Assembly (NCBI RefSeq): GCF_001005315.1
Contig: NZ_LBMG01000005.1
Span: 62,001 to 126,000, forward strand
DNA: 64,000 bases
Direction: 5' to 3'
Source: Kordia jejudonensis
GTDB lineage: Bacteria > Bacteroidota > Bacteroidia > Flavobacteriales > Flavobacteriaceae
The position numbers and the translations under genes were made by a program. Shown here piece by piece: positions 1-64,000 of the stretch. Numbering within the stretch: position 1 is the first letter of the stretch; every line of letters starts with the position of its first letter. Below the pieces are notes generated by a model. It saw only the letters and a list, made by a program, of their open reading frames with translations, had not been told where the DNA came from and ran no database searches.

Positions 1-30
1 TGTTGAATTTTAAATGAAGAAAGATATTTT

Positions 31-83
31 CAAGACCCAAAGCCCAAGACCCAAGACCCAAGACCCAAAACCCAAAACCAAAC
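31..83. repeat. CCCAARA heptamer array
   Basis: About seven consecutive variants of a seven-base unit (RACCCAA, R being A or G) run directly up to the start codon of the next gene. Every unit carries a CCC run with a four-base spacer, so the minus strand reads as GGG runs with short loops, a G-quadruplex-type pattern. Related arrays lie at 37470-37538 and, in opposite orientation, at 51104-51170. No spacer/repeat structure of the CRISPR kind is present. Confidence 0.8.
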
Positions 84-782
84 ATGAACATTCTAGCAGT
101 AATACCAGCAAGAGGCGGAAGCAAAGGAGTTCCAGGAAAGAACAAAAAACTGCTCCATGGAAAACCGCTCATTCAGTACAGTATTGACGCAGCTTTGCAA
201 TCAAAACATATTTCTGAAGTTGTAGTTACGACAGATGACGAGGAAATTATGGCAATTTCTAAGTCGCTTGGCGCGAATGTTCCCTTTGTACGTCCAAAAC
301 ACTTGGCGGAAGACACAACGCCGACGTTGCCCGTTATACAACACGTTATTTCTTACTTTGAAGCAGCAGGCAAACACTTTGACTCCATTTGTTTATTGCA
401 GCCGACAAGTCCTTTTCGACCTGCAGGATTTTTAGACCAAGCATTGCAAACATTTCAAGAAAAACAAACAGATGCATTGGTTTCGGTTTTGGAAGTTCCG
501 CATCAATATAATCCACATTGGACGTTTAAACCCAATAAAAATGGTATCTTACAGATCGCTACGGGCGAAAAACACATCATCCCAAGGCGACAAGAATTAC
601 CAAAAGCATATCACAGAGACGGAAGTATTTACATTACAAAAACGAAGATTATTCAAGATGAAAACTCATTATATGGAAATTCGTTAGCGTATATCGTTTC
701 TGATGAAAAGTACTATGTAAACATTGATACGCCAGCAGATTGGCAACAAGCAGAAAAACTCGCTAAAACACTCGCGCTGTGA
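84..782 (+). CDS. Acylneuraminate cytidylyltransferase family protein (CMP-sugar synthetase)
   Basis: This cytosolic enzyme would activate a nonulosonic acid (sialic, pseudaminic or legionaminic type) with CTP to give the CMP-sugar used by glycosyltransferases. The N-terminal nucleotide-binding signature IPARGGSKGVPGKNKK (about residues 7-22) is intact, followed by TTDDEE near residue 50, QPTSPFRP near 106 and RDGSIYITKT near 180, all typical of the NeuA/PseF/LegF family. The length of 232 residues is normal. The ATG start directly abuts a heptamer repeat array, and the stop overlaps the GTG start of the next gene by four bases (GTGA). The acid it activates cannot be told from this window, because the synthesis genes (PseB/C/I or NeuB/C like) are not here and may lie upstream. 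The family call is firm; the substrate is open. Confidence 0.88.
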   Translation: MNILAVIPARGGSKGVPGKNKKLLHGKPLIQYSIDAALQSKHISEVVVTTDDEEIMAISKSLGANVPFVRPKHLAEDTTPTLPVIQHVISYFEAAGKHFDSICLLQPTSPFRPAGFLDQALQTFQEKQTDALVSVLEVPHQYNPHWTFKPNKNGILQIATGEKHIIPRRQELPKAYHRDGSIYITKTKIIQDENSLYGNSLAYIVSDEKYYVNIDTPADWQQAEKLAKTLAL

Positions 783-2353
783 AATTTGAAAAACATACCA
801 TCACGAACTTTCATATCTCTTTTAACGGAGTACGTTTGCATGTACAACTTTTTAAAAAAGCCAATCAAGGAAGCACATTGTATTGGATAGAAAATGAAAC
901 GCATGAAATTATTTGGTATTCGTCAGATCATACAGAAGAAAAAATCACAAATTTCATTCAAAAATTTCAACAGAATTCAATAACTGCACTTTCCAAAATA
1001 TATGACACATTTGGTGGAGTTTTTGAACTATTTATATTTGATAAAAAAAATTGCAAATTATTCACTGTAAATGATTTATATGGAGTGAATGGAAGTTATA
1101 CTTCAGCTTATAAAAATCAACAACTTTTCTTTCTAAACTTTCAAAATTTCAACGAATTACGCATTCCGCTTGTATTAGATGAAGTTGGTATGCAAGTACA
1201 TTTTACCTTTGGATATCAAGTAACGCCGTTTCCGTTACCGTATAAAAATATTACACGATTGCAAGGCGGAAAATTGCACAGTTTTGATGCAAATCTAAAC
1301 GTAGAAAGTACCAAATTAGACATCAACTTTTCAGAAAAAAACAAAACATTTTCGCTCAAAGATGGGATAAATGTGTCCAATACTCTATTTTTTGGTGTAA
1401 CAGCAGGAAAAGACAGTCTCGCATTGTTAAGTCAAGTTACAGAAGGCGATCAAGCAGTAAAAACGGGAAATTTCGGAAACGTATATTCGGCAGATGTATT
1501 GCAAGGAAAAGAAATCGCTATCAATTTAGACCTTTCTTACGAACACAATACGTTGTGCGATGAATTCGAATTTGAACACTACGCAACGCAAATTGCGACT
1601 ATTTCAGGAGGTTTAGCAACAATTTCCTATGTTGACATGCTAAAATTTGCAGATGAAACCATTCCTAAAAATTACAGCTATGTCATGGGAGAAGCAGGCG
1701 AATGTGTACGCATGTTTTTCAAAAATGATGAAAATCTAGCACAAGCGATGCACAACTATATTACGCCAAAAGAATTTCTATCAGATACATTTACAGCTGA
1801 TTACAACGAATTTATAAGTAATTATCCTGAAAATATAACATCGGCTGTTGCCGAAAATTACGCAGGAAATTCCAATGCTGAAAAGTTGCTCAATTTCTAT
1901 CGAAGCGGACGTTTGCCAGGAAACTTTGGAAATCGTCACAAATTGTTGTCCGTTTTTAGAAATAAAATCACGCCATTTCTGCATGAAGACTTCATCAAAG
2001 CAACACACAATTTGTCGCATGATCATTACGAATTTGATCAAATTCACGAACAAATTATCTATGATGGAAACCAAGATTTATTACAATACTTCAAAAATCC
2101 AATTGTGTCAGATGTCAGTGTTCAAAATTGGTATCACAGACTGCAAAATGAAGTAGGAGAAACGCTGTATGACTTGTTAGAAAAGCACATTCACGCATTA
2201 AAAACTGTCTTCGACACGGAAAAAGTATTACAATTGGTAAAAAAACAGCAAAAAAGTCCGAATAGAGGACTATATTTTCTTTTCAGAATCCTTTCAATGG
2301 CTATATTTGTGGACAATATCAATAACGCTGTTGCCCCATGCGAAAAAAGATAA
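779..2353 (+). CDS. Asparagine synthase-like protein
   Basis: The 524-residue protein resembles asparagine synthetase B relatives found in surface-polysaccharide loci. The first ~190 residues look like a degenerate class II glutaminase domain (VNDLYGVNG, then a TRLQGGKLH-type stretch). A PP-loop variant, GVTAGKDS, follows at about residues 206-213, where classical members have SGGxDS and bind ATP. The N-terminal cysteine nucleophile of active glutaminases is absent: the protein starts MKFEKH. It may therefore use free ammonia or another amine, or catalyse a different AMP-forming reaction. It starts with GTG inside the previous stop and overlaps the next gene by 16 bases, so it is translationally coupled on both sides. 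A role in amidating a sugar of the surface glycan is inference. Confidence 0.65.
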   Translation: MKFEKHTITNFHISFNGVRLHVQLFKKANQGSTLYWIENETHEIIWYSSDHTEEKITNFIQKFQQNSITALSKIYDTFGGVFELFIFDKKNCKLFTVNDLYGVNGSYTSAYKNQQLFFLNFQNFNELRIPLVLDEVGMQVHFTFGYQVTPFPLPYKNITRLQGGKLHSFDANLNVESTKLDINFSEKNKTFSLKDGINVSNTLFFGVTAGKDSLALLSQVTEGDQAVKTGNFGNVYSADVLQGKEIAINLDLSYEHNTLCDEFEFEHYATQIATISGGLATISYVDMLKFADETIPKNYSYVMGEAGECVRMFFKNDENLAQAMHNYITPKEFLSDTFTADYNEFISNYPENITSAVAENYAGNSNAEKLLNFYRSGRLPGNFGNRHKLLSVFRNKITPFLHEDFIKATHNLSHDHYEFDQIHEQIIYDGNQDLLQYFKNPIVSDVSVQNWYHRLQNEVGETLYDLLEKHIHALKTVFDTEKVLQLVKKQQKSPNRGLYFLFRILSMAIFVDNINNAVAPCEKR

Positions 2354-3741
2354 TCTCCATATTTGTTGGATATCAAAGTTTTGAAAATCATTATGCAAGC
2401 AATTTCTTCAATCTTCCTGAGGAAATTGATATGCTGGTTTGGCACAATGTAAAATCTTCGGCATTAGAAAAATTGCCAAACTCCATTGAAACAAAGCAAT
2501 TGCCAACCTTTGATTATAAAGGGAAAACAGACTTTTTGCGTTATCTAAAAGCGAAGTCTACCTTGCGTTATAATGATAAAATTCAAGCCAATAAAAATCA
2601 TCTTCTGTACAGGGTTTCGCCAGGGAAAAGCAATTTGAAAAAGAAATTCAAATTTGGCTTAATCAATTTCATTTCCAAGTTTTACGCTTCAAAACCTGCC
2701 ATTCAGAAATTGGAAGATTTGTATTTCAACTTGACTCGAAAATCAAGCTATTACAACGAATGTTTGGCATATTTACAAGCGGAAAAACCAACAATGGTCT
2801 ATTGTTCGCATCAAGTGTCAAGTTTTTCGTTGGCACCTGTTATTGCAGCGCGCGATTTGGGAATTCCTGTTGTAAGTTTCATCCATTCGTGGGACAATCT
2901 CCCGAAAGGGAATAAAATGCTAAAAGCCGATCATTACTTCGTTTGGAGCGAATACATGAAGGAAGAAATGCAACAATATTATTCTGATGAAGTTCAGGAA
3001 AATAACATAACGGTTACAGGAACTCCACAATTTGCCTTTTACACCAAACCGGAATATTTGATTCCAAAAGAATTATTTTACAAAGCATACAACTTGCCGT
3101 TGGACAAAAAATTACTCTGTTTTTCGGGAAATTTTACGTCTATCGGAATGGACGATCCTTTGTATTTACAGGATTTGGCAGCAGCTGTTCGTGCGTACAA
3201 TGAATTTCAATCGGTTCAGTATCATATCGTTTTGCGAGCAAATCCCGCAGATTACAATACAGGATTCACGCCCATATTAGAAAAATACAAAGATGTCATT
3301 ACAGAAGTCATTCCCACGTGGAATGCTGACGAATTTCCATTGCCAAAAACATATCATGTAAATTCCAATTTAGGCGTTTTGTATAGTACATTGTATTACA
3401 GTGAAGCTATTTTTAACATTGGTTCCACCATGGCGCTTGACGCGATATTGCTGGGAAAACCAGCATTTTACTTTCATTACAAACAACTAAACGGACATAA
3501 AGACTTCAACATTGATCGTTTGTATCAATTTGTGCATTTTAAGACCTTTGACAAGCATTCGGAAGCTGTTCACATACTACGTTCCAAAGAAGCTATTGAA
3601 ACCATGTTGCAAGATTTTGATAACTTGAAACATCAAAACAGTGTTGCACGTACCAATTGGGCGGAAAGTGTGGCAAAACATCCGTTAGATGAAGTTCAAC
3701 AACGAATGCATGCAGCATTTCTAAAAATAGGAGGAAAGTAG
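2338..3741 (+). CDS. Putative GT-B-like polysaccharide biosynthesis protein
   Basis: This soluble 467-residue protein has no signal peptide or membrane span. It has two alpha/beta halves: the middle region reads VVSFIHSWDNLPKG near residue 180, and the second half has NITVTGTPQFAFY and a late NIGSTMALDAILLGKPA. That arrangement (gap, donor-binding serine/threonine, acidic residue, GKP) is like GT-B enzymes and CDP-glycerol glycerophosphotransferase-type proteins. I do not recognise a precise family. It overlaps the preceding gene by 16 bases and ends one base before the next, so it belongs to the same operon. Transfer of a sugar or polyol phosphate onto the surface glycan is the most likely role. 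A UDP-N-acetylglucosamine 2-epimerase-like fold is the main alternative. Confidence 0.55.
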   Translation: MRKKIISIFVGYQSFENHYASNFFNLPEEIDMLVWHNVKSSALEKLPNSIETKQLPTFDYKGKTDFLRYLKAKSTLRYNDKIQANKNHLLYRVSPGKSNLKKKFKFGLINFISKFYASKPAIQKLEDLYFNLTRKSSYYNECLAYLQAEKPTMVYCSHQVSSFSLAPVIAARDLGIPVVSFIHSWDNLPKGNKMLKADHYFVWSEYMKEEMQQYYSDEVQENNITVTGTPQFAFYTKPEYLIPKELFYKAYNLPLDKKLLCFSGNFTSIGMDDPLYLQDLAAAVRAYNEFQSVQYHIVLRANPADYNTGFTPILEKYKDVITEVIPTWNADEFPLPKTYHVNSNLGVLYSTLYYSEAIFNIGSTMALDAILLGKPAFYFHYKQLNGHKDFNIDRLYQFVHFKTFDKHSEAVHILRSKEAIETMLQDFDNLKHQNSVARTNWAESVAKHPLDEVQQRMHAAFLKIGGK

Positions 3742-3742
3742 C

Positions 3743-5050
3743 ATGAGCAATACAGATTCCATTTCGCAAGAAACGCGTTCGAGAAAAATACTGAAAGTAG
3801 CATTGCTGTTTTTCATTGGTTCGGGGATAATTTTTATTGCGAAAAAACTATTTTTTGGAACTACAACTGTAGGTGATCCAGATCGATATATGGAGAGCTT
3901 TCGTTTTTTTCAAGAACATGGTTTTTATGAAGCAAGTGTAAAAGGAACGAGTTTATTGTACAATTTGGCAGCTTCCGTATTTTATAAGATATTTCAAGAT
4001 GTTTCAACCGCTTTTATTGTAGTCAATATTCTAGTAGAAATATTACTTATATATATTGGTTTTCAGTTGCTTAAAAAAATAAAAGGCACTGTAGAAACGA
4101 TCTATTTCTATGCGATTATTGCTTTATATGTGTTCATTACATTGAACATTCATGCATACGTGCGCACGGCAAATGATGCGTTTATGGCTGTGTTTTTAGT
4201 ACTACTTTATTACATTCTTTTTTACAAATTAAAAGAAGCTACACGTCATACAAAATACTATATTTTTATTGGAATTTTACTCGGATTGTGTACCGCAATT
4301 CGTCCTACATCGTTATTTGCAATTGTGTTGGTTACGGTATTTTTTGGGATAAAATTCATATTGCAAAAAATACAATGGAAATCCTTACTACATGCGGGTT
4401 TTGTCATTGGATTTTCCTTCGTCACGATTGTTTCTATACTACATTATCCATCGTTAAAGGAAAATGGAACTGTTAGTTTTTACAATAAAAATTTTGATCC
4501 TGAAGTCAATTGGGTACAACGCAATTACTTGGGTTTAAAGAAAATACAGGAAGGAAAAGAACCTATTCATAAGAGTGCCATTTTCAATAAAACGCCCTTT
4601 AGTGAAGTAAAAGCGTATGTGCAAGAACACGGCGAAAACTCGTTACCGAAATCTCCTAGCGAATTCCTAAAAAAAGATCCAAAACTGTATAGTCAGGTTG
4701 TTGGGTACAATTTGGTATATTCGTTTGCAAAATTTTTCCGCTATTATGCCTTTTTACTATTAATTCCGTTGGTTATTTTGTTTAAAAAACCATTATTTTC
4801 AGATAAAAAATTGCCTTCTTGGCTTTTTATAACGTACACATTTTTAATTTGCATGTTGTGTTTCACGATGATGGAATACAGATGGTTTGTAGGATACGAA
4901 ATTATATTGTTAATCGCAATACTGTCTAGCATTCCATTAGTTGTACAAAAATATCGAAAATCAACGGTAGATATGGTATTTTCTATATCTTTAGCACTGG
5001 TGTCAGTTTTTAACATAGCACTCACATTTTTCATATCATCAACCTATTAG
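3743..5050 (+). CDS. Polytopic membrane protein, GT39/PMT-like
   Basis: The 435-residue protein has roughly ten hydrophobic segments, the first at about residues 16-34, and a hydrophilic loop near residues 235-310. An early extracytoplasmic loop contains TTVGDPDRYMES, resembling the acidic first loop of lipid-linked sugar transferases of the GT-C fold. A central IGILLGLCTAIRPTSLFAIV segment matches the RPT stretch common in those families. It would move a sugar from a polyprenyl-phosphate carrier to a lipid or glycan at the inner membrane. It begins two bases after the previous stop. Family assignment rests on general architecture only; the acceptor is unknown, and a polymerase-like role is possible. 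Confidence 0.5.
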   Translation: MSNTDSISQETRSRKILKVALLFFIGSGIIFIAKKLFFGTTTVGDPDRYMESFRFFQEHGFYEASVKGTSLLYNLAASVFYKIFQDVSTAFIVVNILVEILLIYIGFQLLKKIKGTVETIYFYAIIALYVFITLNIHAYVRTANDAFMAVFLVLLYYILFYKLKEATRHTKYYIFIGILLGLCTAIRPTSLFAIVLVTVFFGIKFILQKIQWKSLLHAGFVIGFSFVTIVSILHYPSLKENGTVSFYNKNFDPEVNWVQRNYLGLKKIQEGKEPIHKSAIFNKTPFSEVKAYVQEHGENSLPKSPSEFLKKDPKLYSQVVGYNLVYSFAKFFRYYAFLLLIPLVILFKKPLFSDKKLPSWLFITYTFLICMLCFTMMEYRWFVGYEIILLIAILSSIPLVVQKYRKSTVDMVFSISLALVSVFNIALTFFISSTY

Positions 5051-5067
5051 ATTCATAAAACGTGTGT

Positions 5068-6207
5068 ATGCATATAGCTTTTTTACTTCCTGAATATCCG
5101 CATGAAAAACTCCCGAAATCCGCAGGAATAGGGACGAGTACAAAAAATTTGCTCAAAGCTTTGGTAGATGCAGGAATGAAAATTACCGTGTTTACCTATT
5201 TTCAAAATTCGCAAGAAGTGTTTCAAGATGGCGACATCACGATTCATAAAATAAAATTGCAAAAACTCCCCGTATTAACTTGGAAATTCAATGAAGGAAT
5301 TATTGAGAAATACATCAAGAAAATCCACAAACAAACTCCTATTGATGTGTTGGAAGTGGTCGATTGGACGGGAATTACGGCAAACATGACTTTCAACATT
5401 CCACAAGTAATGCGTTTGCATGGAAGTGATACTTTTTTCTGCGATTTGGAAGGTAGAGCAGTGAAAAAAGCAAATTTTGATAGAGAAAGAAAGGCATTTT
5501 TGAAAGCCGATAAAATCATAGCAGTAAGTAAATTTGTAGCAGAAAAAACCAATGCATTATTCAACTCAAACAAAGAAATTACAGTCATTCCCAACGGAAT
5601 TTACATAGATGATTTTCAACCCAATCATACTTCCGTTCAAGAAAATACCATTCTGTATTTTGGAACATTGATTCGGAAAAAAGGAATTATTGAATTGGCA
5701 CATATTTTTAACGAGTTGATTCAACAGAACGACAATTGTAAGTTGCTACTTGTGGGCAATGATGCGATAGATATACAAGAAAAACGTTCAACTTGGGAAA
5801 TGGTACGAGAAGTATTTTCTGCGGAAGCGATAAAAAAAGTAACATATTTAGGAACCGTTGATTATGACCGAATGAAAACCTTGATTAGTGAAGCAACCGT
5901 TTGTGTGTTTCCGTCATTGGCAGAATCGTTCGGAATGGTCACTATTGAAGCAATGGCGTTGGAAAAACCGTTTGTAAACACCAATTATCCGTGGGCAAAA
6001 GAGATTGTAAAAGATGGCGAAACAGGGTTTTTGGTACATCCGAAATCGCACAAAGAATTTGCTGAAAAAATAAATCTATTAATTACCAATAAAGAATTAG
6101 CAACGCGCATGGCAAAAAGTGCACGTGTGGCAGCAATGCGTCAATTTGATATTACCAACATAGCGAAGCAAAATATTGCCGTTTATCAATCATTAGTAGT
6201 CAAATAA
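5068..6207 (+). CDS. Glycosyltransferase family 4
   Basis: This GT-B retaining glycosyltransferase of about 379 residues acts at the cytoplasmic face. The N-terminal half has the glycine-rich acceptor loop (PKSAGIGTSTKNLL) and VMRLHGSDT. The C-terminal half has ILYFGTLIRKKGI and the donor-site motif ALAESFGMVTIEAMA-like stretch (SLAESFGMVTIEAM) with both conserved glutamates. A GTG lies six bases further upstream (5062), but the ATG at 5068 gives the usual MHIAFLLPEYP start. It lies between the polytopic protein and the GT2-FkbM fusion. The sugar donor cannot be read from sequence. Confidence 0.85.
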   Translation: MHIAFLLPEYPHEKLPKSAGIGTSTKNLLKALVDAGMKITVFTYFQNSQEVFQDGDITIHKIKLQKLPVLTWKFNEGIIEKYIKKIHKQTPIDVLEVVDWTGITANMTFNIPQVMRLHGSDTFFCDLEGRAVKKANFDRERKAFLKADKIIAVSKFVAEKTNALFNSNKEITVIPNGIYIDDFQPNHTSVQENTILYFGTLIRKKGIIELAHIFNELIQQNDNCKLLLVGNDAIDIQEKRSTWEMVREVFSAEAIKKVTYLGTVDYDRMKTLISEATVCVFPSLAESFGMVTIEAMALEKPFVNTNYPWAKEIVKDGETGFLVHPKSHKEFAEKINLLITNKELATRMAKSARVAAMRQFDITNIAKQNIAVYQSLVVK

Positions 6208-6209
6208 TT

Positions 6210-7988
6210 ATGAACTTTACCTTAATCATTTGTACATATATGCGTCCGAAACCCTTGCAAACATTACTGCAATCGGTATCGAAGCAAACTGTGTATCCGA
6301 ATGAAATTTTGATTGTTGATGGTTCTCGTAATGATGAAACAAAAGTAATGTTGCAGGAAAATCCATTTGAAAACCTGCACTATTTTAAAGTTGACGATTC
6401 CGAACGCGGTTTGACAAAACAACGAAATTTTGGGATTAGAAATGTATCTGAAACCAGCGAAATTGTCTGTTTTTTAGATGATGATACAATTTTAGATGAA
6501 AATTATTTCAAAAATTTACTAGAAACATATACGATTCATCCAAATGCGCTTGGTGTTGGTGGCTTTATTACCAATGAAGTGCAATGGACAAAAATCACAG
6601 AAGCTACAAAGCCTAAAAAAAGTTCTTTTGTGTACGATGGCTGGTTTCGAAAAGAATCGTTACGTTTCCGATTGCGCCGAAAATTTGGTTTATTAGACGA
6701 TACGAAACCGTGTTATTTACCAACATTTGCACATGGAAGATCGGTTAGTTTTTTACCGCCAACAGACAAAATTTACGAAGTAGAACTCTTTATGGGTGGC
6801 GTTTCGTCGTTTCGAAAAGGAGTTTTTGATACGATTAAATTTTCAATGTATTTTGAAGGTTATGGTTTGTATGAAGATGCCGATTTTACCTTGAGAGTTT
6901 CCAAAATAGGACAGTTATATGTGAATACGGCTGCCAAATTGGAACATCATCACAACGCTGCAGGAAGACCTAATCAGTATCATTATGGAAAAATGGTTGT
7001 TAAAAATGGTTGGCACGTTTGGCGCGTGAAATATCCTACACCAACACTAAAAGCAAGAATAAAATGGAATGCAACCACTTTGTTCTTGGCAGTTCTAAGA
7101 TTTACGAATATCTTTACAGCGCCCAAAAAAATGGAAGCATTTACAGAATCACTCGGCAGATTTGTCGCATGGTTCTCTTTATGGTTCCAAAAAAGACCAA
7201 ATCGAACGATGAGTTTTCTTAGAAAAATATACAATATATTCCTTTCGGAACGTTTGAAAGAAACACTCAAAGAGCTGTACTTTAACCAAATACGGAAAGA
7301 AAAATTTAAACGCTTGGAAGGGAATTATCATACAACTTTTGCAAACGGAATAGAAATTGTCACGAAACTTCCTATGTATTATGTCGTAAACGATATTGCT
7401 CGATATGAGACCTTTTATTCCGTGCAAAAAGACGATATTGTCATTGACGCTGGTGCAAATCATGGGCATTTAGCTACATTTTACAGTAAAAAAGTTGGTA
7501 CAAAAGGGAAAGTATATGCTTTTGAACCTGACAAGAAAAATATTACAGAAATGAAGGCGAATATGGCGTTGAATTCTGACATGCGCAATATTCAAATACA
7601 AGAAGAATTGATTTGGGACAAAAATACCCAACTCGATTTTTTTGAAGCTGGAACCGTTTCTTCTTCAATTCATTACAAACCAAAAAACGCAAAAACGATT
7701 TTAAAAGATGCCATTACTATTGATTCTTTTTATAAAAAGGAACAATTGCAACGTTTGGATTTTATTAAAATGGATATTGAAGGTGCCGAAATTGAAGCTA
7801 TGGACGGTTTGGTAGAAGTACTTGAAAAATTTAAACCCAACTTTGCCATTGCTAGTTATCACTGGGTAAATGATGAGCAAACGTATAAAAAAATTGAAGC
7901 GTTTTTTAAAGCGAAAAACTATCCTCATAAAACCATTTTTTACAAAGATGGAGAAGTCATAACCTTTGCGGGAAACAACATTGCTTAG
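6210..7988 (+). CDS. GT2 glycosyltransferase fused to FkbM methyltransferase
   Basis: Two domains are joined in one 592-residue chain. Residues 1-~240 are a GT-A glycosyltransferase of family 2: FTLIICTYMRPKPLQTLLQS, then the metal-binding LDDDT near residue 91, and a GLYEDADF stretch near the acceptor base. Residues ~395-585 are an FkbM-type S-adenosylmethionine methyltransferase with motif I VIDAGANHGHL near 410, the acidic AFEPD loop and IKMDIEGAEIEAMDGL. A basic linker separates them. The natural reading is an enzyme that adds a sugar and O-methylates it or a neighbouring residue. No internal stop or frameshift is visible. It starts two bases after the preceding gene. Both domain calls are strong; the coupled reaction is inference. 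Confidence 0.85.
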   Translation: MNFTLIICTYMRPKPLQTLLQSVSKQTVYPNEILIVDGSRNDETKVMLQENPFENLHYFKVDDSERGLTKQRNFGIRNVSETSEIVCFLDDDTILDENYFKNLLETYTIHPNALGVGGFITNEVQWTKITEATKPKKSSFVYDGWFRKESLRFRLRRKFGLLDDTKPCYLPTFAHGRSVSFLPPTDKIYEVELFMGGVSSFRKGVFDTIKFSMYFEGYGLYEDADFTLRVSKIGQLYVNTAAKLEHHHNAAGRPNQYHYGKMVVKNGWHVWRVKYPTPTLKARIKWNATTLFLAVLRFTNIFTAPKKMEAFTESLGRFVAWFSLWFQKRPNRTMSFLRKIYNIFLSERLKETLKELYFNQIRKEKFKRLEGNYHTTFANGIEIVTKLPMYYVVNDIARYETFYSVQKDDIVIDAGANHGHLATFYSKKVGTKGKVYAFEPDKKNITEMKANMALNSDMRNIQIQEELIWDKNTQLDFFEAGTVSSSIHYKPKNAKTILKDAITIDSFYKKEQLQRLDFIKMDIEGAEIEAMDGLVEVLEKFKPNFAIASYHWVNDEQTYKKIEAFFKAKNYPHKTIFYKDGEVITFAGNNIA

Positions 7989-7989
7989 T

Positions 7990-9111
7990 ATGAATTTTCT
8001 AATTGTAACCCATGTTTTGCATGCCAAAAAGGCTTCTAATTATTTCGCTTATGCACCGTATGTTAAGGAAATGAATTTATGGCTAAAACATGTAGATTCC
8101 GTAACTATTGTAGCGCCATTATTGGCTTCAAAGGAAATTAGTCCAATCGACATTGCTTACGAACACGATCAACTAGAATTCAAACAGATTCCTGCCTTTA
8201 ACCTGCTAAATATTGTAGCAAGTATAAAAACACTTTTTGTGTTGCCAATCATCTTTTTCAAAATTGTTGCGGCAATGCGGAAAGCCGATCATATTCACTT
8301 ACGTTGTCCTGGAAACATCGGATTGGTAGGTTGTGTAGCGCAAATTTTCTTCCCGTCAAAAACCAAAACGGCGAAATATGCTGGAAATTGGGATCCAAAA
8401 AGCAAGCAGCCAATGACGTACCGATGGCAAAAAAAAATACTTTCCAACACTTTCCTTACCAAAAATATGAATGTATTGGTGTATGGCGACTGGAAAGCGC
8501 AGACAAAAAATATCAAATCATTTTTTACGGCAAGTTATCAAAACAGTGATAAAAAAGAAGTGAGCTTGCGAAGGCTTGAAGGAACAATCAAGTTTAGTTT
8601 TGTAGGTTCGTTATCGCCTGGAAAGCGTCCGTTACTAAGCATTCAAATTGTGGAGGCACTTCGGAAACATGGACATCAAGTGCGTTTAGACATGTATGGC
8701 GACGGCGTGCTGCGAAGCGAACTAGAAACGTATCTTGAAAAAAATCAGCTAGCAACATACATCAAATTGCATGGAAACGTTACTGCAGCAATTATTAAAG
8801 AAGTACATCAAAATACACATTTTATGCTATTACCATCCAAATCGGAAGGTTGGCCAAAAGTAGTTGCAGAAGCGATGTTTTGGGGAAGTTTACCAATTGT
8901 GACCAATATTTCATGTGTGCCTTTTATGTTAGATTCAGGAAATCGTGGTATTTTGATAGCACCAAATGTTGCTAGCGCAGTAACTTCTATTGAAACCGTA
9001 TTGAATTCGCCAAAAAAGTATGAAGAAATGGCGGAAAAAGCGATCAATTGGTCAAGAAATTATACCTTAGACACTTTTGAAAGCGAAATTAAAAAACTCC
9101 TACAGCAATAG
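7990..9111 (+). CDS. Glycosyltransferase family 4
   Basis: This 373-residue GT-B glycosyltransferase begins MNFLIVTHVLHAKKASNYF. The frame is open from a TTG at 7966 inside the previous gene, but the ATG at 7990, right after the preceding TAG, is the better start. The C-terminal half contains FSFVGSLSPGKRPLLSI, MYGDGVL and the donor motif PSKSEGWPKVVAEAM with both key acidic residues. The N-terminal half carries HLRCPGNIGLVG. There is no signal peptide, so it is cytosolic or peripheral. It belongs to the polysaccharide operon; the linkage formed is unknown. Confidence 0.82.
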   Translation: MNFLIVTHVLHAKKASNYFAYAPYVKEMNLWLKHVDSVTIVAPLLASKEISPIDIAYEHDQLEFKQIPAFNLLNIVASIKTLFVLPIIFFKIVAAMRKADHIHLRCPGNIGLVGCVAQIFFPSKTKTAKYAGNWDPKSKQPMTYRWQKKILSNTFLTKNMNVLVYGDWKAQTKNIKSFFTASYQNSDKKEVSLRRLEGTIKFSFVGSLSPGKRPLLSIQIVEALRKHGHQVRLDMYGDGVLRSELETYLEKNQLATYIKLHGNVTAAIIKEVHQNTHFMLLPSKSEGWPKVVAEAMFWGSLPIVTNISCVPFMLDSGNRGILIAPNVASAVTSIETVLNSPKKYEEMAEKAINWSRNYTLDTFESEIKKLLQQ

Positions 9112-9123
9112 TATGCGTTTCTT

Positions 9124-10344
9124 ATGAAATTATCCTACAAAACATATTATATCCTATTTTTTATCCTGTATGCGCTGGCACACATTGTATTTTATAAAAT
9201 GGGGATTTTAAGTTCGGAAAGTCAAGATTATACGGCGCCTGTAGAAAGTCTGATTAACAATGGTAGTTTTTTGGATGAAACAGGTTTTTTATGGAACAAA
9301 ACACCTCCATTATTTCCATTGTGGCTGTACATACAATATCAAATTGCCGTATTTACGGGAATTCCACAAATACTGCTAACCTCATTATTTTCCATTGTTA
9401 TTACGTTATTTTCGGGACATTTTATTTATAAAATTGTCCGCTTGGTATTTTCAGAAAATGAACGAATGGCACGTTTGGCAATGCTTTTATTTCTAAGTTG
9501 TCCATTCATCATTTATGCCACGTACAAACCGTTGAGTTTGGTACCTTTTTGCGTTTTATTGTATGCCTCTTTGTATTATTTATTGAAATATTTATTCTAT
9601 GATAAAGACTACAAACAGCTCATTATTAGTAGTGTTTTACTAGGGTTGGCATTATTAACGAGACCGATTGGTATCTTAATTCCGTTGATTTATGCATTGG
9701 TTTGTATAATTTATCTATTCAAACATAAAAAACGGGCATTCGTTAGTATTGCTATTATTGCGAGTGTCATTGCGTTGACTATTGCGCCTTGGACAGCGTA
9801 TAATTATGCAAAAAGTAACCAATTTGTGTTGCTGTCTTCTCATGGCGTCAATTCAATAAAAGATGGTTTTAATTTGAGCAACAAATTTTACCGTGAAAAA
9901 ATTGAAGTTTCCGAAGATGTTTCTATGATTAGTAATTCCTTTTATGAACAGCGGGAAGAAGTACAGAACTTGGGCGATGTACTTACATTTTTAGGAAAAA
10001 AGTGGGAAGAAGATAAAGGTGCGTTGCTAAACTTTTACCTGTTCAAAGCACAACGTGTTTGGTACGGATTGGACAGTCAAAACTCAAAAAAAGAACGATA
10101 TATAAAAATCATCAGCATCTTGTACATTATTCTTTTTATTACAGGAAGTGTTTTGATATTTAGGCAGAAAAACAAGCAATATTCGTGGTTGTTAATCAGT
10201 ATACTGCTCATCACTTTCTATTTTTGGGGAATGGCAATTGTAGTAGTACCATTATTGCGCTATATGCTACCATCTATAGGATTGTTTATGATCAGTATTG
10301 CCTTTTTAGGTGATGCATATTTACCAAAACGATTACGCGTATGA
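9124..10344 (+). CDS. GT39/ArnT-like membrane glycosyltransferase
   Basis: The 406-residue integral membrane protein has about ten to eleven hydrophobic helices. After the first helix comes an extracytoplasmic loop with SSESQDYTAPVESLI, then WNKTPPLFPLW, the kind of acidic and proline-rich loop seen in PMT/ArnT GT-C enzymes. LALLTRPIGILIPLIY is the conserved RP-helix. It would transfer a sugar from a polyprenyl-phosphate donor on the periplasmic side, and the DPM1-like gene at 12742 could supply that donor. It overlaps the next gene by four bases (ATGA). The superfamily call is fair; the exact activity is unknown. Confidence 0.65.
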   Translation: MKLSYKTYYILFFILYALAHIVFYKMGILSSESQDYTAPVESLINNGSFLDETGFLWNKTPPLFPLWLYIQYQIAVFTGIPQILLTSLFSIVITLFSGHFIYKIVRLVFSENERMARLAMLLFLSCPFIIYATYKPLSLVPFCVLLYASLYYLLKYLFYDKDYKQLIISSVLLGLALLTRPIGILIPLIYALVCIIYLFKHKKRAFVSIAIIASVIALTIAPWTAYNYAKSNQFVLLSSHGVNSIKDGFNLSNKFYREKIEVSEDVSMISNSFYEQREEVQNLGDVLTFLGKKWEEDKGALLNFYLFKAQRVWYGLDSQNSKKERYIKIISILYIILFITGSVLIFRQKNKQYSWLLISILLITFYFWGMAIVVVPLLRYMLPSIGLFMISIAFLGDAYLPKRLRV

Positions 10345-11423
10345 AGGTAGTACAACTCATAGATTCTTTACATGCTGGTGGCGCTGAAAAATTGGCGGTA
10401 AGCTATGCAAATGCGTTGTCAAAAAAATACGGAACGTCCTTTTTGTGTACGACACGTGAAGAAGGTTTATTAAAAGATCAATTAGCAGAAACTGTAGGTT
10501 ATTTGTTTTTAGAAAAAAAGAAAACCATTGATTTTAAAGCGATCAAACGATTTGTAACGTTTTTAAAAACACATAAAATTACCATTGTTCACGCACATGC
10601 AAGTTCGTACTTTTTTGCTTTTTTGGTAAAAATATATTACAAAAACATAAAAATTGTTTGGCACGATCATTATGGAAATAGTGAGGCATTACAGCAACGA
10701 AAATTAGTACCAATTTGGATCAGCTCATTCAGTATGAACGCTATTATTTCTGTTAATCAATTATTGAAAAATTGGGCAATTCAGAAATTAAACGTGAAAA
10801 ATGTAGTATACATGCCAAATTTTCCCGTAAAAAACATCCATGAAATACCGCAAACACAGTTGTTCGGAACCGCAGGAAAACGAATTGTTTGTTTGGCAAA
10901 TTTACGTCCTCAGAAAGATCATTTCAATTTAATAGCGGCGTTTGAAAACATAACGAAGCAGTTTCCTGAATGGACATTACACTTAGTTGGTAAAAACTTT
11001 GAAGACGCATACGCAACAGAAGTTCATGATTATATTCACGAAAAAAATCTAGAAAAAGTCATCTTTAGTTATGGAAGCAAAGGCGATATCTCTCATATAT
11101 TATCACAATGTGAAATTGGCGTACTTTCTTCAAAATCAGAAGGCTTGCCCATCGCTTTGCTTGAATATGGTTTGCACGAATTGAGCGTCGTTGTTACGAA
11201 TGTTGGCGAATGTGCAAAAGTGGTTTCCGACGAAAGTCTCGGATGTATTGTTCCCGCTGAAGATGCAAACGCTTTGGCAGAAAAATTACAGTGGTTATTA
11301 GTACAAAACGACAAACGAAAAAGTATTGCGGCTAATTTTAAAAAACATATCATTGCAAATTATTCCGAAACGGCAATTATAAATAAAGTACATACCTTGT
11401 ATGCTGAAATAAGTACTCAATGA
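10341..11423 (+). CDS. Glycosyltransferase family 4
   Basis: The 360-residue GT-B protein opens MKVVQLIDSLHAGGAEKLAV, the classical glycine-rich acceptor loop of WaaG/WbnH-type enzymes. It continues with IVCLANLRPQKDHFNLIAAF, LHLVGK and the donor motif SSKSEGLPIALLEYGL, where the E-x7-E pair is kept. It starts in the ATGA overlap with the upstream gene and ends in another ATGA overlap with the O-antigen polymerase gene, so the three are translationally coupled. It is cytosolic or peripheral on the inner membrane. The donor sugar is unknown. Confidence 0.86.
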   Translation: MKVVQLIDSLHAGGAEKLAVSYANALSKKYGTSFLCTTREEGLLKDQLAETVGYLFLEKKKTIDFKAIKRFVTFLKTHKITIVHAHASSYFFAFLVKIYYKNIKIVWHDHYGNSEALQQRKLVPIWISSFSMNAIISVNQLLKNWAIQKLNVKNVVYMPNFPVKNIHEIPQTQLFGTAGKRIVCLANLRPQKDHFNLIAAFENITKQFPEWTLHLVGKNFEDAYATEVHDYIHEKNLEKVIFSYGSKGDISHILSQCEIGVLSSKSEGLPIALLEYGLHELSVVVTNVGECAKVVSDESLGCIVPAEDANALAEKLQWLLVQNDKRKSIAANFKKHIIANYSETAIINKVHTLYAEISTQ

Positions 11424-12745
11424 ACGTAAAAGAGCTTGTAGAAAAGAAATTACTCATGTTGGCGGATGATATTTATTTAAAAATATTGTTGGTCGGTATG
11501 CTGACTTCGTATTTCTACAACTTAGCCGTTTTTAATTACAGTCTTACAGGAAACAATGAACTTCGATTGTATGATTTTTTAGGATTAATTGTCTTGTATT
11601 ACTACTTCACCAATAAAGTATTCATTGATTATTTTATCCGAAATAGAAGCTATTTGTACTATTTGAGCGTTTTTATGAAATGGGCAATGGTTACCATGGT
11701 AATGACGTTTACAATTAGTTTTTTGAATGGGAAAAACATCTGGATTTTACGTACATCTTTGTTTATGTATCACTTTGTGACATTCTTTTTATCAGGCGTT
11801 TTCTTTATGATTGCGATGAAACGTAAAAAAAACCTAACATTATTCATCTATTTACATGTCATATTTACGCTGTTGGCAGGAACTGTCGTCATTTTACAAA
11901 ATTTAGGAATTGTACCGTATTTGTGGAGCGAACTCGACAGACGTGCTTATGGAAACTTCTTTTCAGGAACCTTAGGACCAAACAAAATTGTGCTAGGAAT
12001 GACCATGATGTTGTCTATGATTACATTCATTGGCGTATATCTTGAAAAAAATATAAAAGTCAATAAAATTTTGCTCATTAGCGGAATTCTAATTGCGATG
12101 TTCTGTATTGGAATTAGCGGATCACGAACCAGTTACACAGGAGTTGCTGTATTTGCGGTATATTTCTTTATCATGCGAACGGGAAAATTTATTTACATGT
12201 CTATCATCATTGGAATTGGCGTCATTATCTTGTCATTTTACAATGTAGAATCGTTGACAATGGTAACCGATGTATTTGAAGGACGTGTGGTCAATAAAAT
12301 ATCCGATCCAACAATGCTGGGAGAAGGAAATTTAGATGTTGATCAATTGTACGAAGATTTAGGTTCAGGGCGAAAAAACTTATCATTACGATATGTAGAT
12401 CATTTATTAGCGAATCCGCAGGTAATTCCTTTTGGATCAGGGTTTAACAACTTTATATTAGTAGGAAATTCGGCGCATAACATTTATTTGACACTTATTA
12501 ATGAAGTTGGACTTTTGGGACTATTTTTCTACGTGCGTTGGTTGGTCAATTATTTCAGACTCAATCTTTCCAGATACAGATCGTTAGACTTATCGTTAAA
12601 AGGAATGGTAATCGCCATGATGGTAACACTATTTTTTGGAGAACATTTATACGTTTACAGACCAATTTTTGCAATTTTAGGCTTATTTTTGTTCGCCGCA
12701 GCGGTATTTATCAGCCCTAGATATTATAAACTTAAAATGAAATGA
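11420..12745 (+). CDS. O-antigen polymerase/ligase (Wzy/WaaL-like)
   Basis: This 441-residue polytopic inner-membrane protein has about ten to twelve helices. The diagnostic Wzy_C-type region reads PFGSGFNNFILVGNSAHN, then IYLTLINEVGLLGLFFYV, near residues 338-372. It includes the conserved His-Asn pair, followed by a helix-rich C terminus. An arginine-rich segment, GISGSRTSYTG, precedes it as in other members. It would either polymerise undecaprenyl-linked repeat units or ligate the glycan to lipid A core. It is coupled by ATGA overlaps on both sides. As the only candidate of its kind here, polymerase is my preferred reading, but ligase cannot be excluded. Confidence 0.8.
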   Translation: MNVKELVEKKLLMLADDIYLKILLVGMLTSYFYNLAVFNYSLTGNNELRLYDFLGLIVLYYYFTNKVFIDYFIRNRSYLYYLSVFMKWAMVTMVMTFTISFLNGKNIWILRTSLFMYHFVTFFLSGVFFMIAMKRKKNLTLFIYLHVIFTLLAGTVVILQNLGIVPYLWSELDRRAYGNFFSGTLGPNKIVLGMTMMLSMITFIGVYLEKNIKVNKILLISGILIAMFCIGISGSRTSYTGVAVFAVYFFIMRTGKFIYMSIIIGIGVIILSFYNVESLTMVTDVFEGRVVNKISDPTMLGEGNLDVDQLYEDLGSGRKNLSLRYVDHLLANPQVIPFGSGFNNFILVGNSAHNIYLTLINEVGLLGLFFYVRWLVNYFRLNLSRYRSLDLSLKGMVIAMMVTLFFGEHLYVYRPIFAILGLFLFAAAVFISPRYYKLKMK

Positions 12746-13695
12746 TCAACTTTCAAGAACACGCTATTGGTGTAGTCATTCCATACTACAACGCAGCAAA
12801 ACATATTGTTTCTGTTGTGACTAAACTGCCCGAATGCATTGATGTTATTATCATTGTGGACGATTGTGGGAAAGAACCAATTCCAGCTACAGAAATCATC
12901 AATAGTTCAGTAGGCGAGAAGGTTGTCATTGTGAAAAATCCTAAAAACTTGGGCGTTGGTGGCGCTACTAAAGCAGGATTTAAAAAAGCCATTGAACTGC
13001 AATTGGAATTTGTGGTAAAAGTAGATGCGGACGATCAAATGGACAGTAGTCGTATTCCAGAATTGCTATTGCCATTAATTCTAAATCAGGCACAATATGC
13101 AAAAGGAAATCGTTTTAAAGATTTTAAAGCGTTGCGCGAAATGCCTTGGGTTCGAAAAATAGGAAACTTTGGATTGTCGTTTTTAACGAAAGTTGCTTCT
13201 GGATATTGGAACAATTTTGATCCTACCAACGGATTTTTCGCCATAAAAGTAGACAATTTAAAACTGTTGGATTTCGATAATATTCACAACGATTATTACT
13301 TTGAAACCTCTTTGATTGCTGAATTATACCTCACAGACGCCAAAATAAAAGATGTGCCAATGCCTGCATTTTACGGCGATGAAAAATCGAGTATGCAAGT
13401 ATGGAAAATGCCGTTTATATTTCTTCCGAAACTGTTTAAAACATTTGTAAAGCGACTTGTGAAATCGTACTTTATCTACGATTTTAACATTGGTTCGTTG
13501 TACATTTTGGTAGGATTTCCAATGTTTATGTTCGGATTGGTGTACGGAATATACAATTGGTGGTATTACACACATATTGATACATTTGCGCCAACGGGAA
13601 CTATTATGCTCATCACGCTTTGTATCATTTTAGGATTTCAGTTAATTCTACAAGCGATTCAATTTGACATTTTACGCGCTCCAAAAAGTAGCTAA
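12742..13695 (+). CDS. GT2 glycosyltransferase, polyprenyl-phosphate sugar synthase-like
   Basis: The 317-residue protein has a GT-A domain (IGVVIPYYNAAKHI, VDDCG, KNLGVGGATKAGF, VKVDADDQMD) followed by two hydrophobic segments near residues 250-275 and 285-310. This layout is that of dolichol/polyprenol-phosphate sugar synthases (DPM1/ArnC/GtrB-like), which load a sugar onto the lipid carrier. DPTNGFFAIKVD is also typical of the family. Such a product is the donor for the PMT-like proteins encoded at 3743 and 9124, which fits the context. It overlaps the previous gene by four bases and the next by one (TAATG). Confidence 0.78.
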   Translation: MINFQEHAIGVVIPYYNAAKHIVSVVTKLPECIDVIIIVDDCGKEPIPATEIINSSVGEKVVIVKNPKNLGVGGATKAGFKKAIELQLEFVVKVDADDQMDSSRIPELLLPLILNQAQYAKGNRFKDFKALREMPWVRKIGNFGLSFLTKVASGYWNNFDPTNGFFAIKVDNLKLLDFDNIHNDYYFETSLIAELYLTDAKIKDVPMPAFYGDEKSSMQVWKMPFIFLPKLFKTFVKRLVKSYFIYDFNIGSLYILVGFPMFMFGLVYGIYNWWYYTHIDTFAPTGTIMLITLCIILGFQLILQAIQFDILRAPKSS

Positions 13696-15296
13696 TGCGT
13701 ACCATTCCTGAAAAATATCACATCGTAATTGTCGTAGCAATCAACTTGATTATTGCGTTCGGTTATCTTTTGGGAAATAAAAATGCGAATGCAACACATT
13801 ACAGTTCTGATCAAAATAACATTATTACGGTTTGTTTAAAAAAAGATGATCCAAGCTTATTTCCAAAAGATGTATTTGCCGAAAAACTTGAAAATGTAGC
13901 CTATTACACGCCGTTTTACATTGAAACTATTCGTGCGATTGCCAAATGTACACATGGAGATTATGTACACGCCATGAACATCCTGACGTTTATTTGTCAC
14001 ATTGCTTTTGGAATTTTATGGTATTTGCTTCTTTTTCGTTTATCAGGAAACTTTTGGTTAGCTGTCTTAATTTCCATTGCAATGCGCGGTATTATTTGGT
14101 TGCCAGGTGCAGAATATTGGGGGATTTCAGACATTTGGTCGCTATTGCCAAGAGTTATGTATTACGCAATCATGCCACTTCCATTTTTGTTATTTAGTAC
14201 GCTTTCGCGAAAACGACTTTACATTGCAGGTTTTTTAATCGGATTGATCTTCAACTTTCATCCAATTAGTGGTTTGGGCGGAATTCTCATATTTTTAGGA
14301 ATTTATACTTCGTTTACAGTAGTTCAGGCATCATTAAAAAAAATAATTTCGATGCAAACCGTATATCTTCTCATGGCAATATTCTTGGGAATGTTACCGT
14401 TTTTTGCGACATATTTTAATAGTGTCAACGTTGATGTAAGCTACGACATAGAAGCGTACAATGCAGCTTTTTACAATCGAATTCCTGCATATTTTCTGAA
14501 TCCTGTGGCGTATGCTAAAAAATGGTTGTCGCCGAGTATTTTGGTGTTTTTCGTTCCTTTATTCATGTATATAGTGTTGGCATATTTCAAACATCAAGAA
14601 CGTCAAAAATGCTACATACTACTTTTTGTAACTGCGTTAGTTTTTATATTACCAAACATTTCGGTGTATATTGAACGTGCTGTAAATCAAATATTTGACA
14701 TGAACATTCGCATGTCTTTTCAGTTGATTCGAATGCAAAAGCTCATTATTCTGAGTAGTTTTATATCTACATTATTTTTAGCGGATTATTTACTAAAGGA
14801 ATATAAAAAGCATCATGTTGTTCCTGCTATTTTAATGGGATATATCTTATTGCTAATTGGTTCAAAATCGGCGGCTACGGCTGGAATTCCCGTCGTGTCC
14901 AAAGAATTTTTTACGCGCGTATTGCCAAATTCTCTTTCTGTAGGTTACATCAAAAGTGCAGCATCGGGAAACAAAGGACTTCATGAAATGTTGGAATATA
15001 TAAAGATAAACACACCAAAAGACGCATTATTTTATGCGCCTCCAGTGTGCAGATCAGGTGCACAACGTTCTGTAGATTTAGACACAAAAGGCGCTTCTAT
15101 GATTATTGAAGGCAATCCGGCACGATTTATACAATGGTATCAAAACTATACGGAGTTTACACACAAACCTTCCAGAATTGAAGGAAACACGTTTCTAAAA
15201 TCATACGGAATTGACTATGTGTTGGTTGATATTGAATGGCCTGAACTCAAATTGATACATCAAATTGAAAATTGGCGATTATATAAAGTAAATTAG
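13695..15296 (+). CDS. Polytopic membrane protein of unknown function
   Basis: The 533-residue protein has around ten to twelve hydrophobic helices. A first extracytoplasmic loop has HYSSDQNNIITVCLKKDDPS, and a soluble C-terminal tail of about 110 residues follows the last helix (LLIGSKSAATAGIP). The tail reads GLHEMLEYIKINTPKDALF and SYGIDYVLVDI, resembling the C-terminal domains of some GT-C-like or YfhO-like membrane proteins. I do not recognise a specific family. It is coupled to the DPM1-like gene by a TAATG overlap and lies five bases before the next gene. A function in glycan assembly is inferred from position alone. Confidence 0.6.
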   Translation: MRTIPEKYHIVIVVAINLIIAFGYLLGNKNANATHYSSDQNNIITVCLKKDDPSLFPKDVFAEKLENVAYYTPFYIETIRAIAKCTHGDYVHAMNILTFICHIAFGILWYLLLFRLSGNFWLAVLISIAMRGIIWLPGAEYWGISDIWSLLPRVMYYAIMPLPFLLFSTLSRKRLYIAGFLIGLIFNFHPISGLGGILIFLGIYTSFTVVQASLKKIISMQTVYLLMAIFLGMLPFFATYFNSVNVDVSYDIEAYNAAFYNRIPAYFLNPVAYAKKWLSPSILVFFVPLFMYIVLAYFKHQERQKCYILLFVTALVFILPNISVYIERAVNQIFDMNIRMSFQLIRMQKLIILSSFISTLFLADYLLKEYKKHHVVPAILMGYILLLIGSKSAATAGIPVVSKEFFTRVLPNSLSVGYIKSAASGNKGLHEMLEYIKINTPKDALFYAPPVCRSGAQRSVDLDTKGASMIIEGNPARFIQWYQNYTEFTHKPSRIEGNTFLKSYGIDYVLVDIEWPELKLIHQIENWRLYKVN

Positions 15297-15300
15297 TAGC

Positions 15301-16269
15301 ATGAAAATTGTAAAACGCATACTGATAGTATTGGTTGGTTTCCTCTTTATAATGGGAAGCTACGTTGTGTATTGCTATCTTGCTAAGAAACCTGTGCCAT
15401 TTTTTGGGCGAAAAATTAGTGGTGCGTATTTTTCTATCGGAACCAATATTTCGAATGATCCATTGCAATGGAATGTAAAAAAGACTATTGTATTTGATAG
15501 AAAACAAAATGCTATTCCTGAAAAATTGCTCATGGCAGATCCGTTTTTACATTTTGAAAATGGCAATTGGTACGCTTTTTTCGAAATTATGGGCGAAAAA
15601 CATGCAGATATTGGTGTTGCAGTTGAAGAAAACGGCAATTGGAAATACTTAGGATTGGCACTTGATGAAAAATTACATCTTTCGTATCCGTTTATTTTTA
15701 AACACGAAGGCGAAATCTACATGATGCCTGAAACCAAGAAATTTGAGCAAGTACGCTTATACAAAGCAACGAATTTTCCATTGCAATGGGAATTGGATAC
15801 GGTATTGCTAGATGACAAAAAAATAGTAGATGCCACACTTTTTCAACAAAATGACACTTGGTTTATGTTGGCTACAGAAGCTTACGACTTGCGTTTGTAT
15901 TACAGTGAAAATCTCAAAGGAACTTGGACAGAACATCCGATGTCTCCTATAAAAAGCGGAAATTACACACGATCGGCAGGACGCGTTTTACAAGAACCAA
16001 CACAAACAATTCGTTTTGCGCAAGATCATTTTGGCGGTTATGGACGTGCCGTATATGGATTTTCAATCGATTCCATATCAAAAACATACTATGAAGAAAG
16101 TCAACTAAAAAACAATCCGATTTTAAAACACCAAGGAGAAACGTGGACGAAAAATGGAATGCATCACATTGACATTCACAAATTACCCGATGGCACTTAC
16201 AAAGCAATTTACGACGGTTATGGTTACGGGAAAGAAAAAATAACGTTTAGCTTTACCAACAATTTGTAA
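15301..16269 (+). CDS. GINT1-N-like five-bladed beta-propeller glycan enzyme
   Basis: The 322-residue protein has one N-terminal hydrophobic segment (residues ~5-25), then a GH43/GH32-like beta-propeller. Recurring blade motifs are LLMADPFLHFENGNWYAFFE, SYPFIFKHEGEIYMMPET, VDATLFQQNDTWFMLATE and GRVLQEPTQTIRFAQD. This pattern is found in the N-terminal domain of plant glucosamine inositolphosphorylceramide transferase 1 and in bacterial capsule-cluster proteins, often with formyltransferase domains. The conserved Asp/Glu positions (ADPF, PET, DATL, QEP) suggest a working active site. It is probably anchored in the inner membrane. Whether it transfers, hydrolyses or binds glycan is unknown. 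Context places it in surface-glycan assembly. Confidence 0.65.
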   Translation: MKIVKRILIVLVGFLFIMGSYVVYCYLAKKPVPFFGRKISGAYFSIGTNISNDPLQWNVKKTIVFDRKQNAIPEKLLMADPFLHFENGNWYAFFEIMGEKHADIGVAVEENGNWKYLGLALDEKLHLSYPFIFKHEGEIYMMPETKKFEQVRLYKATNFPLQWELDTVLLDDKKIVDATLFQQNDTWFMLATEAYDLRLYYSENLKGTWTEHPMSPIKSGNYTRSAGRVLQEPTQTIRFAQDHFGGYGRAVYGFSIDSISKTYYEESQLKNNPILKHQGETWTKNGMHHIDIHKLPDGTYKAIYDGYGYGKEKITFSFTNNL

Positions 16270-16270
16270 T

Positions 16271-17281
16271 ATGATTGTGTATGTTGGAAATATCGTTTCA
16301 GGTCATGGAAAAACGGCAACAACCGTTGAAACTTTAGGGAAATTGCTCCAAAAAGAAGGTTTTCAAGTTCGATTGACTTCTGATAAGAAAAATAAAATGT
16401 TACGCTTGTTGGACATGTTGTGGACGGTTTTTCGTCATCGAAAAAAACTGCAATATGTATTGATTGACACGTACAGTACTACAAATTTTCTATATGCGTA
16501 TTGGGTAAGTAAGTTGTGTATTTTACTGAAAATCAAGTATATTCCAATTTTACATGGCGGAAATTTAGAAACACGTTTGCAACAGAGTAAAGCAAAAAGT
16601 GATCTGATTTTTAACAATGCATATATAAATGTTTCGCCATCGTTATTTTTAAAAACAGTATTTGAACGTTACGGATATCATACGGTACAACACATTCCCA
16701 ATAATGTGGAATTGACGGATTATCCTTTTAAAAAACGTAAAAATCTAAAAGCCAATTTATTGTGGGTGCGTTCGTTTGCCGAAATTTACAATCCAACATT
16801 AGCAATTCATGTGGCGCACGGTTTGAAACAACAAGGAATTGAAACATCTTTGTGCATGGTTGGACCCAAAAAAGACGCTTCGTTTGAAAAAACACAAGAA
16901 CTTGCCAACGAATTGGAAGTGAATGTGAAATTTACAGGAAAACTTTCAAAACACGATTGGATTTCGCTTTCCGAAACCTATGATATTTTTATCAATACGA
17001 CCAATTTTGACAATACGCCAATTAGTTTAATAGAAGCCATGGCGCTCGGAATGCCGATTGTTTCTACCAATGTTGGCGGAATTCCGTTTCTCATCAATCA
17101 TGCAGAAAATGGTTTGTTGGTTTCGCCAAATAACGCTTCAGAGATGATTCTTCAAATAAAAAAGCTAATTGCTAATCCTGAAATGGCAGAAAAACTAGTG
17201 CTTCAAGCACGTGAAAAAGCCGAAATGTTCGATTGGGAAGTAGTGAAAAAACAATGGAAAGATTTGTTGGTTGATTGTTAG
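16271..17281 (+). CDS. Glycosyltransferase family 4
   Basis: This is the last gene of the long + strand run. The 336-residue GT-B protein starts MIVYVGNIVSGHGKTATTVE (acceptor glycine loop) and has IPILHGGNLETRL and HIPNNVELTDY. The donor site region reads FINTTNFDNTPISLIEAMAL with the E-A-M-A-L-G signature, then MPIVSTNVGGIPFLI. It begins one base after the previous stop. No terminator is evident behind it, only a short degenerate repeat. Confidence 0.85.
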   Translation: MIVYVGNIVSGHGKTATTVETLGKLLQKEGFQVRLTSDKKNKMLRLLDMLWTVFRHRKKLQYVLIDTYSTTNFLYAYWVSKLCILLKIKYIPILHGGNLETRLQQSKAKSDLIFNNAYINVSPSLFLKTVFERYGYHTVQHIPNNVELTDYPFKKRKNLKANLLWVRSFAEIYNPTLAIHVAHGLKQQGIETSLCMVGPKKDASFEKTQELANELEVNVKFTGKLSKHDWISLSETYDIFINTTNFDNTPISLIEAMALGMPIVSTNVGGIPFLINHAENGLLVSPNNASEMILQIKKLIANPEMAEKLVLQAREKAEMFDWEVVKKQWKDLLVDC

Positions 17282-17287
17282 GTTATC

Positions 17288-17336
17288 GGATTGTTAGATT
17301 GCTGGACTGTTAGATTATTAGATTGTATGCTGAGTA
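17288..17336. repeat. Degenerate TTAGATTG direct repeats
   Basis: The gap between the convergent genes ending at 17281 and 17357 holds several imperfect copies of GTTAGATTR. A related 11-mer in the reverse sense (CAACAATCTAA) occurs twice at 40732-40742 and 40757-40767. I see no coding capacity worth calling. Confidence 0.5.
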
Positions 17337-17356
17337 ATATTTCAAACAAAATATTC

Positions 17357-18235
17357 CTACCTGATTTTCAACAATACATTGATGCTTCCTGCCAATACTT
17401 CTTCTTCTGTATAATGTTCAAAATCCTTGTGAAGTGTCAATTCCTTGAATTTTCGATATTTTTCAGAGTCTTTTTCACAAGTATCATAAGATAACGAAAC
17501 AACTTCAAAACCAGATTCTTGAAATATTCTTATATAATCAGGTAATCGCAATCGGTTGTGATAATCGAACTTTGTATGTTGTTGTTTCCATTCGTCAGCA
17601 CTATATTTCAAAAAGTCATAATACGAAAGCGATTTGTCATCATAGGCTCTGTGATCGCTTGGCGAAATCATGTGTAATACATGAAACGGTTTTTGTAAGT
17701 TTTTCGCTAGATTTTTATGAATTTCCAATAATTCTTTCGGTGGAATGTGTTCCAACACAAATCGGGAAAAAACCAAATCAACTGCATTTGTAGCTAACGA
17801 ATTGGTTGCCGCTAAATTCACATTTGGAAAATATGCTACATTTTTGGGCAATTGATATTTTTTTTGTGCTGTAGCGACTTCGATTTGAAATTCATCTTTA
17901 AAATACGCGTTCAATTTTGCAATAGCTTTTACATCGTAATGTTCGTTGATGTCATAAGTAACCACTTTTGACGCGTTTTGGAAGTATAAAAAGTAATACG
18001 GAATAATTGGCGCCCAACCCGAACCCAATTCAAAAATAGTCTTGTCTGTTAGGTCAATATTGGCTTCCGCCAGAATGTTCAAAGCTTCCTTAAATGATCG
18101 ATCATTCGTCTTAATTTTATGATGAATGCTATTTCTGTTGAGAAATTTTTGTATTTGATGATAGACACCATAGCCCATTTTGTTGGGTAAGATATCTAAC
18201 GATTTAAAAATAAGCGATTTGATTTTGTGATTCAT
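17357..18235 (-). CDS. Class I SAM-dependent methyltransferase
   Basis: This putative cytosolic methyltransferase has about 292 residues. Motif I is TIFELGSGWAPIIPYY (ELGSGxA type), then VVTYDINEHYDV for the acidic ribose-binding residue and AVDLVFSRFVLEHIPPKEL for motif IV. A TTG at 18265 extends the frame, but the ATG at 18235 (MNHKIKSLIFKSLD) is preferred. It faces the glycan operon convergently and is the only minus-strand gene in this locus. Its target, either a glycan end (chain-terminating methylation) or a lipid, is unknown. Confidence 0.8.
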   Translation of the reverse strand: MNHKIKSLIFKSLDILPNKMGYGVYHQIQKFLNRNSIHHKIKTNDRSFKEALNILAEANIDLTDKTIFELGSGWAPIIPYYFLYFQNASKVVTYDINEHYDVKAIAKLNAYFKDEFQIEVATAQKKYQLPKNVAYFPNVNLAATNSLATNAVDLVFSRFVLEHIPPKELLEIHKNLAKNLQKPFHVLHMISPSDHRAYDDKSLSYYDFLKYSADEWKQQHTKFDYHNRLRLPDYIRIFQESGFEVVSLSYDTCEKDSEKYRKFKELTLHKDFEHYTEEEVLAGSINVLLKIR

Positions 18236-18280
18236 GAACGATTCGATTCGATTGCAAAATAACAAATAAAAAATGATTAT

Positions 18281-18313
18281 TTTGAACTCTTTATCTTTAT
18301 TAGACTAATTTTG
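18281..18313 (+). promoter_or_regulatory. Bacteroidota-type promoter
   Basis: TTTG at 18281-18284 and TAATTTTG at 18306-18313 are separated by 21 bases, matching the known TTTG / TAnnTTTG pattern of Bacteroidota housekeeping promoters. The expected transcript start is about 40-50 bases ahead of the ATG at 18366. Confidence 0.55.
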
Positions 18314-18365
18314 TCCAGTTGTAATTTTTTCCGTTTTCGTAGGAATAATTCAAAATGTAGTGCAT

Positions 18366-18689
18366 ATGAAAGCTTTTAAACTCATATATAATCCTAAATG
18401 GTCTGCTATTTTGATTTTATTTCTTTTCTTATCAGGAATATTAGTTGGATTTTACGTTGAAAGATTTCGTTTTTCAAACTATCGTTGGATCTACGAATAT
18501 GGAAAGTTGATTAATTATCTACTTGTTTTTGGCTCATTAACTGGGTCATTTTTTCATACGATAATCATATGTTTGAACAATAGAAAGACATGGAGAATGT
18601 ATATCATATGGATTATAATAGGACTTTTACCTTTATTATATTTTGTCTTTATGATGATGTTAATCTTTATAAAGATCTATTTCTTTTAA
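18366..18689 (+). CDS. Small three-helix membrane protein, unknown
   Basis: The 107-residue protein has three hydrophobic segments (about residues 12-30, 45-68 and 78-102) joined by short charged loops. An in-frame GTG lies two codons earlier at 18360, but the ATG at 18366 (MKAFKLIYNPKW) is more natural. No family is recognised and no catalytic motif is visible. It lies between the divergently read methyltransferase and the CapK-like gene and has its own convincing promoter. Base composition matches its surroundings. Confidence 0.55.
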   Translation: MKAFKLIYNPKWSAILILFLFLSGILVGFYVERFRFSNYRWIYEYGKLINYLLVFGSLTGSFFHTIIICLNNRKTWRMYIIWIIIGLLPLLYFVFMMMLIFIKIYFF

Positions 18690-18764
18690 ATTAATCAAAC
18701 TATCGTAACAGACATTTTATAACTCATAAAATTTGATTACTTTCACTTTTTATTGACCTAAATC

Positions 18765-20042
18765 ATGCTCCATAAATTCCTTTTTAAACTTGGCGAACGT
18801 TTACGAAATCCTTCCATACGGAAATGGTTTGCCTTTTTGAAAACTTCGGAAAAATGGTCAATTGAAGCCTTGGAAACGTATCAATTGGAACAACTAAAAG
18901 CATTGATTAGCTTTGCGAAAGCAACTTCTCCTTATTACCAAGAAAAGTTCAAAGACATTGATGTGGCAACTTTTAATTCTTTAGACGATCTTACGAAATT
19001 ACCTGTATTGTCAAAAGCTGATGTTATTGCGCACAACGAAGCTATTCATGCCAAACATAGTTTTAAAAAAGTATTTACAGCGACTACTTCAGGTTCGTCA
19101 GGCGATCCGTTAGTGTATAAAAGAGAAGAAGAAGCCGATTCGTTTAACAGAGCTTCCATTTTTAGGGGATATTCATGGCATAATGTACAACCTTGGGAAC
19201 GAAACGGTTATTTTTGGGGATTTGATTTTTCAGGATTGAAATGTTTCAAAGTACGAATTTTAGATGCATTACAGAATCGTTTCCGTGTGTTTGATTATAA
19301 GGAAAAAGCGTTTAATCAATTTGTAAAAAAGTTGCAAAAGGCGAAATATATTCACGGTTATTCGTCTATGATTTATCAATCTGCGAAGTTGATTAATGAT
19401 AAAAATCTTCCGAAACCAAAACATTTGAAAATGGTGAAAGGAACTTCGGAGAAAATTTACGATAGTTATAAAGAAGAAATTAAAAAAGCGTTTGGCGTGC
19501 CGATAATTAGCGAATATGGCGCCGCAGAAACGGGAATTATTGCGTTTGAATGTGAAAAAGGCAACATGCATATTAACATGGAAGGTGTCATTGTAGAAGA
19601 AATTGATCATCAAATTGTAGTGACCAATTTGCAAATGAAAGCGTTTCCAATTATCCGTTATCAATTGGGCGATTATATTCAGTTAGCTCCTGAAAATAAG
19701 ACGTGTACTTGTGGAAAATCGCACTATATTTTAGAAGAAGTTACCGGTAGAATAGGAGAGAATGTGTATGGAAAACAAGAAATTTATCCTAGTTTGTATT
19801 TCTATTATATTTTTAAAAATTTGGGTAAAAAACATAACATAAAACTTACATACCAAATTATCCAAAAAGAAAAAGGAATTCTTATATTTAACCTCGAAGA
19901 ACAGATAACTAATAAACAAGAACAATTACTTAAAGGAGAAATTTACAACTACTTTTCTGATGATATTACCTACAATATCAATCAAAATGTGAAGAAATCC
20001 GAAGTAAAAGGAAAAACTAAGAGTTTTATCTCTTATATTTAA
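18765..20042 (+). CDS. CapK/PaaK-like adenylate-forming enzyme
   Basis: The 425-residue protein belongs to the phenylacetate-CoA ligase-like branch of the ANL superfamily that is common in capsule clusters (CapK). The ATP-binding P-loop reads TATTSGSSGDPLVY near residues 103-117, followed by HGYSSMIYQSAKL, SEYGAAETGIIAFEC (the adenylate-binding YGxxE motif) and YQLGDYIQL. A small zinc-type motif, TCTCGKSH, is near residue 315. It may activate an acyl or amino-acid group for attachment to a sugar; the true substrate is unknown. It is followed after six bases by the initiating sugar transferase, so the two are probably co-transcribed. Confidence 0.8.
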   Translation: MLHKFLFKLGERLRNPSIRKWFAFLKTSEKWSIEALETYQLEQLKALISFAKATSPYYQEKFKDIDVATFNSLDDLTKLPVLSKADVIAHNEAIHAKHSFKKVFTATTSGSSGDPLVYKREEEADSFNRASIFRGYSWHNVQPWERNGYFWGFDFSGLKCFKVRILDALQNRFRVFDYKEKAFNQFVKKLQKAKYIHGYSSMIYQSAKLINDKNLPKPKHLKMVKGTSEKIYDSYKEEIKKAFGVPIISEYGAAETGIIAFECEKGNMHINMEGVIVEEIDHQIVVTNLQMKAFPIIRYQLGDYIQLAPENKTCTCGKSHYILEEVTGRIGENVYGKQEIYPSLYFYYIFKNLGKKHNIKLTYQIIQKEKGILIFNLEEQITNKQEQLLKGEIYNYFSDDITYNINQNVKKSEVKGKTKSFISYI

Positions 20043-20048
20043 GTACGT

Positions 20049-21446
20049 ATGGCCTCAAATTCTAACATGCATTTCGAAATTTCGGAACGTAAGCTATTGC
20101 TTAGGTTTTTTGATGTATTGGCTTTATTATCAGGCTTATATGTAGTTTCAAGCATTTTTGATTTTGATTATTTTAAATTGACTCAACAACGTTGGTTTTG
20201 GTCTGTAGTGTTGATTGTGTATTACATGCTATTTTCTACAGTATTGGAAATGTACAATTTGCAAAAAAGTAGTAGATACGATACTACGTTTCAAAGTTTA
20301 GTTTTAACTGTTTCCATTACCGTTTTGTGTTATTTGCTAACACCATTTTTTACACCAGAATTACCTGAAAATCGTTTGCAGATTCTCTATTTCTTTTTAG
20401 CAATTTCGGTTTCTATTTTCTTGTGGCGTTGTGCGTATATTTTCTTTATTTCATCTCCTAGATTCTATAAAAATATTTTAATTATTGGCAATAAGGAAGA
20501 AGTTGCCATCATTGCGAGAGCGATTCGAAAAAATACAAATTATTCAAAAGTTGTCGGATATATCAATTCGAGTGCAACTGTGACAGATAACGATGTTGAT
20601 TTAACTGATATTGAAGAAATTACAAGTTTGGATTTACAGAAAGTTGCCAAAGAAAAAGCAGTTTCGGAAGTAATTATTGCAAGTAATGAAAGAGAAGAAT
20701 TGAACAAACCGTTATTTGATGGTTTGATTTCATTGTTAGAAACAGGTTTGCCGATTAAGGAATATATTCAGGTCTATGAAGAATTAACATTCAGAGTGCC
20801 AGTGCAATATGTGGGAAAAGATTTTTACAAGTATTTTCCGTTTAGCCGAAGCAATCAAAACAAATTGTATTTATTCTTTCATCGTTTTTTTGATGTTGTA
20901 TTCTCTATTTTAGGTTTACTTGTGAGTTTTTTGTTTCTACCTTTTATTTTAATCGGAAACTTGATTGGAAATCGAGGTCCATTATTTTATACACAGGAAC
21001 GCGTTGGGAAAAATGGTGTGCCTTTTAAAATTTACAAACTCCGCAGTATGATTGTGAATGCTGAAAAAAATGGTGCTGTTTGGGCAACTAAAAATGATAC
21101 GCGTGTAACTCGATTTGGACGTTTTTTGCGTAAATCGCGATTGGATGAAGTGCCTCAATTTATCAATGTACTAAAAGGAGAAATGAGCATGATTGGTCCA
21201 CGACCAGAACGTCCTGCATTTGTAAAACAACTTTCGGAAAGTCTCACATTTTACGAAATTCGCCATATTGTAAAACCTGGCGTAACTGGCTGGGCACAAG
21301 TAAAAACGGATTATGGCGCTTCTATGGAAGATAGTTTGCGCAAACTACAATACGATCTCTATTATATAAAACACCGAAGCTTCTTTTTGGATTTGAATAT
21401 TATCGTAAAAACCTTAAGTACCGTACTTTTTTATCGCGGACGATAA
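20049..21446 (+). CDS. Polyprenyl-phosphate sugar-1-phosphate transferase (WcaJ/WbaP-like)
   Basis: This initiating enzyme of glycan assembly transfers a sugar-1-phosphate to undecaprenyl phosphate at the inner membrane. The 465 residues comprise four N-terminal helices (~15-135), a nucleotide-binding-like middle domain (NILIIGNKEEVAI, CoA-binding-like) and a reentrant/fifth helix near 275-300. The catalytic C-terminal domain has the hallmarks RVGKNGVPFKIYKLRSM, RKSRLDEVPQFINVLKGEMS and MIGPRPERP. All catalytic signature positions are intact. It closes the polysaccharide locus. Confidence 0.9.
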   Translation: MASNSNMHFEISERKLLLRFFDVLALLSGLYVVSSIFDFDYFKLTQQRWFWSVVLIVYYMLFSTVLEMYNLQKSSRYDTTFQSLVLTVSITVLCYLLTPFFTPELPENRLQILYFFLAISVSIFLWRCAYIFFISSPRFYKNILIIGNKEEVAIIARAIRKNTNYSKVVGYINSSATVTDNDVDLTDIEEITSLDLQKVAKEKAVSEVIIASNEREELNKPLFDGLISLLETGLPIKEYIQVYEELTFRVPVQYVGKDFYKYFPFSRSNQNKLYLFFHRFFDVVFSILGLLVSFLFLPFILIGNLIGNRGPLFYTQERVGKNGVPFKIYKLRSMIVNAEKNGAVWATKNDTRVTRFGRFLRKSRLDEVPQFINVLKGEMSMIGPRPERPAFVKQLSESLTFYEIRHIVKPGVTGWAQVKTDYGASMEDSLRKLQYDLYYIKHRSFFLDLNIIVKTLSTVLFYRGR

Positions 21447-21498
21447 TGATGAGTTTCTTACTTTATGAGTTTCATGGCACTTTCATTCTTTGAAAATC

Positions 21499-21531
21499 TT
21501 GGCTATTTTTTGTTAAAATTTCTTACATTAG
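21499..21531 (+). promoter_or_regulatory. Possible Bacteroidota promoter
   Basis: TTG at 21499-21501 and TACATTAG at 21524-21531 are 22 bases apart, with one mismatch to TAnnTTTG. It lies about 60 bases ahead of the lipoprotein gene at 21594. Confidence 0.35.
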
Positions 21532-21593
21532 TAATCTATTTGTCTTTTTTGGCGTAATTATTGTTAAACTAAATTGATAAAAAATACCAACTC

Positions 21594-22130
21594 ATGTTCA
21601 AAAAATTACTTCTTATAATTGCTATTGCAGTTTTTATGACTTCTTGCGATGCTGATGACGCTACACCAACACTTCCGAGTCAAATACAAATAGAATCTAT
21701 TACATTTACAGCGCTTCCTAAGTTTATCGATATCATAGATTACGATGAAATGGAAACGTATGATTTTTCGATTCAGTTTGATGCTTCAGACTTTGAGAAT
21801 CTGGTTTTAACGAGTCCTTATAATTTAAAAAATCCTGCGATATACAATTCTGTAGATGGATTAGTAACTCCAATTGTCTTTGAAATTAAAGATGATTTGT
21901 TGCCGTATGCTGCAAGTTTTTATCCGTATATAGATTTCACACGACCGAATGTTGATCGTACTTTTACGGATGATTTTATAATTCCTAAGTTAAGTTATGA
22001 CGAAATCTATAATAATGATTTGGCGGAGGAGTTTTCTTATGAATACGAAATCACATACACTCCAGCTGATGGTTTTGGTCGTTTAGACGGAACATTTAGG
22101 TATGTTGTAAAAGGGAAATTCTTCTATTAA
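21594..22130 (+). CDS. Putative lipoprotein, unknown
   Basis: The 178-residue protein has a type II signal peptide: MFKKLLLIIAIAVFMTSCDA, with the lipobox cysteine at residue 18. The mature part is acidic, rich in aromatic residues and predicted largely beta, with no recognised domain. Aspartates after the cysteine (CDADD) are common in Bacteroidota surface lipoproteins, where acidic residues help export to the cell surface. It has a candidate promoter of its own and faces the DUF4105 gene convergently. Confidence 0.65.
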   Translation: MFKKLLLIIAIAVFMTSCDADDATPTLPSQIQIESITFTALPKFIDIIDYDEMETYDFSIQFDASDFENLVLTSPYNLKNPAIYNSVDGLVTPIVFEIKDDLLPYAASFYPYIDFTRPNVDRTFTDDFIIPKLSYDEIYNNDLAEEFSYEYEITYTPADGFGRLDGTFRYVVKGKFFY

Positions 22131-22173
22131 TATTTCGCTTTACATTTCAGAATCATACTAAATCTAGTTGATT

Positions 22174-23352
22174 TTACGCTTCTAATTTTCTGAAATAATA
22201 CGTCAGATACGCATATCGAATTACCAAAGCTATTACTAATGGAATCGCAGCAGTTGCAAAGACTTGAATACTGAAAAGCCACAATAGTAGCATAATTCCT
22301 AGCAATATTAATAGAAAAACAGTGTGTTTCCACAAAGATGCGCATTCTTGTTTTTTTGATAAGAATTTGTACGCAAAGAAGATATTTATTGGAAATAACC
22401 ATAATACATTCCAATTCATTACAGTTGCAGAATGATCGGTTGCAAACCAAAGCAACGCAATGATAATTCCTGCAATTCCTGTTGTGAGCATGATGATGAA
22501 GTCGAGCAAACGTGTGCGTTTTTGGTTTCTAAAGTCTATAAATGTAATAGCTAAAACAATTAATAGAAGTATTGAAAACACTACATAAGGACTGAAAATA
22601 CTGCTTTTAGAAGTTGTTTGTTCAGGCGCATCTAAGATGAGTTTGGTTGCTTTTACTAATGGCGTTCCCGTTTCTTGTTTAGTAGCATTTGCAAAGGCTT
22701 TAAATACGTATTCTGGCAGAAATTGATAATCTTTTGCAGGTGCTTTTTTATCAATCACGGCGCCTAAAGCAATGTCAATTCCAAAACTAGACCATGAATT
22801 TGCGTTTAAATTATCATGAAGTAAATCTCTGAATGTTTTTTCTTCCGTAAGATGATCGTCATTAAAGATAAATGCATCTTGAAAATTTTCTTTAATAATG
22901 TCACGCTTTTTAGTTGCACAATTATTGTAGAAAAAATCATATTTATAGTATCGATTTTCTTCTTTGTAATTGTTTTCTAAATATGCCAATAAGGTTGTTG
23001 TTTGCTCAGGCGTTAAGTCTAATATTTGTTCTTTTATCCAACGTTTTTCATATTGATAGATGCGTACAAAGTTTTTAAAACTCGTTCTGCCCAATCGATA
23101 TGGAAGTTTACCGCGTGCAAATTTTACATAAAAATTAGGAGTGTTGAAGTCAAAAACGCCATAATTGTATACAACATCATATCCATTTATAGGATCTTTG
23201 AGTCTAAATGCGCTGTGTCCAAATGCAGAATAGAGTTCTTCTCCAGCACCACAAGTTACTACTGAAAATGTAGCTTTTGGCGAAAGCTTTATTTGTTGCC
23301 CAATAAGAGTTCCTGTGTAAAGAAAGAGTAGAAGTAAGACAATTTTTTTCAT
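22174..23352 (-). CDS. DUF4105 domain membrane protein
   Basis: The 392-residue protein has an N-terminal signal peptide (MKKIVLLLLFLYTGTLIGQQ). Its periplasmic DUF4105 (Lnb N-terminal-like) domain covers about residues 25-200 and contains VTCGAGEELYSAFGHSAFRL, VVYNYGVFDF and FFYNNCATKKRD. About five transmembrane helices fill the C-terminal third. The conserved cysteine, histidine and NNC motif suggest a hydrolase-like active site (NlpC/P60-like has been proposed for related domains; that is inference). It lies six bases upstream of the stop region of the PorV-like gene and is probably co-transcribed with it. Confidence 0.75.
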   Translation of the reverse strand: MKKIVLLLLFLYTGTLIGQQIKLSPKATFSVVTCGAGEELYSAFGHSAFRLKDPINGYDVVYNYGVFDFNTPNFYVKFARGKLPYRLGRTSFKNFVRIYQYEKRWIKEQILDLTPEQTTTLLAYLENNYKEENRYYKYDFFYNNCATKKRDIIKENFQDAFIFNDDHLTEEKTFRDLLHDNLNANSWSSFGIDIALGAVIDKKAPAKDYQFLPEYVFKAFANATKQETGTPLVKATKLILDAPEQTTSKSSIFSPYVVFSILLLIVLAITFIDFRNQKRTRLLDFIIMLTTGIAGIIIALLWFATDHSATVMNWNVLWLFPINIFFAYKFLSKKQECASLWKHTVFLLILLGIMLLLWLFSIQVFATAAIPLVIALVIRYAYLTYYFRKLEA

Positions 23353-23358
23353 TGCTTG

Positions 23359-24417
23359 TTATCTAAATAAACTCCAGTCAATTTTTAATGAAAATACGTT
23401 AGAATAAACAGCAGCACTTTGATCGCCAATGTCTGTCAATGCATAATCCACTTGAATTCCTTTGTATTTGAAACCGATTCCTAAGTTGGGTTGAAAGGTT
23501 AATGATTCTGAACCAAAATTGTTTTCATTTTGAAAATTTCCAACGCCGGCTCTTAAAAATACCAAATCTGTGTAGGCAAATTGCAATCCGACTGCTGGTG
23601 TAATACTTGCAAATGAAGTAGAAATAATGTCATTGGTTTGCGTAAAACGCATATTTAAATCAACTTCGGCAGTAAGCGTATAATCGTAATTGAATGTGAA
23701 TGATTTTGCAACACCAAGTTGTAGTTTCGGAATTGTAATTTCTGTTGTTTCAGGCAATTCTTGTTCTGGAATTTGATCACTTACATTGTCAAATAAATCT
23801 TCGTCAATGCTCCATGTATTGAAAGTTGTTGTGATGTCGCGCGCCATTAATCCGAATCTCCAATCATTTTTTTGAAATTGTAATCCAAAATCAAAACCAA
23901 ATCCCCAAGAAGAAGCAAAGTCGCCAATTATTCTACGAATTACTTTCGCATTGACTCCATAATTGAATCCTTGTACGGGTAATTTTCGAGCGTATGAAAA
24001 TGTAATTCCGTAATCTGCAGTAGAGAAGAGGCTAATTCGGTTGAAGTCAATATTTCCTTGACTATCAATTAATTGAGTTGTGTTTAAAATATCATCAACT
24101 CCAAAACGAATTAAAGAAATTCCCCAAGCACTTCTATCGTCAATTGGCATTGCAAACGCCGCATAATCATACAAGGCAATGTTTGCAAAATAACTTGAAT
24201 GCATCAGTGCTAATTGTTTGTCTTCTAACTGTACCAAACCTGCGGGATTCCAATATCCAGCATTTACATCGTTAACAGTAGCAACAACGGCATTACCCAT
24301 ACCAAAAGCAGCTGCATCAACACCAATATTCATGAATTCGTTTGAGTATTTTACAACAGTTTGGCTGTTGACAAAATATATATTTATGAGTAGGAGACCG
24401 AGTAATAACTTTTTCAA
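23359..24417 (-). CDS. PorV/PorQ-family outer-membrane beta-barrel protein
   Basis: This outer-membrane protein related to PorV/PorQ has the family opening FMNIGVDAAAFGMGNAVVAT, followed by NDVNAGYWNPAGL, then repeating amphipathic beta-strands to a C-terminal SLKIDWSLF. The frame is open to a TTG at 24444, but no ATG is available. A TTG at 24417 gives a standard signal peptide (MKKLLLGLLLINIYFVNSQ), so I use it as start. The mature barrel is about 335 residues. PorV and PorQ proteins serve the type IX secretion system, but this gene could be a paralogue with another role. A T9SS cargo gene occurs at 62949. Confidence 0.75.
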   Translation of the reverse strand: MKKLLLGLLLINIYFVNSQTVVKYSNEFMNIGVDAAAFGMGNAVVATVNDVNAGYWNPAGLVQLEDKQLALMHSSYFANIALYDYAAFAMPIDDRSAWGISLIRFGVDDILNTTQLIDSQGNIDFNRISLFSTADYGITFSYARKLPVQGFNYGVNAKVIRRIIGDFASSWGFGFDFGLQFQKNDWRFGLMARDITTTFNTWSIDEDLFDNVSDQIPEQELPETTEITIPKLQLGVAKSFTFNYDYTLTAEVDLNMRFTQTNDIISTSFASITPAVGLQFAYTDLVFLRAGVGNFQNENNFGSESLTFQPNLGIGFKYKGIQVDYALTDIGDQSAAVYSNVFSLKIDWSLFR

Positions 24418-24560
24418 GAGAATAATTTTTATACAAATATGCAATTTTCTAATCTAATAAACTCAAAAAAAACATAGATATTGTGCGTATTAGCATAACA
24501 TTTTACAATCTTTTTGATTGAGTTTGTAAAGTTTATTTATTTTTACAAAAAATCATATTC

Positions 24561-25307
24561 ATGAACATGAAACGACATATTCCAAATTTCATCACACTTT
24601 TAAATTTATTTTGCGGTTGTTTGGCTGTTATTTTTGCAGTAAAGAATCAACTGGAAATTGCAGCATTTTTTGTGTTTTTAGGAATATTTTTCGATTTTTT
24701 TGATGGCTTTGCCGCTAGAATTTTAAAAGTACAAAGTGAATTGGGTTTACAACTAGATTCATTAGCAGATATGGTGACAAGCGGAGTTGTCCCTGGAATT
24801 TTTATGTATCAATTGTTTAACAGATCGTTACAAATTACTGAAAATGTTAATGATGGACATTCGTGGTCAGATGTTTTTCATTGGTTTCAAACCGAAGTGA
24901 GTTTTTTACCATTATTTGGTTTGATAGTTACCTTGGCATCTGCATATCGTTTGGCAAAATTTAATATTGACGAAAACCAAACTTCTTCTTTTATTGGCTT
25001 GCCAACACCAGCAAATACATTGTTGATCATTTCTTTACCACTCATTTTAATGTATCAAGGAAGTGAAATGATTGATGCCATTATTTTGAACAAATGGTTC
25101 TTGATAGGTTTTACGATACTTTGTAGTTATTTATTAAACGCAAACATTCCACTATTTGCATTAAAATTTAAAGATTGGAGCTTTAAGAATAACATGACAA
25201 AATACATTTTCTTAATTGCTTGTGTGTTATTATTGGTCTTTCTTCACTTTTTAGCGGTTCCAATTATTATCTTATTATACGTGTTGATTTCGTTGTTTAA
25301 GAAGTGA
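24561..25307 (+). CDS. pssA: CDP-diacylglycerol-serine O-phosphatidyltransferase
   Basis: This enzyme makes phosphatidylserine from CDP-diacylglycerol and serine in the inner membrane, the precursor of phosphatidylethanolamine. The CDP-alcohol phosphotransferase signature D-G-x2-A-R-x8-G-x3-D-x3-D is complete at residues 48-70 (D48, G49, A52, R53, G62, D66, D70). About seven or eight hydrophobic helices span the 248 residues. An alternative ATG six bases downstream (MKRHIPNF) is equally plausible. It is transcribed away from the PorV-like gene from a short divergent gap. Confidence 0.88.
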   Translation: MNMKRHIPNFITLLNLFCGCLAVIFAVKNQLEIAAFFVFLGIFFDFFDGFAARILKVQSELGLQLDSLADMVTSGVVPGIFMYQLFNRSLQITENVNDGHSWSDVFHWFQTEVSFLPLFGLIVTLASAYRLAKFNIDENQTSSFIGLPTPANTLLIISLPLILMYQGSEMIDAIILNKWFLIGFTILCSYLLNANIPLFALKFKDWSFKNNMTKYIFLIACVLLLVFLHFLAVPIIILLYVLISLFKK

Positions 25308-25335
25308 TTTTGTGAAATCAGACAGAAACAATCAA

Positions 25336-25923
25336 TTAATCTGAGTCACAATTTTCATTGTAAAATGTAACAATTTGTTCCAAACCATCTCGTATTCTAA
25401 ATTCTTTAGTGTTAATTTTTTCAATTAAATTTTTGCAATCTGAAAAATAAGCTAATGTTTTTGCTTTCAGGTTATTAGTTAACGGATCATAAGGACCTAA
25501 TTTTGTTAATTTGGTCTCAGAACTCTTCTTCAGATAGTACGTTACCACTGTTTGACTATGACTTAGTGAGGAATTAGCAACGAAACTACGTGTATTATAT
25601 ACAACACCATAAAGTTGTACTTTCTCCCCAATAACGAGTTCTTCAACAGCAATTAACTTGTCATTTTCCTGAGTTGCAAAAAACGTATATGTTTTAATAG
25701 AATTCTTACTATAACTAATCTGGACAGAACTTATATCAGAGAAATTAATCTCTTCGGGTTTTGCTTTTGAATACCTTTTATATTTGAATGTCTTGCTTTT
25801 TAATTTTCCAATAACACCAGTGATTGTATCTCCTGATTTTAAAATAATTTTTGAAGGATTGAGCTGTGCAAAACATGAAAAATTTAACATAAAAAGGAGT
25901 AGAAGTGTCAGTTTGAATTTCAT
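25336..25923 (-). CDS. Secreted protein, unknown
   Basis: The 195-residue protein has a Sec signal peptide (MKFKLTLLLLFMLNFSCFAQ). The first mature stretch, KIILKSGDTITGVIGKLKSK, resembles the short beta-rich repeat found in many Bacteroidota proteins of unknown function where a small barrel precedes variable sequence. Two cysteines near the C terminus could form a disulfide. I recognise no enzyme motif. It is convergent with pssA and separated from lptB by about 120 bases. Confidence 0.55.
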   Translation of the reverse strand: MKFKLTLLLLFMLNFSCFAQLNPSKIILKSGDTITGVIGKLKSKTFKYKRYSKAKPEEINFSDISSVQISYSKNSIKTYTFFATQENDKLIAVEELVIGEKVQLYGVVYNTRSFVANSSLSHSQTVVTYYLKKSSETKLTKLGPYDPLTNNLKAKTLAYFSDCKNLIEKINTKEFRIRDGLEQIVTFYNENCDSD

Positions 25924-26045
25924 AGAAGCACTATTGGTTTGAAATATTTATTTTTTCTGAATTATATAAGCGGACATAAATTCATCAAATATTAGTTTGA
26001 TAAAAAGTAACTTGAATACGCTTTTTGAAGTATTACTGATTGGAG

Positions 26046-26786
26046 TTAAAAATCTAATTTCTTTTCGCGTAATTCGAAATTCTGACCTAAGTATACTTTA
26101 CGAACCATTTCGTCTTCTGCCAATTCTCTAGGTTTTCCAGCTTTTAAGATGTTACCTTCAAACATTAAGTACGTTCTGTCAGTAATAGCAAGTGTTTCTT
26201 GTACGTTGTGATCCGTAATTAAAATTCCAATGTTTTTGTTTTTTAAATGTGCAATAATTCGCTGAATGTCTTCAACCGCAACTGGATCAACTCCTGCAAA
26301 CGGTTCATCTAACAATACAAATTTTGGATCTGTTGCTAGTGCACGCGCAATTTCAGTTCGTCTTCGTTCTCCACCAGAAAGTAAATCGCCACGGTTTTTT
26401 CGAATGTGTCCTAAGCCAAATTCTTCAATTAGCGATTCCATTTTCATGTGTTGCTCTTTTTTCGACATTTTTGTCAATTGCAATACACTTAATATGTTTT
26501 CTTCAATGCTAAGTTTACGAAATACAGAAGCTTCTTGTGCCAAATATCCGATACCATTTTGCGCACGTTTGTACATTGGATAATTCGTAATTTCCATGTC
26601 GTCCAAGTAAATGTTTCCACCGTTAGGCTTTATCAATCCTACAATCATGTAAAAAGAAGTAGTTTTTCCGGCTCCATTTGGACCTAGTAAACCAACAATT
26701 TCTCCCTGGTTTACTTCAAGGGAAATTCCTTTTACAACTTTTCGTCCTTTGTAGGACTTCATGATACTATCGGCTCTTAAAATCAT
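26046..26786 (-). CDS. lptB: LPS export ABC transporter ATP-binding protein LptB
   Basis: This cytoplasmic ATPase drives lipopolysaccharide extraction by LptFG. The 246 residues contain Walker [10 protein letters not shown] (35-43), Q-loop [18 protein letters not shown], signature LLSGGERRR, Walker [14 protein letters not shown] and H-loop ITDHNV. The combination EASVFRKLS plus FAGVDPVAV is typical of LptB rather than of amino-acid transporters. As usual for this family the partners are not adjacent. The ATG at 26786 is unambiguous. Confidence 0.92.
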
Positions 26787-26829
26787 ATACTTTGGTCATT
26801 AAACAGCGTAAAAATACTAATTTCAGTAT

Positions 26830-26841
26830 AACAGCGCTGTT
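26830..26841. promoter_or_regulatory. Perfect 12-bp palindrome upstream of lptB
   Basis: AACAGCGCTGTT is a perfect palindrome without loop, followed on the + strand by a T run. It lies about 45 bases ahead of the lptB start. It could be an operator, or a terminator fragment reading rightward. No gene on the + strand ends here, which favours an operator or chance. Confidence 0.3.
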
Positions 26842-26910
26842 TTTTAATACTTAATTAACGTGGTATTATTATTATTCTGTATTGTAAATATTCGCGTTTG
26901 CTCTATTTGT

Positions 26911-26934
26911 TTCTCGACTGCGCTCGAAATGACA
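26911..26934. repeat. Dispersed intergenic repeat fragment (TCGACTGCGCTCGA)
   Basis: TTCTCGACTGCGCTCGAAATGACA carries the imperfect inverted pair TCGA-CTGCGC-TCGA. From general knowledge this kind of sequence recurs in intergenic DNA of many flavobacterial genomes. A second such element type is at 48195-48216. The surrounding 26787-26989 gap holds no gene that I can support. Confidence 0.4.
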
Positions 26935-26989
26935 TCTAAATTTTGATTTCCTTATAAGTCTATTATCTATATTCTAACAGCGTAGCGGT

Positions 26990-27340
26990 CTATAAATCTT
27001 GATTTTCTAGTGCTTCCCAATATTCGTACGCTCTTCGCAAATGTGGAATTACAATTGTACCGCCAATTAACGTAGCAATACTTAAGGTTTCCACTACTTT
27101 TTCTTTGCTCAAACCTTCTTTGTAGCAAGATTCTAAGTGATATTTTACACAATCATCACAGCGCAAAACTGTTGAAGCTACCAAACCGAGCAATTCTTTT
27201 GTTTGTACATCCAACGCGCCTGCTGAAAAAGCATTGGTATCTAGATTAAATATGCGTTTGATTATTTTATTGTTATCTGCTAAAATTTTATCGTTCATTT
27301 TAGCTCTGTAGGCGTTAAATTCTTCTACTTGATTAGCCAT
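26990..27340 (-). CDS. Carboxymuconolactone decarboxylase/AhpD-like protein
   Basis: The 116-residue all-helical protein has the AhpD-type redox motif C-D-D-C in VLRCDDCVKYHLESC, with the downstream histidine at CxxC plus three (CVKYH). Family members are peroxidase-linked disulfide reductants or gamma-carboxymuconolactone decarboxylases; the CxxCxxxH motif favours the redox role. Its start overlaps the tatC stop by eight bases, so it is translationally coupled to tatC and follows the KdsD gene in one operon. Confidence 0.85.
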   Translation of the reverse strand: MANQVEEFNAYRAKMNDKILADNNKIIKRIFNLDTNAFSAGALDVQTKELLGLVASTVLRCDDCVKYHLESCYKEGLSKEKVVETLSIATLIGGTIVIPHLRRAYEYWEALENQDL

Positions 27341-28151
27341 GTTTAAATTTCTTTTTATAGTTTTTTTCTACTCTTTTTGATATGATGATTCCTATTTCGT
27401 ATAGGATTAATATTGGAATTGCTACTACAATCTGACTTGCGACATCGGGCGGTGTAATTATCGCTGCTAAGATTAAAACAACAACAATCGCATGTTTTCT
27501 ATATTTGCGTAAGAATGAAGGAGTAATTAATCCTAATTTTGATAGGAAATAAATTACCAACGGCAATTCAAACACTAAGGAAACTCCTAGTAATGTGTTG
27601 GTTAGTAAACTGATGTGTGATTGTGCGGTAATAGTATTTTTTATTTGTTCTGTAATTTCGAAATTATAGAAAAAGTACGATGACATTGGCATAATTACAT
27701 AGTAACTAAATAATAATCCGACAAAGAATAGGAGCGAAGCCAAGACGATAAACCATCTTGATTTTCCACGTTCTTTTGGACTTAATCCTGGCATAATAAA
27801 TCGCCATAATTCATATATAATGTATGGAAAAGCAAAGATTAATCCGAGAATTAAAGAAGTCCAAATTGCCATAGTAAATTGCCCAGTAGCATTCACATTT
27901 ATCAATTCAGCTTGAAATTCTAAGTTACAGAAATCGCTTTCAACTCCAATGAGTTGGAATACTTTACAGAAAAATTTGTAGGTTACAAAATTTCCATCCA
28001 AATGGACTATTAATAAATTGTCATAAATCGTTTCGATATAAACAAATACGACAATTGCAATGATGAATATAGCCGTAAAACTTCGGATAAGGTGCCATCT
28101 TAGTTCTTCTAAGTGATCTAAGAACGACATTTCATTTTTGTTTTTCCCCAT
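27333..28151 (-). CDS. tatC: Sec-independent translocase subunit TatC
   Basis: TatC is the twin-arginine signal receptor of the inner membrane. The 272-residue protein starts MGKNKNEMSFLDHLEELRWH, containing the family hallmark FLDHLEELR, and has six hydrophobic helices with the conserved proline-rich periplasmic stretch FRKYRKHAIVVV near helix 5. LVFELPLVIYFLSKLGL is another family signature. An insertion near residues 55-85 in the first periplasmic loop (NFVTYKFFCKVFQLIGVE) is longer than in E. coli and common in Bacteroidota. It overlaps both neighbours by 1 and 8 bases. No tatA is in the window. Confidence 0.92.
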   Translation of the reverse strand: MGKNKNEMSFLDHLEELRWHLIRSFTAIFIIAIVVFVYIETIYDNLLIVHLDGNFVTYKFFCKVFQLIGVESDFCNLEFQAELINVNATGQFTMAIWTSLILGLIFAFPYIIYELWRFIMPGLSPKERGKSRWFIVLASLLFFVGLLFSYYVIMPMSSYFFYNFEITEQIKNTITAQSHISLLTNTLLGVSLVFELPLVIYFLSKLGLITPSFLRKYRKHAIVVVLILAAIITPPDVASQIVVAIPILILYEIGIIISKRVEKNYKKKFKHG

Positions 28152-29119
28152 TATAGTATTCCTTCTTTAACTAAGTTATGCAAATGTACGATTCCTGCAT
28201 ATTTTCCACCTTCTTCTACCATTAATTGTGAAATTCCGTTGTCTTCCATGACTTCTAGTGCTTCTACAGCCATTGCATCGTTGGCAATTTGTTTCGGATT
28301 AGACGACATGATGTCGCTAGCTTTAAGATTTCCTATGAAATCATTGTTTGATAACATACGTCGAATATCTCCATCCGTAATTACACCAATAATTTCATCA
28401 TCCTCAGTTACAACTGCTGTTGCACCCAACATTCCTTTTGAAATTTCTACAATGACATCTTTTACAGAGCTTTCCAAATGTACTTTTGGTTTTTGATTTA
28501 CAGAAGCTAAATCGTTTACACGCAAGTACAATTTTTTACCCAAAGCGCCACCTGGATGATATTTTGCAAAGTCTTTACTTGAAAATCCGCGTAGTTCTAG
28601 CAAACAAATTGCCAACGCATCGCCTAAAACTAATTGTGCGGTTGTGCTTGTTGTTGGTGCCAATCCGTTCGGACACGCTTCTTTTTCAACATATGCATGC
28701 AAGACATAATCTGCTTGCATTCCTAAAAATGATTCCTTGTTAGACGTAATTGCGATTAATTTATTGTTACTATTTTTAATTAACGGAACTAATACTTTGA
28801 TTTCAGGCGTATTGCCGCTTTTAGAAATACAAATTACCGTATCATCTTCTTGAATTATTCCTAAATCGCCATGAATTGCATCAGCCGCATGCATAAAAAT
28901 TGCAGGTGTTCCGGTAGAATTTAACGTAGCTACAATTTTTGTTGCAATGTTTGCACTTTTACCAATTCCAGTCACGACAACTCTACCGCTAGAATTGTAG
29001 ATATAGGAGACAGCTTCTGCAAACTCGTCATCAATTAAAGAGATTAAATTTTTTATTGCATTATATTCTGTTTCAATGGTTTGCTTGGCAACACTAATAA
29101 TACTATCTTTATATTTCAA
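28151..29119 (-). CDS. Arabinose-5-phosphate isomerase, KpsF/GutQ/KdsD family
   Basis: The 322-residue protein has an SIS sugar-isomerase domain (~35-170) with VVTGIGKSANIATKIVATL, the serine-rich ISKSGNTPEI, HGDLG and the ACPNGLAPTTST loop. Two CBS domains follow (~205-322; VITDGDIRRML, IVHLHNLVKEGIL). These enzymes interconvert ribulose-5-phosphate and arabinose-5-phosphate for Kdo synthesis in LPS. This fits the LptB and polysaccharide genes nearby. It is first in an operon with tatC and the AhpD-like gene; a TACATTTGC box lies upstream. Confidence 0.88.
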   Translation of the reverse strand: MKYKDSIISVAKQTIETEYNAIKNLISLIDDEFAEAVSYIYNSSGRVVVTGIGKSANIATKIVATLNSTGTPAIFMHAADAIHGDLGIIQEDDTVICISKSGNTPEIKVLVPLIKNSNNKLIAITSNKESFLGMQADYVLHAYVEKEACPNGLAPTTSTTAQLVLGDALAICLLELRGFSSKDFAKYHPGGALGKKLYLRVNDLASVNQKPKVHLESSVKDVIVEISKGMLGATAVVTEDDEIIGVITDGDIRRMLSNNDFIGNLKASDIMSSNPKQIANDAMAVEALEVMEDNGISQLMVEEGGKYAGIVHLHNLVKEGIL

Positions 29120-29174
29120 AATGAATAAGTTTAAAAATTGTTGTTACTAAAGAAAATAGTATCTTTAGTGAATT

Positions 29175-29183
29175 GCAAATGTA
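29175..29183 (-). promoter_or_regulatory. Minus 7 box for the kdsD-tatC operon
   Basis: Read on the minus strand, TACATTTGC matches TAnnTTTG exactly and lies about 56 bases ahead of the isomerase start. No good TTG partner is seen at the expected distance, so this is a partial match. Confidence 0.4.
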
Positions 29184-29205
29184 TGTAAAATAGTAAAAAG
29201 ATAGA

Positions 29206-31413
29206 ATGAGTTTATTGGAAATTGACTTACACAAGGAACTAAAGAAGCACTTCGGGTTCGGTCAATTCAAGGGACTACAGGAAGAAGTTATTAAAAGCAT
29301 TATCAGCAATACGAATACTTTTGTCATTATGCCAACTGGAGGCGGTAAATCGTTATGTTACCAATTGCCAGCATTAATGAAAGAAGGTACTGCTATTGTT
29401 GTTTCTCCCCTAATTGCCTTAATGAAGAACCAAGTGGATGCATTGCGAGGAATATCCTCGGAAAATGGTATTGCACATGTTTTAAATTCTTCGCTTACCA
29501 AAGCTGAGACAAAACAAGTTAAAGAAGACATTACGAATGGTGTTACAAAATTATTGTATGTAGCGCCAGAATCATTGACGAAAGAAGAAAACGTAGAGTT
29601 TTTACGAACTGTGCCAATTTCATTTATGGCCGTTGATGAAGCCCACTGTATTTCAGAATGGGGACACGATTTTCGTCCTGAATACAGAAATCTCAAAAAC
29701 ATTATTAAAAAAATTGAAAACTTAGGAGACGAAATTCCAATTATTGGATTGACAGCTACAGCAACTCCGAAAGTGCAAGAAGATATTCTTAAAAACTTAG
29801 GAATGTCGGACGCAAACACATTTAAAGCTTCGTTTAATAGACCCAATCTCTATTATGAAGTACGTCCGAAAGGCAAAAATGTGGATGCAGATATCACACG
29901 ATTTATCAAACAAAATGCAGGAAAAAGTGGTATTGTTTATTGTTTGAGTCGTAAACGTGTGGAAGAATTGGCACAAGTTTTACAAGTAAATGGAATTAAT
30001 GCAGTTCCGTATCACGCTGGTTTAGATCCTAAAAAACGTGCGCGACATCAAGATATGTTTTTGATGGAAGAATGTGACGTGGTTGTTGCTACAATTGCGT
30101 TTGGTATGGGAATTGACAAACCAGATGTTCGTTTTGTAATTCACCATGATATTCCAAAAAGTATTGAAAGTTACTACCAAGAAACTGGACGTGCAGGTAG
30201 AGATGGTGGCGAAGGACATTGTTTGGCTTTTTATGCTTATAAAGATATTGAAAAGCTTGAAAAATTCATGTCAGGTAAGCCTGTTGCCGAACAAGAAATT
30301 GGCCATGCATTGTTGCAAGAAGTTGTAGCTTATGCGGAAACGTCTATTTCTAGAAGAAAATTTATTCTTCATTATTTCGGAGAAGAATTTCCAGATGATG
30401 GAGAAGGAGCAGACATGGATGATAACGTACGTTTTCCAAAAAAGAAGATAGAAGCGCAAGACCAAGTTGTTGAGCTGTTAAAAACCATTCAAAATACAAA
30501 ACAAACCTATAAATCGCGTAATGTGGTAAATGTTTTAATTGGACATGAAAATGCTTTGATTAAATCACACAAAACACATTTACAATCATTTTTTGGTTCT
30601 GGAAAATCTCATGACGATAAATACTGGATGGCATTAATTCGTCAAGTATTAGTTGCTGGTTTACTTCGAAAAGATATTGAGACGTATGGCGTTATCAAAC
30701 TTACCGAAGCAGGATTGAACTTTATTGAAAATCCAACATCATTTATGATGACGGAAGATCATAGTTTTGACGACGCAACTAATGATAGTATTATTACAGC
30801 CGCTAAAGTTGGTGGCGCTGTTGCAGATCAGCAATTGATGAATATGTTGAAGGATTTACGAAAAAAGGTTTCTAAACGTTTAGGAGTGCCGCCTTTCGTG
30901 GTTTTTCAAGATCCATCTTTGGAAGATATGGCTTTAAAATATCCTATTTCTATAGAGGAAATGAAAAATATTCACGGAGTAGGAGATGGAAAAGCTAAGA
31001 AATACGGGAAAGATTTTATTGATTTTATCAAGAAGTATGTTGATGAAAACGATGTTGTTCGTCCTGATGATTTGGTTGTAAAAAGTACAGGAGTTAATTC
31101 TGCTTTGAAATTATACATCATTCAAAACGTAGATAGAAAGCTTCCACTAGATGATATTGCTGCGGCAAAAGGGTTGGCAATGCCCGATTTTATTAAAGAA
31201 ATGGAGCAAATTGTATATAGTGGAACTAAGCTGAATATTAATTATTGGATAGATGAAGTATTGGATGAAGATCAACAAGAAGAGATTCATGAATATTTCT
31301 TAGAATCTGAAAATGATAAAATTTCAGAAGCTATGGAAGAGTTCGATGGCGATTATGATGATGAAGAGTTACGACTGTATCGCATCAAGTTCATCAGTGA
31401 TGTAGCAAACTAG
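29206..31413 (+). CDS. recQ: ATP-dependent DNA helicase RecQ
   Basis: The 735-residue superfamily 2 helicase unwinds DNA with 3'-5' polarity in recombination and repair. Visible motifs are FGFGQFKGLQEEVIKSI, Walker A MPTGGGKSLCYQLPAL, AVDEAHCISEWGHDFRPEY, GLTATATPKVQEDI, and the C-terminal helicase motifs IVYCLSRKRVEELA, ATIAFGMGIDKPDVRF and YYQETGRAGRDG. A RQC winged-helix region and an HRDC-like domain (near residue 565) follow, then an extra ~100-residue tail. The zinc-binding stretch, normally C-R-R ... C-x2-C-x2-C, reads ISRRKFILHYFGEEF followed by DMDDN: no cysteines remain. Convergent with the response-regulator gene across a shared terminator. Confidence 0.93.
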   Translation: MSLLEIDLHKELKKHFGFGQFKGLQEEVIKSIISNTNTFVIMPTGGGKSLCYQLPALMKEGTAIVVSPLIALMKNQVDALRGISSENGIAHVLNSSLTKAETKQVKEDITNGVTKLLYVAPESLTKEENVEFLRTVPISFMAVDEAHCISEWGHDFRPEYRNLKNIIKKIENLGDEIPIIGLTATATPKVQEDILKNLGMSDANTFKASFNRPNLYYEVRPKGKNVDADITRFIKQNAGKSGIVYCLSRKRVEELAQVLQVNGINAVPYHAGLDPKKRARHQDMFLMEECDVVVATIAFGMGIDKPDVRFVIHHDIPKSIESYYQETGRAGRDGGEGHCLAFYAYKDIEKLEKFMSGKPVAEQEIGHALLQEVVAYAETSISRRKFILHYFGEEFPDDGEGADMDDNVRFPKKKIEAQDQVVELLKTIQNTKQTYKSRNVVNVLIGHENALIKSHKTHLQSFFGSGKSHDDKYWMALIRQVLVAGLLRKDIETYGVIKLTEAGLNFIENPTSFMMTEDHSFDDATNDSIITAAKVGGAVADQQLMNMLKDLRKKVSKRLGVPPFVVFQDPSLEDMALKYPISIEEMKNIHGVGDGKAKKYGKDFIDFIKKYVDENDVVRPDDLVVKSTGVNSALKLYIIQNVDRKLPLDDIAAAKGLAMPDFIKEMEQIVYSGTKLNINYWIDEVLDEDQQEEIHEYFLESENDKISEAMEEFDGDYDDEELRLYRIKFISDVAN

Positions 31414-31431
31414 ATAGAAATATAAGAAATT

Positions 31432-31465
31432 AAAAAAGCTGTTTGAGTGTTCAAACAGCTTTTTT
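31432..31465. terminator. Bidirectional terminator after recQ
   Basis: A 15-bp perfect stem (arms 31432-31446 and 31451-31465, loop GTGT) carries A and T runs on its two flanks, so it can stop transcription from both converging genes. Confidence 0.9.
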
Positions 31466-31487
31466 TATATCATTTTTGTAAATTATT

Positions 31488-32162
31488 TTATAGAAATCCT
31501 GTGTTTCTAGCTTGTTCTAGTAATGATTCGTCACCTTTCTTTTCAACATCAAAAACTTCTTTTAAGTGACGTTTTCGTTTTTCAATGGCGGCAAGTGATA
31601 AAGGAATATATTCGGTTAAATTCTTCGTTTTTATTCCTTTTGAGAGATGAAAAAGAATATTTCTATCAATATCATCTAACACAACTTCATTGATAATTCG
31701 TGTTCGAAGTAATTTTGTAACTGTATGACTGTAATATGGCGGATCGGTTAATACAACTTGAAACGCGCGCATGAGTTCATCTGAAGTAACATCACTTTTT
31801 ACTAAAAAGCCATCAGGATTTATATTTTTGAGAATATTATGAATTCTAAAGTTATTGTTAAACATTGTTAAGATAACAACTTTAGTATCAGGAAGTAATT
31901 CTTTTACTTTGATTCCTAAATCTTCTCCCGAAATGATTTTTCCATCGGAAGAAGGAGGTAATTTAATATCTAAAAAAACGACATCGTAGGCTGTACCTGT
32001 CGATGCATTTTTAATTTTTGCGTATGCACCATCACAACTGTCTGAAGTGTCAATTCGCAAAGTCATTTCGTCAGAATTGATTCCCAATAAGGCATTTTTA
32101 TAGCCTTCAATAATCATTGGATGATCATCAACGATTAGTACTTTAATATCTTTATTGCTCAT
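31488..32162 (-). CDS. NarL/LuxR-type response regulator
   Basis: The 224-residue protein has a receiver domain with acidic pocket VDDHPM (D12, D13), phosphorylation site D65 in VVFLDIKLPP, the conserved threonine/lysine region TKVVILTM and LVKSD. The C-terminal region (~155-215) is helix-turn-helix-like (NILFHLSKGIKTKNLTEYIP, LSLAAIEKRKRHLKEVF), consistent with a GerE-type DNA-binding domain, though diverged. It follows the sensor kinase after 17 bases and is its obvious partner. Target genes are unknown. Confidence 0.88.
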   Translation of the reverse strand: MSNKDIKVLIVDDHPMIIEGYKNALLGINSDEMTLRIDTSDSCDGAYAKIKNASTGTAYDVVFLDIKLPPSSDGKIISGEDLGIKVKELLPDTKVVILTMFNNNFRIHNILKNINPDGFLVKSDVTSDELMRAFQVVLTDPPYYSHTVTKLLRTRIINEVVLDDIDRNILFHLSKGIKTKNLTEYIPLSLAAIEKRKRHLKEVFDVEKKGDESLLEQARNTGFL

Positions 32163-32179
32163 ATGTATAGGTTAAGTCT

Positions 32180-34204
32180 CTACGTCATTGGAACGTCAAC
32201 ACTAATAGATGTTCCTTTACCTGGAACCGAGTTTATGGTAAATTGCCCGTGAAGTAAAGTTACTCTCGATCTCATATTTTTTAATCCAATTCCACTGCTT
32301 CTCTTTTCCTGATTGAATCCTACGCCATCGTCTTTAATGGTTAAAATGATATGATTATCGTTCTTTTTAAAATCTAGTATTACGTTTTTCGCTTTCGCGT
32401 ATTTATTAATATTCTGGACTGATTCTTGTATAATTCGGTAAATATTGATCTTTATATGACCTGGAATATCTGTCCAAACAATACGATCATCATCCTCAAT
32501 CTGGTATTTAAAGTTAGTTATTTTTGACTGTTCTTCCAAAAGATTTGTAATCATTGTACTATAACTCGTCGTTGTGTCAAAATTATCCAGCCCCAATTCG
32601 TGTGAAATATTTCTTACTTCTTCCTCAATACTCTGAAGCTCATTGATATACTGTTCGCGTGTTTTTTTGGAATTTGCATCATCTTTTGCGTTTAAACTTC
32701 CCAAACTGAGTCGTGTTCCGAACAATCTTCCCAAAATTCCATCATGAAGTTCTAAAGATATGCGTTCTTTTTCACGTTTTCGACCTTCTTCAATCTTATC
32801 TTGTTGATCAATCATCAAGTTATAAATCTCTTCATTGGCACGTTGTTGTTGCTGTTCCATTTCCAGTTCTTTATTACGTGTTCGCTGTTGTGTGATTACA
32901 TAAATAAGGAAACTGAAGAATACCAATGCAGATGAAATAGCCACAATCCAGTTAATTTGAACATTTAGTTTTTCATTCCTACTGATATATTTATCTGTTT
33001 CAAAGCGTATTCTGGCAAATTTATTTTGAGCTTTTCTTTCATGCTTTATTAAGCTATCATTTATATGAATATATGTATTCAAATATGCAGTTCCATTTTC
33101 ATCATCAATTTTAGATGATAATAATAAAGAATTTAGTTTTTGTTTAACGTTGTTTGATTCAATAGCAGACTTCCTAGCTTCAGATACATATTTTAAACTT
33201 TGAATAGTATCTTTTTGTTCCAAGAAATATTCTGCTAAATGCATTTTACTTACTGCAACACCAGATTCATATTTTATACTATCTCTAATTTTTAAAGCAG
33301 TATAAAAGAGATCGGGTAATTCACTAACATCATTAGATAAAAATTTTGTATATGCCAAATTATCGAGTAATCTCGCATATTGTTTAGGATCTTTGATATA
33401 CAAACTATCGTAAGCAAGTGCTTGTTTAAAATTATTAATAGCATCTTCATATTTACCTTGATATCTGTAAACTAGACCTATATCGTTAAGAGTAAATCTT
33501 GTTAATTTATCATTATCTTCAATCTTTTTGAGATAGCTCAAAGCTGTATTATGATATTCAAGAGACTTATCATAATCTTCAAGATTTTTAAAAATAATTC
33601 CTAAGTTATTATAGCAATAATAGAGCCTACTGTAGTCTTCTAAAACCTCAAATATTCTGATAGCAGCAAATGTAGTTACTTCACTACCAGTATAATCTTT
33701 TAGATCTTTTTGAATTCTAGCCATGTTAAGAAGTAATCTTGCAACATTCTCGTCAGGATCAGGATTTAATTCATCAAATATATTTTTAGCCTTGTCGTAG
33801 AAGTAAAAGGCACTATCTTTTTTACTATTTCTGTTGTAAAAAAAACCTAAGTTCCAATGATGATTGGCTAAAGTTATTGAATCATTTATAGCTGTAGAAA
33901 CAGCTTTACCAACTTTATTTGTCTTTTTGAAACTTGTTGAATCTTTTAAATTTAGATATGTGTTTGAAATTTTTTGTAATAATTTACTTTTTTCAATAGT
34001 ATTATCTTCTTCTAATACTAACTTGTAGGCTTTATCAATGGCTGCCTTCCGTATAACAAGGTCTAATTTCTTTTCTCTAGATTCGCTAATAAGTTTTTCA
34101 ATAGATGACTCATCAGTAGAAAATTCCACTGTACCATTTCCAACGTTTTGACAGAGGCAATATGTTGGGAAAAAAAATAATAGGATGTAAATCTTCTTGA
34201 ACAA
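32180..34204 (-). CDS. TPR-containing sensor histidine kinase (HisKA_3 type)
   Basis: The 674-residue protein has a signal peptide (MFKKIYILLFFFPTYCLCQN). Next comes a long periplasmic region (~40-395) of tetratricopeptide repeats, for example CYNNLGIIFKNLEDYDKSLE and TLNDIGLVYRYQGKYEDAIN. A transmembrane helix (~410-430), a coiled-coil of charged residues and a HisKA_3 domain follow, with the phosphoacceptor H487 in ISLELHDGILGRLFG. The HATPase domain contains IIQESVQNINKYAKAKN (N box), IKDDGVGF and SGIGLKNMRSR. It feeds the regulator encoded 17 bases downstream. This architecture is frequent in Flavobacteriaceae; the ligand sensed by the TPRs is unknown. Confidence 0.92.
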   Translation of the reverse strand: MFKKIYILLFFFPTYCLCQNVGNGTVEFSTDESSIEKLISESREKKLDLVIRKAAIDKAYKLVLEEDNTIEKSKLLQKISNTYLNLKDSTSFKKTNKVGKAVSTAINDSITLANHHWNLGFFYNRNSKKDSAFYFYDKAKNIFDELNPDPDENVARLLLNMARIQKDLKDYTGSEVTTFAAIRIFEVLEDYSRLYYCYNNLGIIFKNLEDYDKSLEYHNTALSYLKKIEDNDKLTRFTLNDIGLVYRYQGKYEDAINNFKQALAYDSLYIKDPKQYARLLDNLAYTKFLSNDVSELPDLFYTALKIRDSIKYESGVAVSKMHLAEYFLEQKDTIQSLKYVSEARKSAIESNNVKQKLNSLLLSSKIDDENGTAYLNTYIHINDSLIKHERKAQNKFARIRFETDKYISRNEKLNVQINWIVAISSALVFFSFLIYVITQQRTRNKELEMEQQQQRANEEIYNLMIDQQDKIEEGRKREKERISLELHDGILGRLFGTRLSLGSLNAKDDANSKKTREQYINELQSIEEEVRNISHELGLDNFDTTTSYSTMITNLLEEQSKITNFKYQIEDDDRIVWTDIPGHIKINIYRIIQESVQNINKYAKAKNVILDFKKNDNHIILTIKDDGVGFNQEKRSSGIGLKNMRSRVTLLHGQFTINSVPGKGTSISVDVPMT

Positions 34205-34247
34205 TTTTTTTTAGTATTAGTATACAAATCTATTTGTATTTTTTCAC

Positions 34248-34283
34248 AAAAAAAAGTCTTAAACACTTGCTTAAGACTTTTTT
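34248..34283 (-). terminator. Terminator of the small lipoprotein gene
   Basis: Arms AAGTCTTAA (34254-34262) and TTAAGACTT (34271-34279) extend into flanking A/T runs around an eight-base loop. It lies 21 bases after the stop of the lipoprotein gene at 34304 and before the histidine kinase start. Confidence 0.8.
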
Positions 34284-34303
34284 ATATATGTTTTTTGCAT
34301 TTT

Positions 34304-34471
34304 TTAGCCTTCTTGATTAGGTTGATCATGTTCAACATCAGTATCTTCAGTCCCTGTTACATTTTCAAATACATTATCGTCTCCTGCATCAGAAGTGCTG
34401 TTTGGCTCACAAGCTATAAATCCTAAGTTTACTACTACTAATAAGGCGAATAATCCGAATACTTTTTTCAT
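34304..34471 (-). CDS. Small acidic lipoprotein, unknown
   Basis: The 55-residue protein encoded here is short enough to escape length-filtered gene calls. It begins MKKVFGLFALLVVVNLGFIA with a lipobox cysteine at residue 21 (FIAC), followed by a very acidic, low-complexity tail (TSDAGDDNVFENVTG, TEDTDVEHDQ). The mature part would be only about 35 residues tethered to a membrane. Support comes from the intact signal peptide, the dedicated hairpin terminator behind it and its resemblance in style to the gene at 55380. Function unknown. Confidence 0.72.
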   Translation of the reverse strand: MKKVFGLFALLVVVNLGFIACEPNSTSDAGDDNVFENVTGTEDTDVEHDQPNQEG

Positions 34472-34931
34472 TTTTTTAAATTTTAATTAAGTTATTTACT
34501 AGTTATCTTTTTTCTATTCTGTTAATCATTTTTTTTAAAACTATTTATTGAAAAAGTAAATTTTTATAATTTGTAAGTTATTACCGTAATAATCTTCCTA
34601 TATTTTTGTATACTACGAAAAACAACTTGTCATACATTTGTTTTATAGAGAATTCTAGTAAATAGCATTCTTCTTAGTAATGTTTGACAAAATTTGAATC
34701 ACTTTTTCAAAAAAATAAAGTTAACTATCTGATAATCAATAGTGTTAAATTAAAAGATTTTTAACTTGATTTATGAAATCAAGTTAAAATCATCTTAGGG
34801 AAATGTGGTATGGTTTTCCGATAAAATAAATATGGTTTAACAGTAAAACATCATTCAATAATATTTCAAAGTACTTATTTATTAATTGTAGAAGGTTGTG
34901 TATCTTCGCACTTTAAATTAAAAATATACAA
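34472..34931. other. Long intergenic region with strong inverted repeat
   Basis: This 460-base AT-rich gap lies between the divergent small lipoprotein and PPIase genes, and I see no reading frame in it worth calling. A 12-bp perfect inverted repeat (TTAACTTGATTT at 34761-34772, AAATCAAGTTAA at 34776-34787, loop ATG), extendable by two more pairs, lies about 145 bases ahead of the PPIase start. It lacks a clean terminator T-tail, and an operator or RNA structure is as likely. A weak minus 7-like TATCTTCG lies at 34901-34908. Confidence 0.5.
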
Positions 34932-35864
34932 ATGGAAGACGGATTATACGCAAAATTGCACACTACTAAAGGTGAAATTTTAATCAACTTAACTTTTAAA
35001 AAAACACCAGGAACAGTTGGAAACTTTGTTGCATTAGCTGAAGGACAACTTGAAAATAATGCAAAATCACAAGGAACTCCTTATTATGATGGCTTAAAAT
35101 TCCATAGAGTTATTCCAGATTTTATGATTCAAGGTGGTTGTCCACAAGGAACTGGAACAGGAAGCCCAGGATATACATTTGATGATGAGTTTCATCCAGA
35201 ACTTACACATAGTGAACCAGGAGTACTTTCAATGGCAAATGCTGGTCCAGGAACAAATGGAAGCCAATTCTTTATCACGCATGTAGCAACTCCTTGGTTA
35301 GACGGAAAACATACCGTTTTTGGAAATGTAGCACATGGACAAGAAGTTGTAGATGCTATTGCACAAGGTGATGTCATAAATACAGTGGAAATTGTACGTG
35401 TTGGAGCAGAAGCGGAAGCATTTAAAGCCGTAGAAGCATTTAGATTGTTTGATGGTGCCAAAGCCGCAAGAGAAAAAGCAGCGAAGGAAAAAGCAGAAAA
35501 AGCATTGGAAGAAATTGCTACAGGTTTTGACAAAACAGAAAGTGGTTTGCGTTATAAAATCATTCAAAAAGGAGAAGGAGCGCAAGCAGAAAAAGGAAAA
35601 ATAGTTTCTGTACACTATAAAGGAATGTTTCCTGATGGCGGCGTTTTTGATTCTTCTTATAAAAGAAATGAACCAATCGATTTCCCATTAGGACAAGGAA
35701 ATGTAATTCCAGGTTGGGATGAAGGAATCGCATTATTGAAAATAGGCGATAAAGCTCGTTTTGTCATTCCACCACACTTAGCATACGGAGAAAGAGGTGC
35801 AGGAGGCGTTATTCCGCCAAATGCAACACTCATGTTCGATGTTGAACTTATGGATGTAAAATAA
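34932..35864 (+). CDS. Cyclophilin-FKBP fusion peptidyl-prolyl isomerase
   Basis: Two unrelated prolyl-isomerase folds are joined in a 310-residue cytosolic protein. Residues 1-~165 are cyclophilin: [39 protein letters not shown] and [13 protein letters not shown] are the catalytic strands (FHRxxxxFMxQGG and GSQFFI). A lysine/alanine-rich helical linker (~170-200) follows. Residues ~203-310 are FKBP, with [38 protein letters not shown] and [20 protein letters not shown]. Both active sites look intact. Such dual-family immunophilins have been described in flavobacteria, spirochaetes and some protists. There is no signal peptide. A strong hairpin terminator follows directly. Confidence 0.92.
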
Positions 35865-35870
35865 ATACAC

Positions 35871-35899
35871 AAAACGCTCTGAAAATCTCAGAGCGTTTT
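35871..35899 (+). terminator. Terminator after the PPIase gene
   Basis: Twelve-bp stem (AAAACGCTCTGA at 35871-35882 with TCAGAGCGTTTT at 35888-35899), five-base loop, then further T residues. Confidence 0.9.
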
Positions 35900-35917
35900 T
35901 TATTGCTTGTAAATACT

Positions 35918-36454
35918 ATGGATTTAGAAAAATTAAAATATCCTATCGGGAAAATACAAATTCCAACACTCATAACTACTAAACATATTATTGATTGGAT
36001 TGAAGTATTAGAAAAATTCCCTGAACGATTAAAAACGTTAGTAGAAAACCTTTCTGAAACGCAACTAAATACGCCGTATCGTCCAGATGGTTGGACTGTA
36101 AGACAAGTGATTCATCATTTAGCAGATAGTCATCACAACAGTTACACACGATTCAAATGGACATTAACAGAAGATAAACCTGTAATTAAAGCTTATTTTG
36201 AAGATCGTTGGGCGGAATTGTTTGATAGTAAAAATGCTCCCATTAAACTTTCACTAGATTCACTTACTGCGTTGCATGCAAAATGGACCTATTTTTTAAA
36301 AGGTTTAAGCAATCATGAATTAAATCAAATATTCATTCATCCAGAAGGAAATGAAGAAGTATCATTAAAAGAAAATATTGGAATCTACGCTTGGCATTGC
36401 AATCATCATTACGAACATATCAATCAATTAATGATTCGTGAAAACTGGAAGTGA
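35918..36454 (+). CDS. DinB/YfiT-family metal-dependent hydrolase
   Basis: The 178-residue four-helix protein matches the DinB superfamily, YfiT branch: RPDGWTVRQVIHHLADSHHN carries the first metal-binding histidine region. The C-terminal YAWHCNHHYEHINQLM provides the second and third histidines. Members bind Zn or Ni and are annotated as putative metal hydrolases or thiol S-transferases; the substrate is unknown. The frame opens at a TTG (35903) directly behind the terminator, but the ATG at 35918 (MDLEKLKYPIGK) is clearly the start. The 36455-36531 gap behind it contains two copies of AATGTTAAAT (36466-36475, 36480-36489). Confidence 0.82.
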   Translation: MDLEKLKYPIGKIQIPTLITTKHIIDWIEVLEKFPERLKTLVENLSETQLNTPYRPDGWTVRQVIHHLADSHHNSYTRFKWTLTEDKPVIKAYFEDRWAELFDSKNAPIKLSLDSLTALHAKWTYFLKGLSNHELNQIFIHPEGNEEVSLKENIGIYAWHCNHHYEHINQLMIRENWK

Positions 36455-36531
36455 GTTGAATTATAAATGTTAAATGCTGAATGTTAAATTAAAAAAAGTT
36501 TACTTCCTAAAACACTAACATACCAACACAC

Positions 36532-37089
36532 CTAAGAAATCCACTTAATATTACAACCAATACTCGGTTTTTGATCTTGTGGAATTTCATTTCCGCTCAA
36601 CAAAGCATCCAAAGCCGTTCGCATATCTTTTCCAGTAACTGGAATTCCGTTACTTGGACGCGAATCGTCTAATTGCCCACGATACACCAACTTCAATGTA
36701 GCATCAAAAATGTAAAAATCAGGTGTGCATGCCGCATCATAAGCTCTTGCAATATTTTGATATTCATCATATAAATACACAAAAGGAAACTTTTCTTTTT
36801 TGGCATTTTTTTGCATCATATCAGGCGCATCATCAGGATATTTAACAGCGTCATTACTAGAAATTGCAATAAAACCAATTCCTTTGTCCATATAATCGTT
36901 TGCCAATTGTACAATTCCTGCATTCACATGTTTTACAAACGGACAATGATTACAGATAAACATAATTACCGTTCCTTTTTTTCCTTTTTCTTGATTTAAG
37001 AAAACATTTTGGTCAGAAACGGTATCATACAACATAAAATCGGGAGCTTTCGTACCTAAAGAAAGCATATTAGAAGGAGTAAGTGCCAT
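36532..37089 (-). CDS. Thioredoxin-fold (AhpC/TSA-like) protein
   Basis: The 185-residue cytosolic protein has a peroxiredoxin/thioredoxin fold: LGTKAPDFMLYDTVSDQNV at the start, then VIMFICNHCPFVKHV. The C-N-H-C redox pair there is near residues 46-49, in the place of the thioredoxin CGPC. PDFYIFDATLKLVYRGQLDD and the cis-proline region (CTPDF) complete the fold. Members are widespread thioredoxin-family proteins of unknown partner. It is divergent from the CsaA-type gene with about 45 bases between the coding regions. Confidence 0.85.
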   Translation of the reverse strand: MALTPSNMLSLGTKAPDFMLYDTVSDQNVFLNQEKGKKGTVIMFICNHCPFVKHVNAGIVQLANDYMDKGIGFIAISSNDAVKYPDDAPDMMQKNAKKEKFPFVYLYDEYQNIARAYDAACTPDFYIFDATLKLVYRGQLDDSRPSNGIPVTGKDMRTALDALLSGNEIPQDQKPSIGCNIKWIS

Positions 37090-37133
37090 TTGTTATTTCG
37101 TTTTTATGGTTTAAATTTACTCAAAAAAATACA

Positions 37134-37469
37134 ATGAGCGACTTAACTTGGAACGATTTTGAAAAAGTAGACATGCGTATCGGGACAATTACCGAAGTAA
37201 ACGATTTTCCAAAAGCCAGAAAACCAGCGTATCAGCTCACAATTGACTTTGGTTCAACAATTGGAATTCGAAAATCTTCAGCGCAAATCACAAAACGCTA
37301 TACCAAAGATGAATTGATTGGAAAACAAATCATGGCAGTTGTAAATTTTCCTAAAAAACAAATTGCGAACTTTTTCTCAGAATGCTTAGTTATGGGCGCA
37401 GTTGATGGCGATGATGTCATTTTAATGCAGCCTTCAGAAAAAATTCCAAATGGTCTAAAAATCTCATAA
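37134..37469 (+). CDS. csaA: CsaA-type tRNA-binding protein
   Basis: The 111-residue protein is a single EMAP/Trbp OB-fold domain, as at the C terminus of methionyl-tRNA synthetase. Hallmarks are DFEKVDMRIGTITEVNDFPK, SAQITKRYTKDELIGKQI and the final GAVDGDDVILMQPSEKIPNG. CsaA binds tRNA and has been linked to secretion chaperoning in Bacillus. The frame opens at a GTG (37083), but the ATG at 37134 (MSDLTWNDFEKVD) starts exactly at the domain. A heptamer repeat array fills the whole gap to the next gene. Confidence 0.9.
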   Translation: MSDLTWNDFEKVDMRIGTITEVNDFPKARKPAYQLTIDFGSTIGIRKSSAQITKRYTKDELIGKQIMAVVNFPKKQIANFFSECLVMGAVDGDDVILMQPSEKIPNGLKIS

Positions 37470-37538
37470 CCCAAAACCCAACACCAAAGACCCAAGACCT
37501 AAAACCCAAGACCCAAAACCCAAAACCCAAAACCCAAC
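37470..37538. repeat. CCCAARA heptamer array
   Basis: About nine variants of CCCAAAA/CCCAAGA occupy the complete gap between two convergent genes. The minus strand carries at least five GGG runs with four-base loops (complement of 37507-37535), a textbook G-quadruplex pattern. Same unit and orientation as the array at 31-83. Confidence 0.85.
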
Positions 37539-40064
37539 TTACATCATATTCGAAAAGAAAATCGCGTTCATCAACAACTTATTGGTTCCGTACCAAAAAG
37601 CTCTAAAGTTTGTATTATCCGTAAAAATAATCACGCGTCCGCTTCCCAATCGTGAAGTTTGAAACGGCACACTATTCTTTAAATGTTCCAAGTTTTCTTC
37701 TGAAATATAACCACTTAACAATGGATTATTAGTGTATTGAATTGGATTATTATAACTTCTTTTATGTGGTTCAATAAACAATGTCGTATTTCTAAATATT
37801 GGCAATTCATCATGTAAATACCCAAAATTGATTGGATGCGAACGGTCAATTTTTGTATTAAAAATAGCGCCACCAATCACTTGCGCACCATTGTGATTTC
37901 TTCTGTCGCCAAACGAAACATTCTTCGCTTCAATTTCCGTCTTTTTAAATTCTAAGGAAATGAACTTCTTATTACTCAAAAAACGACTTGTATTTCTGTA
38001 ACCTATAATTGTTCCGCCTTGTTGAACCCAAGACTTTAGTTTATTGGTGTCATTTGAATCTAACGAATACGTATTTGGTAAAATAATGTGTGTGTATTTG
38101 TCTAAATCCATTCTGCCAAAGTTTCGAACATCTAGCTTTGTTAACGGAATTTCATAACGCTGATCAAACAAATGCCAAATTTCTCCAGCATCATACGAAT
38201 TGATACTTCCACCAACCAACATCGCAATTTTAGTATCTTGTATTGCTTCAAAATTATTACTTCCCAAATCAATTCCTTCGGTCAAGCCAGAACGAACAGC
38301 CGTAATAATCAAATGACTTTCTTTGGCAACTGTATTCAGAAATTCTTTAATTTCTTGCGCATTCAACTTTTGATTTTGCACAGGAATCATAATCGTTCCA
38401 TAATCATACCGATTTCCTTCCAAAGTGAATGGTTTCATCGCAACTTTTGCACGCAATCCTTTTGCTTTAATTTGTGCCAATGCTTTCGGCGAATAATATT
38501 CATTCCACTCAAAAAGATATGCATAGTTTCCGTTTCCTTTTACCGCACCATTTGGCGCTTTCAAATTGGTCACTTTTGTACCAGCATTCGAAATAGAATT
38601 TAACGCATCGTACTGTAAATTGTACGCTAAAGGCAATGTCCACGCAGAAACATCATAAAACAAACTGTCTTGAAACTCTGTGCGTTTTTCAAACATTGCA
38701 GCAATCAATTTGCTTTGTCGCTGATTGGTTGGCACAATATAACTTGCACCTTTTTTATACCTTTTTCCGTTATGTGTAAAGTCGTTTTTTACTTCATGAA
38801 ATGCAATTTGATGTCTTTGTAACATTTCCGCAAAGTGATACGTTTTTGCTGCATCTTTTTCATCTCCAAAAACAATTGCTTTTCCTAGTTGTGGTGATTT
38901 AAAAACTTGTGCGTCTTTATAAAATTGTTGCTGATATTTCAATACTTTCGTTCGCATCTTCTTTGCTGCTTCCAATGTAGATAAAGCTGCTGTAAACTGA
39001 TTTCGAATCGCAAAAGGAAATGTTAGCAAACCATTTTCTGTTTCTTGTACATGTCCACGTGCACTTCCTTGTTCAAACAAAATTCCGATACTTCCATTCA
39101 CATCAGGAAACGTAGAACCTTTTCCGTAATAAAAATCGTCAAAACTTTCTTCTGTATAGTATAAAGAACCAATTTTATCAAATGCTTTTGCGTGATAAGT
39201 ACCAATTTCTTTCGTCAAATCTTGATTCATCTGAGGCGTTAGCGGATGCGTTCGTGAAGGAATTCCAGGTTGAAAAAAGAACGAAGAATTTGAACCCATT
39301 TCATGATGATCTGTCAAAATATTTGGCATCCAACTATGAAACGATTGAATCCGCGCTCTCGATTCTGGCAATTGTACAGGCAACCAATCTCTATTCATAT
39401 CAAACCAATAATGATTGGTACGTCCGCGTGGCCACGATTCACTATATTCTCTGTCTTGTGGATCCGAAATTAAATGTTCGCTTTTGTGCATATTTACCCA
39501 ACTTGCAAAACGCTGCAATCCATCAGGATTGTAAGAAGGATCTAATAAAATGACCGTATTATTGAGTAAATCATACATGGCATCTCCTTCTGCAGCAGCC
39601 AAATGATAGGCGAGGAGCAATGCTGCATTACTTCCGCTAGCTTCATTTCCATGAATAGAAAATCCTTGATACACCACAATTGGCATCTTAGAAACATCTG
39701 TATTTTGTCCGCTAGTTTCAGTCAACGAAACATGTTCTTTACGAATAGTTTCAATATCTTGATGATTCTTCGGCGAAGTCACGGTCAATAATAACAACGG
39801 ACGATCTTCAAAGGTTTTTCCACGATCTTCCAGCGTAATACGATCTGAACTTTTCGCCAAAACTTTCATATACATAACCAATTTATCATGCGTTACATGC
39901 CATTTTCCCACAGGATGACCAATAACACTTTCTGGTGTTGGAATGCTTTTATTATACGTTACATCTTGTGGTAAATAATACGAAAGTGAAGTGGTTTCTT
40001 GTGCGCTTAACGCGAAAGTACTCAGAAAAAGTACACTTAAGATACATCTTGAAAATTGAGACAT
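37539..40064 (-). CDS. Secreted M14-family zinc carboxypeptidase
   Basis: The 841-residue protein has a signal peptide (cleavage after LSTFALSAQ). The M14 catalytic domain (~residues 40-370) contains the first zinc ligands in GFSIHGNEASGSNA (HxxE), then RTNHYWFDMNRDWLPVQLPE, the third ligand region ILTDHHEMGSNS and the general base in SIGILFEQGSARG. The remaining ~450 residues include a glutamine-amidotransferase-like fold (KIAMLVGGSINSYDAGEIWH, WVQQGGTIIGY), common in large bacterial M14 proteins of the periplasm. It probably trims peptides or peptidoglycan-derived fragments. No sorting domain is present. The frame on the opposite strand (39182-39553) is a shadow. Confidence 0.87.
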   Translation of the reverse strand: MSQFSRCILSVLFLSTFALSAQETTSLSYYLPQDVTYNKSIPTPESVIGHPVGKWHVTHDKLVMYMKVLAKSSDRITLEDRGKTFEDRPLLLLTVTSPKNHQDIETIRKEHVSLTETSGQNTDVSKMPIVVYQGFSIHGNEASGSNAALLLAYHLAAAEGDAMYDLLNNTVILLDPSYNPDGLQRFASWVNMHKSEHLISDPQDREYSESWPRGRTNHYWFDMNRDWLPVQLPESRARIQSFHSWMPNILTDHHEMGSNSSFFFQPGIPSRTHPLTPQMNQDLTKEIGTYHAKAFDKIGSLYYTEESFDDFYYGKGSTFPDVNGSIGILFEQGSARGHVQETENGLLTFPFAIRNQFTAALSTLEAAKKMRTKVLKYQQQFYKDAQVFKSPQLGKAIVFGDEKDAAKTYHFAEMLQRHQIAFHEVKNDFTHNGKRYKKGASYIVPTNQRQSKLIAAMFEKRTEFQDSLFYDVSAWTLPLAYNLQYDALNSISNAGTKVTNLKAPNGAVKGNGNYAYLFEWNEYYSPKALAQIKAKGLRAKVAMKPFTLEGNRYDYGTIMIPVQNQKLNAQEIKEFLNTVAKESHLIITAVRSGLTEGIDLGSNNFEAIQDTKIAMLVGGSINSYDAGEIWHLFDQRYEIPLTKLDVRNFGRMDLDKYTHIILPNTYSLDSNDTNKLKSWVQQGGTIIGYRNTSRFLSNKKFISLEFKKTEIEAKNVSFGDRRNHNGAQVIGGAIFNTKIDRSHPINFGYLHDELPIFRNTTLFIEPHKRSYNNPIQYTNNPLLSGYISEENLEHLKNSVPFQTSRLGSGRVIIFTDNTNFRAFWYGTNKLLMNAIFFSNMM

Positions 40065-40255
40065 CTAACTGTTTTGGTTTGGTTTGAAGTACAAAAATCA
40101 ACTATTTGAGATTCAATTCAAAACGTGAATACCGTATTTAACAAAAAATGACGCTAAATTATAAATGTAAAAGTGAATATTATTTCTATTTTCGAGAAGT
40201 GTTTTTGAATTTATTTAAATGATTTAGACTTCCTTATTTTTGTTATATTTAAAAT

Positions 40256-40705
40256 ATGAAATACAAATTGCTTATTTATATATTAGCATGCAGTTTCTTG
40301 ATAAGCTGTAGAAGTTATATTTATCAAAATCCTTCAAAAGGAATAAGTCTTTACGGTCAAGAAATTAAAGCGACTAATTATAGTGCTAAAGTAAGTGAAC
40401 ATTTAGATTCAAAGAGTTTCCTGTTGCGTTTATCAATACTAACAAAAGACAGTTTACATGTAGAACAAACCATACGAATTATTAATAATAGGCCGAAAAC
40501 TAATATTAATCCAGAAACAGGACGAGAACTTGTTGAATATGTAACTCCATCACCATTTTTAATTGTAAAATCGAATAAAATGGGAAAGGCAGATTTCTAT
40601 TTTGATTCTAAAGATAAATTTACGCTTATTTTAAGTTTTGGTTATGTGTTAATAAAACCTGTTATGGGAAAAAAACTTACGCTGACAATTTACTCGGATA
40701 AATAG
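40256..40705 (+). CDS. Putative lipoprotein, unknown
   Basis: The 149-residue protein has an N-terminal hydrophobic stretch MKYKLLIYILACSFLISCRS with two cysteines (C12, C18); LISC at 15-18 is the better lipobox. The remainder is a small beta-rich domain of unknown family (SFLLRLSILTKDSLHVEQTI, TPSPFLIVKSNKMGKADFYF). No partners adjoin: 190 bases of AT-rich DNA precede it and a repeat-bearing gap follows. Confidence 0.5.
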   Translation: MKYKLLIYILACSFLISCRSYIYQNPSKGISLYGQEIKATNYSAKVSEHLDSKSFLLRLSILTKDSLHVEQTIRIINNRPKTNINPETGRELVEYVTPSPFLIVKSNKMGKADFYFDSKDKFTLILSFGYVLIKPVMGKKLTLTIYSDK

Positions 40706-40816
40706 AGTAACCAACATGTATCAAATAATTTCAACAATCTAACGCTTCTAAATATCCAACAATCTAATACGTCTAAGTTGTCTAAAAATAAAATTATAAT
40801 ATCTACGCATAAATAC

Positions 40817-40824
40817 TATATTTG
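40817..40824 (+). promoter_or_regulatory. Minus 7 box upstream of ychF
   Basis: TATATTTG (followed by CACC) is a perfect TAnnTTTG match about 120 bases ahead of ychF. No TTG is visible at the usual distance. An 8-codon ATG-to-stop frame (40855-40881, MKHLFLTY) would lie in the leader. Confidence 0.45.
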
Positions 40825-40944
40825 CACCACGAAAATTTTTATCAAAACATACACATGAAACATCTATTCCTGACATACTAAAGGATAAAAAATGACAGTA
40901 TAAGATGTTCCATTTGACAGATAGAAAACAATAAAAACATACAA

Positions 40945-42036
40945 ATGAAAGCTGGAATTGTAGGATTGCCAAATGTTGGAAAATCAACCTTATTTAATTG
41001 TTTATCAAGTGCAAAAGCACAAAGTGCAAACTTTCCATTTTGTACCATAGAGCCAAACTTAGGTGTGGTAAACGTACCTGATACACGCATAGAAAAATTA
41101 GAAGAATTAGTAAACCCAGAACGTGTTGTACCTGCAACTGTAGAAATTGTAGATATTGCCGGATTGGTTCGTGGAGCAAGTAAAGGTGAAGGTTTAGGAA
41201 ATCAATTTCTTGGAAACATTCGCGAATGTAATGCAATTATGCACGTATTGCGTTGTTTTGATAATGACAATATTGTACACGTCGACGGAAGTGTTGATCC
41301 AATTCGTGACAAAGAAACGATTGATATCGAATTGCAACTAAAAGACTTAGAAACCGTTGAAAAACGTTTGGAAAAAGTAAAAAGAGCTGCAAAAACAGGA
41401 AATAAAGAAGCACAAAAAGAACAAGCTACACTAGAAAAATTCAAAACTGCTTTAGAACAAGGAATTTCTGCTCGTGCCGTAGAAGTTTCAGATGATGAAG
41501 CAGAATTAATGAAAGGTTTTCAATTATTGACAGCAAAACCAATTTTATATGTGTGTAATGTTGATGAAGCTTCGGCAAAATCTGGAAATGCATATGTAGA
41601 AAAAGTACGTGAAGCTGTAAAAGATGAAGATGCAGAAATTATTGTTTTAGCAGTCGGAACAGAAGCAGATATTGCAGAATTGGAAGACTATGAAGAACGT
41701 CAACTTTTCTTGGAAGATATAGGTTTAGAAGAACCTGGCGTTTCTCGCTTAATTCGTGCCGCTTACAAACTATTAGACTTACAAACATACTTTACGGCTG
41801 GTGTAAAAGAAGTGCGTGCGTGGACCATTCCAATTGGTTCAACGGCTCCACAAGCGGCTGGCGTGATTCATACAGATTTTGAAAAAGGATTCATTCGTGC
41901 GGAAGTAATCAAATATGATGATTACGTAAGTTATGGAACAGAAGCCAAAGTAAAAGAAGCAGGAAAACTTTCAGTAGAAGGAAAAGCATACGTTGTTGGC
42001 GATGGCGATGTAATGCATTTCTTGTTTAATGTATAA
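40945..42036 (+). CDS. ychF: Ribosome-associated ATPase YchF
   Basis: This universally conserved Obg-family P-loop ATPase associates with ribosomes and is redox-regulated in E. coli. The 363 residues show G1 GLPNVGKST (7-15), NFPFCTIEPNLGVV, G3 VDIAGLVRGASKGEGLGNQF, the non-canonical G4 NVDE in place of NKxD (which is why YchF prefers ATP) and a C-terminal TGS domain (AWTIPIGSTAPQAAG, IHTDFEKGFIRAEVI). The start codon and length are standard. Confidence 0.96.
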   Translation: MKAGIVGLPNVGKSTLFNCLSSAKAQSANFPFCTIEPNLGVVNVPDTRIEKLEELVNPERVVPATVEIVDIAGLVRGASKGEGLGNQFLGNIRECNAIMHVLRCFDNDNIVHVDGSVDPIRDKETIDIELQLKDLETVEKRLEKVKRAAKTGNKEAQKEQATLEKFKTALEQGISARAVEVSDDEAELMKGFQLLTAKPILYVCNVDEASAKSGNAYVEKVREAVKDEDAEIIVLAVGTEADIAELEDYEERQLFLEDIGLEEPGVSRLIRAAYKLLDLQTYFTAGVKEVRAWTIPIGSTAPQAAGVIHTDFEKGFIRAEVIKYDDYVSYGTEAKVKEAGKLSVEGKAYVVGDGDVMHFLFNV

Positions 42037-42057
42037 ATTTTACTCAAAAAATATAAC

Positions 42058-42082
42058 AAAGTGAACTCCAAAGGTTCACTTT
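42058..42082 (+). terminator. Terminator after ychF
   Basis: Nine-bp stem (AAAGTGAAC at 42058-42066, GTTCACTTT at 42074-42082), seven-base loop, followed by T residues. Confidence 0.85.
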
Positions 42083-42278
42083 TTTTATGCCATATATTTG
42101 CGGTTTTGATTGCGTAAATAGCACTCATCTTATAAAATCTATTCATTTTCATATTAAATTTCATACAAAATCACTTCAAAAAGTAAGATTAAACATTAAG
42201 ATTTTTATAATATAACAGTAAACATTTAGATACATTGTGGTCGTACTTTAGCTGAATAACCATATAAACACATGTATC

Positions 42279-43079
42279 ATGAAAAAAATTACCTACGCAT
42301 TCAGTGCAGTGCTAATGCTATTCGTTATGAATATGCAAGCACAACAGTCAGTTATTGACGATTTAGACGAAACATTTGATTCCGCAAATGTAATTCTCAT
42401 CGAAGCCAAAAGAACAAAAGCGGCTTTAAAAGTGTTAACTGTAGACTATTTAGTAAACAACAATGTAAATGCAGATGTCGCAACATATCTTCAAATTATG
42501 GACGTTAGCATGGAAGTGGTAGAAGAATTCAGTGATGAAGTTATCTATTACATCGGACAAGCAGCACAAGGAAATAGTAATATTGATCCTTCAAGCATTC
42601 AAGGGAAAGCTTCTACGATTGAAGGCAATGAAGATTTTGTACGCATCAAAAGTGCATCATTAGCAACGGCAATTCAGCAAAACAACAGAGGAACAGCACG
42701 TCAGTTAATTCGTGAAATTAGAGCATTACTAAATACGCAAATTCGTTTAGCAAAAGAAATCAAAACGGAAGCTACGGCTTTAAAATCACTAGCAGTTACA
42801 TACAATGTTCGTATTGAATTGGTGGATGAGCGTTCGGGCGCTTCAGTACCAGCAGGAACTTTGCCAGGATATGCAGCTACCAATCAAGCTACTGGTGAAA
42901 TTTTCTATACAGATTACTACACCTTTGATAGCTTTGCAAACTTACCAGCAGGAACCTATCGTTTTGATGCGTATGATGGTTACTTTGATGGTGCTTCAAG
43001 CGCTATTGTAACCTTAGATCAAAGCTTAGTTGGAAGTGATGGATTCATTGTGGTAACACTACGTTATTGGTCAGAATAA
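42279..43079 (+). CDS. Secreted protein with helical region and beta-sandwich-like C terminus
   Basis: The 266-residue protein has a signal peptide (MKKITYAFSAVLMLFVMNMQAQ). Residues ~25-175 are almost entirely helical and charged (DDLDETFDSANVILIEAKRT, LATAIQQNNRGTARQLIREI). Residues ~180-266 look like a Cna-B/carboxypeptidase-regulatory-like beta-sandwich: YNVRIELVDERSGASVPAG and FANLPAGTYRFDAYDGYFD. I do not recognise a named family. It stands alone between two strong terminators. A TACTTTAG box at 42244-42251 may be its minus 7 element. Confidence 0.65.
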   Translation: MKKITYAFSAVLMLFVMNMQAQQSVIDDLDETFDSANVILIEAKRTKAALKVLTVDYLVNNNVNADVATYLQIMDVSMEVVEEFSDEVIYYIGQAAQGNSNIDPSSIQGKASTIEGNEDFVRIKSASLATAIQQNNRGTARQLIREIRALLNTQIRLAKEIKTEATALKSLAVTYNVRIELVDERSGASVPAGTLPGYAATNQATGEIFYTDYYTFDSFANLPAGTYRFDAYDGYFDGASSAIVTLDQSLVGSDGFIVVTLRYWSE

Positions 43080-43102
43080 TAGAAATATATCATAATCCAT
43101 TA

Positions 43103-43138
43103 AAAAAGCGCAATATTCACAAAAATATTGCGCTTTTT
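43103..43138 (+). terminator. Terminator before parE
   Basis: Fifteen-bp stem (AAAAAGCGCAATATT at 43103-43117, AATATTGCGCTTTTT at 43124-43138) with six-base loop; A and T tails allow action in both directions. Confidence 0.9.
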
Positions 43139-43220
43139 GTTGATTATTTTCGGGCGTTCCTGTTTTATTTTTTAAAGGTATGTGTTATATTAGCAACCAA
43201 CCCTAATACCACTTCAACTT

Positions 43221-45077
43221 ATGGCAGAAAACACACAATATACCGAAGATAACATACGTTCACTAGACTGGAAAGAGCATATCCGAATGCGTCCTGGAAT
43301 GTATATCGGGAAATTGGGTGACGGATCTTCTGCGGATGATGGTATTTACATTCTTGTAAAAGAAGTACTTGACAATTCTATCGATGAATATGTAATGGGC
43401 GCAGGGAAAACGATTGAAGTTTCTATTCAAGGAACAAAAGTAATCGTGCGTGATTACGGTCGTGGAATTCCATTAGGAAAAGTGGTTGATGTCGTTTCCA
43501 AAATGAACACAGGAGGAAAGTACGATTCCAAAGCTTTTAAAAAATCTGTAGGATTAAATGGTGTGGGTACAAAAGCAGTAAACGCACTTTCTTCATACTT
43601 TAGAGTAGAATCTTCACGTGATGGAAAATCAAGTGCAGCCGAATTTGCACAAGGAAACCTAACTGACAAAGAGTTTTTAGAGGAAACCTCAAGAAGACGC
43701 GGAACAAAAGTTACGTTTATTCCAGATGAATTGATCTTTAAAAAGTATAAGTTTAGAACAGAATATGTTGCTAAAATGCTTCGTAATTATGTATATCTAA
43801 ACAGAGGTTTGACGATCATTTTTAATGGTGAAAAATTCTTTTCGGAAAATGGTTTAAAAGACCTTTTAGAAGACAACAACAACAAAGAAGACATGCTATA
43901 TCCAATCATTCACTTAGAAGGTGATGATATTGAAGTAGCAATTACACATAGTAAAACACAATACAGTGAAGAATATCATTCGTTTGTAAACGGACAACAT
44001 ACTACGCAAGGTGGAACGCATCAAGCTGCTTTTAGAGAAGCGATTGTAAAAACAGTTCGTGATTTCTACGGAAAAAGCTATGAAGCTTCTGATATTCGTA
44101 AATCCATCATTTCTGCGGTAAGTATCAAAGTCATGGAACCCGTTTTTGAATCACAAACGAAAACAAAATTGGGTTCTACAGAAATGGGCGGGAATTTGCC
44201 AACAGTTCGTACGTACATCAACGATTTTGTGGGTCGATACTTAGATAACTATTTGCACAAAAACCCAGATACTGCTGAAAAAATTCAACGTAAAATTTTG
44301 CAAGCAGAACGTGAACGTAAAGAATTATCAGGAATTCGAAAATTAGCCAAAGAGCGTGCTAAAAAAGCAAGTTTACACAATAAAAAATTACGTGATTGTA
44401 GAATTCATTTAGGCGATGTAAAAAAAGACAGACGTTTAGAATCTACTTTATTTATTACCGAGGGAGATTCTGCATCAGGTTCCATCACAAAATCGAGAGA
44501 CGTAAATACACAAGCGGTTTTTAGTTTGCGTGGAAAACCGTTGAACTCATATTCAATGTCGAAAAAAATTGTCTATGAAAATGAAGAATTCAACTTATTA
44601 CAAGCAGCATTAAACATTGAAGAATCAATGGAAGACTTGCGTTACAACAACATTGTAATTGCAACCGATGCCGATGTAGATGGAATGCACATTCGATTAC
44701 TCTTAATTACCTTCTTCTTGCAGTTCTTTCCAGAATTGATAAAAGAGGGACATTTGTACATCTTACAAACACCATTATTCAGAGTTCGAAACAAAAAAGA
44801 AACCATTTACTGCTACAGCGAAGAAGAACGAAGATCAGCCATATTAAAATTATCTGGGAAACCAGAAATCACACGATTTAAAGGATTAGGTGAAATTTCT
44901 CCTGATGAATTCAAGCATTTCATTGGAGACGACATTCGCTTAGATCCTGTCATGTTAGATCGTGAAACATCCATTGAAGAATTATTGAAATTCTACATGG
45001 GAAAAAATACCCCGAACAGACAAGAATTTATCATTAATAACTTGAAGGTCGAATTGGATCTGATAGAAGAAAAATAA
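43221..45077 (+). CDS. parE: DNA topoisomerase IV subunit B (ParE)
   Basis: This is the ATPase subunit of the type IIA topoisomerase that decatenates chromosomes. The 618 residues include the GHKL ATP-binding motifs [28 protein letters not shown] and [19 protein letters not shown]. The transducer domain ([14 protein letters not shown]) and the Toprim domain ([18 protein letters not shown] and [19 protein letters not shown], the acidic metal triad) follow. The absence of the extra Toprim insert and the parC gene behind it mark it as ParE rather than GyrB. Confidence 0.94.
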
Positions 45078-45088
45078 TCGGGAGTAAT

Positions 45089-45565
45089 ATGCGGTTTAGT
45101 AACGCAAGTACAAAGAAGTGGATTCCATTTCTTTATTTTTTTTTAGGATTGGGAAGTTTAGTAGCAATATTATTTGTTATGTTTTTTCAAGATGAATTCA
45201 ATCAAGTAAAACTTTGGTATCTAATTCCAATTTTTTTGGTTGTGATTTTTGTAATGATATACACGAGCGCCAAATATTTTGAATTTGACAGCGATGGCAA
45301 TGTGCTAACTTTTATCAACAAAGGATTATTCATCTCCAATTTTGTGAATTACAGAGAACAACGAGCAGAATTTCCCAAAGAAAAACTAAAAAGCTATCGC
45401 ATCAAAAATTACATATTGTTTTGTTTGTTATATGTCTATATCAAATCGAGAAATAATAAAATAAAACGAATACAATTCAACATTTCATTGTTGAGTCGCA
45501 GAAAAAAAAGAGCATTAAAACAATCATTAGACAAAGTCTTAAAGCATAATAACGCAATTTCTTAA
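45089..45565 (+). CDS. Small membrane protein between parE and parC
   Basis: The 158-residue protein has two hydrophobic helices near the N terminus (about residues 12-32 and 42-62). A basic cytoplasmic domain follows that resembles a short PH-like fold (AKYFEFDSDGNVLTFINKGL, FPKEKLKSYRIKNYILFCLL), ending in SRRKKRALKQSLDKVLK. The ATG at 45089 is preceded by GGGAG, a plausible ribosome-binding site unusual for this phylum. Its stop overlaps the parC start (TAATG), so it is translationally coupled to parC. Function unknown; the link to topoisomerase IV is positional. Confidence 0.7.
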   Translation: MRFSNASTKKWIPFLYFFLGLGSLVAILFVMFFQDEFNQVKLWYLIPIFLVVIFVMIYTSAKYFEFDSDGNVLTFINKGLFISNFVNYREQRAEFPKEKLKSYRIKNYILFCLLYVYIKSRNNKIKRIQFNISLLSRRKKRALKQSLDKVLKHNNAIS

Positions 45566-48186
45566 TGGAAGAAAATAACGAATTACATGCTGAAAATCAG
45601 CAACAAGAAAACAATTCGCAAGATACCATAACCAAAGTTACAGGCATGTACAAGGATTGGTTTTTGGATTATGCCTCGTATGTAATTTTAGAAAGAGCAG
45701 TTCCGGCTATTGAAGATGGTTTTAAACCAGTGCAACGCCGTATCATGCACTCAATGAAGGATTTAGATGATGGGCGTTACAATAAAGTAGCCAATATTGT
45801 TGGACATACGATGCAATATCATCCACACGGAGATGCCAGTATTGCCGATGCCATGGTTCAAATTGGTCAAAAAGATTTACTCATTGACACACAAGGAAAC
45901 TGGGGAAACATTCTCACGGGCGACAGAGCTGCAGCTTCACGTTATATTGAAGCACGTTTGTCTAAATTTGCGTTAGATGTCGTTTTCAGTCCAAAAATTA
46001 CAGATTGGCAACTGTCATACGATGGTCGTAAAAACGAACCTGTCAATCTTCCTGTAAAATTTCCAATGTTGTTAGCGCAAGGTGCGGAAGGAATTGCGGT
46101 TGGTTTATCGACTAAAATATTACCACACAATTTTCTCGAACTTATTGATGCTTCCATCAAACATTTGCAAGGAAAACGATTTACCATCTTGCCAGATTTC
46201 CCAACTTCGGGAATTATGGATGCCAGCAATTACAATGATGGTTTACGCGGTGGAAAAGTACGCGTTCGTGCAAAAATTTCACAACAGGATAAAAATACCT
46301 TGGTCATTACTGAAATTCCTTTCGGAACGAATACAACTTCATTAATTGAATCGATTCTGAAAGCAAATGACAAAGGGAAAATCAAGATTAAAAAGATTGA
46401 AGATAACACGGCGGCAGATGTTGAAATTTTAGTGCATTTGCCAAACAATATTTCGCCAGATAAAACCATTGACGCGTTGTATGCATTTACGAATTGTGAA
46501 AGCTCAATTTCGCCATTAGGTTGTATTATTTATGATAACAAACCTTTATTCATAGGTGTTTCTGAAATGTTGCGTCGTTCTACAGATCATACCGTAGAAT
46601 TGTTAAAAGCGGAATTGGAAATTCAATTGGCAGAACTGCAAGAACAATGGCATTTTGCGTCGTTAGAGCGAATTTTCATTGAAAACAGAATCTATCGTGA
46701 AATAGAAGAAGAAGAAACTTGGGAAGGTGTTATCAATGCGATTGATGAAGGTTTAAAACCACATATAACACATTTAAAACGCGCGGTAACCGTTGAAGAT
46801 ATTACACGTTTGACGGAAATTCGAATCAAGCGTATTTCAAAATTTGACATTGACAAAGCACAACAAAAAATTGATGCGTTAGAAGAAACTATCGCAGAAG
46901 TAAGACATCATTTGGAAAACCTTATCACGTTTGCTATTGATTATTTTACACGTTTAAAAAAGCAATACGGAGAAGGAAAAGAGCGTAAAACTGAAATCAG
47001 AATTTTTGATGATGTTGATGCGAGAAAAGTAGTGATTCGAAACACAAAACTCTATGTAAATAGGGAAGAAGGTTTTGTTGGAACATCATTGAAAAAAGAC
47101 GAATATGTTGCCGATTGCGCGGATATTGATGACATTATCGTGTTTACACGCGACGGAAAAATGCAAGTGACACGTGTTGATGCAAAAACCTTTATTGGCA
47201 AAAACATCATTCATGTTGCCATTTTTAAGAAAAAAGACAAACGCACCATTTACAACATGATTTATCGTGATGGAAAAGGTGGCGCAAGTTACATAAAACG
47301 TTTTGCAATTACAGGAGTTACACGTGACAAAGCGTACGATTTAACACAAGGAAAAAGTGGTTCTATGGTAACGTATTTTTCAGCAAATCCAAATGGAGAA
47401 GCCGAAATCGTTACGATATTATTACGTCAAGCAGGAAGTATCAAAAAGTTGAAGTGGGATATTGATTTTGCAGATTTATCGATCAAAGGAAGAGGCGTAA
47501 AAGGAAACATTGTTACAAAATATGCTATCAAACGTATCGAACTCAAAGAAAAAGGAGTTTCTACACTAAAACCACGTAAAATATGGTTTGACGATACTGT
47601 ACAACGTTTGAATGTTGATGGAAGAGGCGAATTGATCGGCGAATTTAGAGGAGAAGATCGTTTGCTCATCATCAATCAAAAAGGAGAGATCAAAACCATT
47701 CTTCCAGAATTGACGGCTCATTTTGATAGTGACATGATTGTGTTGGAAAAATGGAATCCAAAAAAACCAATTTCAGCCATCTATTTTGATGGAGAAAAAG
47801 AACGTTACTATGTAAAACGTTTCTTGGTTGAAAATACGTCTAAAGTAGAATTATTCATTACGGATCATCCAAAATCGCAACTAGAAATTGTGATGACAGA
47901 TTGGCGACCAATGGCAGAAGTGGTTTTCTACAAACAACGTGGAAAAGACCAAAAGCCAAATTTAGAAGTCAATTTGGAAGAATTTATTTCTTTAAAAGGA
48001 ATCAAAGCACTTGGAAATCAACTCACAACAGATAAAGTGCGACAGATAAATACGTTGGAATCTTTACCTTATGAAGAGGAAGAAGAAGTGCCAGCAGAAG
48101 AAATTGAAGTTGTAGACGAAGAAACCGTAAAAGGCAGTGAAAGCGGCGAAAAACCAGCTGATGACGGACAAATAGGATTGTTCTAA
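45565..48186 (+). CDS. parC: DNA topoisomerase IV subunit A (ParC)
   Basis: This is the DNA-cleaving subunit. The 873 residues hold the winged-helix/tower region with VPAIEDGFKPVQRRIMHSM and the catalytic tyrosine Y127 in AAASRYIEARLSKFA. A beta-pinwheel C-terminal domain begins near residue 520 (repeats such as DIDDIIVFTRDGKMQVTRVD and DRLLIINQKGEIKTI). The chain ends in a strongly acidic tail (EEEEEVPAEEIEVVDEETV). The DNA-wrapping GyrA box (QRRGGKG) is not seen, which supports ParC. It is coupled to the small membrane-protein gene by a 1-base overlap. Confidence 0.94.
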   Translation: MEENNELHAENQQQENNSQDTITKVTGMYKDWFLDYASYVILERAVPAIEDGFKPVQRRIMHSMKDLDDGRYNKVANIVGHTMQYHPHGDASIADAMVQIGQKDLLIDTQGNWGNILTGDRAAASRYIEARLSKFALDVVFSPKITDWQLSYDGRKNEPVNLPVKFPMLLAQGAEGIAVGLSTKILPHNFLELIDASIKHLQGKRFTILPDFPTSGIMDASNYNDGLRGGKVRVRAKISQQDKNTLVITEIPFGTNTTSLIESILKANDKGKIKIKKIEDNTAADVEILVHLPNNISPDKTIDALYAFTNCESSISPLGCIIYDNKPLFIGVSEMLRRSTDHTVELLKAELEIQLAELQEQWHFASLERIFIENRIYREIEEEETWEGVINAIDEGLKPHITHLKRAVTVEDITRLTEIRIKRISKFDIDKAQQKIDALEETIAEVRHHLENLITFAIDYFTRLKKQYGEGKERKTEIRIFDDVDARKVVIRNTKLYVNREEGFVGTSLKKDEYVADCADIDDIIVFTRDGKMQVTRVDAKTFIGKNIIHVAIFKKKDKRTIYNMIYRDGKGGASYIKRFAITGVTRDKAYDLTQGKSGSMVTYFSANPNGEAEIVTILLRQAGSIKKLKWDIDFADLSIKGRGVKGNIVTKYAIKRIELKEKGVSTLKPRKIWFDDTVQRLNVDGRGELIGEFRGEDRLLIINQKGEIKTILPELTAHFDSDMIVLEKWNPKKPISAIYFDGEKERYYVKRFLVENTSKVELFITDHPKSQLEIVMTDWRPMAEVVFYKQRGKDQKPNLEVNLEEFISLKGIKALGNQLTTDKVRQINTLESLPYEEEEEVPAEEIEVVDEETVKGSESGEKPADDGQIGLF

Positions 48187-48527
48187 TTGGGTCGCTTCAC
48201 TTCGGCAGGCTCAGTGCAGACGCTTTTGGGTCACTTTACTTGGTTATTTAAACTACTCGAAATGTCACTTTGAGAGGATTTGTAACGCAAATTTGTTTCA
48301 AAAAAGGCTTTGAAATTACAATGTCATTCTAACCTATTTTTAGCGTTATTTTGAGCTTTCTTCATGCTCACATGCATTCATACTTCATTTTTATAAATTT
48401 AAACAACTAATCCGTCAATGCTTATAGGGATTGACAATTTTAATGATTTTTAGCTTTAAATTCATAACTCTTAAAGGCGTTATCCGAAAAGCTTCAATAG
48501 AGTAGGAATCATCAAAAAACAAATAGT
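48187..48527. other. Intergenic region with dispersed repeat fragment
   Basis: This 341-base gap lies between parC and the small peptide gene. Near its left end, CTTCACTTCGGCAGGCTCAG (48195-48214) resembles a sequence type that, from general knowledge, is scattered through intergenic DNA of flavobacteria. CTCGAAATGTCACTTTGAG follows near 48257. The right half carries the promoter listed separately. No gene is supported in it. Confidence 0.5.
48431..48458 (+). promoter_or_regulatory. Promoter of the double-glycine peptide gene
   Basis: TTGACA at 48431 and TAGCTTTA at 48451-48458 (one mismatch to TAnnTTTG), with 17 bases between TTG and the minus 7 box. The predicted leader is about 60 bases. 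Confidence 0.5.
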
Positions 48528-48689
48528 ATGTTAAAAAAAATCGTAAACGTAGAAAATGCACAAACATTAACGAAAGAAGCACAAGCGAAAATTAATGGAG
48601 GAATACAAATTTATTGCAACAGAGATTCTGATTGTCCGCCAAATTGGGCATGTAGTGGCGCAGGTTTTTGTTGCCCAAATCATTATTAA
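48528..48689 (+). CDS. Double-glycine leader, cysteine-rich bacteriocin-like peptide
   Basis: The 53-residue precursor consists of a charged leader, MLKKIVNVENAQTLTKEAQA then KINGG (GG at 24-25), and a 28-residue core. The core begins IQIYC and has five cysteines at 30, 36, 42, 48 and 49, an exactly regular C-x5-C-x5-C-x5-CC pattern. The leader style (basic start, TLTKEAQ, K-I-N-G-G) is that of peptides cleaved and exported by C39-peptidase ABC transporters or matured by modifying enzymes. The core has CPPNWAC and GFCCPN, like disulfide-stabilised miniproteins. Only one serine and no threonine are in the core, so a lanthipeptide is less likely. It is a single-gene unit with promoter and terminator; no transporter or modifying enzyme is adjacent. 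Function (antimicrobial, signal or other) is inferred. Confidence 0.75.
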   Translation: MLKKIVNVENAQTLTKEAQAKINGGIQIYCNRDSDCPPNWACSGAGFCCPNHY

Positions 48690-48713
48690 AAATTTAAGTT
48701 TTAGGGAAACAAT

Positions 48714-48748
48714 AAAGACGTCAATTCATAAGTTGAGTTGGCGTTTTT
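48714..48748 (+). terminator. Terminator of the peptide gene
   Basis: Fourteen-pair stem with three G-U wobbles (arms 48714-48727 and 48735-48748), seven-base loop and T run. It overlaps the last codon of the convergent gene, so it can act both ways. Confidence 0.65.
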
Positions 48749-49526
48749 ACGGAATTAGCCAATGTCCGTGAAAAGCTGTTTCAAATATTGCAAATGCTGA
48801 CAACCATTTTTCTTCGTCTACCGTTGGTTCTATATTTTTTGAAAGTGTAATAATTGGCGTTCCAAATTCTAATTCATCAAATAGTATATCTACTGAATGT
48901 CCGTAGTCGATATCATCATAATTTGGTACAACATTTATGGTTGCTAATTCTCTATCATTTATTACCAAAGGAAAGAGACCTTCGCCTAAACGATGTTTTA
49001 CTTTTTTGAAAATTTCAATCTCAAAAGAAGCTTTTATAGGATGTTTTGCTTTTCCAATACGTTGATTATTATGATCATAAATAATGCCTTCTTTGTCAAA
49101 TCGTCCTAAAAGCTTCCCATCACAATAAAATGTAGCTTCTAATCCTGTGAATTCATAGTAAAACTCACGTTTTTTACTCATGGCATACATATGACCTTTG
49201 GTGTCAAAACCGCGTTCTATGCGCTCAAATGCAACAATTGGTTTGCGTTTTTCATTCAAAATAACTCCAGAAAGCTTCGCATACGTAACCGATTTTACAT
49301 AATTAAACGACATTGCATCAGTGATTTCAGCATATAATGGAGACGTATGCGTGCTGAGTGTTTTTCTTTTTTTGATGACATTATTGAAGAGTTTCTTTTT
49401 TTCTTTCGCTATATAGGCTTCAGATTTCGGTTCTGTAGATTTTTTAATGATGAAAGCGATCAATACCACAAATCCGCCGACCACTATAATTCCGAAAATA
49501 ATAAAAATGATAAAAAATGTCCCCAT
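48747..49526 (-). CDS. Membrane-anchored protein, unknown
   Basis: The 259-residue protein has one very hydrophobic N-terminal helix (residues ~3-29, ending at IAFIIKKSTEPKS) and a soluble domain of about 220 residues. The domain is beta-rich and includes YYEFTGLEATFYCDGKLLGR and YDHNNQRIGKAKHPIKASFE, reminiscent of tubby-like or LURP-type barrels, though I cannot assign a family. It would be anchored in the inner membrane. It stands alone, convergent with the small peptide gene across a shared terminator. Confidence 0.6.
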   Translation of the reverse strand: MGTFFIIFIIFGIIVVGGFVVLIAFIIKKSTEPKSEAYIAKEKKKLFNNVIKKRKTLSTHTSPLYAEITDAMSFNYVKSVTYAKLSGVILNEKRKPIVAFERIERGFDTKGHMYAMSKKREFYYEFTGLEATFYCDGKLLGRFDKEGIIYDHNNQRIGKAKHPIKASFEIEIFKKVKHRLGEGLFPLVINDRELATINVVPNYDDIDYGHSVDILFDELEFGTPIITLSKNIEPTVDEEKWLSAFAIFETAFHGHWLIP

Positions 49527-49610
49527 GTAGTTATGTATTGATTTTGTAATTATGTGTCATTCCCATGGAAAATAGGAATTCAAAAATACAAAAACTATAC
49601 GTTTATTGAT

Positions 49611-50474
49611 TTAAAAAATATGCTTTAAGAAACCTTTTTTATTTTCATCAATTTTACGTAAAATAGCTTCTTCTTCAAACTTGTATAGTATAATTGAAGT
49701 TGGGTTTCCTAGTAAATCAATCTCTGAATTATCATGTGCGTCAATTTGAATCTTTTCTGTTGCGTTAATGCTTACTTTGGCTTGTTCGGTAGTAGTGACG
49801 CTAATTTCTTTTGATTTGAATAATGGAGCAATAAATTCGCCTTTTTCTTTTGCTTCTAAAAACAAACTATCGGTTTGACCTTCTACGTTAACATCTGCAA
49901 ATTCTACTTGTGAAGTAACTTTTGTAGCGTTTACTTTTGCTTTTACGCTTGCATCTTCAAAAGCAGTTAAAATCAATTCGTTGGTATCAATTTCGTAACG
50001 TCCTTTAGTTTTTCCGTAACTATTAATCGCTAATGAATCTGATTTCAATTTCAGTTTTAATTCAGCATTTCCCATAGCATTGATTTCAGCATTATTGATT
50101 GTTAAGGTTGTTAACGACTTCAATTCAGCATCATTTTCAACATGAATACGTTTTAGATCTTCACTAATAGTAACAAATATTTCAAGTTTTTTACTGCTTC
50201 TAATTTCTTTCGTTGTTGCAATACGAAGCGTTTCATTTACAACTTCAACAGTGAATACTTCATGTAAATTTTCATCTGCATTGATTTCGACTTGCGATGT
50301 TGTTCCGTTAATGAGAATAATTTCTAAGTCTTCTTTAATTTCAAGCGTAGTAAACGCATCTAATTCATAAATGACGGTTGTTACTTCACGATTTCCTTTG
50401 ATTTTTTCTTTTTTCTGTGCGAATGAAAAACCTATTGAAAATAGGAGTATTGTTGTGATGAGTTGTTTTTTCAT
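49611..50474 (-). CDS. GIN domain (DUF2807) secreted protein
   Basis: The protein has about 287 residues from the ATG at 50474, which gives a clean signal peptide (MKKQLITTILLFSIGFSFAQ). The frame extends upstream to 50549 without a signal-like start. The mature part is a repetitive right-handed beta-helix of the GIN/DUF2807 type: ELDAFTTLEIKEDLEIILIN, INNAEINAMGNAELKLKLKS, ADVNVEGQTDSLFLEAKE. Such proteins are exported and are thought to be adhesin-like head domains; that is family knowledge only. No membrane anchor or sorting domain is seen. Confidence 0.78.
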   Translation of the reverse strand: MKKQLITTILLFSIGFSFAQKKEKIKGNREVTTVIYELDAFTTLEIKEDLEIILINGTTSQVEINADENLHEVFTVEVVNETLRIATTKEIRSSKKLEIFVTISEDLKRIHVENDAELKSLTTLTINNAEINAMGNAELKLKLKSDSLAINSYGKTKGRYEIDTNELILTAFEDASVKAKVNATKVTSQVEFADVNVEGQTDSLFLEAKEKGEFIAPLFKSKEISVTTTEQAKVSINATEKIQIDAHDNSEIDLLGNPTSIILYKFEEEAILRKIDENKKGFLKHIF

Positions 50475-50594
50475 GGTATCCATATTTGATGCTGTAAAAA
50501 TAGTATTTCGATTTTGCTTAGCGCAAATCGTTGCTAACTTTTTAACCAAAAGTGTACCAAGTGTTGCTTTTTTTGGATGAAAAGTGTGAAGTAC

Positions 50595-51035
50595 TTATAA
50601 AAATCGAGCTCTTTCTTCAGGAGTTGGCATTCGACAGGTATTTTTTTCGCCAAACCATTTGTAACGGTATTTTGCAATGATGTTATAAACGCCATCACGA
50701 AGAAATTTTGGCAGTATTACGAAAATTTGCATCAAACTCCAAACGCCACCAAATTCTTTCATAATTTTTAAAGCTGCAGTCGATTTGTGATAATAAGCAA
50801 CGCCAGGTTCGTATAAAATGACGGAATCTAATTTTGAAGCATCAAGTTGTAAGTGTTCTTGTATTGCGATGCCGATTTCTGATTGTAACGATGCAAAACG
50901 AAAAACATCCTTTTTGTCTTTTGAAATAATTTTATCCACAAAACCGTTGCAAAGATTGCAAACGCCATCAAATAGTACAATTTTTTTATCTTTTGGTAAG
51001 GAATCAATCATTTTAACTTCTTTTTCAGTAATCAT
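50595..51035 (-). CDS. DCC-family thiol-disulfide oxidoreductase-like protein (DUF393)
   Basis: The 146-residue protein carries the family hallmark KIVLFDGVCNLCNGFVDKII (D-G-x-C-x2-C). RFASLQSEIG, DSVILYEPGVAYYHKSTAAL and the basic C-terminal KYRYKWFGEK complete the DCC pattern. The two cysteines form a thioredoxin-like redox centre. The partner is unknown. About 190 bases, including a G-rich heptamer array, separate it from the M23 gene upstream. Confidence 0.85.
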   Translation of the reverse strand: MITEKEVKMIDSLPKDKKIVLFDGVCNLCNGFVDKIISKDKKDVFRFASLQSEIGIAIQEHLQLDASKLDSVILYEPGVAYYHKSTAALKIMKEFGGVWSLMQIFVILPKFLRDGVYNIIAKYRYKWFGEKNTCRMPTPEERARFL

Positions 51036-51103
51036 ACAAAGATACGACTTTGTGAAATTTTAAATTGTAAATGAGGAATTTTTTAAATGAACAATATGTT
51101 GGA

Positions 51104-51170
51104 TTTGGGTTTTGGGTCTTTGGTCTTTGGAATTGGATTTTGGGTTTTGGGAGTTTGGGTGTTTGGTTTG
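51104..51170. repeat. TTTTGGG heptamer array (inverse orientation)
   Basis: This is a degenerate array of TTTGGGT/CTTTGGT units, the reverse complement of the CCCAARA arrays at 31-83 and 37470-37538. Five GGG runs and several GG runs are on the + strand. It lies between the M23 gene and the DCC gene, upstream of the latter. Confidence 0.8.
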
Positions 51171-51227
51171 TATATCTTTTGATATTGGTAAATTAGCGAA
51201 ACTCAATGCTAAAACTTAAATGATTAA

Positions 51228-51743
51228 CTAATATCCTGACGCTTTTAATTGTTCAATAGGATTCAAGTAAAACATCTTTTTCCAACCTTGTCTGTCGCTA
51301 TCAATTTTCCAAGGATACGGAATAATGGTTGCAATTGCATAATGTACGTGTGGCGATTTACCTTTTGCATTTCCAGAATTACCAACTGTACCAATTTTTT
51401 CATCTCTGCTTACATACGATAGGGAAGAAGTTGTAATGGTATCCAAATGTGCATAATAGTGTAATTTCCATTTTGGACCTAAAACAACTACTACGTTTCC
51501 GCCAATTTCGATCGTTCCAGTATATAACACAATTCCTGCTGTAGAAGTATTGAGTTGTGTTCCTTTCTTAGCAAAAATATCGACACCTTTATGGGTTACT
51601 GATTTTCCCCAAGGATAATACCAAAATGATTGTTGATTGTAATCTTTTGAAGTTCCTCCTTGAACTGGCATGCTGAAATTCTCAGGAATTAGATATCCTA
51701 TTGTGATAATTATTAGAATTGTATACCCAATTTTTCTTTTCAT
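51228..51743 (-). CDS. M23-family (LytM-type) peptidase
   Basis: The 171-residue protein has an N-terminal signal anchor (MKRKIGYTILIIITIGYLIP) and a peptidoglycan-endopeptidase domain with all zinc ligands: H-x3-D in THKGVDIFAKKG and H-x-H in SPHVHYAIATI. GNVVVVLGPKWKLHYYAHLD completes the fold. It is small for the family, with no LysM or coiled-coil region, so it is probably a minimal inner-membrane-anchored cell-wall hydrolase. The gap to mutS2 (51744-51848) holds degenerate AACAAC-type repeats. Confidence 0.85.
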   Translation of the reverse strand: MKRKIGYTILIIITIGYLIPENFSMPVQGGTSKDYNQQSFWYYPWGKSVTHKGVDIFAKKGTQLNTSTAGIVLYTGTIEIGGNVVVVLGPKWKLHYYAHLDTITTSSLSYVSRDEKIGTVGNSGNAKGKSPHVHYAIATIIPYPWKIDSDRQGWKKMFYLNPIEQLKASGY

Positions 51744-51848
51744 ACATTAGTGAGAACGAAATATGAAATGAAAAAGTATGTTCTTCCTGCAATCAACAAC
51801 TCAACAAATGAACAACTTAACAAAAGAACAACCCAACACCAAACACAC

Positions 51849-54020
51849 CTATTTTTTCGCTTGTACCAATTCCAACTGATCTACAGAAATACTAGTGGTA
51901 AACAATCCGTAATTCACTGTTGCTTTGCCTTTTTCCAAGCTATCAATGGTTCCTACAGCTTTTCCATCATGCATGCGAACGCGATCGCCAACTTTTAAGA
52001 TCGGTTTAGGCTTTTGCGCTTCTTTTTTGGCTGCTTTTTTCTTTTCAACTTTCTTTTCTTCACGAATGACAGCCACTTTCTGAATGACTTCTTTTTTCGC
52101 TTCTTTCTGTTTTTCTTTCTGTACTTTCTTTTCTTTTACAGATTGCTTTTTCCGTTTGGAATTTTCCGTTTCTACAATACGTAAAAACTCAGAAATTAAC
52201 GGACGCTTCTTTTGGTTGTCAAAATAACGATCTGCAATTTCGTTAATTTTATTCCCTAAATGAATCATACGCTTGTCATGATCGTACAATTGTTGGTAGC
52301 TTTCCAACTTCGATTTCATTTTGGTATTCAACGTTTCCAAACGATCGTTTTCTTCACGCGCTTTTATTTCTTCCTCACGTAGCGCTTTGGAAGTTTTCTC
52401 CATTGCACTTCGTTCTTTCTGTAATTTTGCAATTGTAGCATCAAAACGAACTTTCCCGCGTTCAATTTTCTTTTTGGCTTTGTTGATTAAACTGTACGGA
52501 ATTCCATTTTTCTGCGCTACTTCAAACGTAAATGAACTTCCTGCTTGTCCTAATGCCAATTGGTAAATAGGTTGTAATGTTTTACGATCAAACATCATAT
52601 TCGCATTCGTCGCATGCGGCAATTCGTTCGCTAATAATTTTAGATTTGAATAGTGTGTGGTAATGATTCCAAATGCTTCACGTTCGTAAAATACTTCTAA
52701 GAATGTTTCTGCCAACGCGCCACCTAATTCTGGATCACTTCCGGTACCAAATTCATCTATTAAAAATAGTGTTTGATTGTTACATTTCTTTAAGAAATAA
52801 TTCATCTGTTTTAGACGGTAACTATACGTACTTAAATGATTTTCAATTGATTGTCCGTCACCAATATCTGTTAGAATACGTTCAAATAAACACATTTTAC
52901 TGCGTTCGTGAACAGGAACTAACATTCCGCTTTGCAACATTAATTGCAATAAGCCAATGGTTTTCAACGTGATACTTTTTCCACCAGCATTTGGTCCAGA
53001 AATAACAATGATTCTGTTGTCCTGACTGAGTTCAATAGTTTGCGGATAGGTTTTTTCGTTTCGTTCTTTGTTGGTTAAATAGAGTAGTGGATGATATGCA
53101 TCTTTTAGGAATAGTTCGCGATTTTCTGAGATTTCAGGCAAAATGGCATTCATAGAATCCGCATATTTTGCTTTTGCGTAACTCACATCTAAATCACTCA
53201 AAAAATGTTGGTATTCTTCCAAAAGTGGAGCAAATGGACGTACAAAATCTGTCAGTTCTTTTAAAATACGCGTCACTTCTTCTTTTTCTTCGTATTCTAA
53301 GTTTGACAATTCTCGTGAGTATCGCAGTGTAATTTCGGGTTCGATATATACAATACTTCCTGTTTTAGAATTGCCCATAATTGCACCTTTCACTTTACGA
53401 CGATGCATGGCTTTTACCGCTAAAACTCTACGATTGTCCACAACCGTTTCACGAATTTCATCTAAGTAATCTGCTTGATTGTATCTGCTTAACGCGGAAG
53501 AGAAACTTTGATTTATTTTCCCCCGAATGCTTAAAATTCCACGTCGAATTCGTGCCAATTCTGGCGAAGCAGTATCTTTTACTTCTCCAAAACGATTGAT
53601 TACATTGTCAATTTCAGTAATGAGTACTTTTGTAAATTCAATTTGCTCCGAACGCGATTGCAACGTTGGATAGTATTCTTTAAATTTCTTGAAAAACTTA
53701 ATTAGTAGATTCGTAGCACTTGAAATTGCTGAAATTTTTCGAAAACCTATGATTTCTAAAAAACTATTCTCAATAGCTAAGAGTTTAATTTCTAGTGAAA
53801 TACCTTCAAAACCATGATTAGGAATCACGTTTTCGTTTTCAAAAGACGCTAAATATTCATTGACATATGCCAAATGCGTACGCAATATTTCCTTATCCTT
53901 AAAAGGTTCTGTATTGTTAATTTTTTGCTTTCCGTAAGTCGTAACAGCATGTTCTGAAACTTGTTGTAAAACCGTTTCAAATTCTAAGTCGTCTAATGTT
54001 TTGGAATGTATTTTAATCAT
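51849..54020 (-). CDS. mutS2: MutS2-family protein lacking the Smr domain
   Basis: The 723-residue protein has a MutS2-type core: lever/clamp helices with MHRRKVKGAIMGNSKTGSIV, and Walker A VISGPNAGGKSITLKTIGLL near residue 345. NHLSTYSYRLKQMNYFL, Walker B LFLIDEFGTGSDPELGGALA and ITTHYSNLKLLA follow. Then comes a long coiled-coil and a lysine-rich low-complexity stretch (~615-670). It ends in a KOW-like beta region (KVGDRVRMHDGKAVGTIDSL) and stops there; canonical MutS2 continues with an Smr nuclease domain. It lacks the mismatch-reading domain of MutS1. A role in ribosome rescue or recombination suppression is family knowledge. Confidence 0.88.
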   Translation of the reverse strand: MIKIHSKTLDDLEFETVLQQVSEHAVTTYGKQKINNTEPFKDKEILRTHLAYVNEYLASFENENVIPNHGFEGISLEIKLLAIENSFLEIIGFRKISAISSATNLLIKFFKKFKEYYPTLQSRSEQIEFTKVLITEIDNVINRFGEVKDTASPELARIRRGILSIRGKINQSFSSALSRYNQADYLDEIRETVVDNRRVLAVKAMHRRKVKGAIMGNSKTGSIVYIEPEITLRYSRELSNLEYEEKEEVTRILKELTDFVRPFAPLLEEYQHFLSDLDVSYAKAKYADSMNAILPEISENRELFLKDAYHPLLYLTNKERNEKTYPQTIELSQDNRIIVISGPNAGGKSITLKTIGLLQLMLQSGMLVPVHERSKMCLFERILTDIGDGQSIENHLSTYSYRLKQMNYFLKKCNNQTLFLIDEFGTGSDPELGGALAETFLEVFYEREAFGIITTHYSNLKLLANELPHATNANMMFDRKTLQPIYQLALGQAGSSFTFEVAQKNGIPYSLINKAKKKIERGKVRFDATIAKLQKERSAMEKTSKALREEEIKAREENDRLETLNTKMKSKLESYQQLYDHDKRMIHLGNKINEIADRYFDNQKKRPLISEFLRIVETENSKRKKQSVKEKKVQKEKQKEAKKEVIQKVAVIREEKKVEKKKAAKKEAQKPKPILKVGDRVRMHDGKAVGTIDSLEKGKATVNYGLFTTSISVDQLELVQAKK

Positions 54021-54115
54021 TGTAAATTTGAGCTAATTTAAATCTCTGCAATAGCGCGGATTTTTAGCCGATTGCAAAGGTACTTATTTATCTATTGATT
54101 TTGAAATAGAATTCT

Positions 54116-54781
54116 ATGAACATAAAAATTGAAGAAAGCTGGAAATTTCACTTACAAGATGAGTTTGAAAAGCCATATTTTAAAGAGTTAATCAATTTTG
54201 TAAAATCTGAATACAGTAATCATACGTGTTTCCCTAAAGGAAAAGATATTTTTGCTGCATTTGATCATTGTCCGTTTCATCGGTTAAAAGTGGTTATTAT
54301 TGGTCAAGATCCGTATCATGGTGTTGGACAAGCTAATGGTTTGTGTTTTTCTGTAAATGATGGTGTTCCACATCCGCCATCGTTACAAAATATTTTTAAA
54401 GAGATTAAACGTGATATTGCCATTAATCCGCCAATAAGTGGAAATTTAGAACGCTGGGCAAAACAAGGTGTTTTGTTATTAAACGCAACTTTAACGGTTC
54501 GGGCACATGAAGCGGGAAGTCATCAACGAAAAGGTTGGGAAACGTTTACAGATGCAGTGATTAAAACAATTTCTGATAAAAAAGAAAACGTAGTGTTTTT
54601 ACTTTGGGGCGGTTATGCAAAGAAAAAAGGAGCAAAGGTCGATACGAGTAAACATTATGTGTTGACTTCTGGTCATCCGTCTCCATTGAGTGCCAATAGA
54701 GGTTTTTGGTTTGATAACAAGCATTTTAGCCGTTGTAACGATTATTTGGTAAGTAAACGTATTGAAGGTATTCGCTGGTAA
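54116..54781 (+). CDS. ung: Uracil-DNA glycosylase
   Basis: This family 1 enzyme removes uracil from DNA. The 221 residues show the water-activating loop GQDPYHGVGQANGLCF with catalytic D65. FSVNDGVPHPPSLQNIFKEI, LLLNATLTVRAHEAGSH and the minor-groove loop GHPSPLSANRGFW with its catalytic histidine follow. All active-site motifs are intact and the length is standard. It is divergent from mutS2 with about 95 bases between them and convergent with the lipoprotein gene that follows. Confidence 0.96.
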   Translation: MNIKIEESWKFHLQDEFEKPYFKELINFVKSEYSNHTCFPKGKDIFAAFDHCPFHRLKVVIIGQDPYHGVGQANGLCFSVNDGVPHPPSLQNIFKEIKRDIAINPPISGNLERWAKQGVLLLNATLTVRAHEAGSHQRKGWETFTDAVIKTISDKKENVVFLLWGGYAKKKGAKVDTSKHYVLTSGHPSPLSANRGFWFDNKHFSRCNDYLVSKRIEGIRW

Positions 54782-54801
54782 TTTCAGTACTTTTTGATTT
54801 T

Positions 54802-55176
54802 TTAGTCAGGAAGTAATCCCCAAATAGCTTCTGTTAGTACATATTTGCGACTAGATGTTTTTGACGATTGTCCATTTTTGTTTACTACAACTGGCAAATC
54901 AAACTTTTCAATAATGACACCTGTGACAATTACGGTTTTTCCATTATCGCCTTCAGCATTGTACTGAGCTGGCCAACTTTCTAATTTGTCAATCCATATA
55001 GAAGCGTTGTCATTGGTAATTACAAGTGCACCAAATTTTGTATTGGCTGCAGTTCCTTCTACAGTAATTCTTTTCCCAAGTAATTTACTGAAATCTCTAT
55101 CACTTGAAATATCTGTTTCAAGACTTGTAGAACAAGAAGTAAGAAGAACTAATAATACGATGAGTAGCTTTTTCAT
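54802..55176 (-). CDS. Putative lipoprotein, OB-like
   Basis: The 124-residue protein has a lipoprotein signal (MKKLLIVLLVLLTSCSTS, lipobox LTSC, C15). The mature domain reads LGKRITVEGTAANTKFGALV, IWIDKLESWPAQYNAE and GKTVIVTGVIIEKFDLPVVV, a strand order reminiscent of a small OB-fold. I assign no named family. It is convergent with ung and 20 bases from its stop. The gap upstream to 55379 contains the terminator of the next small gene. Confidence 0.65.
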   Translation of the reverse strand: MKKLLIVLLVLLTSCSTSLETDISSDRDFSKLLGKRITVEGTAANTKFGALVITNDNASIWIDKLESWPAQYNAEGDNGKTVIVTGVIIEKFDLPVVVNKNGQSSKTSSRKYVLTEAIWGLLPD

Positions 55177-55324
55177 TGTTTATAAAGTAGTTAGTTTGGC
55201 TATTGAATAAACTAAGATAGCTTTTTATAATCTTTTACACAACTTATGGCGAGTGAATTCGTTTTTTATTTCGGTCTAATATGTTTATTATTAGCTTTTT
55301 AAGGTAAATTTATAGCACTAAAAA

Positions 55325-55351
55325 AGGTTGCAACAATAACTGTTGCAACCT
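55325..55351 (-). terminator. Terminator of the 52-residue lipoprotein gene
   Basis: Eleven-bp perfect stem (AGGTTGCAACA at 55325-55335, TGTTGCAACCT at 55341-55351), five-base loop; on the minus strand it is followed by a T run. Confidence 0.88.
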
Positions 55352-55379
55352 GAAAGTATATATAATTGGATAGTTTTTC

Positions 55380-55538
55380 TTAGTAAACTTCTACACAAGA
55401 AGTGTCTTCAGCGGTCATGATGTAATTTTCTTTTGCATCGTCTGCGTCTGCGAAATTAACACCTTTACCCATACAGTTAGATCCACATGATGCTAATAAT
55501 AATCCTGCTGCTGCGATAAGTAATAATGATTTTTTCAT
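55380..55538 (-). CDS. Small lipoprotein, unknown
   Basis: The 52-residue protein MKKSLLLIAAAGLLLASCGS... has the lipobox LASC (C18). A second cysteine is close by (SNC, C22) and a third near the end (TSCVEV, C48), so a disulfide in a mature peptide of about 35 residues is possible. It is supported by the intact lipoprotein signal, a dedicated perfect hairpin terminator and a TACATTTG minus 7 box on the minus strand at 55627-55634. It resembles the gene at 34304 in style but not in the mature sequence. Function unknown. Confidence 0.75.
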   Translation of the reverse strand: MKKSLLLIAAAGLLLASCGSNCMGKGVNFADADDAKENYIMTAEDTSCVEVY

Positions 55539-55847
55539 AATGATAGTAGTTGTAATGTTAATAATCTGATAAATTGGTTTGTTTTAAGCCTGAAAGCAAT
55601 ATTTTGCCCTTATTACTTTCTGATAACAAATGTATAGTGTCGACCGTTAATCGAAACATTTAATCGTTTAGCTGTTTAAATTCTCGATAAATTACACAAA
55701 AACGCTCTTTTTTGACTATTCGCAGAGGGAAAATAACCATTCGTCGACACTTTCCCTCTTTTAAAAAGGGGAAAAAGCCCCTAAGAAAACAGGTAAATGT
55801 ACGTGTGTATTTTTTGTAGCTAATTTGGTTTTTACGATATATCGCAT
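55539..55847. other. Structured intergenic region
   Basis: No gene is seen. Contents: a minus-strand TACATTTG box (55627-55634); a 9-bp inverted pair AGTGTCGAC (55636-55644) and GTCGACACT (55743-55751), each containing a GTCGAC palindrome; a hairpin AGAGGGAAA (55724-55732) with TTTCCCTCT (55751-55759) followed by Ts; and a short GGGG-AAAAAG-CCCC hairpin near 55768-55781. The last two look like a dispersed intergenic repeat element. Confidence 0.5.
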
Positions 55848-55878
55848 AAAAAAAGCGAACTTTTCAGCTCGCTTTTTT
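55848..55878 (-). terminator. Terminator of the SUI1-DUF1835-phosphorylase operon
   Basis: Stem AAAAAAGCGA / TCGCTTTTTT around a ten-base loop, three bases past the stop of the last gene, with a T run on the minus strand. Confidence 0.8.
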
Positions 55879-55880
55879 AC

Positions 55881-56735
55881 TTATAGTATTTTGTGTGTCA
55901 GATCATTATAGTCCCATTTTTCAGGAATTATATCTAGACTGAGTAGTTTGTCTTGTACATTGGCAATGGTTTCTTCATCAATGATTTCTTGACTCCATTC
56001 GGTTAACGACAACCATTTTTGCACATCATCTAGTTGTTGTTCGTAGCGCACGGCAATCTGTTCGTCGATGTTTGGAATTTGTTTAAAATCACGTGTCATA
56101 GTATTTATAATACGTAATATTGCTTTCACAGTTGCTTCATCTTCTTGCAATAATTCATTTCGAACTGCAATGACAAAACACGGCCACGGTGTTGGACAAT
56201 CGTCAATTCTTCTGAAAATTCCTTGATCTACTAATGGTTTTGTCGTGAAATGTTCCCACATGAAGTAATCGCCTTTTCCTTTGTTTAAACCATTAATAGC
56301 TCCTTCTAAATTGTTAATGACTTCAAATCCAAGCGTGTCTGTGTCCCAATTGTTATTTTCAGCATTTATATACGCCATTAAATGTGAACCAGAACCGTAA
56401 CGACTGATGGCAGCATTTGTACCTTCTAAATCGTCTATGGTTTCATATTTTGAATCGGCTGCAACGTGAATTCCCCAAATTAATGGCGATTGCACAAACG
56501 TTTGTACAATTTTGGAAGGATTTCCATCAATAATATCTTTGATGATTCCTTCGGTAAGAATCACCGCAATATCAATTTTTTCATTTCGAAGTGCTTTGCA
56601 CATAGCGCCAGTTCCACCTGGATAATCTTTCCAGCGCAAGCTGATTCCTTCTTTTTCGTAGGCACGTTCTTTTAGTGTTAGATACCAAGCGAGGTTAAAG
56701 TGCTCAGGTACGCCACCGATATTTATTTTTTTCAT
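55881..56735 (-). CDS. Leaderless substrate-binding-protein-like protein (NMT1/THI5-like)
   Basis: The 284-residue protein has a type 2 periplasmic-binding fold: KINIGGVPEHFNLAWYLTLK, KEGISLRWKDYPGGTGAMCK, KIDIAVILTEGIIKDIIDG, WGIHVAADSKYETIDDLEGT, KGDYFMWEHFTTKPL. It resembles ABC-type solute-binding proteins for sulfonates or pyrimidines and THI5/NMT1 proteins. It lacks any signal peptide or lipobox, so it should be cytosolic. There is no ABC permease or ATPase nearby. The start overlaps the phosphorylase stop by four bases, so it is translationally coupled. It could be an enzyme or a ligand-binding regulator rather than a transporter part. Confidence 0.72.
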   Translation of the reverse strand: MKKINIGGVPEHFNLAWYLTLKERAYEKEGISLRWKDYPGGTGAMCKALRNEKIDIAVILTEGIIKDIIDGNPSKIVQTFVQSPLIWGIHVAADSKYETIDDLEGTNAAISRYGSGSHLMAYINAENNNWDTDTLGFEVINNLEGAINGLNKGKGDYFMWEHFTTKPLVDQGIFRRIDDCPTPWPCFVIAVRNELLQEDEATVKAILRIINTMTRDFKQIPNIDEQIAVRYEQQLDDVQKWLSLTEWSQEIIDEETIANVQDKLLSLDIIPEKWDYNDLTHKIL

Positions 56736-57619
56736 TTGAGGCTTTTGTGTGATACTAATTTTTCTAAAGTATATTGAATTAATTGATCTACCGTTTGTTT
56801 TGGTGTGTTACTGAATTGTCCTAAAGGTCTGTTTGCAATGATGGCATTCATCGAAATAGCGCGATGTCCTAATAAACTTGCCAAACCATAAATACCAGCG
56901 GTTTCCATTTCTAAGTTGGTCAATTTTTTTCCTTCGTAATTAAAAGAAGCTAATTTGTCATTCAAATCTTCATCTTGCACATTTAAGCGTATTTTACGAC
57001 TTTGCGGCCCGTAAAATCCAACATTTGTCGCTGTAAATCCTAAAACGGTTTTATCAGACGCAATTTGATCAACTAAATCTTTGTCAGCCTTTACCACATA
57101 TGGCATTGATTTTTTTACAAACCAATCAGCATGTTTTACAAAAGCTTCGGCAATTGCTGTATGTTGTACATGTTCACTGTCGTAAAAGTGGAGTAGACTG
57201 TCAAATCCGACCGCATATTCACTGATTAAAAAGCTGTCCGTCGGAATATTTTCTTGAATAGAACCAGATGTTCCAATCCGAATAATATCTAACTGTTGGT
57301 GTGTGTTTTTTACTTGTCGCGTGTTGAAATCAACATTCACTAGCGCATCCAATTCATTGAATACAATATCTATATTATCAGTGCCAATTCCTGTAGAAAT
57401 TACCGTGATCCGTTTTCCTTTGTAGGTTCCTGTGTGTGTGACAAATTCACGTTTTCCTTTTTGAACTTCGATCGTATCAAAGTATTTACTAACGGAAGAA
57501 ACCCTGTCAGGATCGCCTACTGTAATGATCGTTGTAGCAATATCTTCTGGAAGAATATTTAAGTGATAGATACTTCCATCAGGATTTAAAATTAACTCTG
57601 ATTCGCCTATTCTATTCAT
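56732..57619 (-). CDS. Nucleoside phosphorylase (uridine phosphorylase-like)
   Basis: The 295-residue protein is of the PNP/UDP family: TIITVGDPDRVSSVSKYFD (phosphate site), VTHTGTYKGKRITVISTGIG, IIRIGTSGSIQENIPTDSFL and the nucleoside-binding TNLEMETAGIYGLASLLGHR, where M-E and E contact ribose. It would split a nucleoside with phosphate into base and ribose-1-phosphate; uridine is the likeliest substrate but purines are possible. It overlaps the DUF1835 gene by eight bases and the binding-protein gene by four, indicating tight co-expression. Confidence 0.85.
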   Translation of the reverse strand: MNRIGESELILNPDGSIYHLNILPEDIATTIITVGDPDRVSSVSKYFDTIEVQKGKREFVTHTGTYKGKRITVISTGIGTDNIDIVFNELDALVNVDFNTRQVKNTHQQLDIIRIGTSGSIQENIPTDSFLISEYAVGFDSLLHFYDSEHVQHTAIAEAFVKHADWFVKKSMPYVVKADKDLVDQIASDKTVLGFTATNVGFYGPQSRKIRLNVQDEDLNDKLASFNYEGKKLTNLEMETAGIYGLASLLGHRAISMNAIIANRPLGQFSNTPKQTVDQLIQYTLEKLVSHKSLK

Positions 57620-58541
57620 GTTTTGTCAATATTTGTAGTGAAGGATGATAGCAAAATTCATATTTTTTGCAACCACCAAAAGTAGTGCCATCGGAAACTT
57701 CTTCATAAAAACTTCGGATACTTTCCAATGCTAAATGTCCTTTTCTGTTTAAGACGAGTTGTTCGTTTTGTGTTTCAAAAAAGATGGCTAATTTGTCTAT
57801 TATTTTTTTTATTTGTAAATCGCCAAAACCATAGAATCCTTGGTATTGCAACGCATATCCAGTAAGATGATGAACGTCGTTTACTTTTTCTTTGTGAATG
57901 ATATTTAAAATATTAGTTTCCAGTCTGCTCAATCCATTTGTGATGTCTGGAAAACGTTTCAAATGCGCACTTATACAATTAGAAAGGTATGGAAACGAAG
58001 ACGAATCCGTTACAAATTCTTTAAAATAGGTGTGATCGTCAGCACAATACAAACGCCATAACTCATTCGCTAACATGATATCGTCATTTGTGAGCAAAAT
58101 TTTGTCGTCGTAATGTTGTTGTAATTGTTTGTCTGTTAATTCTCCCAATCCTTTTAAATTGGCTTCGTGTTCAATCCAGCCGCTACAGACTAAATATATT
58201 GGAGTGTCTAACTTTTGTTTTTTTAGATGACTTAATGCTGCCATCATGTTGATGTGACAAAACAAATCGTATTCAAACCATAATACAATAGATGTATACG
58301 TGTTGTATGCTGTTTCTAGTAAAGGCGTTAGAAATGAATCTACATAGGTTTTTTCCGTTGCACTAAATTTTTCCAAGTAGGAGACACGCGCAGTTTTAAA
58401 TTCTTCCGAATCTAAATGAAATACCGTTTTTCCTTCGCATAGCATTTCGCGCCAAACCAACTGATCGTCGTTAATTCCTAAGGTGTGCAATCGTGATACT
58501 AAACTATCGCCATTTACTATATGTAGTATTTTATCCTCCAT
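57612..58541 (-). CDS. DUF1835 domain protein
   Basis: The 309-residue cytosolic protein starts with the DUF1835 signature ILHIVNGDSLVSRLHTLGI, then QLVWREMLCEGKTVFH and SIVLWFEYDLFCHINMMAAL. The C-terminal ~100 residues form a winged-helix-like region (GLSRLETNILNIIHKEKVND, YALQYQGFYGFGDLQIKKII). The first part has a Rossmann-like pattern but no known activity. Its ATG follows the SUI1 stop without a gap, and its stop overlaps the phosphorylase gene. A DNA-binding or regulatory role for the C terminus is inference. Confidence 0.78.
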   Translation of the reverse strand: MEDKILHIVNGDSLVSRLHTLGINDDQLVWREMLCEGKTVFHLDSEEFKTARVSYLEKFSATEKTYVDSFLTPLLETAYNTYTSIVLWFEYDLFCHINMMAALSHLKKQKLDTPIYLVCSGWIEHEANLKGLGELTDKQLQQHYDDKILLTNDDIMLANELWRLYCADDHTYFKEFVTDSSSFPYLSNCISAHLKRFPDITNGLSRLETNILNIIHKEKVNDVHHLTGYALQYQGFYGFGDLQIKKIIDKLAIFFETQNEQLVLNRKGHLALESIRSFYEEVSDGTTFGGCKKYEFCYHPSLQILTKHE

Positions 58542-58892
58542 TTATCCTCCAACACGTTTTACATTGTATCCTTCTTTTTGCAGTATTTGAATGATTTTAT
58601 CACGATAGTTTCCTTGAATGATGATTTCATTGTCTTTTACGCTTCCACCAACGCCACATTTTACTTTTAAGAGTTTTGCTAATGCTTTTAAGTCATCTTC
58701 TAACCCTACAAAACCTCTGACAACCGTTACAATTTTTCCGCCACGACCTTTGTTACTAAAGTGTGCTTCTAGTTGTTGTTTTTTTGGCGCGAGTGTTTCT
58801 TCAATAGTGTCATTTTCGAGTTCAAAATCATCATTAGTAGAAAATACAAATCCTCCTAAATCTTCTAAACTATTCATTTTTTTCTTTCCCAT
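58542..58892 (-). CDS. SUI1/YciH-family translation factor-like protein
   Basis: The 116-residue protein has an acidic N-terminal tail (~45 residues). The SUI1/eIF1 fold follows: KGRGGKIVTVVRGFVGLEDD, LAKLLKVKCGVGGSVKDNEI and IIQGNYRDKIIQILQKEGYN. KCGVGGSVKD is the hallmark of YciH-type proteins, which modulate initiation fidelity. It is first in the four-gene minus-strand operon and directly abuts the DUF1835 gene. Functional connection to the phosphorylase is unclear. Confidence 0.9.
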   Translation of the reverse strand: MGKKKMNSLEDLGGFVFSTNDDFELENDTIEETLAPKKQQLEAHFSNKGRGGKIVTVVRGFVGLEDDLKALAKLLKVKCGVGGSVKDNEIIIQGNYRDKIIQILQKEGYNVKRVGG

Positions 58893-59046
58893 GTATGCAA
58901 ATACTTGTAGTTCGTTTGTAATATTAAATATACATAATTAGTAAATAGGGGAGCTTATATTTATGCGTTAAAACAAGTAAGAGATTGTCTGAAAAATTAT
59001 AATAATGCCTTTCCGAATCTGTTTCAGATGCTCATTGAACTGATTT

Positions 59047-59148
59047 TCAATTGTTATGAGAAACCAAATCAAGTTTGACTTGACGTACATTTAATTTTTC
59101 AGAAACCTCTTTTTGTGTTATTTCAGGATCTTTCTTTTTACTTTTTAA
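59047..59148 (-). pseudogene. Possible helix-turn-helix gene remnant
   Basis: A 33-codon frame reads KKKDPEITQKEVSEKLNVRQ followed by VKLDLVSHNN and a stop. PEITQKEVSEKLNV is the typical first helix pair of a winged helix-turn-helix. There is no start codon and the frame overlaps the end of the oxygenase gene, so it is at best a decayed fragment. The rest of the 58893-59137 gap shows nothing else I can support. Confidence 0.3.
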
Positions 59149-60088
59149 TTAAACCCAATTCAATCAAACGTTCGTTTAGAAATTGTCCTGCGGTAATATC
59201 TGCAAATTTCTTAGGATTGTCTTCATCAATACAATTTTCTAAACAATCTAACGGCATTTCGCTAATAGGATGCATAAAGAATGGTATTGAATAACGTGAA
59301 CTTCCCCAAAGTTCTTTTGGCGGATTTACCACACGATGAATTGTTGATTTTAATTTATTGTTACTGTGACGCGACAACATATCTCCAACATTGATCACTA
59401 ATTCGTCTGGCTCAGCAATGGCATCTAACCATTCGCCGTCATGACGTTGCACTTGCAATCCTTTTCCATGCGATCCCATTAATAAAGTAATTAAGTTGAT
59501 GTCTCCATGCGCAGCAGCTCTCACTGCATTTTTTGGTTCGCTAGTAATTGGTGGATAGTGTATTGGACGTAAAATACTGTTTCCGTTTTTGATAAATTTG
59601 TCAAAGTAAAATTCATCCAATCCTAAGTAAATAGCCAAAGCTCTTAATACGTAAACACCTGTTTTTTCAAGCATTTTGTACGTTTCTTCCCCTACTTTAT
59701 TGAACTCAGGAAGTTCTTCAACTAAGACATTATCAGGATATTCTGCTTTTAAAGCATCATTGTCTTCTACGTATTGTCCAAAGTGCCAAAATTCTTTTAA
59801 ATCTCCTACTTTTCGTCCTTTGGCGCTTTCTTTTCCAAATGAGACATATCCACGTTGTCCGCCAATGCCTTCAATTTCATATTTATGTTTTGTTTCTACA
59901 GGTAACGAAAAGAAGTTTTTAATTTCCCCATATAAATTGTCTACCAATTCATCACTTAAAAAATGACCTTTTAAAGCAACAAAACCAATATCTTCATAGG
60001 CTTTCCCTATTTCATCTACAAATTTTTGTTTTCTAGCAGGATCATCGGATAAGAAATCGTGAAGATTTACACTTGGAATATTTTTCAT
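59138..60088 (-). CDS. Isopenicillin-N-synthase-like 2OG-Fe(II) oxygenase
   Basis: The 316-residue soluble enzyme has an N-terminal DIOX_N domain (IPSVNLHDFLSDDPARKQKF, YEDIGFVALKGHFL). The double-stranded beta-helix carries the iron ligands H-x-D in AAAHGDINLITLLMG (near residue 190) and the distal His in STIHRVVNP. The 2-oxoglutarate-binding R-x-S is in SSRYSIPFFMHP. All catalytic positions are intact. Family members hydroxylate or cyclise small molecules in both primary and secondary metabolism; the substrate is unknown. It is monocistronic and divergent from the E1 gene. Confidence 0.87.
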   Translation of the reverse strand: MKNIPSVNLHDFLSDDPARKQKFVDEIGKAYEDIGFVALKGHFLSDELVDNLYGEIKNFFSLPVETKHKYEIEGIGGQRGYVSFGKESAKGRKVGDLKEFWHFGQYVEDNDALKAEYPDNVLVEELPEFNKVGEETYKMLEKTGVYVLRALAIYLGLDEFYFDKFIKNGNSILRPIHYPPITSEPKNAVRAAAHGDINLITLLMGSHGKGLQVQRHDGEWLDAIAEPDELVINVGDMLSRHSNNKLKSTIHRVVNPPKELWGSSRYSIPFFMHPISEMPLDCLENCIDEDNPKKFADITAGQFLNERLIELGLIKK

Positions 60089-60162
60089 GTAATTCAGGTT
60101 TTTAATATTTGTAAAACATATAAGCTGTCAAAAACGGAAACAATCGTGATTTTAGTAAAACC

Positions 60163-60251
60163 AATTGTTAATAACTTTATAGCCTTTCATAGCTTATAGA
60201 TACAAATGTAGCTAAAAATATACGGTTGAAAAAAGAGAGTTATTAACAATT
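60163..60251. promoter_or_regulatory. Spaced 14-bp inverted repeat around a minus 7 box
   Basis: AATTGTTAATAACT (60163-60176) and AGTTATTAACAATT (60238-60251) are perfect reverse complements 61 bases apart. Between them, on the minus strand, TACATTTG (60203-60210) matches the minus 7 consensus for the oxygenase gene. The arms could be a pair of operator sites that bend or loop the promoter DNA. Confidence 0.45.
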
Positions 60252-60352
60252 ATGAAAATTCTTAAAATGTATTTTGATGAACCGTTTTTTTTGATGATTT
60301 TTGATATTACAATTTAACCAGCTTTTTTAAGGAAGCAACCAGATAAAACTTC

Positions 60353-62329
60353 ATGTTATATAAAAAAGGGAATTTGACCAGTGGTACATTGGTTTCATTA
60401 TATAAAAAAATGCTCAAACCGCGAATGATAGAAGAGAAGATGTTAATTCTTCTTCGTCAGGGGAAAATTTCAAAATGGTTTGGCGGAATTGGGCAAGAAG
60501 CCATTGCCGTTGGTGTTACAGCTGCATTGACCAAAGACGAATACATACTACCAATGCACCGTAATTTGGGTGTGTTTACCACACGAGAAATTCCATTATA
60601 TCGTTTGTTTTCACAATGGCAAGGAAAAGCCAATGGTTTTACAAAAGGACGCGATCGTAGTTTTCATTTTGGAACGCAAGAGTTTAATATTGTAGGAATG
60701 ATTTCGCATTTAGGACCGCAAATGGGCGTTGCTAGCGGAATTGCTTTGGCGAATAAATTGAAAGCTAATAAGCATGCCTGCGCCGTTTTTACAGGTGAAG
60801 GCGGAACAAGTGAAGGAGATTTTCATGAAGCGCTAAACGTTGCGTCTGTGTGGAGTTTGCCTGTGTTATTTTGTATCGAAAATAACGGTTATGGACTTTC
60901 CACACCAACTTCTGAGCAATATTTTTGTGAACATTTGGCGGATAGAGCAAAAGGCTACGGAATGGAATCGCATATTATTGATGGAAATAATATTTTAGAA
61001 GTATACACGACCGTTTCTGAATTGGCTGAAAGTATCAGAGAAAACCCAAGACCTATTTTATTGGAGTTTAAAACCTTTAGAATGCGCGGACATGAAGAAG
61101 CAAGCGGTACTAAATATGTTCCTGATGAATTAATGGAAGCATGGGCAAAGAAAGATCCGATCGATACATTTCGTAATTATTTAATTTTTGAAGGTTTGTT
61201 AACGTCACAGATTGATGATGTTTTCAAAAAAGAAATTAGTAACGAAATCAATGAACATTTGCAAAAAGCTTTTGATGAAGACAAGATTTCTTCCACTAAA
61301 AGTAACGAATTAAGTGATGTTTTTCAAGACGCTACATATCAGGAAGTTGAAAAAAATGAAACAACTGAAAACATACGTTTTGTAGATGCGGTTTCTCAAG
61401 GTTTGAAACAATCCATGGAACAACATGATGATTTAATTATCATGGGACAAGATATTGCTGAATACGGCGGCGTTTTTAAAATTACAGATAAATTTATAGA
61501 TCAGTTTGGGAAAGATCGTGTGCGGAATACACCAATTTGTGAATCTGCAATAGTTTCCATGGCATACGGCGTTTCTGTAAACGGAATGAAAGCTGTGATG
61601 GAGATGCAATTTGCGGATTTTGTATCAAGTGGATTCAATCCGATTGTGAATTTACTAGCAAAATCCCACTATCGCTGGAATCAACATGCAGACGTTGTAA
61701 TTCGAATGCCTTGTGGCGCAGGTGTTGGCGCTGGACCTTTTCATTCACAAACCAATGAAGCTTGGTTTACCAAAACACCAGGTTTAAAAGTTGTATATCC
61801 AGCTTTTCCTGCAGATGCAAAAGGTTTGTTAGCAACTGCTATTAATGACCCGAATCCTGTATTATTCTTTGAACATAAAGCGTTGTATAGAAGCGTGTAT
61901 CAAGATGTTCCGACGGATTATTACACCTTGCCATTAGGAAAAGCTTCCTTATTGAAAGAAGGAAATGATATTACGATAATTACCTACGGAGCTGCTGTAC
62001 ATTGGGCATTAGATACTTTAGAGAAGAATCCTGATATTTCTGCCGATTTGATCGATTTACGTTCGTTGCAACCGTTAGATACGGAAGCTATTTATACTTC
62101 TGTACAGAAAACAGGAAAAGCCATTATTTTACAAGAAGATTCGCTATTTGGCAGTATTTCTAGTGATATTTCGGCCATGATTATGGAAAATTGTTTTGAA
62201 TATCTTGACGGACCTGTAAAACGTTTGGCAAGTATGGAAACTCCAATTCCTTTTGATCAAGGTTTAGAACAGCAATATTTAGCTAAAAACGAGTTTGAAG
62301 AGGCATTAAAAGAAGTTTTGGCGTATTAG
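60353..62329 (+). CDS. 2-oxoacid dehydrogenase E1, fused alpha and beta subunits
   Basis: The 658-residue fusion contains the thiamine-diphosphate E1 alpha part (~1-310). Visible there are RQGKISKWFGGIGQEAIAVG, the ISHLGPQMGVASGIALA stretch and the TPP motif GEGGTSEGDFHEALNVASVW ending in ENNGYGLS. The E1 beta part (~345-658) has IMGQDIAEYGGVFKITDKF, NTPICESAIVSMAYGVSVNG, EMQFADFVSSGFNPIVN and PCGAGVGAGPFHSQTNEAWF. The first TPP glycine pair is GEG rather than GDG, keeping an acidic Mg ligand. Branched-chain oxoacid (2-oxoisovalerate) dehydrogenase is the best match; E2 and E3 are not here. Confidence 0.88.
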   Translation: MLYKKGNLTSGTLVSLYKKMLKPRMIEEKMLILLRQGKISKWFGGIGQEAIAVGVTAALTKDEYILPMHRNLGVFTTREIPLYRLFSQWQGKANGFTKGRDRSFHFGTQEFNIVGMISHLGPQMGVASGIALANKLKANKHACAVFTGEGGTSEGDFHEALNVASVWSLPVLFCIENNGYGLSTPTSEQYFCEHLADRAKGYGMESHIIDGNNILEVYTTVSELAESIRENPRPILLEFKTFRMRGHEEASGTKYVPDELMEAWAKKDPIDTFRNYLIFEGLLTSQIDDVFKKEISNEINEHLQKAFDEDKISSTKSNELSDVFQDATYQEVEKNETTENIRFVDAVSQGLKQSMEQHDDLIIMGQDIAEYGGVFKITDKFIDQFGKDRVRNTPICESAIVSMAYGVSVNGMKAVMEMQFADFVSSGFNPIVNLLAKSHYRWNQHADVVIRMPCGAGVGAGPFHSQTNEAWFTKTPGLKVVYPAFPADAKGLLATAINDPNPVLFFEHKALYRSVYQDVPTDYYTLPLGKASLLKEGNDITIITYGAAVHWALDTLEKNPDISADLIDLRSLQPLDTEAIYTSVQKTGKAIILQEDSLFGSISSDISAMIMENCFEYLDGPVKRLASMETPIPFDQGLEQQYLAKNEFEEALKEVLAY

Positions 62330-62345
62330 GTTCGCTTTTGCGCAC

Positions 62346-62386
62346 GATTCAAAAATTCAAAGATTCAAGGATTCAAGAATTTAAAG
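62346..62386. repeat. ATTCAARRA short tandem repeats
   Basis: About four imperfect copies of a nine-base unit (GATTCAAAR) lie after the E1 gene. The rest of the 62330-62544 gap shows no gene or clear terminator. Confidence 0.55.
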
Positions 62387-62544
62387 TTTAAACTATACAC
62401 TCCAATTCGAAAGTCTTTGAAAGTTCAATAGTATCGTCAAATTGAGTGAATTTGTGGAGCACATTTGTGTCGAGATCCATCAGGAGGAAGCACTTTGATT
62501 CAAAATTTCTGTAGTTCTACAATAAGTAAAAACAAGCAACTAAG

Positions 62545-62949
62545 TTACCGTCGCGTCACTGTTTCTTCCTTGAAGGTTGTAATGTTTAGTACACCGCTTT
62601 TTTCATTTACTTGATAATAAATGATTGCTTCTTCAATGTCAGTTTCAGCATCTGAACTTGTATAATTACCTTCATTTAAAGCAGCAGTAAGTATGTAGTT
62701 TTTATTGTTTTTTCTTTTCGATAGGTAATGATTCACTTTGTATGCTTTGCGATGGTCATAAATTAAAACACTATCGACACGAAGGTCGATAGCGTTTAAC
62801 AGTGTTATCTCAAAAAGATAGTTAGTGTACGGCTTGGTCATATGTGTGCCTTGTACAATGGTTTGCTTCGTTGAAGATAGTAGCTTGATACCTTCATCAC
62901 ACGCCATTATATTGAGCGTTAGCACACATAATAGTAAGAACCGTTTCAT
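62545..62949 (-). CDS. Putative lipoprotein, unknown
   Basis: The 134-residue protein has a signal MKRFLLLCVLTLNIMACDEG with lipobox IMAC (C17). The mature domain (YTNYLFEITLLNAIDLRVDS, YHLSKRK-like basic stretch, NEKSGVLNITTFKEETVTRR) appears beta-rich and is not a family I recognise. Its start codon overlaps the stop of the larger T9SS cargo gene by one base (TAATG), so it is likely translated from the same mRNA and may act with that exported protein. Confidence 0.62.
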   Translation of the reverse strand: MKRFLLLCVLTLNIMACDEGIKLLSSTKQTIVQGTHMTKPYTNYLFEITLLNAIDLRVDSVLIYDHRKAYKVNHYLSKRKNNKNYILTAALNEGNYTSSDAETDIEEAIIYYQVNEKSGVLNITTFKEETVTRR

Positions 62950-64000
62950 TAATTAACAACAATTTTCTTTGTAATACTTTTTCCGTTATTGGTAACTTTT
63001 ACCATGTATAAACCTTTTGCAAAACCATTTAAATTTATGGTTTCTTCGTTTGCGGTGGTGTTTATTTCTTTAACAACCGAGCCAATTAAGTTATATACCA
63101 AAATGTTTGTATTTCCAGCTATATCTTGCAAAGACAAGGTGAATTTTTTGTTTACTGTTGGATTTGGATAGATCGTAACAGAATTTTGTGGCAATTCGTT
63201 TTCTCCAACAGAAAGTGAAGCTTCGTCCACAGCAACTTCCCAAACGCCACGTCCGTACGTAGCTGCTCTTAGTTTATTTGTTGCATAGTGAATTTCGACA
63301 TCGTATACAATTACGTTTGGCAATCCTTGTCCTAAACGTTCCCAATCGCCAGCAGTATCTGTTCTGTAGTATACACCTAAATCTGTTGCTAAGAATAATT
63401 CTCCATCGGTAGTTCCTGTTTTATAAATGATTTTGTGTGTCGGAATGTTTGGCAATGAACCTGTAATATTTGTAAAAGAAAAACCACTATTGGTAGATTT
63501 GTATACTTTTCCAGCTTGATAGCCTGAATATGCAATGTATATTTCTGCTGGATTGGTTGGATGTACTTCTATACTTTTTACGTTTCCAGCTTGTGGTAAA
63601 GAAATTGGCGTCCAAGAAGTTCCACCATTATTGGTTCTACGCACGCCGTTGGTTCCTGAAACATAAATTACATCAGGATCAGAAGGAGAAATTGAGATGA
63701 ACTCTATAGTTCCTACACCCGAATTAAGATTTACCCAATTGTCTCCACGATTTGTAGATCTGTACACATCGTTAAAACCACCAAAAATTGTAGTAGGCAC
63801 AGTTGGATGAATCTCTAATTCCCACACAAATGGTGCTCCAAAAGGCGTATTTACAAATTGTGAACTAGCAAATCCGTTAATTGTTCTAAACATTGTTCCT
63901 GCCTGACTACATGTCCAAGCAATATCACTATTTGAATAATCCCATAATCCTTCTACACCGTCACTTCCAGGATTTCTTCCAATCCAGTCATTTCCGTCAT
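62949..64000 (-). CDS. T9SS-secreted sortilin/BNR-repeat protein (partial, 5' end outside window)
   Basis: The frame is open through the right edge of the window. At least 350 residues of the C-terminal part are visible; the internal ATG at 63893 is not the true start, since upstream codons read GRNPGSDGVEGLWDYSNSD. Repeats of the BNR/sortilin type (DVYRSTNRGDNWVNLNSGVG, VRRTNNGGTSWTPISL, KVYKSTNSGFSFTNITGSLP, GVYYRTDTAGDWERLGQGLP) point to a beta-propeller. The last ~80 residues are a type A sorting domain (SVTIYPNPTVNKKFTL, LNGFAKGLYMVKVTNNGKSI, KKIVVN), which directs type IX secretion and surface attachment. It may be an exported hydrolase or adhesin. Confidence 0.88.
   Translation of the reverse strand, partial: DGNDWIGRNPGSDGVEGLWDYSNSDIAWTCSQAGTMFRTINGFASSQFVNTPFGAPFVWELEIHPTVPTTIFGGFNDVYRSTNRGDNWVNLNSGVGTIEFISISPSDPDVIYVSGTNGVRRTNNGGTSWTPISLPQAGNVKSIEVHPTNPAEIYIAYSGYQAGKVYKSTNSGFSFTNITGSLPNIPTHKIIYKTGTTDGELFLATDLGVYYRTDTAGDWERLGQGLPNVIVYDVEIHYATNKLRAATYGRGVWEVAVDEASLSVGENELPQNSVTIYPNPTVNKKFTLSLQDIAGNTNILVYNLIGSVVKEINTTANEETINLNGFAKGLYMVKVTNNGKSITKKIVVN

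What the first reader, a model, noticed from the sequence alone, without database searches (positions are those of the whole stretch)
48528..48689. Overlooked double-glycine peptide with a metrically perfect C-x5-C-x5-C-x5-CC core
A 53-codon gene encodes a GG-type leader (ending KINGG) and a 28-residue core whose five cysteines are spaced exactly five residues apart, closing with a CC pair. It has a promoter-like sequence (48431-48458) and its own hairpin terminator (48714-48748), so it is a stand-alone transcription unit. The odd cysteine number suggests a free thiol, dimerisation or a modification. The core is nearly free of Ser/Thr, which argues against a standard lanthipeptide. No transporter, protease or modifying enzyme is adjacent, so it would need a C39-type exporter elsewhere. 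Exact spacing and isolation make it a good candidate for an undescribed secreted miniprotein or bacteriocin family.
Basis: partly seen in the sequence, partly recalled or inferred. Interest (0 to 1): 0.78.

Follow-up and report, generated by a model that had tools for sequence, protein, structure and literature searches.

The report
Bacterial two-disulfide knottin under pseudoknot RNA
A marine bacterium carries a tiny, probably secreted, disulfide-held peptide that looks like the core of squash-seed trypsin inhibitors, preceded by a small knotted RNA element that its relatives also place in front of other secreted peptides, which gives a signpost for finding such peptides and a regulator to test.

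Summary
The gene at 48528-48689 encodes a double-glycine leader and a core with exact C-x5-C-x5-C-x5-CC spacing, with a conserved promoter-like block and a strong terminator. Full-length orthologues lie in 9 of 11 genomes of the genus (public hits: Kordia), under purifying selection, all five cysteines kept. A tenth genome holds an apparent relic.

The spacing equals that of cysteines II, III, V and VI of squash knottins (the CSB motif); a predicted core superposes on them at 0.7-0.9 A, though search scores stay below family cut-offs. The nearest annotated family is the six-cysteine CCPGW "putative bacteriocin" of another family of the order. Relative to it, the window peptide lacks exactly the two cysteines expected to form bond I-IV and has one extra cysteine.

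An Rfam DUF805b element (48474-48508) ends 19 nt before the start codon; it also precedes 11 of 12 CCPGW genes. Covariation shows an H-type pseudoknot. In the loci examined it often precedes double-glycine peptides and other secreted small proteins.

Most likely: a C39-exported two-disulfide miniprotein of an RNA-marked regulon, target unknown. New variant of known kinds.

The parts
48431..48457 (+). Promoter-like block (TTGACA ... TAGCTTT), Bacteroidota-type by recall of that consensus
   Evidence: Conserved as TATCGGGaTTGACA ... TTCTTACTTT in the 9-orthologue alignment; E. coli-type scan finds none; inferred
48474..48508 (+). DUF805b RNA (RF02914), 5' UTR H-type pseudoknot; stem 1 = 48475-48478 with 48491-48494, stem 2 = 48483-48485 with 48505-48507
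   Evidence: cmscan 41.1 bits against gathering score 35.6; stem 2 by covariation over 100 + 47 sites; present before all 8 other full-length orthologues
48528..48689 (+). 53-aa precursor gene (stop codon included)
48528..48602 (+). Double-glycine leader, residues 1-25
   Evidence: Leader shared with paralogues; K16, Q19, G24, G25 invariant in the 21-row alignment A2
48603..48686 (+). Core, residues 26-53; C30, C36, C42, C48, C49; predicted CSB knottin with an extra Cys and invariant C49-P-x-H52
48713..48749 (+). Terminator hairpin, 16 bp with T-rich 3' arm
   Evidence: (z -7.4), same place in orthologues

Best explanation
The gene makes a secreted two-disulfide knottin-type miniprotein. Transcription probably starts just upstream of a 35-nt H-type pseudoknot (DUF805b RNA) that ends 19 nt before the start codon and most likely sets translation or stability of the message in common with other secreted small proteins (RNA structure supported by covariation; regulatory action inferred). 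The precursor is cut after G25 and exported by the genome's C39-ABC/HlyD exporter acting in trans (inferred). In the periplasm or outside, the 28-residue core oxidises to the CSB fold, with C30-C42 bridged and C36 bridged to C48 or C49 (fold predicted, bonds inferred). One conserved cysteine, beside an invariant C-P-x-H tail, is left for dimerisation, metal binding or reaction with a target (inferred). The likeliest role is a bacteriocin-like or other extracellular binding peptide. The lack of the squash inhibitory loop argues against trypsin inhibition.
For: Orthologues in 9 of 11 genus genomes, pooled pN/pS 0.294. The profile of 9 orthologues hits engineered cystine knots and squash inhibitors in the PDB (2n8b E 2.2e-4; MCoTI-II form 2po8 E 4.9e-4). 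The AlphaFold2 core (mean pLDDT 86 for residues 31-50) gives Foldseek hits to MCoTI-II and EETI-II, rmsd 0.7-0.9 A over 23 columns, probability 1.00, E 0.08. hhalign of orthologues against 12 CCPGW members: probability 96.2, E 2.3e-9. CCPGW members pass the gathering score of the knottin model Toxin_12 (26.7 and 21.5 against 21; 2 of 2 scanned). DUF805b stands before all 9 full-length orthologues and 11 of 12 CCPGW genes. One C39-ABC exporter plus HlyD lies elsewhere in the genome.
Against: Pfam Squash is below its gathering score for the window peptide (20.6 against 22), and an orthologue (G008) scanned alone gave no Squash match at all. CCPGW_fam is far below its cut-off (18.5 against 80). 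Foldseek E-values are not significant by themselves (none at 0.001 or below), and pTM is 0.39. hhalign pairs C49, not C48, with the last CCPGW cysteine, so the partner of C36 is open. The leader has Q, not a hydrophobic residue, at -7. A CCPGW profile finds nothing in PDB sequences at E 0.1. In 299 genomes of the family no clear orthologue lies outside the genus; 13 others have only weaker, mostly leader-led matches. No activity data exist.
Confidence: 0.66

Rival explanations
1. It is a signalling or biofilm-type GG peptide rather than an antimicrobial, exported by a shared transporter, as with EbfG1-4 and PteB in Synechococcus.
For: Conserved and slowly evolving in the genus, next to the same gyrase/topoisomerase-type genes in the 4 public loci listed. 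No recognisable immunity gene among 10 neighbours scanned. Precedent: PMC4997328 (abstract and opening of the text read).
Against: A rigid knottin core is commoner in binders and toxins than in signals (recalled); the nearest catalogued relative is named 'putative bacteriocin' (name only, untested).
Confidence: 0.25
2. It is a metal- or redox-active thiol peptide: two disulfides form the scaffold, and C49 with invariant H52 is the working site.
For: C49, P50 and H52 are invariant in 9 of 9 orthologues, while six four-cysteine paralogue cores lack the fifth Cys. A DCC1-like thiol-disulfide oxidoreductase gene lies 1.9 kb away and similar ORFs are seen in 2 of 4 public loci (L019, L021).
Against: CxxH alone is a weak motif; the oxidoreductase is on the other strand behind two other genes.
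Confidence: 0.13
3. It is a protease inhibitor that works like squash inhibitors.
For: Closest solved structures are squash inhibitors.
Against: The inhibitory loop lies between Cys I and II there (recalled); here Cys I is absent and only IQIY stands between GG and C30.
Confidence: 0.05
4. It is a chance or decaying ORF.
For: One of 11 genomes holds an apparent relic without leader and third cysteine (L078) and one holds no orthologue.
Against: Nine orthologues, pN/pS 0.294, stops in the other two frames of every orthologue, conserved 5' RNA and terminator.
Confidence: 0.02

Closest known systems
NCBIfam NF047792 CCPGW_fam 'putative bacteriocin' (over cut-off here only in genus g240 of family f5; 'Chryseobacterium-like' is my recalled label)
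   Same: Short GG/GA-leader precursor, DUF805b RNA in the 5' UTR (11 of 12 loci), QI.C.R.SDC.P.W.C...G.C core, hhalign probability 96.2
   Different: CCPGW has six cysteines in the order C-C-CC-C-C; the window peptide lacks I and IV, has an extra Cys at the end, and scores 18.5 against the cut-off of 80
Squash trypsin inhibitors (PF00299; MCoTI-II, EETI-II) and the designed two-disulfide peptide Min-23
   Same: Cys II-III-V-VI spacing (5, 5, 5), RDSDCP and GxGxC motifs, superposition 0.7-0.9 A over 23 columns. Min-23 is a two-disulfide CSB unit cut out of EETI-II (passages of PMC6259850 and PMC2659701).
   Different: No Cys I or IV, no inhibitory loop, plus C49; bacterial GG leader; below Pfam gathering score
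Rfam RF02914 DUF805b RNA (clan CL00115)
   Same: 41.1 bits, above gathering score
   Different: The structure line printed by cmscan shows only stem 1; the data here add stem 2 (pseudoknot) and a link to GG peptides. Whether the original description already has either could not be read.
Double-glycine C39-exported peptides (microcins, EbfG1-4)
   Same: GG leader, exporter in trans
   Different: No neighbouring exporter; knottin-type core

Membership tests
Squash inhibitor (PF00299) | Score over gathering cut-off | tested here: not met
   20.6 against 22 bits; no match for the G008 orthologue
Squash inhibitor (PF00299) | Six cysteines I-VI and inhibitory loop I-II | tested here: not met
   Only II, III, V, VI equivalents plus C49
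Knottin CSB fold (works like) | Two-disulfide CSB fold | tested here: inconclusive
   Predicted model superposes, but Foldseek E 0.08 and no experimental bonds
CCPGW_fam (NF047792) | Score over curated cut-off and CCPGW motif | tested here: not met
   18.5 against 80; CPPNW instead of CCPGW
CCPGW_fam (NF047792) | Distant relatedness by profile | tested here: met
   hhalign probability 96.2, E 2.3e-9 over 41 columns
DUF805b RNA (RF02914) | Score over gathering cut-off | tested here: met
   41.1 against 35.6 bits; 8 orthologues 35.7-49.3
C39 double-glycine substrate | GG at -2/-1 with hydrophobic -4 and -12 (recalled rule) | tested here: met
   I22 and L14; in A2 (21 rows) position 22 is nearly invariant and position 14 is L or I; -7 is Q, not hydrophobic
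C39 double-glycine substrate | C39-ABC exporter in genome | tested here: met
   735-aa C39-ABC and 452-aa HlyD side by side on contig C143; that it exports this peptide is not tested
Lanthipeptide | Ser/Thr-rich core and adjacent Lan enzyme | tested here: not met
   Two Ser, no Thr in core; no Lan enzyme among 10 neighbours scanned
Bacteriocin | Killing activity and immunity | not testable with these tools
   needs bench work

The most novel reading that the evidence does not exclude
Flavobacteriales use small H-type pseudoknots in the 5' UTR (DUF805b, and a second motif with no Rfam match in the loci scanned) as a shared post-transcriptional switch for a large repertoire of secreted GG-leader miniproteins, among them a natural two-disulfide knottin that arose by joint loss of the I-IV disulfide and gain of a free thiol.
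Probability: 0.4. Interest if true: 0.85.

Novelty: new variant of a known kind. Interest (0 to 1): 0.66.

Why it matters
It turns an 'odd small ORF' into a testable system: a bacterial minimal knottin with a precise fold prediction, and a catalogued RNA element given a pseudoknot structure and a target set. The element can serve as a signpost to secreted peptides that ordinary gene calling may skip, and it raises a direct question of what protein or ligand reads it.

Tried and rejected
Upstream DNA operator shared by all DUF805b genes: upstream of 100 sites no tested box stands at a fixed place, so the common element is the RNA, not a promoter. Sigma-70 scan: 0 promoters and 0 terminators called in 48180-48800, although folding shows a strong terminator. 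A nested-only fold of the 5' UTR is weak (z -1.41, 17 of 200 shuffles as good), as expected if the second stem is a pseudoknot, but it is also no support by itself. First parse of stem 2 mis-read sites whose loop 1 contains GAAA; it gave 70 of 100 and was replaced by a parse that chooses the GAAAA by stem 1 pairing only (92 of 100). The automatic GG rule gave 13 of 36, of which I judge 2 false (L042, L052); it missed near-GG leaders L044 and L050. A Fisher test used 59 where 58 was meant and is not quoted. Lanthipeptide and protease-inhibitor readings rejected as above. PDB search with the CCPGW profile: nothing at E 0.1 or below. Paper searches (9 of 10 used): 0 papers for DUF805b; in the listings seen (of, 12 of 328) none on bacterial knottins of this group. 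The DOI that I recalled for the paper on 224 candidate structured RNAs is not held, so earlier knowledge of the pseudoknot or of the targets cannot be excluded.

Full report
OBSERVATION. The gene at 48528-48689 is as described: 53 codons, leader ending KINGG, core IQIYCNRDSDCPPNWACSGAGFCCPNHY. Shuffling the core gives the exact spacing in 14 of 200,000 trials. The stronger evidence is comparative. A public genome scan found 4 Kordia orthologues at 74-85% identity. A search of 11 genomes of the genus found full-length orthologues in 9 including the window's own, a partial match in G007, and only paralogues in G003. Alignment of the 9 shows all five cysteines, W40, G24-G25 and H52 invariant. The spacing is exact in 8; G005 has four residues before CC. 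Pooled pN/pS is 0.294, 0.306 in the leader and 0.283 in the core; synonymous differences are large (pS 0.587), so the ratio is rough. The G007 copy has lost leader and RNA element and has tyrosine at the third cysteine, an apparent relic. In 299 genomes of the family, 15 have a match to the orthologue profile at E 0.001: 2 of the genus and 13 others with weaker, mostly leader-led matches, so the exact peptide looks genus-bound in this sample.

TRANSCRIPTION UNIT. The orthologue alignment conserves a TATCGGGaTTGACA ... TTCTTACTTT block, the RNA element, and a terminator-like stretch at the same place. The window hairpin folds at -18.9 kcal/mol, z -7.4. A Pfam scan of 10 neighbouring ORFs finds gyrase B and topoisomerase IV A types upstream and, downstream on the other strand, an ORF without match, DUF2807, a DCC1-like thiol-disulfide oxidoreductase, an M23 peptidase and MutS domain V; no exporter, C39 or lantibiotic enzyme.

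THE MISSED RNA. Rfam search of the whole window gives one hit, DUF805b (RF02914), at 48474-48508, 41.1 bits against a gathering score of 35.6. It is over gathering score before the 4 public orthologues and before all 8 other full-length genus orthologues; these two sets probably overlap in species. The own genome has 39 hits at E 1 or better, 22 over cut-off. At that loose threshold the 14 control genomes also ring, but none over cut-off. At E 1e-6 the genus has 11 to 39 hits per genome and 0 of 14 controls ring. In 199 genomes of the family (two of the genus among them), 104 have a hit at E 1e-6, mostly 1 to 5 copies, with 8, 9 and 24 in G166, G187 and G204 (stricter filters).

IT IS A PSEUDOKNOT. 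Looking at the sites I saw that the loop triplet before GAAAA complements the triplet after GUA. Of 100 sites (38 own, 55 orthologues), 92 have all three pairs, 84 by Watson-Crick pairs only. Shuffled partners average 40.5 and never exceed 58 in 20,000 shuffles. The first pair occurs as T-A 46, G-C 31, A-T 8 and C-G 4; 8 sites break it, and none breaks the other two. The 62 sites outside the own list were picked with a pattern that fixes part of the 3' triplet (AGTA then A or G, then G), which helps two of the three pairs; the 38 own sites, taken by Infernal coordinates alone, give 37 of 38, the others 55 of 62. An independent set of 47 sites from the CCPGW loci and their genus, taken by Infernal coordinates, gives 47 of 47; shuffles average 31.4, maximum 40. 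Related sites are not independent events, so the shuffles overstate certainty, but compensatory changes such as TCT/AGA, GTC/GAC and CCT/AGG are hard to explain otherwise. The structure line printed by cmscan shows only stem 1; such models cannot hold pseudoknots, so the curators may already know it. No tested promoter box stands at a fixed place upstream of the 100 sites. The start codon follows the element by 15-26 nt at 33 of 36 own sites. Both favour a post-transcriptional role.

WHAT ELSE IT PRECEDES. Of 38 own-genome sites inspected (the weakest of the 39 was dropped), 2 lie at contig ends. Of the other 36, an automatic rule GG-leader peptides and 11 Sec- or lipoprotein-like signals. By eye 11 of the 13 are sound, and two near-GG leaders were missed. 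In the window itself 1 of 59 ORFs meets the rule, and that one is the gene in question; with five further own-genome stretches, chosen in part because they hold peptide or exporter genes, it is 9 of 136. Among 28 loci of the CCPGW genus, I count by eye 17 with GG, GA, GS or AG leaders; these are high-scoring sites, one per genome, not a random draw. Other targets include a zinc-metalloprotease-like secreted protein, lipoproteins and small proteins of unknown kind (names by recall). The link is therefore to secreted small proteins in general, and some targets show no secretion signal at all.

THE FOLD. Pfam gives Squash 20.6 bits (cut-off 22), and the G008 orthologue alone gives no Squash match. 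The orthologue profile finds engineered cystine knots and squash inhibitors at the top of the PDB list (E 2.2e-4 and up). An AlphaFold2 model on 21 sequences has mean pLDDT 86 for residues 31-50, low leader confidence and pTM 0.39. Foldseek aligns it to MCoTI-II and EETI-II over 23 columns at 0.7-1.0 A, 48-52% identity for the top four hits, E 0.08. The spacing 5-5-5 is that of squash cysteines II, III, V and VI (squash sequences partly recalled). A two-disulfide unit of this kind is a stable autonomous fold in the designed peptide Min-23 (passages of PMC6259850; PMC2659701). Four-cysteine paralogues with 5-5-5, 5-4-5 or 5-5-4 spacing occur in the genus.

THE NEAREST ANNOTATED RELATIVE. NCBIfam CCPGW_fam matches weakly (18.5 against cut-off 80). 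In 296 genomes of the order, 29 have a match at E 0.001, 12 over cut-off, all 12 in one genus of another family. Their 12 sequences have six cysteines in knottin order. Two of two scanned pass the Toxin_12 gathering score. The profile comparison with the window family has probability 96.2, and 11 of 12 have DUF805b over gathering score just before the gene (the twelfth carries a visible variant). All 30 genomes sampled from that genus have DUF805b at E 1e-5, 2 to 17 copies. A model of a CCPGW member (mean pLDDT 69) hits a sea-anemone peptide and EETI-II first and third, at E 0.38 and 0.5. In standard knottin pairing (recalled) I-IV is the bond missing from the window peptide, both partners together. 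Against a simple story, hhalign pairs C49 with the last CCPGW cysteine, whereas squash spacing pairs C48; the partner of C36 is open.

EXPORT AND OXIDATION. PF03412 finds one strong C39 exporter (735 aa, with ABC domains) followed by an HlyD protein, plus two weak matches, one of them just over cut-off. The two weak ones are VKOR-type proteins (46.0 bits in one; 26.4 against 27.5 in the other), one with a Pfam thioredoxin match; their C39-like start lacks the usual catalytic stretch, and each lies beside a GG- or near-GG-leader gene. That they oxidise such peptides is my inference.

VERDICT. Real gene, secreted-peptide architecture by sequence, fold well predicted but not proven, RNA structure well supported, function open. 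It is a new variant of known kinds rather than a new kind.

Noticed in passing
L229-L255 (match near 1501 of each); also L153, L155, L158, L162, L164, L167, L175: A second apparent H-type pseudoknot, GACAYAAA-S2a-RTGTC-nnTAAAnG-S2b, ahead of GG peptides in other genera: 27 matches in 10 of 199 genomes, 0 for the reversed-pattern control. 26 of 27 have stem 2 of 5 bp or more (G-U allowed) in 14 different pairings, without a shuffle control; 22 of 25 with an ORF within 80 nt are GG/GA leaders. No Rfam match at the motif in 18 loci at E 0.05 and 16 loci at E 0.5. None by this pattern in the own genome.
   Followed up: partly
L002, L003, L005, L081, L084, L090, L093 and others, about 65-75 nt before ATG: GG-leader paralogues of the genus without DUF805b often carry an inverted repeat like TACGG-n5-CCGTA upstream, perhaps a DNA operator.
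   Followed up: no
L067:5300-6919 (-) and L068:5672-7234 (-): VKOR-type membrane proteins with a C39-like start without the usual catalytic stretch (one with a Pfam thioredoxin match) beside a near-GG (L067) and a GG (L068) leader peptide gene: candidate leader-guided disulfide oxidases.
   Followed up: partly
window 50595-51035 (-) and 51228-51743 (-): A DCC1-like thiol-disulfide oxidoreductase and an M23 peptidase 2 kb downstream on the other strand; an ORF like the first is also seen in 2 of 4 public Kordia loci (L019, L021).
   Followed up: no
L066:7257-15959: The only strong C39-ABC exporter, with HlyD, three short leader-type peptide ORFs (two with GG) and a split lantibiotic-dehydratase-like pair (Lant_dehydr_N and _C), suggesting a modified-peptide cluster.
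   Followed up: no
L078 (genome G007): Apparent relic of the window gene: leader and RNA element gone, third cysteine replaced by tyrosine.
   Followed up: yes
genome G204: A second DUF805b expansion outside the genus: 24 hits against mostly 1-5 in other genera of the family.
   Followed up: no
L024 (C24:107579), L211, L225, L201: DUF805b also precedes a secreted metalloprotease-like protein, tail-collar-like proteins and a caspase-like protein (names by recall), so the regulon is wider than GG peptides.
   Followed up: no
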